From positions 1-36,400 of the forward strand of contig JAAWKM010000020.1 of the NCBI GenBank assembly GCA_022797375.1: DNA of 36,400 nucleotides. Direction: 5' to 3'. The stretch is from Lachnospiraceae bacterium (GTDB lineage Bacteria > Bacillota > Clostridia > Lachnospirales > Lachnospiraceae). The notes below the pieces were generated by a model. The model searched no databases. It was not told the origin of the DNA and saw only the letters and a program-made list of their open reading frames with translations. The position numbers and the translations under genes are program-made. Below are positions 1 to 36,400 of the stretch, in pieces; the first letter of the stretch is position 1, and every line of letters begins with the position of its first letter.

Positions 1-130
1 TTGGTGCTGGCTCAGGCTTTGGTTCCGGCTTTGGTGCTGCCTTTTCCTCCTTCTTCTCATCCTTTTCAAATACATCCATTTTCTGAAGCTTTCCAAGCCC
101 AAACTTTTCAAGACCATTAAATAAACTCAT
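1..130 (-). CDS. N-terminus of an unidentified protein, cut by the window edge
   Basis: The ATG lies at 130-128 and has a strong AGGAGGT site just upstream, in the short gap after glnS. About 43 residues are visible: a hydrophobic/charged start (MSLFNGLEKFGLGKLQKMDV) followed by a Lys/Glu-rich stretch and a Pro-Lys-Pro-Glu repeat tail that runs off the window. A similar lead-in followed by a charged linker occurs, as far as I recall, in clostridial DUF2225-type zinc-binding proteins, but no domain is visible here and that is only a guess. The gene follows glnS by 12 bp and is probably cotranscribed with it. Confidence 0.6.
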   Translation of the reverse strand, partial: MSLFNGLEKFGLGKLQKMDVFEKDEKKEEKAAPKPEPKPEPAP

Positions 131-142
131 CTGATTACCTCC

Positions 143-1822
143 TTAATCTGGTTTATATGAATTCTTTAGTGAAACTATCCTGTTAAATACAAGGTTATCC
201 TTACATGAATCTTTTAAATCTGCACAAAAATAACCATGCCTTACAAACTGGAAACTATCCATAGGCGCTGCATCTGCAAGGGCTGGCTCTACATAACAGT
301 TCCCAAGTACAGTTAATGAATCCGGGTTTAAATTAATTGTTCCATCTTCATTATATACCCCTTTTTCCTCATCTACAATATTTTCATATAAACGGACTTC
401 TGCTTTCTCTGCTGTTTCAGCGCAGACCCAGTGTATCGTCCCTTTTACCTTTCTTCCTGTAAAACCACTTCCGCTCTTTGTTTCAGGGTCATAAGTGCAA
501 TATACCTCTGTTACATTGCCATTATCATCCGTTTCATATCCAGTACATGTTACAAAATAAGCATTCATAAGCCTTACTTCATTACCTGGAAAAAGCCTGA
601 AATACTTCTTTGGCGGCTCAGCCATAAAGTCAGCCCTGTCAATGTAAAGTTCCTTGCCAAATGGCACTTTCCGTGTTCCCATATCTTCATTTTCCTGGTT
701 ATTAGAAACGTCAAGATATTCTATCTCACTTTCAGGATAATTTGTTATTATCAGTTTAACAGGGTCCAGTACTGCCATCATACGGGGACGCTTAAGCTTT
801 AAATCCTCACGTACACAATATTCAAGCATTGCATAATCAGAAGAACTTTGTGCCTTTGAAATACCAGACAATTTAATAAAATTACGTATTGACTCTGGTG
901 TAAAACCACGGCGCCTGAGTGCTGCTATAGAAACAAGCCTTGGGTCATCCCACCCGTCTACTGTTCCATCTTCAACAAGTTTTTTAATATAACGTTTACC
1001 TGTAACAACATTAGTCAGGTAAAGTTTAGCAAATTCAATCTGCTTTGGCGGGTTCTCAAATTCAAGTTCCCGCACTACCCAGTCATAAAGCGGCCTGTGG
1101 TCTTCAAACTCAAGTGTGCATATTGAATGGCTTACCCCCTCTACTGCATCTTCAATAGGATGTGCAAAGTCATACATAGGGTAAATGCACCATTTATCAC
1201 CTGTGTTATGGTGTATTGTCCTTGCAATCCTGTAAATAACAGGGTCTCTCATATTCATATTTGGTGATGCCATATCTATCTTGGCACGCAGTACCTTTGA
1301 ACCGTCCTCAAACTCACCTGCACGCATACGTTCAAATAAATCAAGGTTTTCTTCAATTGTACGTTCCCTGTATGGACTTGGTCTGCCAGGTTCTTTTAAT
1401 GTCCCCCTGTATTCCCTTATTCCTTCAGCAGATAAATCACAGACATACGCTTTTCCTTTCTTAACCAGCTTTACAGCACATTCATACATTGTATCAAAGT
1501 ATTCTGATGCATAATAAATCTGGCTTTTATCCAAATCACCACATATCCATTTTACATCTTCTATAATAGACTCAACAAACTCTGGTTCCTCTTTTATTGG
1601 ATTAGTATCATCAAACCTCAGATGAAAAACACCGCCATACTCCTGTGCAAGCCCTGAATTAAGGACTATTGACTTTGCATGTCCTATATGGAGATAACCA
1701 TTCGGCTCAGGTGGAAAGCGTGTAACAACCTTCTTACAGCATCCCTCCTCAATATCTTTATCAATAATATTTTCAATAAAATTACGCGAAACAGTTTCTT
1801 TTTCATCAACCGGACTACTCAC
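143..1822 (-). CDS. glnS: Glutamine--tRNA ligase (GlnRS)
   Basis: Cytoplasmic class I aminoacyl-tRNA synthetase that charges tRNA-Gln with glutamine using ATP. The HIGH motif is at residues 45-48 within [14 protein letters not shown], followed by FDDTNP near 70-75. The GlnRS/GluRS stretch GWDDPRL and [15 protein letters not shown] is present, then a C-terminal anticodon-binding beta-barrel region. The length (559 aa) is normal. Where E. coli GlnRS has the MSK form of the KMSKS loop, this protein reads TGKR (274-277). I believe that is common in clostridial GlnRS but could not check it. The start is GTG at 1822-1820, preceded by GAAGGAGGAACGATA. Transcription probably continues into the partial gene at 130. 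I saw no T-box leader upstream. Confidence 0.95.
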
Positions 1823-2084
1823 TATCGTTCCTCCTTCGATTTTCTTATACAGCTAAAAACGCTATTTAATATTTTACCACAATATACAAAAATATAAAAG
1901 TATAATTTTTGCAAGCTGCAAATAGTTTCATAAGCATAAATTTAGTTATATGGTATAGTTTACCCATAAAATTTAAATACTGATATAACAAAATAAACTT
2001 ATGAATGCTTAATTATATCAATATTTTACATAATTGGCAACTATTGGTAAAATTTTTATCACGTCCGTTTCCCAGCACAGAATA

Positions 2085-2111
2085 ATGGGACAGGAATACC
2101 CCCTGTCCCAT
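2085..2111 (-). terminator. Hairpin downstream of the ABC permease gene
   Basis: A perfect 10-bp inverted repeat, ATGGGACAGG (2085-2094) and CCTGTCCCAT (2102-2111), has a 7-nt loop and lies about 40 bp past the permease stop. There is no clear T-run on either strand, so it is a weak intrinsic terminator or a stabilising 3' hairpin. The rest of the 1823-2152 gap is AT-rich. It must hold the glnS promoter, but I could not pick a convincing -35/-10 pair. Confidence 0.45.
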
Positions 2112-2152
2112 GCAATTTCCACAATGACTTGTCCTTTAGCCTGTATAACTGC

Positions 2153-3355
2153 TTATTTTATCTCTGTCTTTTTATACACCCTGTACAGCACAGGTACTAA
2201 TATTATAAAAAGAATCAAATACAATGGGATTATTATTGTTATAAATCCCATGACCTTTCCTCCAATTTCATATAATTTACATTCTTCAAGACTTTTATTT
2301 ACCCTTAAAAGCTGGTCTGGAAATAGTGCCATAATTTTTGCAAATATTGTAACTCTGCCTAAAAACATTGGCGCACAGGACAATATAAATGAAACTGTAA
2401 TTGCAATTACTGTTGAACGGCTTTTCGCTGATATGAGCATTGCAAAAAACAGGATAAACAAGCTTCCTATATATCCACTTGTTACTGAAAGCAGGTAATC
2501 TTCAAGGTATGTTATATTATAAATGCTGTCCCAGTTGCTAAACCCTGTCTGTACCGCACACCCTGACCCGCCAGATCCTAGTGAAAATAACACAATTGCA
2601 GAATATACCATTATTGTGCTCCAGTAAACGGATGTAACAGTTATAAAACCTGCTTCTATTTTGGAAACTATTGCTTTATTCCTGCCTTTTTCCGAAGAAA
2701 AGAAAACAGAGTCCGCTTTTAGCTGGAATTCATCTGAGAATATACCAGCTACCAGAAAGCCGGTAATTACTACTAAAATTCTCATAAATGTAAGCATATA
2801 CTGTGAATCTAATAGCGCTTTCCATCCTCCAGCATATTCATAATAAAGTGGAGTTTCCATTTTTTCATACTGTGCTATTAAAAATTCTTTCTCTGCATCT
2901 GAAAACCTTTCCTTTCCTGAATTAAGATAATTTTTTAAACGTAATATCCTCTTATTATAAACATCACCTGCTTCACTGGAACGGACACTGTTTACCCTGT
3001 AATAATCATATTCTTTATATTCTGAAAATGCCAGGCTTATAATACTGTTAATTTCCTCAATTCCTTGTTTTTTAGAATAGTTTTTACTTTGGATTTTTTC
3101 TGTTTTTTCAATTCTCCGGTTTTCCCTAAGTACCTTTTTTAATACATCTTTTGTAATATAACCTTTCCATTTATTCCTGTCCTCCTCTAAAGAGTGCGAT
3201 GCTTTAATTCCATGTATAGCATCACCATTTTCTAATATATATTGCACATCCTTTACTGTTAAAACCCCTGCTATTATTGTGATTAATATTAAAATTATAA
3301 ATAAAATCCTGTTTACTGGTTTTAAAAAAATCTTTTTAAGTTCAAATTTCATCAT
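2153..3355 (-). CDS. ABC-2 type transporter permease
   Basis: Membrane subunit of an exporter-type ABC transporter. The chosen start is ATG 3355-3353 (a second ATG follows at once). It sits behind AGGTGGAAGCA and overlaps the end of the ATPase gene by 14 bp, giving 400 aa; a longer upstream reading has no ribosome site. A first membrane helix (around ILFIILILITIIAGVLTV) is followed by about 160 charged, extracytoplasmic-type residues. Five more hydrophobic segments fill the second half, ending in a short basic tail (VYKKTEIK). This topology is typical of ABC-2 permeases with a large extracellular loop, as in lantibiotic or bacitracin exporters. The substrate cannot be told. Its partner ATPase is truncated, so the pair may be a decaying remnant. 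Confidence 0.75.
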   Translation of the reverse strand: MMKFELKKIFLKPVNRILFIILILITIIAGVLTVKDVQYILENGDAIHGIKASHSLEEDRNKWKGYITKDVLKKVLRENRRIEKTEKIQSKNYSKKQGIEEINSIISLAFSEYKEYDYYRVNSVRSSEAGDVYNKRILRLKNYLNSGKERFSDAEKEFLIAQYEKMETPLYYEYAGGWKALLDSQYMLTFMRILVVITGFLVAGIFSDEFQLKADSVFFSSEKGRNKAIVSKIEAGFITVTSVYWSTIMVYSAIVLFSLGSGGSGCAVQTGFSNWDSIYNITYLEDYLLSVTSGYIGSLFILFFAMLISAKSRSTVIAITVSFILSCAPMFLGRVTIFAKIMALFPDQLLRVNKSLEECKLYEIGGKVMGFITIIIPLYLILFIILVPVLYRVYKKTEIK

Positions 3356-3950
3356 TGCTTCCACCTGCCTTTTCCCCAAAATAATATAAAAATACATCTT
3401 CAAGTACAGCTTCTTCCTGTAATGCGTCTGGAAGTGGTTTTTCTTCTGAAATAATTCTTAACTGCACACCGCCATTTTCTGTTTTCAGGTTTGAAACCTT
3501 ATACTTTTTCATTAAAACTGGCACTTCTGCCTTTTCCACATAACATTTCCATACATTTGCTTTCATTGACTGGACAAGCCCTTCTGCTGTCCCTCTGTGT
3601 ACAATACTTCCATCTTTCATTAATAAAATTTTACTGGCAATATATTCTATATCTGAAACTATATGTGTGGATAAAAGCACAAAGCGCTCCTCTGCCAGTT
3701 CACTTATCAGGTTACGGAAACGTATACGCTCACTGGGATCAAGACCTGCTGTTGGTTCATCCAGAATTAATATTTCAGGATTATTTAATGTTGCCTGCGC
3801 AATTCCTGCACGGCGCTTCATTCCACCTGATAATTTCTTCATTTTTTTATGTGCAGCTTTCTGTAAACCCGTTTTAATAATTAATTCTTTAACCCTTTTC
3901 TTATCATCCCCATGTTTCATCTTTTGTATTAAAATAAACCCTGTATCCAC
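3342..3950 (-). pseudogene. ABC transporter ATPase lacking its N-terminal half (no Walker A)
   Basis: What remains has the ABC signature (KLSGGMKRR), Walker B (EILILDEPTAGLDP), the H-loop (LLSTHIVSDIEYIASK) and a C-terminal extension of the BcrA/exporter type. It has no Walker A and no Q-loop, so it cannot bind ATP in the usual way. The open frame starts at GTG 3950-3948 behind GGAAGGAGG. Homologous-looking sequence continues in frame for about 15 codons upstream (PKAFEKYPGRKEGF, resembling the region just after the Q-loop) until two adjacent in-frame stops near 4000. That pattern indicates a deletion of roughly the first 80-90 residues rather than a short natural protein. The ribosome-site-like GGAAGGAGG is itself part of the old coding sequence. 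The gene overlaps the permease gene downstream. Confidence 0.7.
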
Positions 3951-4022
3951 AAAACCCTCCTTCCTGCCTGGATATTTTTCAAATGCCTTTGGTACTTATT
4001 ACATCCTACTATATATAACGGA

Positions 4023-4070
4023 ATATACCATTAAAAAGCCAGTATATTTATTGACTTTTTAATGGTATAT
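4023..4070. promoter_or_regulatory. 16-bp perfect palindrome overlapping the DUF4303 gene promoter
   Basis: ATATACCATTAAAAAG (4023-4038) and CTTTTTAATGGTATAT (4055-4070) form a perfect inverted repeat around a 16-nt spacer. The right arm covers the end of the -35 and most of the -10/-35 spacer of the promoter at 4051-4078. There is no T-run after it, so an operator for a dimeric repressor is more likely than a terminator. It also lies where the missing part of the neighbouring ABC ATPase should be. Confidence 0.45.
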
Positions 4071-4078
4071 GGTAAAAT
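4051..4078 (+). promoter_or_regulatory. Sigma-A promoter for the DUF4303 gene
   Basis: TTGACT at 4051-4056, a 16-bp spacer and TAAAAT at 4073-4078 lie 85 bp before the start codon at 4163. Confidence 0.55.
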
Positions 4079-4162
4079 TTTATTTAGGAATATTACTATG
4101 ATATAAAACAAAACTGCACTTAGAATTTCTGACGATGCCATACCAGAAAGGAGATAATCTTT

Positions 4163-4678
4163 ATGTTTGATTATAAGAAATTTGAGGACAGCCTTGTATT
4201 ACAAATGGAAAATACACTGGCAAAACTGTTAAAAGAACATGATGATATTTATATTTTTTCGTTAAGCCTTTCAAATGATGTTAATTCAGTATGGGTAATT
4301 GCTAATACTATACACAATTTAGAAGAGATGTCAGACCCTGGTGATGAAGATTATTATTATTATAAATATTGTGAAGAAGAATGGGACTTATGGGAAACAG
4401 ATGATTTTGACAGTATCTCAGATAAACTTGGCAATTATGATTGCTATGAGGAAGAGAATGAAGACGCCTTTTGTATCCACCGTGATAAAGCAATTGAAAG
4501 TTGCCAGAATGCACTTGTCCGTTTTAATACATATAAAAATAAAACCTGCCCTGGACTGCTGCTTACATTTTACGTAAGGGAATATCTGGATGGTGAAGAA
4601 TGTATAAAATTATTTGAAAAATTAAACAGCAAAGAAGCATTGGCAGAATATTCAGAACATATAGAAGATTTTGTATAA
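4163..4678 (+). CDS. DUF4303 family protein
   Basis: A 171-aa soluble, very acidic protein with no signal peptide or membrane segment. The order of features fits DUF4303 (PF14136): an N-terminal helix, IYIFSLSLSNDVNSVWVIANT, and then a tyrosine/acidic stretch running into EEEWDLWE. The function of this family is not established. Some relatives sit near polymorphic-toxin or immunity genes, but no toxin is visible here. The start is ATG 4163 with AGAAAGGAGATAATCTTT upstream. It is a single-gene unit with its own promoter (4051-4078) and terminator (4682-4730), convergent with phoR. Confidence 0.7.
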   Translation: MFDYKKFEDSLVLQMENTLAKLLKEHDDIYIFSLSLSNDVNSVWVIANTIHNLEEMSDPGDEDYYYYKYCEEEWDLWETDDFDSISDKLGNYDCYEEENEDAFCIHRDKAIESCQNALVRFNTYKNKTCPGLLLTFYVREYLDGEECIKLFEKLNSKEALAEYSEHIEDFV

Positions 4679-4681
4679 TCC

Positions 4682-4730
4682 AATACTATTTACAGCCTGG
4701 AATTTTTCCTTCCTGTAAATAGTATTTTTA
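4682..4730 (+). terminator. Intrinsic terminator of the DUF4303 gene
   Basis: AATACTATTTACA (4682-4694) pairs with TGTAAATAGTATT (4714-4726) and is followed by T-rich sequence on the plus strand. It lies 4 bp after the stop codon. Confidence 0.75.
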
Positions 4731-4868
4731 TTATATTATTATTTAATTATTTTAATATTAACTATAGAATTGCAGTTTGCATTACTAATTTATACGTTCC
4801 TTACTTGTTCTTATGACATATCTGGTATTTCCTTTGCAACCTGCCCTAATTGCCATCATATGGTTGTC

Positions 4869-6542
4869 TCAGATGCTCTCTTCAAAACTGTCTCTCCTAA
4901 ACTGGACTGTTACTGCCGTTCCCTTCCCCTCGGTACTCTCAAGCCTTATTTCAGCATTATGGTAAATTGCACCATGCTTTACGATGGCAAGTCCTAACCC
5001 TGTACCACCAATCCGTTTAGAGTGGCTCTTATCTACCCTGTAAAAGCGTTCAAATACTCTGCTCTGGTGGACGGCAGGAATACCAGTCCCTGTATCCCTT
5101 ACCAAAACTGCCACAACGTTTTCTTCATTACTAATAATAAAATCAACCGTTCCGTTTTCCTTATTATACTTAACCGCATTATCCAGCAGATTGTAAAACA
5201 TTTCATCCAGAATCTTGCGTACTCCTGTTATTTCTGTTTTACTGCCAATAAGGTTAATGGTAATGTTTCTTTTTTCTGCCTGGTCTTCCAGACGGCTGAT
5301 GATTTCCTCTGACAATTCATACAAATCAACATTTTCCCTTTGAAAATGTGTGCTTTTTCCATCCAGTTCAGATATTTTTATAATATCTGTTACCAGTGTA
5401 ACAAGCCTTTGTGCCTCATCATAAATGGATGCTGAAAAATCAACTACTGTATCCTCTGGAACACCACCCTCTTTCATCAGTTCTGCAAACCCTGAAATAG
5501 AGGTAAGAGGCGTTTTTAATTCATGTGAAACATTGGCGGTAAATTCCCGGCGCAGCGTTTCTCTTTTTTCCCTTTCTGTAATATCCAAAATAATAATAAC
5601 TGCACCGATTACCTCTTTTTTCTCAAAAACCGGATTTGCAATAATGCTGTAACAGCATCCCTCACGCATCATGGTATTCTCTGCTTTTTCTCCTGCAAGT
5701 ACCTTTGATATGGTATCCCTGAAATCCTTTGCCCGGCAGAATGTAAGCACATTGCCACTGGCTGGCCGGGTAATGCCAAATAATCCCAATGCAGCAGAAT
5801 TATAGGTCAGAAGGCTGGCATCCCTGTCAATTACCAGAAACCCTTCGCTCATATTCTCCGTAATCAGATGAAACTCCACCTGTTTCTTATGGGCATCTGC
5901 AAGCTGTTCCTCAATAGTTCTGTTCTGTTTTGCCAGTTTTTTCAGAAGAGGTGCCAGTTCCTCATATGCCACATTATTTTCTGGAGATTCCAAATCAAGA
6001 TTATTAATTGGTTCTATAATTGCTTTTGATACCCTTAGCGAAAGCACTAATGTCAGAACCAGTGCAGCTGCCAGCACAACCAGAACTGGCTGGAGTATTC
6101 TAAGCAGAACCATGGCCACTGTATACTGTGTTGTGGAAACCCTTAAGATGCTGCCATCAGAAAGTTTTACCGCATAATTTACAGTTTTTTCTGTTAAAGT
6201 CTGTGAATAACGGATACTCTTTCCTGTCCCGTTTTTCATGGCTGCATTGATTTCTTCCCTGTCTGCATGGTTATCAAGTTTTTCTGCTTCTGTATCACTG
6301 TCAAACAATACCTTCCCCTCTGCATCGGTTAAAGTAACCCGGCCAGACTGTTTCTCAAACCCATCAAAAAAACGGATGCCTGCCTTTTCAACTGCCTGTG
6401 AAAGATATCCTGCTTCATTCTCAAGTTCTGTCTGTATCTGTGCTTCAAAGAAATGAAATAAAATCCCCATAATCAAGGCTATAGCCGCAACCAGGACAAG
6501 AAAGGCTGTCAAAAAGGAAGACCTGAATATTTTTTTATACAT
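4869..6542 (-). CDS. phoR: Phosphate-regulon sensor histidine kinase PhoR
   Basis: Membrane two-component kinase that phosphorylates the adjacent response regulator under phosphate limitation. Helix 1 is at about residues 11-32 and an extracytoplasmic domain runs to about 142. Helix 2 is at 143-169, followed by a short linker and a PAS domain (about 225-325, FHLITENMSEGFLVIDRD). The HisKA domain carries the phospho-acceptor His340 (NVSHELKTPLTSISGF). The ATPase domain has an N-box (NLLDNAVKYNKENG, 451-464), DTGTGIP (483-489) and GGTGLGLAI (512-520). The start is ATG 6542 behind AGGAGGTGGCAGCA; the longer GTG reading at 6551 overlaps the ribosome site. ATGTATAA overlaps the phoB stop, so the two are translationally coupled. 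It is the last gene of the pst operon. Confidence 0.92.
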   Translation of the reverse strand: MYKKIFRSSFLTAFLVLVAAIALIMGILFHFFEAQIQTELENEAGYLSQAVEKAGIRFFDGFEKQSGRVTLTDAEGKVLFDSDTEAEKLDNHADREEINAAMKNGTGKSIRYSQTLTEKTVNYAVKLSDGSILRVSTTQYTVAMVLLRILQPVLVVLAAALVLTLVLSLRVSKAIIEPINNLDLESPENNVAYEELAPLLKKLAKQNRTIEEQLADAHKKQVEFHLITENMSEGFLVIDRDASLLTYNSAALGLFGITRPASGNVLTFCRAKDFRDTISKVLAGEKAENTMMREGCCYSIIANPVFEKKEVIGAVIIILDITEREKRETLRREFTANVSHELKTPLTSISGFAELMKEGGVPEDTVVDFSASIYDEAQRLVTLVTDIIKISELDGKSTHFQRENVDLYELSEEIISRLEDQAEKRNITINLIGSKTEITGVRKILDEMFYNLLDNAVKYNKENGTVDFIISNEENVVAVLVRDTGTGIPAVHQSRVFERFYRVDKSHSKRIGGTGLGLAIVKHGAIYHNAEIRLESTEGKGTAVTVQFRRDSFEESI

Positions 6543-7212
6543 TGCTGCCACCTCCTATTTTATAACCAATGCCCTTTACTGTCTGGACCAGGCTGCCTGC
6601 ATTACCCAGCTTTACCCGCAGCTTACGGATATGGACATCCAGGGTTCTTGACTCAGTATAATATTCACCCCACACTCTGGTAAGCAGGGTGTTACGGTCT
6701 ACCACATTGCCTTCTGCTTCCAGAAGGACAGCCAGCAGCAGATACTCCTTATAGGAAAGAGGTATTTCCTGGCCAGAAACTAAAATAATGTGCTTTGCAG
6801 TATCTACATACAGTTCCCCAACCTGAAATACTTTCTTCTGCCTCGTTTTATCATAGCGGCGGATAACTGCCCGCACTCTTGAAATCAGTTCCATTGTCCC
6901 GAAAGGCTTCGCGATATAGTCATCTGCCCCCATGTCAAGACCTGTCACCTTGTCAAATTCACTGTTTTTTGCTGTGAGCATAATAACAGGAATCTGCTCT
7001 GTTTTATTGTTATTTTTTAATTTTTTAAGAATAGATAAACCATCTTCTTCTGGAAGCATAATGTCCAGTATTATAAGCTCCGGCATGACAGTACACATAT
7101 TTTCCCAAAATTTTGTTGGAACAGAGAAACCTTCCACCTCAAATCCCTCTTTTGCCAGAGCATACTTCACAAGTTTTCTGATATTGTCATCATCTTCCAC
7201 CAGATAAATCAT
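6535..7212 (-). CDS. phoB: Phosphate-regulon response regulator (PhoB/PhoP, OmpR family)
   Basis: DNA-binding partner of PhoR; when phosphorylated it should bind the Pho boxes upstream of pstS. The receiver domain (1-120) has the acidic pocket (VEDDDN), phospho-acceptor Asp50 (LIILDIMLP), Thr80 and Lys102 (DDYIAKPFG). The winged-helix output domain (about 130-225) shows PLSYKEYLLL, TRVWG, RTLDVHIRKLRVKLG and VKGIGYKI. The start is ATG 7212 behind GGAGGGGAACGC, giving 225 aa; an ATG at 7239 has no ribosome site. It overlaps the end of phoU by 23 bp and the start of phoR by 8 bp. Its place directly behind pst-phoU supports a phosphate role over other OmpR regulators. Confidence 0.9.
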   Translation of the reverse strand: MIYLVEDDDNIRKLVKYALAKEGFEVEGFSVPTKFWENMCTVMPELIILDIMLPEEDGLSILKKLKNNNKTEQIPVIMLTAKNSEFDKVTGLDMGADDYIAKPFGTMELISRVRAVIRRYDKTRQKKVFQVGELYVDTAKHIILVSGQEIPLSYKEYLLLAVLLEAEGNVVDRNTLLTRVWGEYYTESRTLDVHIRKLRVKLGNAGSLVQTVKGIGYKIGGGSNV

Positions 7213-7891
7213 GCGTTCCCCTCCTGGTATCCTGTTCATGATGGCAGGATAGATTTTTATGTTTTCCCGTAATGGAATACACTACCCACTCCGCAATGTT
7301 TTCCGCGTGGTCTCCAATGCGTTCAAAATATTTTGCAATCATCAGCAAATCAATCAGTGCTTCCGCATTACGTCCACCTTCTGTTATTGATTTTATCAGC
7401 TCGTCCTTTACCTTGTCAAACAATTCATCCACCAGATTGTCATGTTCTATTGTCTGATAAGCAATATCCATATCCATCTTCACAAAGGATTCAACGCTTT
7501 CTGAAACCATTTTAATAGTAGCATCTGCCATATCCCGGATATGTGTACTGCCTTCAATCCCGCTTTCTGCCACATAGGGTGCTATTTCCACGATGTCCGA
7601 TGCCTGGTCTCCAATCCGTTCCATATCAGAAATCATTTTCAGCGCAGCGGAAACTACCCGCAAATCCCCTGCCACCGGCTGCTGCTGCAAAAGCAGTTTA
7701 ATACAGAGTGTTTCAATATCCCGTTCCTTTTCATCAATCTGGCTGTCAGCTGCAAGACAGGCTTCTCTGCTATCCTCATTACTGTCTGTCAGATATTTTA
7801 CTGCATTGGTAATTGCCTCCTCACACAGTGCGCCCATTGTGATTAACTCTGCATTAAGCTGTGATAACTGTCTGTCAAATTTATTCCGCAT
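7190..7891 (-). CDS. phoU: Phosphate signalling protein PhoU
   Basis: Cytoplasmic adaptor between the PstSCAB transporter and PhoR that represses the pho response when phosphate is ample. It has two three-helix PhoU domains with the family metal-binding motifs, DMERIGDQASDIVE in the first and YFERIGDHAENIAEWVVY in the second. The 233-aa length is slightly long: after the second domain comes a hydrophilic tail (HHEQDTRRGTHDLSGGR) encoded partly by the overlap with phoB. The start is ATG 7891-7889, formed with the pstB stop as TAATG behind GGAGGTTTGG, so the two are coupled. Confidence 0.93.
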   Translation of the reverse strand: MRNKFDRQLSQLNAELITMGALCEEAITNAVKYLTDSNEDSREACLAADSQIDEKERDIETLCIKLLLQQQPVAGDLRVVSAALKMISDMERIGDQASDIVEIAPYVAESGIEGSTHIRDMADATIKMVSESVESFVKMDMDIAYQTIEHDNLVDELFDKVKDELIKSITEGGRNAEALIDLLMIAKYFERIGDHAENIAEWVVYSITGKHKNLSCHHEQDTRRGTHDLSGGR

Positions 7892-8643
7892 TATCCAAAC
7901 CTCCCTGTAATATAATCCTCTGTCCTCTTGTCAGAAGGGGATGAAAACATCTTTTCCGTACTTCCAGACTCCACGGCCTCCCCTAACAAAAAGAAAGCCG
8001 TTTTATCCGCAATTCTCACCGCCTGCTGCATATTGTGCGTTACCATAATAATTGTATAATTTTCCTTTAACTCCAGCACCAGGTCTTCAATCTTGGAAGT
8101 GGAAATTGGGTCAAGGGCTGATGTAGGCTCATCCATCAGAAGAACCTCTGGTCCAACAGCAAGGGCTCTTGCGATACAGAGCCTCTGCTGCTGCCCGCCA
8201 CTCATCCCTAACGCACTCTTTCCCAGCCTGTCTTTACATTCTTCCCAGATAGCAGCCTGTGTAAGAGAACGCTCCACAATTTCATCTAGTTTCACTTTAG
8301 ATTTAATTCCATGTATCCTTGGCCCATAGGCAATATTGTCATAAATACTCATAGGAAATGGGTTTGGTTTCTGGAACACCATTCCCACACGTTTACGCAA
8401 AATATTGACATCTATTTCCTGGTAAATGTCTGTTCCTGACAGCCTTATCTCACCCTCAATCCGGCAATTCTCCACTAAATCATTCATACGGTTTAGTGTC
8501 TTTAAGTAAGTGGATTTGCCACATCCAGAAGGCCCAATCAAAGCCGTAATTTCCTTTTCCGGCAGAGACAAACTAATATTTTTCAGGGCATGGTTTGAAC
8601 CATACCATAAATTCAAATCTTTTGTTGTAACCATATCATTCAT
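7891..8643 (-). CDS. pstB: Phosphate ABC transporter ATP-binding protein PstB
   Basis: Energises high-affinity phosphate import through PstC/PstA. It has Walker [10 protein letters not shown] (37-45), a Q-loop (VFQKPNPFP, about 89-97), the signature MSGGQQQR (147-154), Walker [14 protein letters not shown] (about 167-179) and an H-loop VTHNMQQA. The 250-aa length is standard for PstB. The start is ATG 8643 with GGAGTAAGAT upstream. The gap to pstA (98 bp) is the only sizeable spacer in the operon and shows no convincing terminator. Confidence 0.96.
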
Positions 8644-8741
8644 ATCTTACTCCATTTCTGCGCTGTTTTTACGCATACCAGGCTTGTTATCTATTAGCCC
8701 ACAAACACAAACTTGTTGAGCGGAAGATTTATATTATGCTT

Positions 8742-9599
8742 TTATTCTTTCTTTAGTTTTTTTGCTGCCAGTTTCGCTGACATATTGATTAGTAATGTCA
8801 ACACCAGCAGTATAACAGCAACCCCAAAGGCAACATCAAACTGCCCCCGTTCCTTTGCATACATATAAAGGGCAACGGTAAGGGAAGAACCAGCATTTCC
8901 TGGCTGTACAGCCTCCAATATACTTAACATTTCATTTGCCATTCCAGCAGTAAACAAAAGTGCCGCACTTTCTCCTGCAATTCTGCCTATGGACAAAATA
9001 CATCCTGTCACAACACCATCAATAACACAGGGCAGGACAACTGTACGGACCATATACCATTTTCCAGCACCCAGGCCTAATGAACCTTCCCGGTATGTAT
9101 CAGGTACTGTTTTCAGGCTTTCCTGTGTTGTCCGTATAACCGTTGGCAGTGTCATAATCACAAGCGTAAGTGAACCTGCTAGCAGGCTTGTTCCCAATGA
9201 GAAAAACTGTACAAACACCAGCATACCGGTCAGGCCATATATAATAGATGGAATTCCTGCAAGTGTTTCTGTTGCCAGTTCAATTATCCTCACAAGTTTT
9301 CTGTTCGTTGCATACTCATTCAGATAAATAGCAGCACCTGCCCCAAGTGGCAATACAATAATAAGCGTCAGAATGATAATATATATTGTATTAAGAATAT
9401 TAGGCAGAATTCCAACTGTTCCCTTTAGGAGACTGGGTTTCGTGGAAATAAGTTCCCATGAAATATAAGGAATTCCACGATAAAGAATATACCCAATCAA
9501 TCCAATCAGAAGAATACAAATTAATCCAACTGCCAGATACATTATAATATTCAAGAGTAATCCTTTTATTTTTCTTGATTTGGAAATTGTATCAGCCAT
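8742..9599 (-). CDS. pstA: Phosphate ABC transporter permease PstA
   Basis: Inner-membrane channel subunit, paired with PstC. It has about six hydrophobic segments, the first at residues 16-40. The binding-protein-dependent permease motif that docks on PstB reads YREGSLGLGAGKWYMVRTVV. The start is ATG 9599 behind GAGGTGGGCAGG; the upstream in-frame GTG (9608) lies inside the ribosome site and is rejected. ATGGCTGA overlaps the pstC stop by 8 bp. The 285-aa length is typical. Confidence 0.94.
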   Translation of the reverse strand: MADTISKSRKIKGLLLNIIMYLAVGLICILLIGLIGYILYRGIPYISWELISTKPSLLKGTVGILPNILNTIYIIILTLIIVLPLGAGAAIYLNEYATNRKLVRIIELATETLAGIPSIIYGLTGMLVFVQFFSLGTSLLAGSLTLVIMTLPTVIRTTQESLKTVPDTYREGSLGLGAGKWYMVRTVVLPCVIDGVVTGCILSIGRIAGESAALLFTAGMANEMLSILEAVQPGNAGSSLTVALYMYAKERGQFDVAFGVAVILLVLTLLINMSAKLAAKKLKKE

Positions 9600-10485
9600 C
9601 CTGCCCACCTCTTTTCACAACTAAGTTTAAAACAAGATTTATAGCCATAATAAACAAGAACAACACAAGGGCAATGGAAAAGAGTGCCTGCCGCTGCAAT
9701 CCGGAAGAATAAGACATTTCACTTGCTACGGCTGTTGTCAGAAACCGTACACTGCCAAATAGTTTTGGCATATTGGCGACATTTCCTGCTACCATCATCA
9801 CAGCCATTGCCTCGCCAGTTGCCCTGCCAATTCCCAGCACAATAGCTGTAATGATTCCACTTCTTGCCGCTGGTACAACTACCTTAAATACTGTTTCTGT
9901 CTTAGTCGCACCCAATGCAAGGGATGCCTCCTTATATTCCTTAGGTACTGCCTTAACCGCTGTCTCCGAAACAGATATAACCGAAGGAAGTATTATAATA
10001 GTAAGGACAAGTATAGCAGAAAACAGATTTGCCCCATCAGGAAGATGAAAGATTTCCCTGACACTTGGTACAATCAGTATCATTCCCACCAGTCCATAAA
10101 CAACAGAAGGAATTCCTGCCAGCAAATCCACTACATTTCTCACAATGCTGCCAATTCCCTGTGGAGACATTTCCGCCAGGAAAATGGCACATAAAAGCCC
10201 TATGGGTACTCCAATAATTATTGCCCCACAAGTTCCATATACTGATGCCAGGATAAACGGCAAGATACCATAGGAAGGAGGAGAAGCGGTGGATGCCCAT
10301 GTCTTTCCAAAAAGAAAATCAGAAATTCCAATATTTTGTATTGCTGGAATCCCACTTATCACAAGGAATACTGTAATAAGTATGACAAACAGAATGGTAA
10401 GCATGCCACACATCAGAAACAGCAGGTTCATTGTTTTTTCTATCAGTCTTGCTGTTCTTTTTACTGTATTAGATATATTTTTCAC
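9592..10485 (-). CDS. pstC: Phosphate ABC transporter permease PstC
   Basis: Membrane channel subunit of the phosphate importer. It has an N-terminal helix (LLFLMCGMLTILFVILITVFL), a periplasmic-side loop and about five further helices, with the permease docking motif YKEASLALGATKTETVFKVV. Two GTG starts are possible. GTG 10497 abuts the pstS stop as TAGTG but would overlap the ribosome site. GTG 10485 sits 5 nt after GGAGG and is preferred (297 aa). The gene is coupled to pstS upstream and overlaps pstA by 8 bp. Confidence 0.93.
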   Translation of the reverse strand: MKNISNTVKRTARLIEKTMNLLFLMCGMLTILFVILITVFLVISGIPAIQNIGISDFLFGKTWASTASPPSYGILPFILASVYGTCGAIIIGVPIGLLCAIFLAEMSPQGIGSIVRNVVDLLAGIPSVVYGLVGMILIVPSVREIFHLPDGANLFSAILVLTIIILPSVISVSETAVKAVPKEYKEASLALGATKTETVFKVVVPAARSGIITAIVLGIGRATGEAMAVMMVAGNVANMPKLFGSVRFLTTAVASEMSYSSGLQRQALFSIALVLFLFIMAINLVLNLVVKRGGQDG

Positions 10486-10496
10486 ACTAGCCTCCA

Positions 10497-11345
10497 CTAT
10501 CTTTTGATTGGTACTGCTCCAGCCTGCATAATCAGGCTATCTGCCTGTTCACTTGTAGCGAAGCTGAAGAAATCCTGTGCTGCTTTGGAAAGAGGGGTAT
10601 CTTTTTTTGTGACTAGCACAAAGTTCCTCTGGATTTTATACTGGCCGTCCTGGATTGTCTCTGTTGTTGGTTCTACGCCTTCAACACTGGCTGCCTTGAC
10701 ACTATCATTTACAGAAGCAACAGAAGCATAGCCAATGGCATTTGGATTACCAGCCACGGTTTGTATTACATCACCTGTTGATGTAAGTTCCTGGGAATAT
10801 TTGCATTTATCCTTTGTACCAGTAACTTCCTCAAAACCGTCCCTTGTTCCAGATGCTGCTTCCCGTCCAATGCAGACAATAGGCGCATCTTTCCCGCCAA
10901 CCTCTTTCCAGTTACTAATCTCTCCAGAATAAATCCTGCCAATTTGTTCCACACTCAAATCAGAAACCGGATTATCCGGGTTTATAACAATTCCAATTCC
11001 ATCAATAGCAACCACTGTAGCGGTTAAGTCTGCCTGTTCCTCATCTTTCAGGTCCCGGCTTGCTAGCCCGATATCACATCTTCCCTCTGATACCGCCTGT
11101 ATACCTGAACTGGAACCTGTGGGATTATATGTAACTTTAATTTTCCCATTTTCTTCCATATATGCTTCACTTAGGAAGCCAATAACCTTTTCCATTGAGG
11201 TAGAACCATCTGTAGATACGGTTTGCGTATTTTCTTCTTTTCTGCCACCCGTATCTGTCTTACTGGATGGATTGTCTGTACCACATCCTGCCATAACTAC
11301 TGCAAGCAATGCTAATGCAACTGCAAATGTAATAACTTTCTTCAT
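10497..11345 (-). CDS. pstS: Phosphate-binding lipoprotein PstS
   Basis: Surface-anchored solute-binding protein that delivers phosphate to PstCA. The lipoprotein signal peptide has its lipobox at VVMAGC, with Cys21 as the lipidated residue, followed by a Ser/Thr/Asp-rich linker. The phosphate-binding signatures are STDGSTSMEKVIGF, YNPTGSSSGIQAVSEG, GLASRDLKDEE and GREAASGTRDGFEE. The start is ATG 11345 behind AAAGGAGTGTGTTTATTT (282 aa); a longer reading from 11396 begins inside the promoter region and is rejected. It is the first gene of the operon, directly downstream of the Pho boxes. Confidence 0.95.
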   Translation of the reverse strand: MKKVITFAVALALLAVVMAGCGTDNPSSKTDTGGRKEENTQTVSTDGSTSMEKVIGFLSEAYMEENGKIKVTYNPTGSSSGIQAVSEGRCDIGLASRDLKDEEQADLTATVVAIDGIGIVINPDNPVSDLSVEQIGRIYSGEISNWKEVGGKDAPIVCIGREAASGTRDGFEEVTGTKDKCKYSQELTSTGDVIQTVAGNPNAIGYASVASVNDSVKAASVEGVEPTTETIQDGQYKIQRNFVLVTKKDTPLSKAAQDFFSFATSEQADSLIMQAGAVPIKR

Positions 11346-11383
11346 AAATAAACACACTCCTTTAAATTTTTTTGTACAAACAA

Positions 11384-11440
11384 AGTATAGATTCATCTAT
11401 GTTAATTCTAAAAGTGCGTGCATGTTAATTCTATGTTAAC
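11384..11440 (-). promoter_or_regulatory. Pho boxes and promoter of the pst-pho operon
   Basis: Reading the minus strand, TTAACA occurs at 11439-11434, 11428-11423 and 11405-11400. The first two copies are exactly 11 bp apart and the third is 23 bp further, with a degenerate copy (GCACTT) at the missing position. This matches the known PhoP/PhoB binding pattern of direct TTAACA-like hexamers once per helical turn. A -10 element TATACT follows at 11389-11384, and the -35 region (TTTAGA, 11412-11407) is poor, as expected of an activator-dependent promoter. Start of transcription would be near 11376. Confidence 0.8.
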
Positions 11441-11633
11441 TTTCCACAATCTTTACATACGCCCCGCCTGTGCCAGCATACATACCTGGTTCTCTGGTGT
11501 AATCCTTATACATTGGGACTATTTCCCTTTCTGATGCCTGCCACGGGACAATCTTGGGGAAAATTGACAAATTTGCCACATTTTTTGGGTATTGTATTTT
11601 TATAAGGCTTCTGGGGCTGGTTTTATGTTGTAA
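11436..11633 (-). pseudogene. Orphan open frame, possible 3' remnant of a lost gene
   Basis: A 65-codon open frame without a good start codon or ribosome site ends with TAA inside the Pho box region of pstS. Its last 40 residues look protein-like (WQASEREIVPMYKDYTREPG, then a Gly-rich stretch and YVKIVES). The DNA is richer in GC than the surrounding gap. I do not recognise the family. It may be the tail of a gene that once stood upstream of pstS, or a chance open frame. The remainder of the gap up to 11793 is AT-rich and should contain the promoter of the DUF2589 cluster, which I could not place securely. Confidence 0.3.
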
Positions 11634-11793
11634 TTAGTTTGACAGACCACATAAAATGGGGATTTAAGCATGAAATGTTAATTTAATTCATTAAAACGTT
11701 CTATTTGCCAATTATCTTGCATATATAATATATAGCACTTTTAACGGCTTTATATAATACTTTTATACCATATTAGAAAGGAAGAAAATACAT

Positions 11794-12696
11794 ATGGCTG
11801 TGAATCTAGAAAAAGACAATGCCACTGGTATGCATGATAACAAAGGCAAGGCTACGGACAAGCAGGAAACAAAACATTATAAAACAGATGAAATTACAAA
11901 TGATACAAGCCAGTTCTTTCCACTGAATGACCTTGTATATGCACCACTAAAAGCAGTTGCCCTATCTAATATGAACCTTAGCATATCACTTATTGATAAC
12001 CTTAAGAGTCTGGGGACTGTAAAACATACTGGTAATGAAGAGGTACTGTTTTTAAAAAATCTTAATATAGAATATGATAAGCTTCATCCATCTGAAAATA
12101 ATGATACATATATAGAAAAAGTTGAAATGCAAGTACCGCTTTTATCACTTATACAAATTCCCAGCCTTAATATTAAAAACGCTGAGGTGGATTTCCAGAC
12201 CGAAGTGGCTGTTTTAGAAGACAAGCAAAACAAAAAAAGTATTGTTGGCAGGATTTGTTCACCACAGACAAGAAAAACTGATGAACTTCCTAAAATAGAA
12301 TACAAAATAAAGTTAAAATCTGCCAGTGTAACTGAAGGTTATATGAGGATTACTGATGCACTGGATTCCAGCCCTGTTTCAAAAAAACTTGGGGCATCTC
12401 CATTAACCAGTAGCAGAGATATACCAGAAGCATTACAAACCAGTTTTGACCAGAAAAGAAACTTGCAAAAACAGGCAGATATCTTGCATGGGCTTTATAA
12501 TGATATTTCAGAATTTATTAAAGAAAACGAGACAGCAAATAATTCCTTCTTTACAGACAACAAGGAATTCAATAAACAGAAATACGAAAATATGAAGCAA
12601 GATATACTTACTAAAATCCTGAAAATTAAAGAAGCCCTGCTGGACAATGAGATTGCGGAATTGGAGGAAAGGGGAATTTGCATTGCAGAACAATAA
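11794..12696 (+). CDS. DUF2589 family protein (first of two)
   Basis: A 300-aa soluble protein of unknown function. A variable hydrophilic N-terminus (about 1-40) precedes the DUF2589 (PF11655) pattern: FFPLNDLVYAPLKAVALSNM, then VEMQVPLLSLIQIPSLNIKNAEVDFQTEV. The same pattern appears in the gene at 13220 (IGGPLRAAADASMQLA, and VPMLAIVPIPNLQVDEVNI). The C-terminal third is charged and helical (about 205-300), probably coiled coil. There is no signal peptide or membrane segment. The start is ATG 11794 behind AGAAAGGAAGAAAATACAT. It heads a four-gene plus-strand cluster that ends at the terminator at 14483-14536. Confidence 0.75.
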   Translation: MAVNLEKDNATGMHDNKGKATDKQETKHYKTDEITNDTSQFFPLNDLVYAPLKAVALSNMNLSISLIDNLKSLGTVKHTGNEEVLFLKNLNIEYDKLHPSENNDTYIEKVEMQVPLLSLIQIPSLNIKNAEVDFQTEVAVLEDKQNKKSIVGRICSPQTRKTDELPKIEYKIKLKSASVTEGYMRITDALDSSPVSKKLGASPLTSSRDIPEALQTSFDQKRNLQKQADILHGLYNDISEFIKENETANNSFFTDNKEFNKQKYENMKQDILTKILKIKEALLDNEIAELEERGICIAEQ

Positions 12697-12955
12697 CAAG
12701 AAAACTTTTGAAGACATACACTTTGTAAAAACAGTTACTATAGGCAGTGTCAATCCTAATAACCCTTTGTCACCACAGTCAAAACAGGCGCAGACAGACC
12801 TGCTGAACAAATGCCTTAATGAATTCCCAAAGGGCATAATTATTGGAAAAGATATTACAATTGGACGATATTCAATTGGAGAACATGAATTGTTAATGCA
12901 ACAGACAACATACCATATTGGTTTCCAGAGAAAACCAATATGGTTACAAGACTAA
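12683..12955 (+). CDS. Small conserved-looking protein in the DUF2589 cluster
   Basis: A 90-aa protein with no family I recognise. The likely start is TTG 12683, placed 8 nt after GGAAAGGGG and overlapping the end of the upstream DUF2589 gene by 14 bp. An ATG at 12647 in the same frame has no ribosome site. The centre (IHFVKTVTIGSVNPNNPLSP) and the C-terminal half are distinctive, with short beta-like segments rich in Ile and Gly (GIIIGKDITIGRYSIGEH, then TTYHIGFQRKPIWL). It has no signal peptide or cysteine motif beyond a single Cys. The overlap implies coupled translation and a product that works with the DUF2589 protein. Confidence 0.7.
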   Translation: MQNNNKKTFEDIHFVKTVTIGSVNPNNPLSPQSKQAQTDLLNKCLNEFPKGIIIGKDITIGRYSIGEHELLMQQTTYHIGFQRKPIWLQD

Positions 12956-12958
12956 TAA

Positions 12959-13195
12959 ATGGTATACAATATGGAAAATAAATTAAACAGATATACTACA
13001 AAATTAAAAAAATACCTTAATATCCTGCTTCTGGAAGAATACCTTTCTGGACTTGAATTCTATTTTATGCCAGACGGCTCTTTGAAGATGTTATATATTG
13101 CAACAGATAACACACAAAAAACCGGTGTGCCTTGCCTTGCACTTACAGATTACACACCAGTATTTGTAGACGTAATAATCGTAAACAAAATTTAA
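12959..13195 (+). CDS. Small hypothetical protein in the DUF2589 cluster
   Basis: A 78-aa frame starting at ATG 12959, or at a second ATG at 12971 (74 aa); neither has a good ribosome site, and it may rely on coupling to the gene ending 3 bp before. The sequence begins with a basic amphipathic stretch (NKLNRYTTKLKKYLNILLL) and continues with EEYLSGLEFYFMPDGSLKML, ending VDVIIVNKI. I do not recognise it. Its position inside the cluster and the lack of any other reading support it as a real gene. Confidence 0.6.
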   Translation: MVYNMENKLNRYTTKLKKYLNILLLEEYLSGLEFYFMPDGSLKMLYIATDNTQKTGVPCLALTDYTPVFVDVIIVNKI

Positions 13196-13219
13196 CTAAT
13201 CTTAAAGGAGGACTATTAT

Positions 13220-14452
13220 ATGGCTATAGGAGATAAATTTTCAGGACTTGACATGCAGAATTTAATTGGAGGCCCGCTGCGCGCAGCAGCAGACGCAAGT
13301 ATGCAGCTTGCAGACAGCACTGCAAATTTTATAAATAAAGTTGGTTTTGACGAAAATGGAAATACCAGAAAAGCATCTTTCCAGTTTGAAAAGAAATCTT
13401 TTAATGAAGATGGCACAACAAACGAAGATGAAATGAAAATTGATGTGCCAATGCTTGCTATTGTTCCTATACCAAACCTGCAGGTTGATGAAGTCAATAT
13501 TTTATTCGATATGGAAGTAAAAGAAAGCGAAAAGAGTGAAAGTGCAACGGATTTAAGTGCAACAGCATCTGGTTCACTTAACCTTGGAATTGTGAAAGTC
13601 AATATAAGCGGAAGTGTAAGTTCCCATAGTTCTAATACAAGAAGTTCTGACAACTCTGCTAAATACCATGTTGATGTACGTGCAACAAACCATGGTACAC
13701 CTGAAGGGCTTGCAAGGGTACTTGATATGATGGCAGCATCTATATCACCATCACTTGTAAGTTCAACCCCTAAAGATGCTAATGGCCAGGAACTTCCTGC
13801 TGAAAGAAAAGAAAAGACAGAGAAAATTAAAGCACTCCGCCAGGAAATCATGCTGCTTGAAACAAAACAGTCAGCAGCAGAAAAATCCCTTACAGAACTT
13901 ATAAATAAGTTTAAACGTATAGGAAGCATGCAACAGAACCAGTACCAGGCAAAATTAAACGAATTTATTAACCAGGCAGAAAATGATGCAGATAAGGAAG
14001 TTTTCCAGAAAAATCTTGATGAAATTAACAAAATATGGAATGACTTCCAAATGCAAATTCCATCTGTAATTGAAATTATAGCATCGGAAACATCAAAAAC
14101 TTCTGAAAACGGAACTCTTTCAACCATGTTTGTATTAAAAGCTATTAGTGCTGATGGCAAAATAACTGAAGCTTATAAGGCGGAAGAGGACAACTACTAT
14201 AACCAGCTTGCTGCAGGACAAGATGCTGCTGTAAAGGCACAAACCAGCTTAAATAATCTTTCAATGCAGTGTGCTGGACAAAAAGTAAACTACAACAACC
14301 TGATTTCAGGAATTGAGCCAGATACACCAGCACCACAAAACTACACAAAAAGTGACATTACCACCAAGGAAACTTCTAATAAACTTATAGATATAATAGA
14401 TAATACAGCAGATAATATTAAAACATCCCTTTCAGAAAATACAAGTAAATAA
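13220..14452 (+). CDS. DUF2589 family protein (second of two), with coiled-coil extension
   Basis: A 410-aa soluble protein. DUF2589 fills residues 1 to about 165: LDMQNLIGGPLRAAADASMQ, VPMLAIVPIPNLQVDEVNI, then a Ser-rich stretch and KYHVDVRATNHGTPEGLARVLDMM, a typical end of this domain. Residues from about 185 to 360 are charged and helical, with long runs lacking proline (ERKEKTEKIKALRQEIMLLE), fitting coiled coil. The C-terminus is Thr/Asp/Asn-rich. Families of this type occur as pairs, and their function is not known. The start is ATG 13220 behind AAAGGAGGACTATTAT, the strongest ribosome site of the cluster, suggesting this is the most abundant product. Confidence 0.8.
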   Translation: MAIGDKFSGLDMQNLIGGPLRAAADASMQLADSTANFINKVGFDENGNTRKASFQFEKKSFNEDGTTNEDEMKIDVPMLAIVPIPNLQVDEVNILFDMEVKESEKSESATDLSATASGSLNLGIVKVNISGSVSSHSSNTRSSDNSAKYHVDVRATNHGTPEGLARVLDMMAASISPSLVSSTPKDANGQELPAERKEKTEKIKALRQEIMLLETKQSAAEKSLTELINKFKRIGSMQQNQYQAKLNEFINQAENDADKEVFQKNLDEINKIWNDFQMQIPSVIEIIASETSKTSENGTLSTMFVLKAISADGKITEAYKAEEDNYYNQLAAGQDAAVKAQTSLNNLSMQCAGQKVNYNNLISGIEPDTPAPQNYTKSDITTKETSNKLIDIIDNTADNIKTSLSENTSK

Positions 14453-14482
14453 ATAAAATTTTTATATTTTACATACACAAAT

Positions 14483-14536
14483 AATGCCACTTATGCCTGG
14501 TATAATATAATTACCAGATAAAAGTGGCATTTTATA
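14483..14536 (+). terminator. Intrinsic terminator of the DUF2589 cluster
   Basis: AATGCCACTT (14483-14492) pairs with AAGTGGCATT (14522-14531), with a smaller inverted repeat in the loop, and is followed by TTTATATTT on the plus strand. Confidence 0.7.
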
Positions 14537-14601
14537 TTTCCTTAAATATATGTTATGATGTTGGGGATTGCTGCATTGCCCCGCAATCCTGCATCATGTT
14601 A

Positions 14602-15390
14602 TTAGAAATGGAATTCAACATTAGAAAAAATTTTCCCTTTTGTATACATCCCAACTTGCTGCTTCTTCGTTGTAAAGTCTTTTGATGGTACATCTGCCGG
14701 CTTCTTTGCTACTTCATTTGTGTTCTGGCTGGTATTGGAATCTTTCTTTCCTGCCTCCTTTACAGCCTGTTTCATTTCATTTATAGCACCACTTATAATA
14801 TTCATCTTTGCACCAGAGATTTTAGCTACTTTATTCTCCAGGGATTGTACCTCACCCTTTTTAGCCTCTACATAACCACCATTAGCTTCTGCCTGCCTTA
14901 TTTCACCTTGGAGAACCTGTACCCTGCTTTCCAGTTCATTAGAAATATTGTCAGCCAGTTCTGCCTTGTCTATTGCAGCATCTGCTGAGATAACTGACTT
15001 CATATACCTTGATGATATTCCTGGTGATGAAGATGTATTACTCTCTATATGTACAACCTCTGGCTTATCCTGCTGTCCTGGCAGCGCCTCTTCATTACTG
15101 CTATTCTCTTCCGTTGCTTTCTGCTGTTTCTCTCTCCGAAGCTCTGCCTTACGCTCCCTGAGCATATTGTTAAGCTCCATAATCTGCTTTTGTATTTCCT
15201 GGCGCTTCTTCGCCTTTTCCTCAGAACTCATCTCATTATCAGCAGACAACTTCTGGAGCTGTGTTTGTGCACTTGCAATCTGGCTCTGGAAACTCTTTGT
15301 TTCAGAGTCTGTTGCTACTGCTGATGTCTGGCTGTTCATTGTTCCTTTATATTGTTGCACTTCTATTGTATCAGTTCCGCCAATCTTCAT
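14602..15390 (-). CDS. FlxA-like coiled-coil protein
   Basis: A 262-aa hydrophilic protein. Residues about 25-80 match the FlxA-like family (PF14282): QSQIASAQTQLQKLSADNEM, SSEEKAKKRQEIQKQIMELN, ending in a basic Arg/Lys-rich helix. A Ser/Pro/Glu-rich linker follows. A second helical domain (about 120-215) contains ADAAIDKAELADNISNELES and repeated Ala/Glu heptads, and the tail ends in KIFSNVEFHF. FlxA-like proteins have no established biochemical role; the E. coli founder is coregulated with flagella, but no flagellar genes are in this window. The start is ATG 15390 behind GGAAGGGAGGTCCACAAAT. It converges on the DUF2589 cluster, which may or may not be functionally linked. Confidence 0.7.
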   Translation of the reverse strand: MKIGGTDTIEVQQYKGTMNSQTSAVATDSETKSFQSQIASAQTQLQKLSADNEMSSEEKAKKRQEIQKQIMELNNMLRERKAELRREKQQKATEENSSNEEALPGQQDKPEVVHIESNTSSSPGISSRYMKSVISADAAIDKAELADNISNELESRVQVLQGEIRQAEANGGYVEAKKGEVQSLENKVAKISGAKMNIISGAINEMKQAVKEAGKKDSNTSQNTNEVAKKPADVPSKDFTTKKQQVGMYTKGKIFSNVEFHF

Positions 15391-15483
15391 ATTTGTGGAC
15401 CTCCCTTCCATTAAACCTGTACTAGTATATTGTACTAACCTGTTTTCCACTCTCCTTAATCCAGAACTAATAATGTTAATTCT

Positions 15484-15511
15484 ATTATATAACAAAATGC
15501 CCAAATTGCAA
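15484..15511 (-). promoter_or_regulatory. Sigma-A promoter of the FlxA-like gene
   Basis: On the minus strand TTGCAA (15511-15506), a 16-bp spacer and TATAAT (15489-15484) give a start near 15477 and a leader of about 87 nt. Nothing suggests a flagellar sigma-28 promoter. Confidence 0.6.
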
Positions 15512-15567
15512 ATACATTAAAAATTTTTTTCATTACAAGTACATTAATGGGCTGCAAACAAATTAAG

Positions 15568-15620
15568 AAAATTTCCAGTTATTCTGCGCTGGCAGACCCG
15601 GAATTATAACTGGAAATTTT
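15568..15620. repeat. 15-bp perfect inverted repeat between flxA-like and fucO genes
   Basis: AAAATTTCCAGTTAT (15568-15582) and ATAACTGGAAATTTT (15606-15620) flank a 23-nt GC-richer loop. It lies between two divergent promoters and belongs to neither transcript. It could be a regulator site, an insulating terminator or a small RNA hairpin. Confidence 0.5.
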
Positions 15621-15652
15621 ATAAAACGGATGTGTCATATATAAGCTGTATA

Positions 15653-15681
15653 TTGATTTTTAGATTTTTATTATGTATAAT
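15653..15681 (+). promoter_or_regulatory. Sigma-A promoter of the fucO-like gene
   Basis: TTGATT at 15653-15658, a 17-bp spacer and TATAAT at 15676-15681 give a start near 15688 and a leader of about 46 nt. Confidence 0.7.
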
Positions 15682-15733
15682 ATATTCTAAAGTAATTTAC
15701 TATTTACTAAAAAATAAGGAGGATTTTGTTATA

Positions 15734-16882
15734 ATGGCAAACAGGTTTATTTTAAATGAAACGTCTTATCATGGTGATGGTGCAGTTAAAGAAATTGCTA
15801 CAGAAGTAAAGGCAAGAGGATTTAAGAAAGCCTTTATATGTTCTGATCCTGACCTTGTGAAATTTGGGGTTACACAAAAAGTTATTGATGTTCTTTCAGA
15901 AAACAATATGGACTATGAACTTTATTCCAATATAAAGCCAAACCCTACTATTGAAAACGTGCAGACTGGAGTTGAAGCATATAAAAAAGCTGGTACAGAT
16001 TACCTTATTGCAATAGGCGGCGGTTCTTCTATGGATACTGCAAAAGCAATAGGGATAGTTATCAATAACCCGGAATTTGCAGACATAAAAAGCCTTGAGG
16101 GCGTGGCAGATACTAAAAACAAATCTGTACCTATTCTTGCAGTACCAACAACAGCAGGCACTGCCGCAGAAGTTACTATTAACTACGTGATTACTGATGC
16201 AGAAAAGAACCGTAAAATGGTATGTGTTGACCCTCATGATATTCCTGTTGTTGCATTTGTCGACCCTGGGATGATGGCTTCTATGCCAAAAGGGCTTACT
16301 GCTGCAACTGGAATGGATGCTCTTACACATGCAATAGAAGGTTATATTACAGCAGGTGCATGGGAACTTTCAGATATGTTCCATCTTAAAGCTATAGAAA
16401 TTATATCACGTTCTTTAAGAGGCGCTGTAGATAATACACCTGAAGGCCGTGAAGGAATGGCACTTGGACAGTATGTTGCTGGCATGGGCTTTTCTAATGT
16501 TGGCCTTGGAATAGTACATTCAATGGCACATCCCCTTGGTGCTTTATATGATACCCCTCACGGAATTGCGAATGCAATTATACTTCCTACAGTTATGGAA
16601 TATAATGCAGAGGCAACAGGTGAAAAATACCGTGATATTGCTAAGGCAATGGGCGTAAAAGGCACAGAAAACATGACACAGGAAGAATACCGTAAAGCTG
16701 CTATAGACGCTGTAAAACAGCTTTCTTCTGATGTAGGAATCCCAGCAGATTTAAAAGAAATTGTTAAAGAAGAAGATATTCCTTTCCTTGCACAGTCTGC
16801 TTATGATGATGCCTGCAGGCCAGGAAATCCAAAAGAAACAAGCGTAGAAGATATTACAATGCTCTATAAATCGCTAATCTGA
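15734..16882 (+). CDS. fucO: Iron-dependent alcohol dehydrogenase, lactaldehyde reductase (FucO) type
   Basis: NADH-linked group III alcohol dehydrogenase. FucO reduces L-lactaldehyde from fucose or rhamnose breakdown to (S)-1,2-propanediol. The protein follows E. coli FucO closely along its length and has the same size (382 aa). The nucleotide-binding GGGSSMDTAKA is at 95-105 and PTTAGTAAEVTINYVITD at 138-155. The metal ligands are Asp195, His199 (MDALTHAIEGY), His262 and His276 (DTPHGIANA). The start is ATG 15734 behind AAGGAGGATTTTGTTATA; an upstream reading to 15632 spans the promoter and is rejected. No other fucose or rhamnose gene is nearby, so the natural substrate may be another small aldehyde. 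It is transcribed alone. Confidence 0.88.
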   Translation: MANRFILNETSYHGDGAVKEIATEVKARGFKKAFICSDPDLVKFGVTQKVIDVLSENNMDYELYSNIKPNPTIENVQTGVEAYKKAGTDYLIAIGGGSSMDTAKAIGIVINNPEFADIKSLEGVADTKNKSVPILAVPTTAGTAAEVTINYVITDAEKNRKMVCVDPHDIPVVAFVDPGMMASMPKGLTAATGMDALTHAIEGYITAGAWELSDMFHLKAIEIISRSLRGAVDNTPEGREGMALGQYVAGMGFSNVGLGIVHSMAHPLGALYDTPHGIANAIILPTVMEYNAEATGEKYRDIAKAMGVKGTENMTQEEYRKAAIDAVKQLSSDVGIPADLKEIVKEEDIPFLAQSAYDDACRPGNPKETSVEDITMLYKSLI

Positions 16883-16920
16883 TTTACATAATATTAATAC
16901 ACCACAGTAATTTAATTAAA

Positions 16921-16965
16921 CCAGCATCCAGGTCATATATTAGCCTGGATGTTGGAATTTATATG
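16921..16965 (+). terminator. Terminator of the fucO-like gene
   Basis: CCAGCATCCAGG (16921-16932) pairs with CCTGGATGTTGG (16944-16955) with one G-U pair, followed by AATTTATAT. The T-run is weak, but the hairpin sits 38 bp after the stop. Confidence 0.6.
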
Positions 16966-17001
16966 TTACAGTTTGTTTAAAGTTTTTATGGGCGGATATT
17001 G

Positions 17002-17649
17002 TTATTTTATAATCCTGTGCAGGTATTTTTTCTCTACTGTTATTAACATTGACAAATCTGGTGCTAATATACTGTCAGGGTCCGGGTTTACTATAAGTTC
17101 ACCGTCTTTACGTATTGCAATAACATTAATATGTTCCCTGCCACGCAAGTCTAGTTCGCGCAATGTACAGCCCGCCCATTCTTGTTTTATATTTATTTCT
17201 AACATTTTAATTGTTTCGGAAAGCTCAACAAAATCCAGTATATTTCCTGTTGCAAGATGCCTTGCAGTCCTTATCCCTGTTTCAAGTTCAGGGCGTACTA
17301 CTTTATCTGCACCCACTTTCTTTAATATTTTAGAGTGGGTTTCATCCTGTGATTTTGCAATTACATATGGTACTCCTGCCTCTTTGGCAAAAATTGTTGC
17401 CAGTATGCTTGCATCAAGGCTTCTTGTAATAGCCACAACAACTGCATCCATATTTGAAATACCAAGGGCTTCCATAGCTTCTGTATCACGGATATCAACT
17501 GCTACAGCACATGTTACAATATCTGCAAGGGCATGTACCCTTTCTTTGTCATTATCAATAGCCAGCACATCAGCGCCAGCATTAGCAAGCTCTGTTGCAA
17601 CACTGCGCCCAAACTTCCCTAAGCCAAAAACTGCAAATGATTTGTCCAT
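17002..17649 (-). CDS. ktrA: Potassium uptake regulatory subunit KtrA (RCK/TrkA family)
   Basis: Cytoplasmic gating ring of the KtrAB potassium channel. The RCK-N Rossmann domain begins FAVFGLGKFGRSVATELANA, carrying the GxGxxG nucleotide motif, with the acidic strand end AIDNDKERV. An RCK-C domain follows (about 130-215), including a C-terminal region typical of proteins binding ATP/ADP and, in some relatives, c-di-AMP. The 215-aa length fits KtrA/KtrC. The start is ATG 17649 behind GGAGGAAAGC. It lies 125 bp downstream of ktrB in the same direction. No riboswitch is seen, and its regulation cannot be read from the sequence. Confidence 0.9.
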   Translation of the reverse strand: MDKSFAVFGLGKFGRSVATELANAGADVLAIDNDKERVHALADIVTCAVAVDIRDTEAMEALGISNMDAVVVAITRSLDASILATIFAKEAGVPYVIAKSQDETHSKILKKVGADKVVRPELETGIRTARHLATGNILDFVELSETIKMLEINIKQEWAGCTLRELDLRGREHINVIAIRKDGELIVNPDPDSILAPDLSMLITVEKKYLHRIIK

Positions 17650-17774
17650 GCTTTCCTCCATTCCATTACACTAATAATATAAAAACGTAAATCTATGGCA
17701 ATATGCCCTTGTATCTGCCATCCATCTTACAAATATATTGTATCACATAATTTCTGGCAACATGCCATTCTTTA

Positions 17775-19154
17775 TTATCCAACAGTAATATCTTCATGTG
17801 GATATGAAAAATATTTGCTGCCTTGCTGCTGCCTGTTAAAAAATATTACCATAGATATAGGGCCTATCCTTCCAAGATACATACAAAATGTTATTATCAG
17901 CTTACCTGCTATTCCCATTGTAGCAGTAAAATCCCTTGACAAGCCTACTGTAGCAACCGCACTTGTTACTTCAAATGTTGCATCAAGCAGTGAACCTCCT
18001 TCTGCAATGTGAAGTGTAAATACTGCTATTAACAGTGCTGTAAAGCTTACTACTGTTACAGCAAGTGCCTTTTGTACTGTTTTATGAGGAATAGTCCTGT
18101 TAAACACAACAAGATGCGTGCTTCCCTTTATTGTTGCACGCGTGCTTAAAAATAACACTGCAAATGTTGTTGTTTTAATTCCTCCTGATGTACTTATAGA
18201 AGAACCTCCTATAAACATAAGGAACAGGCAGATAATAATTGCCGGGCTGTGCATTCCAGCTTGTGAAAATGTCATGAAACCTGCCGTCCGGAGCACTACT
18301 GACTGGAAAAAACTTGCCAGGATTTTATTGCCAGGACCCATATTGCCAATAGTATCAGGATTATTAAATTCCAGCGCAAATACAAGAACTGCACCACATG
18401 TTATAAGGAAAAACGTTGTTATAATTACTATTTTAGAATGAATATGAAGTTTTTTAACAGCCATTTTTACTGTATATTCATGATGTATTAATTTCTTTAT
18501 ATTATTTGTAACATCCCACCATACCAGAAATCCTATGCCTCCCATTATTACAAGGCACATTGTTACAATATTTATCCAGGCATTTAATGCATATGGTACA
18601 AAGCTGTCACTTCCAAGTATGTCAATACCTGCATTGCAGAATGCAGATACTGAATGGAAAACAGAATACCATATGCCTTTTATAATGCCATATTGCGGAA
18701 TAAATACAAATGAATAACAGACAGCACCTATTCCCTCAACTAAAAATGTACCTTTAAATATCCTCTGGAGAAATTTAACAAGCCCGCTAAGCGTATCAAG
18801 GTTTAAGGCGTCTTCAAGCAGCATTCTGTCCCTTAGGGTTATCCTTCTGCCAATAACCATCATTATACCTGTTGTAAACGAAACTATGCCAAGACCTCCA
18901 AGCTGTATAAGCACAAGTATAACGGCTTTGCCAAACAGGCTCCAGTGTGTTGCTGTTGTGACAACAACAAGCCCTGTTACACATACAGATGTTGCTGATG
19001 TAAAAAGACTGTCAATAAACGGTGTAAACTCCCCACTGGCAGAAGATACCGGCAGTGAAAGGACTACTGCACCTATAAGGATTGCACTTATAAAACCCAG
19101 GGCAATTACCTGTGTAGTTGATAACTGCCTGTTAATTTTCTTCAATGAGCCCAT
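17775..19154 (-). CDS. ktrB: Potassium uptake channel subunit KtrB (TrkH/KtrB family)
   Basis: Membrane potassium translocator, usually Na+-dependent and gated by KtrA. It has four membrane-pore-membrane repeats. Each selectivity segment keeps its glycine: ATSVCVTGLVVV, VSAFCNAGIDILG, VVLRTAGFMTF and SAVATVGLSRDF. A GGSSISTSGGIKTTTFAVL stretch corresponds to the intramembrane gating loop of repeat three. The 459-aa length is normal for KtrB and shorter than E. coli TrkH. The start is ATG 19154 after GGGGGTTATAATGG, a mediocre ribosome site, and it lies 29 bp after the cysQ stop. It is therefore probably cotranscribed with the sulfate genes upstream, although the functions are unrelated. Confidence 0.92.
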   Translation of the reverse strand: MGSLKKINRQLSTTQVIALGFISAILIGAVVLSLPVSSASGEFTPFIDSLFTSATSVCVTGLVVVTTATHWSLFGKAVILVLIQLGGLGIVSFTTGIMMVIGRRITLRDRMLLEDALNLDTLSGLVKFLQRIFKGTFLVEGIGAVCYSFVFIPQYGIIKGIWYSVFHSVSAFCNAGIDILGSDSFVPYALNAWINIVTMCLVIMGGIGFLVWWDVTNNIKKLIHHEYTVKMAVKKLHIHSKIVIITTFFLITCGAVLVFALEFNNPDTIGNMGPGNKILASFFQSVVLRTAGFMTFSQAGMHSPAIIICLFLMFIGGSSISTSGGIKTTTFAVLFLSTRATIKGSTHLVVFNRTIPHKTVQKALAVTVVSFTALLIAVFTLHIAEGGSLLDATFEVTSAVATVGLSRDFTATMGIAGKLIITFCMYLGRIGPISMVIFFNRQQQGSKYFSYPHEDITVG

Positions 19155-19183
19155 CCATTATAACCCCCGCTTAACTATATACC

Positions 19184-19978
19184 TTAATCCTGTAATTCCA
19201 GCTTGTTACAAATATTATTTATAATATAAAATCCTTTTGAATTAAGGCTGTCTTCCCTGTTATAGAGCATAGGTGTGTCATCCATCTGCATAAATATAGC
19301 TCCTGCTTCTTCTGCTATACACTGCATTGCCGCTGTATCCCACTCCATTGTAGGGTTAAACCTGTAATAGACCTCTGCGTCACCCCTTGCTACAACACAG
19401 CCCTTAAGGGAACTTCCCATTTTTACAAAATTAGATATTTTATACTTTTCAACCAGTTTGTCCATCTGCTCACATCCATGTGAGCTGCTCATTACAAGAC
19501 GTATTTTATTGGTATCTGTGCAGCCTGATACTTTAATCTGCACTGCATTCCCATTCCCATTATCAAGAAATGCACCTTTGCCCTGTGAAGCATAATATAA
19601 CTCTCCAGTTACAGGCACATATATAACACCCATTACAGATTTATGCTTATAAGAAAGGGCAATATTAACAGTAAACTGCCCGTTCCTCTTTATGAATTCT
19701 TTAGTGCCGTCAAGCGGGTCAACTACAAAGCAAAAATCATTAGCAAGACGGCTCTTGTCATCCTTTTCTTCTTCAGATAAAATACTATATTGTGGAAACT
19801 CCTTTCTGAGCATATCCACAATTATTTTATTAGAAGCTTTATCAGCAGCAGTAAGCGGCATATCACCATCTTTATAAGTTACCTGCATATCCGCTGCATT
19901 ATTATAAACATCCATAATAGCATGTCCCGCTTCAATAGATGCCTTTATAGATACTTCAAGTTCTCTTTGCAAATCCAT
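19184..19978 (-). CDS. cysQ: 3'(2'),5'-bisphosphate nucleotidase CysQ
   Basis: Inositol-monophosphatase-fold enzyme that hydrolyses PAP (adenosine 3',5'-bisphosphate) to AMP, clearing the inhibitory by-product of PAPS-dependent sulfate transfer or reduction. The motifs are SEEEKDD (metal ligand Glu), FVVDPLDGTKEFIKRNGQFT, with the family DPxDGT and the KEF extension that marks CysQ over inositol phosphatases, and NPTMEWDTAAMQCIAEEAGA. The 264-aa length is usual. The start is ATG 19978 behind AAGAGGAAAGCG. It stands 195 bp after cysNC with a structured intergenic segment between them. Confidence 0.9.
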   Translation of the reverse strand: MDLQRELEVSIKASIEAGHAIMDVYNNAADMQVTYKDGDMPLTAADKASNKIIVDMLRKEFPQYSILSEEEKDDKSRLANDFCFVVDPLDGTKEFIKRNGQFTVNIALSYKHKSVMGVIYVPVTGELYYASQGKGAFLDNGNGNAVQIKVSGCTDTNKIRLVMSSSHGCEQMDKLVEKYKISNFVKMGSSLKGCVVARGDAEVYYRFNPTMEWDTAAMQCIAEEAGAIFMQMDDTPMLYNREDSLNSKGFYIINNICNKLELQD

Positions 19979-20035
19979 CGCTTTCCTCTTTTCTACAATG
20001 CAAATATATAATTCTAAATTCTAATATGCACACCA

Positions 20036-20112
20036 GGCAGCATTTAACCCACAAGTGAAGCTGCTCTTACCAGCCGCAGAAACACAAGTGGCTGGTATGG
20101 CGTTGTGCTGCC
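20036..20112 (-). repeat. Nested hairpins between cysNC and cysQ
   Basis: An outer stem GGCAGCA (20036-20042)/TGCTGCC (20106-20112) encloses an inner perfect 8-bp stem TACCAGCC (20068-20075)/GGCTGGTA (20090-20097). CACAAGTG is repeated in the same direction between them. There is no T-run, so it resembles an mRNA processing or attenuation structure more than a terminator. Confidence 0.4.
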
Positions 20113-20173
20113 AGGATATGCCCTTGTAAAACACCAGCTGCTATATGGTATTCTGTTATATATAATTTTAAAA

Positions 20174-22015
20174 TTACATATATTCTTCCAGTTTCTCCAT
20201 TATATAGTCTACCGATTCTTCTAAGCTCTTTCCTGTTGTATCTATTTCAATCTGAGGATTTTCAGGCGCTTCATATGGGCTTGAAATACCTGAGAAGTTA
20301 GGTATATCACCACTCCTGGCTTTCTTATAAAGCCCTTTGACATCACGTTTTTCACACTCTTCAATTGGTGTACTTATATAAACTTCAATAAAACTGTCAC
20401 TGCCAATAATATCTTTTGCATTGCGCCTGTCAAGACGGAATGGTGATATAAATGACGTAAGCACAATTATTCCTGCATCATTCATAAGCTTTGAAACTTC
20501 CGCAATACGTCTTATATTCTCTATTCTGTCCTGTTCTTTAAAGCCAAGGTTCTTATTAAGGCCCATACGGATATTGTCACCATCAAGTACCATTGTATGC
20601 TTTCCATCTGCATAAAGTTTTTTCTCAAGTTCATTGACTATTGTAGACTTTCCTGCACCAGACAGACCTGTAAGCCAGATTGTAACTGGTTTTTGTGCTT
20701 TCTGCCCTGCACGGAGTTCACGTGTTATATCCATATTATGCCATGTAAGGTTGTCATCCCTGCGCAGTGGATGTTCAACTACACCACATGAAGAAGTCAT
20801 ATTAGTTATACGGTCAATAAGAATAAAACTTCCAAGTTCTTTATGGTTCTTAAATTCATCAAATACAATTTTATCAGAACATGAAATATCGCAGACTGCA
20901 ATTTCATTTTTATAGAGTTTATCTGTCTGCACATGGTTCCCTTCATTAACATCAATCTTATATTTAATGTTCATTACAACAGCTGGAACCATTTTAGTGC
21001 CAATTTTCAGGAAATAATTCTTGCCTGCAACAAGTTTTGTATCATCCATCCAGAGAAGCTTTGCCGTAAACATCTTTCCCACAACAAGACTGGCATCTTT
21101 ACAAAGCATACAGCCACGTGACACATCCACTTCCCTGTCAAGCTGTATTGTAACCGCCTGTCCCTTAAATGCACTGCCAGACGTTTTATTTGACATAAAT
21201 GCATTCTGGTTATATATAGCCTTAACCTTGGCAGTTTCACCGCTTGGAAGTGACACTACCTCATCACCTTCTGATACACTTCCTGACTCAATCTGTCCCT
21301 GGAATCCACGGAATGTATGGTCTGGACGGCATACCCTCTGTACAGGCATAACAAACCCTGTGCCCTCTGCCTCAGCAGACACATTTATATTTTCAAGGTA
21401 ATTAAGAAGTGTCCCTTTCTTAAACCAAGGCATTCTTGGTGACACATTAGTTATATTGTCCCCTACTGTAGCAGATACAGGTATTATAAACATTGAATCA
21501 AATTCATATTCTGCTGTCATCTTTTTGATATTTCTTGAAATATCCTTAAACGTATTCTGGTCATAATCTATAAGGTCCATTTTATTAATAGCATACACAA
21601 CATGTTTAATTCCCATAAGCGCACATATACGTGTATGGCGTTTTGTCTGCACAAGTACACCCTTTGACGCATCTACAAGTATAACTGCAAGGTCTGCAAA
21701 TGAAGCCCCTACTGCCATATTTCTTGTATACTCCTCATGGCCTGGCGTATCTGCAACTATAAAACTTCTGTTGTCTGTAGTAAAATAGCGGTACGCCACA
21801 TCAATAGTAATGCCCTGCTCCCTTTCAGCCATAAGCCCGTCAAGAAGAAGCGAATAATCAACTGCGCCGCCTGTGCTTCCAACTTTGCTGTCAAGCTCAA
21901 GCGCCCTTTCCTGGTCTGCAAAAAGCAGTTTTGCATCATACAGCATATGGCCTATAAGAGTTGATTTGCCATCATCTACACTGCCACATGTAATAAATTT
22001 AAGTAAACTCTGCAT
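20174..22015 (-). CDS. cysNC: Bifunctional sulfate adenylyltransferase subunit 1 / APS kinase (CysN-CysC fusion)
   Basis: With CysD this enzyme makes APS from sulfate and ATP, driven by GTP, and its C-terminal kinase converts APS to PAPS. The EF-Tu-like GTPase part (about 1-420) shows GSVDDGKSTLIGH (10-22), VADTPGHEEYTRNM and NKMDL, followed by two beta-barrel domains. The APS kinase part (about 440-613) shows WLTGLSGAGKSTIVNELE, VLDGDNIRMGLNKNLGF, SFISPFRLDRRNAK and the sulfate-site region PNFSGISSPYEAPENP. The start is ATG 22015 behind GAGAGGGG, one base after the cysD stop; a longer reading overlaps cysD without a ribosome site. The 613-aa length is normal for the fusion. The complete kinase domain means PAPS, not only APS, is the product. 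Confidence 0.93.
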   Translation of the reverse strand: MQSLLKFITCGSVDDGKSTLIGHMLYDAKLLFADQERALELDSKVGSTGGAVDYSLLLDGLMAEREQGITIDVAYRYFTTDNRSFIVADTPGHEEYTRNMAVGASFADLAVILVDASKGVLVQTKRHTRICALMGIKHVVYAINKMDLIDYDQNTFKDISRNIKKMTAEYEFDSMFIIPVSATVGDNITNVSPRMPWFKKGTLLNYLENINVSAEAEGTGFVMPVQRVCRPDHTFRGFQGQIESGSVSEGDEVVSLPSGETAKVKAIYNQNAFMSNKTSGSAFKGQAVTIQLDREVDVSRGCMLCKDASLVVGKMFTAKLLWMDDTKLVAGKNYFLKIGTKMVPAVVMNIKYKIDVNEGNHVQTDKLYKNEIAVCDISCSDKIVFDEFKNHKELGSFILIDRITNMTSSCGVVEHPLRRDDNLTWHNMDITRELRAGQKAQKPVTIWLTGLSGAGKSTIVNELEKKLYADGKHTMVLDGDNIRMGLNKNLGFKEQDRIENIRRIAEVSKLMNDAGIIVLTSFISPFRLDRRNAKDIIGSDSFIEVYISTPIEECEKRDVKGLYKKARSGDIPNFSGISSPYEAPENPQIEIDTTGKSLEESVDYIMEKLEEYM

Positions 22016-22016
22016 C

Positions 22017-22916
22017 TTAGAAATACCCCTCTCTCTTTCTTCTCTCCATGCTTCCTGCTGCCTCGTTGTCAATTACCCTGCTTGTCCTTTCAGAAGACAC
22101 TGCACTTAATGTTTCCTCTATAATTGCGTCAAGTGTATCCGCATCCGACTCAATACCTCCTGTAAGAGGATAACATCCAAGTGTACGGAAACGCACTTTT
22201 TTCATTACAGGTTCTTCGCCAGGCTCTAGCTTCATCCTGTCATCATCTACCATTATTATATTGCCATCCCTGTAAACAACAGGACGTTCCTTTGCAAAAT
22301 AAAGTGATGGTATCTCAATATTTTCCCTTCTTATATATTGCCATATATCCTTTTCTGTCCAGTTAGAAAGCGGAAATACCCTGGTTTCTTCACCTTTGAA
22401 TATCTTTGTATTAAAAAGCTTCCACATCTCAGGTCTCTGGTTCTTAGGGTCCCATGCATGTGCAGAATTCCTGAATGAGAAAATCCTTTCTTTTGCCCTG
22501 GATTTCTCTTCATCACGCCTTCCGCCACCAAATGCTGCCGTAAACTGGTATTTGTCAAGTGCCTGTTTAAGCGCCTGTGTTTTCATAATATCAGTATATG
22601 CAGAACCGTGGTCAAACGGGTTAATGCCCTGGCTTCTGCCCTCTTCATTAGTATATACAAGCATTTCCAGCCCATATTTCTCTGCCATATGGTCACGGAA
22701 CTGTATCATCTCCTTAAACTTCCATGTAGTATCTACATGAAGGAATGGAAAAGGAGGTTTCTCCGGATAAAATGCTTTTAATGCAATATGAAGCATAACC
22801 GAACTGTCTTTTCCAATAGAATACAGCATAACAGGTTTTTCACACTCTGCTGCAACCTCACGCATAATATAGATTGCTTCTGCCTCCAGTTCATCTAAAT
22901 GTGATAATTGGTTCAT
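22017..22916 (-). CDS. cysD: Sulfate adenylyltransferase subunit 2 (CysD)
   Basis: Catalytic ATP-sulfurylase subunit of the PP-loop family. The motifs are [20 protein letters not shown] (PP-loop SxGKDSS), [35 protein letters not shown] and [16 protein letters not shown], with the C-terminal [16 protein letters not shown]. The start is ATG 22916 behind GGAGGAGATT (299 aa, close to the usual 302). Longer readings up to 23060 run into the preceding gene and are rejected. It is tightly coupled to cysNC and lies 52 bp downstream of the ASST-like gene. Confidence 0.95.
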
Positions 22917-22968
22917 AATCTCCTCCATCTTATATTTAATTTCCAGATATGCTCTGGTATTTGGGTTC

Positions 22969-24888
22969 TTATCCCTTTTTATCCTTTTTGCCAGTAATCC
23001 TGATTTCATTCCTGAGCTTATATGCCATTCCTTCACTTTCCACATATACAAAATATTCATCTGGCCTTAAGTTTTCAAGTGTTATGGCAAAAAACATCTT
23101 TCTTTCTGCTGGCTCTATGCCCTGGTATTCCTGGACATATTTATTATTTTCCCCAATAAAATATATCCTCTCTGCCATGCCTGGCATCATTGCAAAAAGG
23201 AACAGGCTGTCACATAATCTTGCCCTTCCAAAATATTCCCTGTCAATCCTTTCATCCGCAAGTGGTGGAAGCTGGCCTTCAAATTCTGCTGGTGGTGTTA
23301 AACTTCCTGCGATGGCATCCCTGTTTATCTCTAATGCCTGGCAGTAGTCCTCTGTACACGGCTTAAATTCCCATGTACTTAAAAATATCTTTGAAAATTC
23401 TGTCCTCTTGGTAATCTCACTATTTGAAGCATCTGCTTCAGCTATACATGCTTTATACTTTAATTTTTTATCCTTTAAAATGCCTTCTGCTACAAGCATA
23501 TATTTGCTGTCACCAGAATAAAATGCACTGCCGTACTTCCGGGATTTCTCAAGTTTTATCCTGTCCTTCAGGCTGTAAGTTCCTTCTTCTTCATTAATAT
23601 GGATTACCTTGGCAACTGAACTGTTAAAGGGCTTATGTCCTGTTTTAACCCTGCTTGCTGAACGTGTATCAAATAATATAATATCATATTCACCACTGCA
23701 AATGCCTGGTACAGTCATATAATCAGGACACATACAGATTGCGCCATTTAACCCGGCACCTTTTAAAAGGTATTTTTCTACAAATGTTCCTTTCCATGCT
23801 AAAGGAGGTGAAATTACCCATTTTAATTTTCTCTTACTCCAGTCAAGTTTTAATATACAATGCAGTTTTTTAACTGTAACATACATCATGCCCTCATGGT
23901 ATTCAATTCTTGTAATGTCTGCCCAGTTCCTTATTGTACGGTATTTATCACTTAAAACTGTAGAAATATCACACTTGTTAATAATCTTGCCACTGTCCAT
24001 ATCAAGTTCTATAATACAGTCTGAAATATGGTTTTTATCTGATGATGTAACAAGGAACAGTGAATTGCCATACTGTGCCACAGCGCGTCCTATACTATAT
24101 TCAAGCAGGAATGTCCTGTAAACCCTTCCCATATAATCCATTTCATGGTATCTGCATGGCTGCACTTTTCCAAAACTATTCATACGGTTTGCTGTCTTAT
24201 CAGCAAGCAGGAAACGCCCGTTCTGTAATGGTATCATGCCAAGCCTGCCTGTCCTGCACTGCAGTGAATAACGGATTTTGCCTTCGCCGTCAATTACTAT
24301 TGGATTGAAATTTATTCCATTTAACAGAATAAATGGAAAATGTGACATTTGTTTGTCTGTTCTGCATACAATGCTTTTTAACCTGTCTGCCACAGGTGGC
24401 ACATATATATTTATTATCCTGTGCTTTATAACATGGTTTTCTTCGTCTATAAGTTTTAAATCCACCTTATTATTCCTGCCCTGGTAAAGCCCCATAATTG
24501 CTACCCTGTGCCTTGTGCCTGGTACAGAATCTCCCTCAAAATTATATTCAGGAGTATCACCTTCCACACAGTAATGTACCTGGCATGTTTTAGAAGAGTT
24601 AAATAGTATAAGTGCAGTCTGCTTTGCTGCCCCATATGGGTCTGGTATTACAAGCAGGTATTTAAAAGTGTATAAATGCCTGTCCAGAATACGCTCGAAG
24701 GCATAGTCCCTTACCTGCGAATGGAAACTTCTCTGCATTTCTTTACGCATAGGTGATATGATTTTCTTATTTTTCTTTGCCAGGACTTCACTTTCATACA
24801 TCCTGTCAAGCTTATTCAAATCACTTTCACTGTAAGTAACTTTAGAACCATTTTTAACTTCAATAAAATAATTGTCAAAAAATCCCAT
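22969..24888 (-). CDS. Arylsulfotransferase (ASST)-like protein, apparently lacking catalytic residues
   Basis: A 639-aa protein with no signal peptide. Residues about 70-165 match the ASST N-terminal domain ([37 protein letters not shown]). A six-bladed propeller-type region follows to about 600 ([67 protein letters not shown]). Active ASST uses a transient sulfo-histidine in a QH motif plus two further His and an Arg. By eye those sites here read LN (380-381), GRA near 267-269, NWADIT (321-326) and VKK (339-341), so all four look substituted. It lies directly upstream of cysD in the same direction. It may be a pseudo-enzyme, a sulfate-ester sensor, or an enzyme of different chemistry. The start is ATG 24888 after GGGGATTGCCAT. 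Confidence 0.75.
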
Positions 24889-24950
24889 ATGGCAATCCCC
24901 ATTTCTGTTTTATACAGCCTGCAATGCCTTTTTAGTATAAATCCCCTTTT

Positions 24951-27275
24951 TTATAACTTCATTGTAAGCTGTATTCTCTGCTTCTTTATATCTACACTTA
25001 ATACTTTTACATCTACAATATCACCAACGCTTACTATATCAAGAGGATGTTTAACAAACTTGTTATTAGAAAGCTGTGATATATGTACAAGACCATCCTG
25101 GTGCACACCTATATCTACAAATGCGCCAAAATCAATTACATTGCGCACTGTCCCTTTTAATACCATACCCTCTTTTAAATCTTTCATTTCAAGCACATCT
25201 GTACGCAATATTGGAAGTGGCATTTCATCACGGGGGTCTCTTGCTGGTTTTTCTAATTCTTTAAGTATATCACAAAGTGTTATCTCTCCAATGCCAAGTT
25301 CTGCCGCCACTGCCTTTTTATCTTTTATCCTGCCTTCAAGCCCTCTGCTGCTTTTCTGTTTACTTCCCTTCTCTGTGCTGGCAACAGAAATACCATTTCC
25401 AAATGCCTTGGCAAAAGCAGCACCAAATGCAGTATTTGTATTTTTAACTGTAAATTCCTTTTTCCTTTCCTTGTTTTCCTGTCTTTTACCTTCTGCCTGT
25501 GCTGTCTTTCCTTCCTTTGCGGCATCTGCCTGTATTTTTTTCAAATCATCTGGTGTTATGCCAAGTTTGTCAAGAAGCTTTTCTGCTGCCTCATATGATT
25601 CAGGGTGCACGCTTGTTGCATCAAGCGGGTTGTCACCATCCTGTATACGCATAAAACCTGCACACTGTTCAAATGCTTTAGGCCCAAGTTTAGCAACCTT
25701 TAAAAGCTGCTTCCTGTTAGTAAATTTCCCATTTTCTTCCCTGTATATTACTATATTTTTAGCAACCGCCTTGGAAATTCCTGATATATATTCAAGCAAT
25801 GGTGCTGATGCAGTATTTAAATCTACACCTACTTTATTTACACAGTCTTCAACAACACCAGCCAGCGCTTCTGCAAGCTTTTTCTGGTTCATATCATGCT
25901 GGTACTGGCCTACTCCTATTGACTTTGGGTCAATCTTAACAAGTTCTGCAAGCGGGTCCTGCAGCCTTCTTGCTATTGATGCTGCGCTTCTCTGCCCTAC
26001 GTCAAACTCTGGAAATTCTTCTGTTGCAAGCTTACTGGCAGAATATACGGAAGCGCCTGCTTCATTAACTATTACATATTGCACAGGTTCTTTTATTTCC
26101 TTTAAAATATCTGCAATAATCTGCTCAGACTCACGTGATGCTGTGCCATTGCCAACAGAAACCAGAGATATGCCATATTTGCTGACTAATGCTTTAACAA
26201 TCTTCTTCGTTTCTTCAACCTTATTCTGTGGTGCTGTAGGATATACAACCGTAGTATCAAGTACTTTGCCTGTACTGTCAACTACTGCAAGTTTGCACCC
26301 TGTACGGAAAGCCGGGTCCCAGCCAAGCACGTTCCTGCCTGCAACTGGCGGCTGCATAAGAAGCTGCCCTAAATTCTTTCCAAATACCTTAATTGCACCG
26401 TCTTCTGCCTTTTCTGTTAATTCATTACGTATTTCACGCTCTATTGCAGGTGCAATTAACCTCCTGTAACTGTCCTCTATAGTGTCCCTTAAAACTGCTG
26501 CCAGTGTTTCATTAGAAGAAGTTATTATCTTCTTGTTAAGATAGCCAAGTATACGCTCTTCTGGTGCTTCAAGCTTTACCACAAGAAATTTCTCCTTCTC
26601 ACCACGGTTTAAAGCAAGTACCCTGTGCCCCGCAATTTTAGCAGCTTCTTCACTAAAATCATAGTACATTTCATAAACAGACTGCACCTCATTGTCTTTG
26701 GCAGCTGACACAATTCTTCCTTCTTCAAATGAAACCTTCCTTATATACATCCTGTATTCTGCATTATCAGAAATAATTTCCGCAATTATATCTTTTGCAC
26801 CTGCTATTGCATCTTCAGCACTGTTTACTTCCTTTTCCTCTGAAATATAACCAGCAGCAAGGTCTTCTATACCCTCTGCTGTTTCCTGCGCCATAAATAT
26901 ATCTGCAAGCCCTTCAAGCCCTTTTTCCCTGGCGATAGTTGCCCTTGTCCTTCTCTTTGGGCGGTATGGACGGTAAAGGTCCTCCACAACAACCTGTGTC
27001 TGTGCCTCCAGAATCTGCTTTTTAAGTTCCTCTGTAAGCTTTCCCTGTTCCTCAATGCTGGCAAGTACCTGTTCTTTCTTTTCCTCAAGGTTCCTAAGGT
27101 ATACCAGGCGTTCATTTATATTACGTATCTGCTCATCATCCAGAGAGCCATGCGCCTCTTTCCTGTATCTTGCTATAAATGGAATAGTATTCCCCTCATC
27201 TATAAGATTTATTACTGCCTCAGCCTGTCCTGTCCTGATAGAAAGTTCACTGGCAATCTGTTTTGCAATATCCAT
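24951..27275 (-). CDS. tex: Tex family RNA-binding transcription accessory protein
   Basis: Cytoplasmic nucleic-acid-binding protein of the Tex/YhgF family, related to eukaryotic Spt6. The Tex N-terminal helical domain (about 1-190) contains VINLIDEGNTIPFIARYRKE. A YqgF/RNase H-like domain lies around 320-450 (GWDPAFRTGCKLAVVD). Helix-hairpin-helix repeats follow (QYQHDMNQKKLAEALAGVVE, LNTASAPLLEYISGIS). The C-terminal S1 domain is at about 700-774 (LKGTVRNVIDFGAFVDIGVH). At 774 aa it is longer than most Tex proteins because of a Lys/Gln/Glu-rich, Ala/Gly-containing insertion at about 580-650, between the HhH region and IGEITLCDILKELEKPARDP. The start is ATG 27275 behind TTTGGAGGATTTTT. The mRNA leader probably contains the long inverted repeat at 27322-27520. 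Confidence 0.93.
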   Translation of the reverse strand: MDIAKQIASELSIRTGQAEAVINLIDEGNTIPFIARYRKEAHGSLDDEQIRNINERLVYLRNLEEKKEQVLASIEEQGKLTEELKKQILEAQTQVVVEDLYRPYRPKRRTRATIAREKGLEGLADIFMAQETAEGIEDLAAGYISEEKEVNSAEDAIAGAKDIIAEIISDNAEYRMYIRKVSFEEGRIVSAAKDNEVQSVYEMYYDFSEEAAKIAGHRVLALNRGEKEKFLVVKLEAPEERILGYLNKKIITSSNETLAAVLRDTIEDSYRRLIAPAIEREIRNELTEKAEDGAIKVFGKNLGQLLMQPPVAGRNVLGWDPAFRTGCKLAVVDSTGKVLDTTVVYPTAPQNKVEETKKIVKALVSKYGISLVSVGNGTASRESEQIIADILKEIKEPVQYVIVNEAGASVYSASKLATEEFPEFDVGQRSAASIARRLQDPLAELVKIDPKSIGVGQYQHDMNQKKLAEALAGVVEDCVNKVGVDLNTASAPLLEYISGISKAVAKNIVIYREENGKFTNRKQLLKVAKLGPKAFEQCAGFMRIQDGDNPLDATSVHPESYEAAEKLLDKLGITPDDLKKIQADAAKEGKTAQAEGKRQENKERKKEFTVKNTNTAFGAAFAKAFGNGISVASTEKGSKQKSSRGLEGRIKDKKAVAAELGIGEITLCDILKELEKPARDPRDEMPLPILRTDVLEMKDLKEGMVLKGTVRNVIDFGAFVDIGVHQDGLVHISQLSNNKFVKHPLDIVSVGDIVDVKVLSVDIKKQRIQLTMKL

Positions 27276-27321
27276 AAAAATCCTCCAAATAAAAATATTA
27301 TTTTGTATTTATGTAAAAACG

Positions 27322-27520
27322 GACGGTTTCTGTGCCAGAGCCAAAATATTCCATACAGGGGTACGCTCCCGCTACGATGGCATACGCAGCGGCGCATAAA
27401 ATCCCTATGCCACAAAAAAACTGACATTTTTTGTGGCATATAGTACGGGATTTAAACGCCAGCGATGCCAAAGTACCCCCTTTATGGAATATTTCTGGCA
27501 TCTGGCACGTGAAACCTGTC
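27322..27520. repeat. About 200-bp imperfect inverted repeat upstream of tex
   Basis: The left arm (27322-27419) and right arm (27427-27520) pair over most of their length. The innermost 14 bp are perfect (TATGCCACAAAAAA at 27406-27419 with its complement at 27427-27440). Another perfect block is AATATTCCATA (27345-27355)/TATGGAATATT (27483-27493). TGCCAG/CTGGCA and GGGGTAC/GTACCCC blocks lie beside it. It holds no reading frame of note. On the minus strand it would sit in the tex leader, about 45 bp before the start codon. Confidence 0.7.
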
Positions 27521-27610
27521 ATCATAAATTTACAGTAAAACCAAAAATTAAGATAACATAAAATTTTAAGGAATTATTTTGCCAGTTTTTATTCACATAA
27601 AATTTTATCT

Positions 27611-27672
27611 AAAAATAATATATACAAAAAACTATTTTTTGTAAAAAACTGTTTTTTGTATATATTATTTTT
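27611..27672. repeat. 22-bp perfect inverted repeat, AT-only core element
   Basis: Arms 27611-27632 and 27651-27672 are perfectly complementary around an 18-nt loop that itself holds a further short inverted repeat. Weaker complementarity extends outward (ATTTTGCCAG near 27580 with CTGCCAAAT near 27680), so the whole element spans about 27555-27720. On either strand the stem is followed by T- or A-rich DNA. Confidence 0.65.
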
Positions 27673-27779
27673 AAAACCTGCCAAATCATTTAAAACCTGT
27701 TACCAAAATTTATCCCTGCAACTTGATATTTTTTGCTTTTTTACATTCCATGCTTTAGCCTGAACCATCCCACACCACC

Positions 27780-28134
27780 AAAATATTTTTATATTTTATT
27801 TTTATTCTGCTGGACGCTTTGTCTGGAATAATGCCAATAAACAGCAGTTTTCAATGTTCCAGTAAAATTCCAAGAAAGTATATTACCAGGCAATTATCAA
27901 ATGTAGTTTTATAAAGCGGCTGTACAGAGCCGCTGGTGCTTAAGCCCTGTATTTTAGGGCTTTATGCATCCATTGCGTGCGATGTCCAAGCGGAAGCGTG
28001 CTGCTGGTAAAACTACTTTGAAATTGCCTGGATATATACAAAAACATTTTACTGGAACATGAAATCTGTGTTATACCTCACATTCCACAGAAAAAACATC
28101 CAGTACAGCAAAAAACATTAAACAAAAATATTTT
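27780..28134. repeat. About 355-bp imperfect palindrome immediately after lysC
   Basis: The arms run from AAAATATTTTT (27780-27790) and its complement at 28124-28134, which touches the lysC stop codon. Perfect blocks within them are ATGTTCCAGTAAAAT (27854-27868)/(28046-28060), CCAGGCAATT (27886-27895)/(28022-28031) and GTAGTTTTA (27903-27911)/(28008-28016). The central 95 nt are GC-rich and fold separately into AGCGGCT...AGCCGCT (27915-27934) and AAGCCCT...AGGGCTT (27942-27962), plus a segment with GCGTGC twice. It may be a structured RNA, a MITE-like element or an oversized terminator for the lysC operon. No gene is seen. Confidence 0.7.
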
Positions 28135-29344
28135 ACATTTCAAGTGAAAACGCATCATGCACAGCCTGTGCTGCAATTTCTGTATATTTCCTGTCAACAA
28201 GGACTGTTACACGTATTTCAGATGTAGAAATCTGGCGGATATTCACACCTGCATCATAAAGTGCCTCAAACATCTTTGCCGCAACGCCTGCATTAGACAT
28301 CATTCCTGCACCTACTATTGAAACCTTGGAAACATCCCTCATAACCTCTGTTCTTGAACATTTAAGGCTTGTATTTGCATGGCGTTCTATTGTTTCCATT
28401 GCTGTATCTGCCATATCCTCTGTTACTGTAAAGCAGATATCCTGTGTGCCATCATGCTCAACTGACTGGAGTATCATATCAACATTTACATTATGGTTTG
28501 CAAGATGCTGGAATAACTTAAATGCAACCCCTGGTTTATTCTCAAGTCCTTCAACTGCTATCTGTACCACATTCTTATCTGTAGCAACTCCGCTGACTAA
28601 CATCTTCTCCATATTACTTTCCTCCTTAACTACTGTTCCTTCACTTGTATTTAAACTTGAACGCACAACAAGCTGTACACCATATTTCTTTGCCATTTCA
28701 ACCGAACGGTTATGAAGCACACCTGCACCAAGGCTTGCAAGCTCAAGCATCTCATCATAAGTGATTTCTTTAAGTTTACGTGCCTTTGGAACTATCCGTG
28801 GGTCTGCTGTAAATACACCGTCTACATCTGTATAAATTTCACATGCGTCTGCATGGAGTGCAGCTGCCAGTGCTACTGCTGTAGTATCCGAACCACCTCT
28901 GCCAAGCGTTGTATAATCATCATATTTATTAATTCCCTGGAAACCTGTAATTACAACTATGCGGCGGTTATCCAGCTCGTTCTTTATCCGCTCTGTGTCA
29001 ATCCTTTTAATTCTTGCAGTACCATAATCTGCTGTTGTATGCATTGCCACCTGGAATGCATTCATTGAAACTGCTGGCACTCCAAGAGAATCCATTGCCA
29101 TTGCCATAAGCGCCACTGATGTCTGTTCGCCTGTTGTAAGAAGCATATCAAGCTCACGCCTTGATGCTTTTGGGTTAATATCTTTTGCCATGTCTAGCAG
29201 TACATCTGTCTGCTTTCCCATAGCAGATAAAACTACTACAACCTTATTGCCATTTTTATAATCTTCAATACAACGTTTTGCTACATTAAAAATCCTCTCT
29301 TTATTAGCAACCGATGTACCGCCAAATTTCTTAACTACTAACAT
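28133..29344 (-). CDS. lysC: Aspartate kinase
   Basis: First enzyme of the lysine/threonine/methionine pathway; it phosphorylates L-aspartate with ATP. The amino-acid kinase domain (1 to about 235) shows VVKKFGGTSVANKERI, MLLTTGEQTSVALMAMA, TTLGRGGSDTTAVALAAAL and DVDGVFTADPRIV. Two ACT domains follow (about 255-330 and 335-403), which normally bind lysine and/or threonine for feedback control. The 403-aa length is typical of monofunctional Gram-positive enzymes. The start is ATG 29344 behind TTAGGAGGGTAAT. It lies 35 bp after the ApgM-like gene, forming a hom-apgM-lysC group. No lysine riboswitch is visible in front of it. Confidence 0.95.
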   Translation of the reverse strand: MLVVKKFGGTSVANKERIFNVAKRCIEDYKNGNKVVVVLSAMGKQTDVLLDMAKDINPKASRRELDMLLTTGEQTSVALMAMAMDSLGVPAVSMNAFQVAMHTTADYGTARIKRIDTERIKNELDNRRIVVITGFQGINKYDDYTTLGRGGSDTTAVALAAALHADACEIYTDVDGVFTADPRIVPKARKLKEITYDEMLELASLGAGVLHNRSVEMAKKYGVQLVVRSSLNTSEGTVVKEESNMEKMLVSGVATDKNVVQIAVEGLENKPGVAFKLFQHLANHNVNVDMILQSVEHDGTQDICFTVTEDMADTAMETIERHANTSLKCSRTEVMRDVSKVSIVGAGMMSNAGVAAKMFEALYDAGVNIRQISTSEIRVTVLVDRKYTEIAAQAVHDAFSLEM

Positions 29345-29379
29345 ATTACCCTCCTAATCTGTTAAAAAGAAACTACTGG

Positions 29380-30579
29380 TTATAGTAACAGCCTGCCCAT
29401 AAGGGTATAGCCATGTTCCACCACATTACCGCTTTTTGCTGCATCTTTTTCATTATACAGCAAGCCAGTATTTTTATTAACTGTGCTGTCATAAAGCATA
29501 TATGGGACGGGGTCACTTGTATGTGTACGGCATGATACTGGTGTAGGATGGTCAGGCATCACAAGTATCCTGTAATCCTCACCTGATGCATCCATTTTCC
29601 TAAGAATAGTATCTAATACCCGGCTGTCAAGATATTCAATAGCCTTTATCTTGCGTTCAAGGCTGCCCTGGTGTCCCATTTCATCAGGTGCTTCCATATG
29701 GATATATACAAAGTCATAATTATCTTCAAGCAATGCCTTTACTGCTGCTTCTGCCTTGCCTTCCCAGTTTGTTTCAAGAGTTCCATCCGCACCTGGCACA
29801 TTTATATTGTACATGCCTGTGCCCTCTGCAATTCCTTTTAAAAGGTCAACTGCTGAAATCATTGCACCCTTTTTGCCATATTTGCCCTCAAATAAATCAA
29901 GTGCAGGACGTGTGCCTGCTCCCCAGAACCATATTGAATTAGCCTTGTTAAGACCTTTCTTTGCGCGTTCTATATTTAACGGGTGGTTATTTAATATATT
30001 ATAGCTTTTCTCCATCATCTCACGGAGTTTCTGGTCTTCTGGAAGGTATTCACTGATTACCCTTCCAAGCACATCATGCGGAGGTGTAAGTTCTGCCACT
30101 TCCCCATTATCCCAGATTGTCAGGTGGCGGTAACTTGTTCCTACATAGAATTTATAAGTACTGCTATTTAATTCTTTTTGTACAGCTTCCATAAGCACCG
30201 CAGCATCCTCTGTGGAAATCTCGCTGGAACTGTGGTCAATTATTGTTTTCTCTTCATATGGAAGACTGTCATCTGATAATGTAACAATATTGCAGCGTAT
30301 TGCAATATCTGTATCTTTAAGGGGAACGCCTATGCTAAGCGCTTCCAGCGGGGAACGCCCTGTATAATATTTCTCCGGGTCATATCCAAGCACTGCCAGG
30401 TTTGCTGTATCACTGCCAGGTTTCATCCCTGCAGGTATTGTATGCGCAAGCCCTGTTTCTGACTTTGGCGCTATGCTGTCCATAGCTGGTGTCTTTGCAT
30501 ATTCAAGAGGCGTCATACCTCCTAAACTATTAACTGGCTCATCTGCCATTCCGTCCCCTAATACTACAATGTATTTCAT
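29380..30579 (-). CDS. ApgM-family phosphoglycerate mutase homologue, proposed homoserine kinase
   Basis: A 399-aa member of the alkaline-phosphatase superfamily. Metal-site motifs are present: VVLGDGMAD, GSDTANLAVLGYDP with the likely nucleophile Ser, HMEAPDEMGHQGSLERKIKA, VMPDHPTPV and VVEHGYTLMG. The family was named for archaeal-type cofactor-independent phosphoglycerate mutase. The bacterial subgroup found among threonine genes is annotated as proposed homoserine kinase (TIGR02535). Here it sits between hom (48 bp upstream) and lysC (35 bp downstream), and no GHMP-type thrB is in the window, so homoserine phosphorylation is the likelier role. The start is ATG 30579 behind AGAGGTAGAAACAGGAA. 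Confidence 0.85.
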   Translation of the reverse strand: MKYIVVLGDGMADEPVNSLGGMTPLEYAKTPAMDSIAPKSETGLAHTIPAGMKPGSDTANLAVLGYDPEKYYTGRSPLEALSIGVPLKDTDIAIRCNIVTLSDDSLPYEEKTIIDHSSSEISTEDAAVLMEAVQKELNSSTYKFYVGTSYRHLTIWDNGEVAELTPPHDVLGRVISEYLPEDQKLREMMEKSYNILNNHPLNIERAKKGLNKANSIWFWGAGTRPALDLFEGKYGKKGAMISAVDLLKGIAEGTGMYNINVPGADGTLETNWEGKAEAAVKALLEDNYDFVYIHMEAPDEMGHQGSLERKIKAIEYLDSRVLDTILRKMDASGEDYRILVMPDHPTPVSCRTHTSDPVPYMLYDSTVNKNTGLLYNEKDAAKSGNVVEHGYTLMGRLLL

Positions 30580-30627
30580 TTCCTGTTTCTACCTCTTTCC
30601 TGTACTGCTTCCAGCATTTGGCAAACC

Positions 30628-31839
30628 CTAGTTAAAACGGATTTTATTTATAATATTGCCAAGCTTTTCTTCTGCCTTTATATATGCACCTTCTGTAATT
30701 TCTCCTGTTACAAATGCATACTCATCAGCATACCCTGCATCTACAGGTGTAACACTGCCAAATTCTTCTGATACTTTTGCCTCATTTTCTGCTTTTGTGC
30801 CAGAAACCCTTACAAAGAATTTTGAAGTACTTTCTTCAAATGGCACAAGTTCCAGTTTTTTATCATCCCATATTGTCTTTATATTTATTCCAGGGTGCTT
30901 TGCTGCTTCCATAATATCAGAAACTACAGCACTTGCAGTAGCAAGTTTCCCTGCCCCCTGCCCATAAAACATTATATCACCTGCCATATTGCCTCTTACA
31001 AGTATTGCATTAAATACACCATCAACACTGTAAAGGGGATGTGTGGCTGTTACAAGCCCTGGGGCAACCATTGCACTAACCTTTTCACCCTGCTTTTTGC
31101 TTGAACCAAATATTTTTATTTTAGCACCAAGTTTCTTAGCATAATTTATATCCCTGTTAGTAATTTTTGTAATTCCTTCTGTATATATATCTTCAAAATC
31201 AACCTGGTGGCCATATGCAAGTGATGTAAGTATCGCAATTTTACGGCATGCATCATGTCCTTCTATATCTGCTGTTGGGTCTTTTTCTGCATAACCCTTT
31301 GCCTGTGCATCTTTAAGCACTGTTTCAAAATCTGTGCCATTCTCTGTCATTTCAGTAAGTATATAGTTTGTAGTACCATTTAAAATACCTGAAATCTGCT
31401 CAACAACATCTGGCGCAATTGAGGATTTAAGAGGACGTATAATTGGAATGCCGCCCCCTACACTTGCTTCAAATAAAAAGTTGCATTTCTTCTCTTCTGC
31501 TATTTTTAACAGTTCTGGACCAAATGCGGCAACAAGTGCTTTATTAGATGTACAGACACTTCTTCCTTTTTCAAGGCTTGCTTTAACAAATTCATAAGCA
31601 GGGTGAAGCCCTCCCATAGTCTCAACCACTATCTGGATGCTGCTATCATTGTCAATTTCCTTAAAATCATGGACAATTATACCCTCTGCCACGTCCCCTG
31701 GGAAATCCCTTAAATCCAGTATGGATTTAACTTTGATTTCCTCTCCTGTCCTTTCTGCTATAATCTGGCAGTTTTCCTTTAAAACCTGGAAAACACCGGA
31801 GCCAATAGTGCCATATCCCAATATGCTTATATTAATCAT
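30628..31839 (-). CDS. hom: Homoserine dehydrogenase
   Basis: NAD(P)-dependent reduction of aspartate-semialdehyde to homoserine, the branch point to threonine and methionine. The Rossmann motif is ISILGYGTIGSGVFQVL (residues 4-20). The dehydrogenase signature is TTNYILTEMTENGTDFETVL with AQAKGYAEKDPTADIEGHDA, and the catalytic Lys region is ACRKIAIL. A C-terminal ACT-like domain (about 325-403) would give threonine control. The start is ATG 31839 behind GGAGGAAAA. It follows prfB by 18 bp, so it is probably in one transcript with secA-prfB upstream or an internal promoter I could not place. Confidence 0.95.
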   Translation of the reverse strand: MINISILGYGTIGSGVFQVLKENCQIIAERTGEEIKVKSILDLRDFPGDVAEGIIVHDFKEIDNDSSIQIVVETMGGLHPAYEFVKASLEKGRSVCTSNKALVAAFGPELLKIAEEKKCNFLFEASVGGGIPIIRPLKSSIAPDVVEQISGILNGTTNYILTEMTENGTDFETVLKDAQAKGYAEKDPTADIEGHDACRKIAILTSLAYGHQVDFEDIYTEGITKITNRDINYAKKLGAKIKIFGSSKKQGEKVSAMVAPGLVTATHPLYSVDGVFNAILVRGNMAGDIMFYGQGAGKLATASAVVSDIMEAAKHPGINIKTIWDDKKLELVPFEESTSKFFVRVSGTKAENEAKVSEEFGSVTPVDAGYADEYAFVTGEITEGAYIKAEEKLGNIINKIRFN

Positions 31840-31857
31840 TTTTCCTCCATTCCCTGC

Positions 31858-32967
31858 TTACGCAGTTTGTGTAATCCATGCCAGATAGGCATTTATAAAT
31901 GAATCCAGGCCACCATCCAAGACCCCTGAAACATTGCTGGTTTCGTGGCTTGTACGGTGGTCTTTAACCATTGTATACGGCTGCATGACATATGAACGTA
32001 TCTGGCTTCCCCAGCCATTATCCATTACTTCACCTCTTATGCCGCTTGCTTTCTCAAGCTGTTCTTTCTGCTTTAAAATATACAGCTTAGCCTTTAACAT
32101 CTGCATGGCCTTATCTTTATTCATATGCTGTGAACGCTCATTTTGACACTGTACTACTATCCCTGTCGGGAAATGTGTAATACGTATTGCAGAAGATGTT
32201 TTATTGATATGCTGTCCGCCTGCACCGCTTGACCTGTATGTATCTATCCTGATATCATCATCTGATATTTCAACATCCAGGTCTTCCTCTATATCAGGCA
32301 TTACATCACACGAAACAAAAGAAGTCTGCCTTTTTCCTGCCGCATTAAATGGTGAAATTCTTACAAGCCTGTGTACCCCGTGTTCTGATTTAAGATATCC
32401 ATATGCATTTATACCATTTATTTGCAAAGTAACAGATTTATAACCTGCCTCCTCACCATCAAGGAAATCAAGCATTTCAACCGAAAATCCCTTTTTATCT
32501 GCCCATCTCTGGTACATGCGGCAAAGCATGCTTGCCCAGTCACAGCTCTCTGTGCCACCCGCACCTGCATGCAGTGTAAGGATTGCATTATCCTTGTCAT
32601 ATTCACCGCCCAGTAGTGTTTCAATCCTTAACGCTTCATATTCTTCCTCAAATTCCTTTAATGAAGCTTCGATATCAGGAAGAGTACCTGCATCATTTTC
32701 TTCTTCAGATATCTCTATAAGCACAAGAATATCCTCTCTGTCACTGCAAAGTTTCTCATATCTTTCAATAACAGATTTAATTTTCCTGCTTTCCTGTACT
32801 ACCAACGCAGAAGAAGCCGGGTCATCCCAGAAACCCGGTTCCTCCATAGTTTTGTCAAGTTCTTCTGCCCTGTTTTTTTTATCTTCTAAACCGAGTGAAC
32901 CAGCCATATTTTCCAGAGGTTCTTCATACTTTGCCAGTACCATTTTTATATTGTCGAACTCTACCAT
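31858..32967 (-). CDS. prfB: Peptide chain release factor 2 (RF2), single uninterrupted frame
   Basis: Class I release factor that reads UGA and UAA and triggers peptide release. The SPF anticodon-like tripeptide is at 205-207 (RISPFNAAGKRQTSF), which identifies RF2 rather than RF1, and GGQ is at 250-252 (SSGAGGQHINKTSSA). The 369-aa length fits. Most bacterial prfB genes need a +1 frameshift at CTT TGA C near codon 26. Here the matching place (codons 24-28) reads TCA CTC GGT TTA GAA in one open frame, so autoregulation by frameshifting has been lost. The start is ATG 32967 behind GAGGTGAGTGG. It lies 77 bp after secA. Confidence 0.95.
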   Translation of the reverse strand: MVEFDNIKMVLAKYEEPLENMAGSLGLEDKKNRAEELDKTMEEPGFWDDPASSALVVQESRKIKSVIERYEKLCSDREDILVLIEISEEENDAGTLPDIEASLKEFEEEYEALRIETLLGGEYDKDNAILTLHAGAGGTESCDWASMLCRMYQRWADKKGFSVEMLDFLDGEEAGYKSVTLQINGINAYGYLKSEHGVHRLVRISPFNAAGKRQTSFVSCDVMPDIEEDLDVEISDDDIRIDTYRSSGAGGQHINKTSSAIRITHFPTGIVVQCQNERSQHMNKDKAMQMLKAKLYILKQKEQLEKASGIRGEVMDNGWGSQIRSYVMQPYTMVKDHRTSHETSNVSGVLDGGLDSFINAYLAWITQTA

Positions 32968-33044
32968 CCACTCACCTCAGTTATATAAATTAATGTTACT
33001 ATCCATAGTTCTGCCATTCCATAATAACAAACTAACACTATGGT

Positions 33045-35609
33045 TTATATTTTCCTGCCACAGCACTGTTTATATTTCTTGCCGCTTCCACAAGGGCATG
33101 GGTCATTTGGCTGTATTTTCCTGCCTGTCCTTCTTTTTGGTGCAGACTGTACTGTTTCATCCTTGTTAGTGCCTGTAACCTTAGCTACCTGTTCACGCTC
33201 AACTTTCTGTTCAACCTGTATATGTGTAAGCGCTTTTACAGTCTCTTCAGTAATTGCGTCAATCATTGCATCAAACATGTCAAATCCAGCAAACTTATAT
33301 TCTACAACCGGGTCCCTCTGGCCATATGCCTGGAGTCCGATACCCTGCCTTAACTGGTCCATATCATCTATATGGTCCATCCATTTTCTGTCAATAACTT
33401 TAAGAAGTATAACCCTCTCAACCTCACGTATATTATCCTGGTCAGGAAATTCCGCTTCTTTTGCTTCATATACTTTTACAGCTTCCTCTTTAAGCTGCTG
33501 TATAAGCTCCGCCTTTGTAATGTGCTTTAACTGGTCTTCTGAAAGTTTTATCTTCTTTAAAGGTATAATAGGTATAAGGATATTGTTTAACTCGTGTATA
33601 TCCCATTCTTCAGCAGAAGTATCATCACTAATTACTGAGTTGACACATTTCTCTACAACGTCAGTAATCATTTTATATATTGTGTCACGCATATTGTCAC
33701 CGTCCAGAACCTGGCGGCGCTCTTTATATATAACTTCCCTCTGCTCATTATTCACCCTGTCAAACTCAAGCAGGTTCTTTCTTATTCCGAAGTTATTGCC
33801 TTCTATCTTCTTCTGCGCACTTTCAATGGCATTTGAAAGCATCTTGTGTTCTACCTGTTCACCATCAGGCATTGCAGAGAAAAGCCCCATAAGCTTTTCT
33901 GAGCCAAACAGGCGCATAAGGTTGTCTTCAAGTGAAATATAGAACCTTGACTCACCTGGGTCTCCCTGCCTGCCAGCACGTCCACGCAGCTGGTTGTCAA
34001 TACGCCTTGACTCATGGCGTTCTGTACCTACAATTTTCAGCCCGCCAAGCTCCTTCACACCATCGCCAAGCTTAATATCAGTACCACGGCCTGCCATATT
34101 AGTGGCAATAGTAACTGCTCCCTTAAGCCCCGCATCTGCTATTATCTCAGCTTCAAGTTCATGAAACTTTGCATTCAGGACTTTGTGCGGTATGCCTTTC
34201 TTTTTAAGCTTGTCACTAAGGTATTCTGATGTGTCAATATTAATTGTACCTACAAGCACAGGCTGTCCCTTTTTATGGGCTTCCTCAATATCTGCCACAA
34301 CAGCATTGAACTTCTCTTCCTGTGTCTTATAAACTGCATCATCAAAGTCTTTACGCACTACAGGAAGGTTAGTAGGCACTTCTACTACGTCCATCCCGTA
34401 AATATCACGGAATTCTTTCTCTTCTGTAATAGCAGTACCAGTCATTCCTGATTTTTTCTCATATTTATTAAAGAAATTCTGGAATGTAATAGTTGCAAGG
34501 GTTTTGCTTTCCCTCTTAACCTTTACATGCTCCTTTGCTTCTATAGCCTGGTGCAGCCCGTCAGAAAACCTTCTTCCTGGCATTATACGCCCTGTAAATT
34601 CATCTACAATAAGGACTTCATCATCATTAACAACATAATCTTTATCCCTGAACATAAGTGAATGTGCCCTTAACGCAAGGTTAATATTGTGCTGTAACTC
34701 TAGGTTGTCAGGGTCTGCAAGGTTCTTTACCTGGAAAAACCTCTCCGCCTTCCTTACACCCTCTGCTGTAAGGTTTACATTTTTGTCTTTTTCGTCAACA
34801 ACATAATCGCCTGTTTCTTCTTCCTTTTCATTCATAAGGATATCTATTTTAGACAGCTCCTTTGCAGTACCCTTTTCAAGCTGCTTTACAAATATATCAC
34901 AGGCTTCATACAGTTTTGTTGACTTGCCGCTCTGGCCTGAAATAATAAGCGGGGTACGCGCCTCATCTATAAGCACTGAGTCAACCTCGTCTATAATTGC
35001 GTAATTAAGTGAACGCTGTACAAGTTCTTCCTTATACACAACCATATTGTCACGCAGGTAGTCAAAACCTAATTCATTATTAGTAGCATATGTGATATCA
35101 CAATTATATGCTTCCCTTCTTTCATCACTGTTTAAGGTATTAAGGATTACACCGACTGTAAGCCCGAGAAATTCATGTACCTGCCCCATCCATTCAGCAT
35201 CACGCTTTGCAAGATAGTCATTGACAGTTACAATGTGTACGCCTTTGCCTTCAAGCGCATTAAGATATGCAGGAAGTGTAGATACAAGAGTCTTTCCCTC
35301 ACCAGTACGCATCTCTGTAATACGTCCCTGGTGCAATATTACACCACCGATAAGCTGTACCCTGTAATGGCGCATACCAAGTACACGCGTAGCAGCTTCC
35401 CTGACTGTTGCATATGCTTCAGGCAGTATATCATCCAGCGTTTCACCATTAGCAAGCCTTTCCTTAAATTCAGGCGTTTTTGCCTTAAGTTCTTCATCAC
35501 TAAGCTTCTCATATTCCGGAGCAAGGGCCTCTATTTTATCAACAATTGGTATTATACGTTTCACCTCATGCTGGCTGTGCGTTCCGAATATCTTACTAAT
35601 TAAACTCAT
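33045..35609 (-). CDS. secA: Preprotein translocase ATPase SecA
   Basis: Motor protein that pushes unfolded preproteins through SecYEG at the membrane. Walker A is [17 protein letters not shown] and the DEAD-type Walker B is [19 protein letters not shown]. The family signature [12 protein letters not shown], the helicase motif [14 protein letters not shown] and [18 protein letters not shown] are also present. The C-terminus carries the zinc-binding SEC-C motif ([20 protein letters not shown]), used for SecB or ribosome contact. The 854-aa length is usual for Firmicute SecA1. The start is ATG 35609 behind AGGAGTGAATTTC; the GTG at 35618 lies within the ribosome site and is rejected. A clear promoter lies at 35665-35693. 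Confidence 0.97.
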
Positions 35610-35664
35610 GAAATTCACTCCTATATATTCTTAATTATAAGTAATAACAAACAAATCATTCTCA

Positions 35665-35693
35665 AGTATATCATTAAATCATCCTGTAATCAA
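35665..35693 (-). promoter_or_regulatory. Sigma-A promoter of secA
   Basis: On the minus strand TTGATT (35693-35688), a 17-bp spacer and TATACT (35670-35665) give a start near 35658 and a leader of about 48 nt. Confidence 0.7.
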
Positions 35694-35766
35694 CTGGAAT
35701 TTCAAAAAAAACGCATCTGGTAAAATTACACTTATGAAAAAGACATGGATAAAGTGCGAAAATCTC

Positions 35767-35795
35767 TTGCACCCTGTCTTTAAATATGGTATATT
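35767..35795 (+). promoter_or_regulatory. Promoter of antitoxin RNA, copy 1
   Basis: TTGCAC (35767-35772), a 17-bp spacer and TATATT (35790-35795). An interrupted dyad surrounds the -35: AAAGACA (35739-35745) with TGTCTTT (35775-35781), and GTGC (35754-35757) with GCAC (35769-35772). The same arrangement is kept in copy 2. Confidence 0.65.
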
Positions 35796-35801
35796 ATAAA
35801 C

Positions 35802-35905
35802 AGAAAAGGGAAAGCCATAGAAGCGGCTACCCTCAATAAGTATTTAGCATTAACCTTTTACAAGGCTAGCCGTCACTATTGGCAGTAGTGGCGGCTATTT
35901 TCTTC
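35802..35905 (+). ncRNA. Predicted antisense antitoxin RNA, copy 1
   Basis: Transcription from the promoter at 35767-35795 would run toward the 3' end of the toxin gene on the other strand. It would stop at the hairpin AGCCGTCACTA (35868-35878)/TAGTGGCGGCT (35886-35896), which is followed by ATTTTCTT. It would therefore be complementary to the end of the toxin message, the arrangement of txpA/RatA and bsrE/as-bsrE type I systems. The ends are inferred only from the promoter and hairpin. Confidence 0.6.
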
Positions 35906-35987
35906 CCTTGAAGATTGTATAACACAATCCTATAAGGGCAACAATGAATATACCTGTCTGTATGAAATCAGAGTATGTAATATACAT
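35895..35987 (-). CDS. Holin-like type I toxin peptide, copy 1
   Basis: A 30-residue peptide beginning MYITYSDFIQTGIFIVALIG, then a short LCYTIF and a basic GKGRK-like end (FKGRK). A polar N-terminus, one membrane helix and a Lys/Arg tail are the pattern of the putative holin-like toxin family (Hol_Tox, PF16935), relatives of TxpA/BsrG. Made in excess, such peptides insert in the cell's own membrane. The start is ATG 35987 behind GGAGGGCGGTATA. The stop TAG lies within the terminator hairpin shared with the antisense RNA. Its promoter is at 36089-36117. The protein is identical in sequence to copy 2. Confidence 0.8.
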   Translation of the reverse strand: MYITYSDFIQTGIFIVALIGLCYTIFKGRK

Positions 35988-35994
35988 TATACCG

Positions 35995-36035
35995 CCCTCC
36001 TTTCCTTGTGGTCTGGAGGGCTTTTAAAACCCTCC
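35995..36035 (-). promoter_or_regulatory. Toxin mRNA leader with sequestrable ribosome site
   Basis: On the minus strand the leader reads GGAGGG (36035-36030), CCCTCC (36020-36015), then the ribosome site GGAGGG (36000-35995). The middle CCCTCC can pair with either, giving two exclusive hairpins, one of which hides the ribosome site. Leaders that block translation are known in type I toxin messages. Confidence 0.55.
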
Positions 36036-36088
36036 GTATGAAAAAGAGGGATAAAGCCGCCTTGGTTCTATGGTTTTCCCATGCTGGT

Positions 36089-36117
36089 AATATAGCATAA
36101 ATTCCAACATATGGCAA
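36089..36117 (-). promoter_or_regulatory. Promoter of toxin copy 1
   Basis: On the minus strand TTGCCA (36117-36112), a 17-bp spacer and TATATT (36094-36089) give a start near 36081 and a leader of about 95 nt. Confidence 0.6.
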
Positions 36118-36172
36118 TATCCGCCAAAAGTAATAAAAATATAAAAAGACAATGGCAAAGTGCAAAAATCTC

Positions 36173-36201
36173 TTGCACCCTGTCTTTAAATATGATATAT
36201 T
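36173..36201 (+). promoter_or_regulatory. Promoter of antitoxin RNA, copy 2
   Basis: TTGCAC (36173-36178), a 17-bp spacer and TATATT (36196-36201), matching copy 1 in spacing and in the dyad around the -35. Confidence 0.65.
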
Positions 36202-36207
36202 ATAATC

Positions 36208-36313
36208 AGAAAAGGGAAAGCCATAGAAGCGGCTCTACCCACACAATATTAAGCTAAAACCCTTTGAAAAGGGTAAGCCGTCACTATTGGTAGTAGTGGC
36301 GGCTATTTTCTTC
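36208..36313 (+). ncRNA. Predicted antisense antitoxin RNA, copy 2
   Basis: Same design as copy 1. The terminator hairpin is AGCCGTCACTA (36276-36286)/TAGTGGCGGCT (36294-36304), followed by ATTTTCTT. The stretch between promoter and hairpin differs from copy 1 in several places (36235-36275), including an added small hairpin (ACCCTTTGAAAAGGGT-like). That divergence could keep the two antitoxins specific to their own message. Confidence 0.6.
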
Positions 36314-36395
36314 CCTTAAAGATTGTATAACACAATCCTATAAGGGCAACAATGAATATACCTGTCTGTATGAAATCAGAGTATGTAATATACAT
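36303..36395 (-). CDS. Holin-like type I toxin peptide, copy 2
   Basis: A second 30-residue toxin, 408 bp from copy 1, identical at protein level with one silent change seen (TTC to TTT near the end). ATG 36395 is 5 bp from the window end, so its ribosome site and promoter lie outside. The two units form a direct tandem repeat of about 250 bp (from about 35735 and about 36143), and further copies may follow. Confidence 0.8.
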   Translation of the reverse strand: MYITYSDFIQTGIFIVALIGLCYTIFKGRK

Positions 36396-36400
36396 TATAC

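Follow-up and report, generated by a model that had tools for sequence, protein, structure and literature searches.

A clade of arylsulfate sulfotransferase-fold proteins in Lachnospiraceae with replaced catalytic residues: probable pseudoenzymes often encoded beside sulfate-activation genes

What does a propeller enzyme do after losing its chemistry? The clade to which the protein P0001 belongs lets one ask this. P0001 is encoded within the window (the whole stretch of 36,400 nucleotides analysed here) and was described in a first-pass annotation as an intact frame of 639 amino acids with clear arylsulfate sulfotransferase (ASST) fold motifs, and both descriptions held.

22969..24888, minus strand: P0001, ASST-fold protein with its catalytic residues replaced, 639 amino acids, one open frame
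24649..24888, minus strand: codons 1-80 of P0001, forming an N-terminal helical extension that ranks with the best-conserved regions of the clade

Pfam detected PF05935 at residues 181-498 (E 5.4e-21) and the Ig-like PF17425 at residues 80-158 (E 2.1e-7), both above cut-off. These were the sole Pfam matches up to E 0.1, with no P-loop sulfotransferase domain, and NCBIfam returned no family at E 0.01. An hhalign comparison of two profiles, one built from 17 P0001 relatives (A1) and the other from 14 ordinary Lachnospiraceae ASSTs (A2), gave an alignment of 611 columns with a probability of 100 (E 6e-90). By homology P0001 belongs to the ASST family, and its predicted fold is the Ig-like-plus-propeller arrangement of ASST. 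No signal peptide or leader was visible at the N-terminus when the sequence was judged by eye, and P0001 is therefore likely to be cytosolic. Elsewhere, the window encodes two adjacent plus-strand DUF2589 proteins (11794-12696 and 13220-14452) and, on the minus strand, a 416-residue frame with no Pfam match at E 0.001 (2153-3403); an Rfam scan of the window gave no match at gathering scores.

A tyrosine, Tyr96 of EcAST, was formerly proposed as the sulfated residue of ASST; here the alignment to P0001 stops at R157/Asp95, and one further step by eye reaches I158. According to a review, the published ASTs share their active-site residues, the one that becomes sulfated is His436, and Asn358 is a further active-site residue of AssT (PMC13426309). 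Numbering of the E. coli enzyme was transferred through an alignment of profile A2 to 3elq, which places the following residues of P0001 at the catalytic positions.

24085..24087, minus strand: R268, aligned with His252 of E. coli AssT (HH replaced by G267-R268)
23917..23919, minus strand: D324, at the position of His356 (DWAH replaced by N321-W-A-D324)
23911..23913, minus strand: T326, at the position of Asn358
23869..23871, minus strand: K340, at the position of Arg374
23722..23727, minus strand: P388-D389, aligned with the catalytic His436 (the register may be off by one)

The His436 column fell on P388 by hhalign and in two MAFFT alignments (40 and 12 rows) and on D389 in a 56-row MAFFT alignment, a disagreement that leaves one residue of register unsure at this place. 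The annotation had listed four replaced positions, and its readings of HH as GR, DWxH as NWAD and Arg as Lys were borne out; its assignment of the QH motif to L380-N381 was rejected by both hhalign and MAFFT, lying seven or eight residues off. To make the counts independent of alignment register, histidines were counted within six residues of each column. Around the His436 column there was none in the 23 undeleted clade rows versus 28 of 28 ordinary ASST rows, so that none of these 23 carries the QH that, by the annotation's own terms, would have refuted it; the loss of the normal sulfo-histidine route that it anticipated is supported. Around the His252 column five of the 23 rows had a histidine, each a neighbouring QH off the column, and around the His356 column there were again five, lying on the column in two (L051 and L054).

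Other positions of the former site are not free to vary. In the 56-row alignment, position 340 is K or R in 23/23 undeleted clade rows, such that the arginine described as lost has been substituted but its charge retained, and it forms a basic pair with position 341 (K/R in 22/23). Position 326 is S or T in 23/23, position 388 is P in 22/23 and position 389 is D or E in 20/23. In the same alignment the His252, His356, His436, Asn358 and Arg374 columns are intact in all 28 ordinary Lachnospiraceae rows, indicating that the replacement in the P0001 clade is not due to chance. These 28 rows comprise all ASST-profile matches outside the clade among the loci read, minus those left out of both the residue counts and the tree: the two halves of the G021 copy (L043, L059), L062 (two distant rows), L069, L070, a side frame of G009 (represented by its main frame alone) and the fragment L118_741. 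They are not a count of every ASST homologue, because the excluded anchored rows L069 and L070 also lack the catalytic histidines. Since the residues that define ASST were looked for and found replaced, P0001 is not classed as an ASST enzyme, and sulfotransfer has presumably been lost.

The substituted form occurs in 26 of the 28 analysed genomes of the window's Lachnospiraceae genus; the other two, G017 and G024 (79 and 65% complete), gave only an anchored distant type. A search of 397 genomes of the family gave an ASST match in 13 that lie outside the genus, and two of these, G336 and G298, carry further substituted relatives (at least one locus was read per matching genome, with matches G080:C47 and G298:C9 left unread). 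Five further loci were read from 392 genomes searched across the order, with two matches of G733 left unread; the HH, DWAH, RN and QxH motifs are intact in four of the five, whereas L157 is too short for its His436 place to be read. In a 53-row tree, which additionally omitted the long fused frames L123 and L128 and in which contig ends truncate L039 and L054, the 27 substituted rows all share a branch (SH-aLRT 100, stem 1.07). Its closest neighbours are the genus's own intact ASSTs together with one from G298 (fork support 86). The substituted clade has a single origin. Among named records, the culturable Butyribacter intestini (L094) and Eubacterium sp. MSJ-13 carry the gene. In searches of the open-licence PubMed Central literature, no title or abstract opening pointed to a catalytically dead ASST or to an ASST beside cysNC in gut bacteria.

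The anchored proteins constitute a second ASST-like type in the genus, of ~580-640 residues, found at 14 of 15 loci (L141-L151, L153, L069 and L070; L152 gave no match). By eye, an N-terminal hydrophobic stretch is a likely membrane anchor. They are also without the catalytic histidines (HH reads e.g. ISG; DWAH e.g. NWIDLN; QQH e.g. QYGQ, QAGQ or QFGQ), and in G009 and G026 they adjoin a PF00685 sulfotransferase.

Clade members are under purifying selection, with the constraint shifted relative to the intact ASSTs. Whole-gene dN/dS was 0.130, 0.098, 0.115, 0.088, 0.050 and 0.133 in the six of ten clade pairs with unsaturated dS, ratios that are rough because dS was high or saturated in all pairs. 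Five clade pairs had both regions measurable, and in four of these the catalytic blades (residues 301-440) were looser than the N-terminal extension (one of the four resting on only 25 codons); the exception was L047/L048, with the blades tighter (0.037 versus 0.054). In intact ASST pairs the blades were the tighter region in 3/3. Mean column identity in the clade versus the intact set was 0.70 versus 0.35 for the N-terminal extension, 0.74 versus 0.52 for the Ig-like domain, 0.59 versus 0.39 for the C-terminal beta part and 0.47 versus 0.57 for the catalytic blades, which belong to the least conserved regions of the clade proteins; the lower values of the intact set outside the blades partly reflect depth, because that set covers more genera. 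Within the N-terminal extension, 31 of 80 columns reach 95% class conservation in the clade.

One subclade has gone further.

23545..23937, minus strand: codons 318-448 of P0001, a stretch from which 120-123 residues are missing in the relatives of G003, G007, G023 and G025

The shortened form is 524 residues long, and all four shortened genes adjoin cysD-cysNC. That they are kept without most of the active-site region speaks against a function of the pocket across the whole clade. Overall, 24 of the 26 copies show no stop or frame break in their visible part (some are cut by contig ends). The remaining two look broken: that of G009 (G009:C307, L053) consists of two overlapping frames, and that of G021 (C61 and C94; L043 and L059) is split over two contigs and contains stops; assembly error could also have produced these breaks. 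Together with the single conserved clade and dN/dS of 0.05-0.13 in measurable pairs, the mostly intact frames accord with the earlier suggestion that the protein has another selected job.

The neighbouring genes of P0001 are as follows.

24951..27275, minus strand: tex, 62 bp upstream of P0001 (tex stop at 24951, P0001 ATG at 24888), a constant neighbour in the clade
22017..22916, minus strand: cysD, sulfate adenylyltransferase small subunit, likely ATG at 22916 behind GGAGGAG (start by eye)
20174..22072, minus strand: cysNC, sulfate adenylyltransferase large subunit fused to APS kinase
19184..19978, minus strand: cysQ, 3'(2'),5'-bisphosphate nucleotidase

The likely start of cysD lies 52 bp downstream of the P0001 stop, and trkH follows downstream of cysQ. 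A consensus terminator scan from tex to trkH found a sole terminator-like site on the minus strand, a 5-pair hairpin inside tex. Because the genes share a strand, are separated by gaps of 62 and 52 bp and gave only this one hairpin, tex, P0001, cysD and cysNC are probably co-transcribed, with the cys genes included in many genomes. The link to tex is the firmer one: tex lies directly upstream in 24/24 genomes of the genus with a continuing contig, and likewise in both outside genera (G336 and G298). The genes ahead of tex (aspK, apgM, homoserine dehydrogenase and prfB) are also conserved in many genomes, so that the linkage there partly reflects shared ancestry; in G298 tex is present and none of these four was found in the 20 kb read.

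The cysD-cysNC pair is a looser neighbour: of the conserved clade next to cysDNC that the annotation asked about, the clade was found but not a constant position beside cysDNC. The pair adjoins the gene in 14 of 26 genomes, directly after it in 13 and, in G022, on a second contig where cysD adjoins the gene tail. In 2/26 the gene is followed by APS kinase alone, and in 10/26 by neither; the copy in G013 lies next to an APS kinase. With L039 scored as adjacent from its other contig and L040 and L041 (APS kinase only) as not adjacent, cysD adjacency requires five changes over 27 tree rows. It is also seen in G336, and hence is probably ancestral and was repeatedly lost with the gene retained. 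Taking a PF01507 match with E below 1e-50 as cysD, strong matches were found in 21 of the 26 gene-carrying genomes and partial ones in two (G009 and G015); G004, G010 and G019 (90, 90 and 76% complete) keep the gene with no strong match, and G017 and G024, without the gene, gave no strong match either. A strict dependence of the gene on cysDNC is weakened by the 14/26 adjacency, the five changes and these three gene-keeping genomes. G012, G013, G015, G016, G020 and G023 each have an AprA-like protein next to a cysD match, whole or partial, as a separate assimilation locus; in G016, G020 and G023 this cysD is additional to the tex-linked one.

The ASST family is described as PAPS-independent. 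Outside the genus, intact ASSTs were found near relatives of both cysD and cysNC in 5 of the 13 matching family genomes (G133, G159, G298, G320 and G380, with up to 20 kb read; the cys relatives of G159 are distant, at 29-48% identity), and L156 of G720 from the order search is another such case. This suggests a PAPS-linked role for some ordinary Lachnospiraceae ASSTs, and makes it plausible that the ancestor of the clade was a PAPS-linked ASST. By locus, L118, L127, L129, L130 and L156 lie near cysD/cysNC relatives and L117 a few kb away, across several Lachnospiraceae genera. AprA-like matches (E below 1e-90, all below the family's cut-off) were found in six genomes of the genus, but none in the window genome (G000) or in G001, and only as a weak broken fragment in G008. 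The second PF01507 protein of both G000 and G001 is a DUF3440 protein. G000 encodes one Sulfotransfer_1/3 (PF00685/PF13469) protein (L163:1969-2787, G000:C158) between a DegT aminotransferase and a WbqC-like protein, a position that makes a sulfated glycan likely. G001 (98% complete, with cysD, cysNC and cysQ) had no PF00685, PF13469 or AprA match. The window genome thus likely has a PAPS user at hand, whereas none was identified in G001 among the PF00685, PF13469 and AprA families searched. A PF03567 search was uninformative, matching nothing anywhere, controls included.

Taken together, we consider it probable (about 0.6) that P0001 is a pseudoenzyme maintained by selection as a binding or scaffold protein: its predicted fold is homologous to that of the enzyme, the catalytic residues are lost throughout a conserved clade and the gene is under purifying selection. 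Its strongest support comes from the grouping in a single clade, the shift of constraint and the existence of the shortened relatives. According to this model, P0001 would descend from Lachnospiraceae ASSTs, some of them linked to PAPS synthesis genes, and would have retained the Ig-like domain and propeller while losing the histidines that take up and stabilize the sulfuryl group. The job would be binding: the working surface would most likely consist of the N-terminal helical extension, the Ig-like domain and first blade, plus the C-terminal beta domain, and would bind a partner protein, for which Tex or CysDN are guesses. Counting against it are the L047/L048 pair and the two broken-looking copies, and the strongest counterpoint is the conservation of S/T326, K/R340, P388 and D/E389 wherever the stretch is present, which could mean that the pocket was remodelled for catalysis or for a ligand.

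The likeliest of the alternatives, unlikely in itself, is that the old pocket serves as a receptor for a sulfated small molecule or PAPS/PAP, perhaps regulating sulfate activation. The basic pair 340-341 and S/T326 would suit such a ligand, and the gene largely co-occurs with cysD and is missing from two genomes without a strong match to it; however, the pocket stretch is lost in four relatives, three genomes keep the gene without a strong PF01507 match, and the two genomes lacking both are only 79 and 65% complete. We are a little more doubtful that P0001 is a sulfotransferase with changed chemistry, its site rebuilt on D/E389, K/R340, K/R341 and S/T326 and transferring CysDNC-made PAPS in one step with no sulfo-histidine. 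The class conservation of those positions (20-23 of 23 rows) and the adjoining cysD-cysNC (14/26 genomes plus G336) would fit, as would G001, which has the sulfate-activation genes but gave no match in the user families searched. Yet four relatives beside cysD-cysNC are without most of the residue-bearing stretch, the catalytic blades rank low in conservation within the protein, the ordinary ASSTs of G001 could be its PAPS user, and a sugar cluster of the window genome includes a PF00685/PF13469 protein. In a further reading, the propeller would have become a cytosolic PAPS-dependent enzyme or PAPS receptor with a rebuilt site (D/E389, K/R340-341 and S/T326), working with CysDNC from the same operon, and one subclade would later have shed part of the propeller and kept only the partner-binding part; this two-step history is improbable too, ranking just below the simpler proposals. 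That P0001 is a decaying relict without function is distinctly less credible: the catalytic residues vary, two copies look broken and 120 residues were lost in one subclade, but the unbroken majority, the low dN/dS and the 31 conserved extension columns oppose it, and a pseudogene reading was rejected on dN/dS and reading frames. Least probable of all is a partnership with a catalytically intact paralogue in mixed dimers, for although two paralogues in the window genome keep HH, DWAH, RN and QQH intact and E. coli AssT is a homodimer, a dedicated partnership was rejected on distribution, as intact paralogues (PF05935 over 130 bits, motifs read in six of nine genomes) occur in only 9/28 genus genomes and the substituted form in 26/28.

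Here a whole clade has kept the fold under selection without these residues, and a graded series exists in nature: the intact enzyme, the substituted form and a form that has lost most of its catalytic blades. Annotation based on Pfam will label these proteins sulfotransferases, which would mislead readings of gut sulfation capacity.

Proteobacterial members of the ASST family are secreted to the periplasm and have a Dsb partner. In comparison with E. coli AssT (3elq; PF05935 with PF17425), P0001 lacks His252, His356 and His436, has Lys for Arg374 and Thr for Asn358, carries an N-terminal extension of ~80 residues with no signal peptide visible by eye, and differs in its neighbours, tex and cysDNC; the E. 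coli protein is a homodimer according to the review cited above (PMC13426309). Cpz4, the caprazamycin sulfotransferase (9kf4, 9kf6), is an enzyme whose entry title mentions a reaction intermediate, and is 14% identical to P0001. Judged by entry titles, AssT H436N (4p04, 4p05) is, like P0001, a propeller without its catalytic histidine and still holds ligand; there a single change was engineered, whereas in P0001 all positions have been replaced in a natural clade. The nearest relatives in the tree are the ordinary Lachnospiraceae ASSTs (e.g. L060 and L061 of the window genome), of which the genus members share the N-terminal extension and several lie near cysD-cysNC; unlike the P0001 clade, they have kept all five catalytic columns in 28/28 rows and hold their blades more tightly than the extension in 3/3 pairs.
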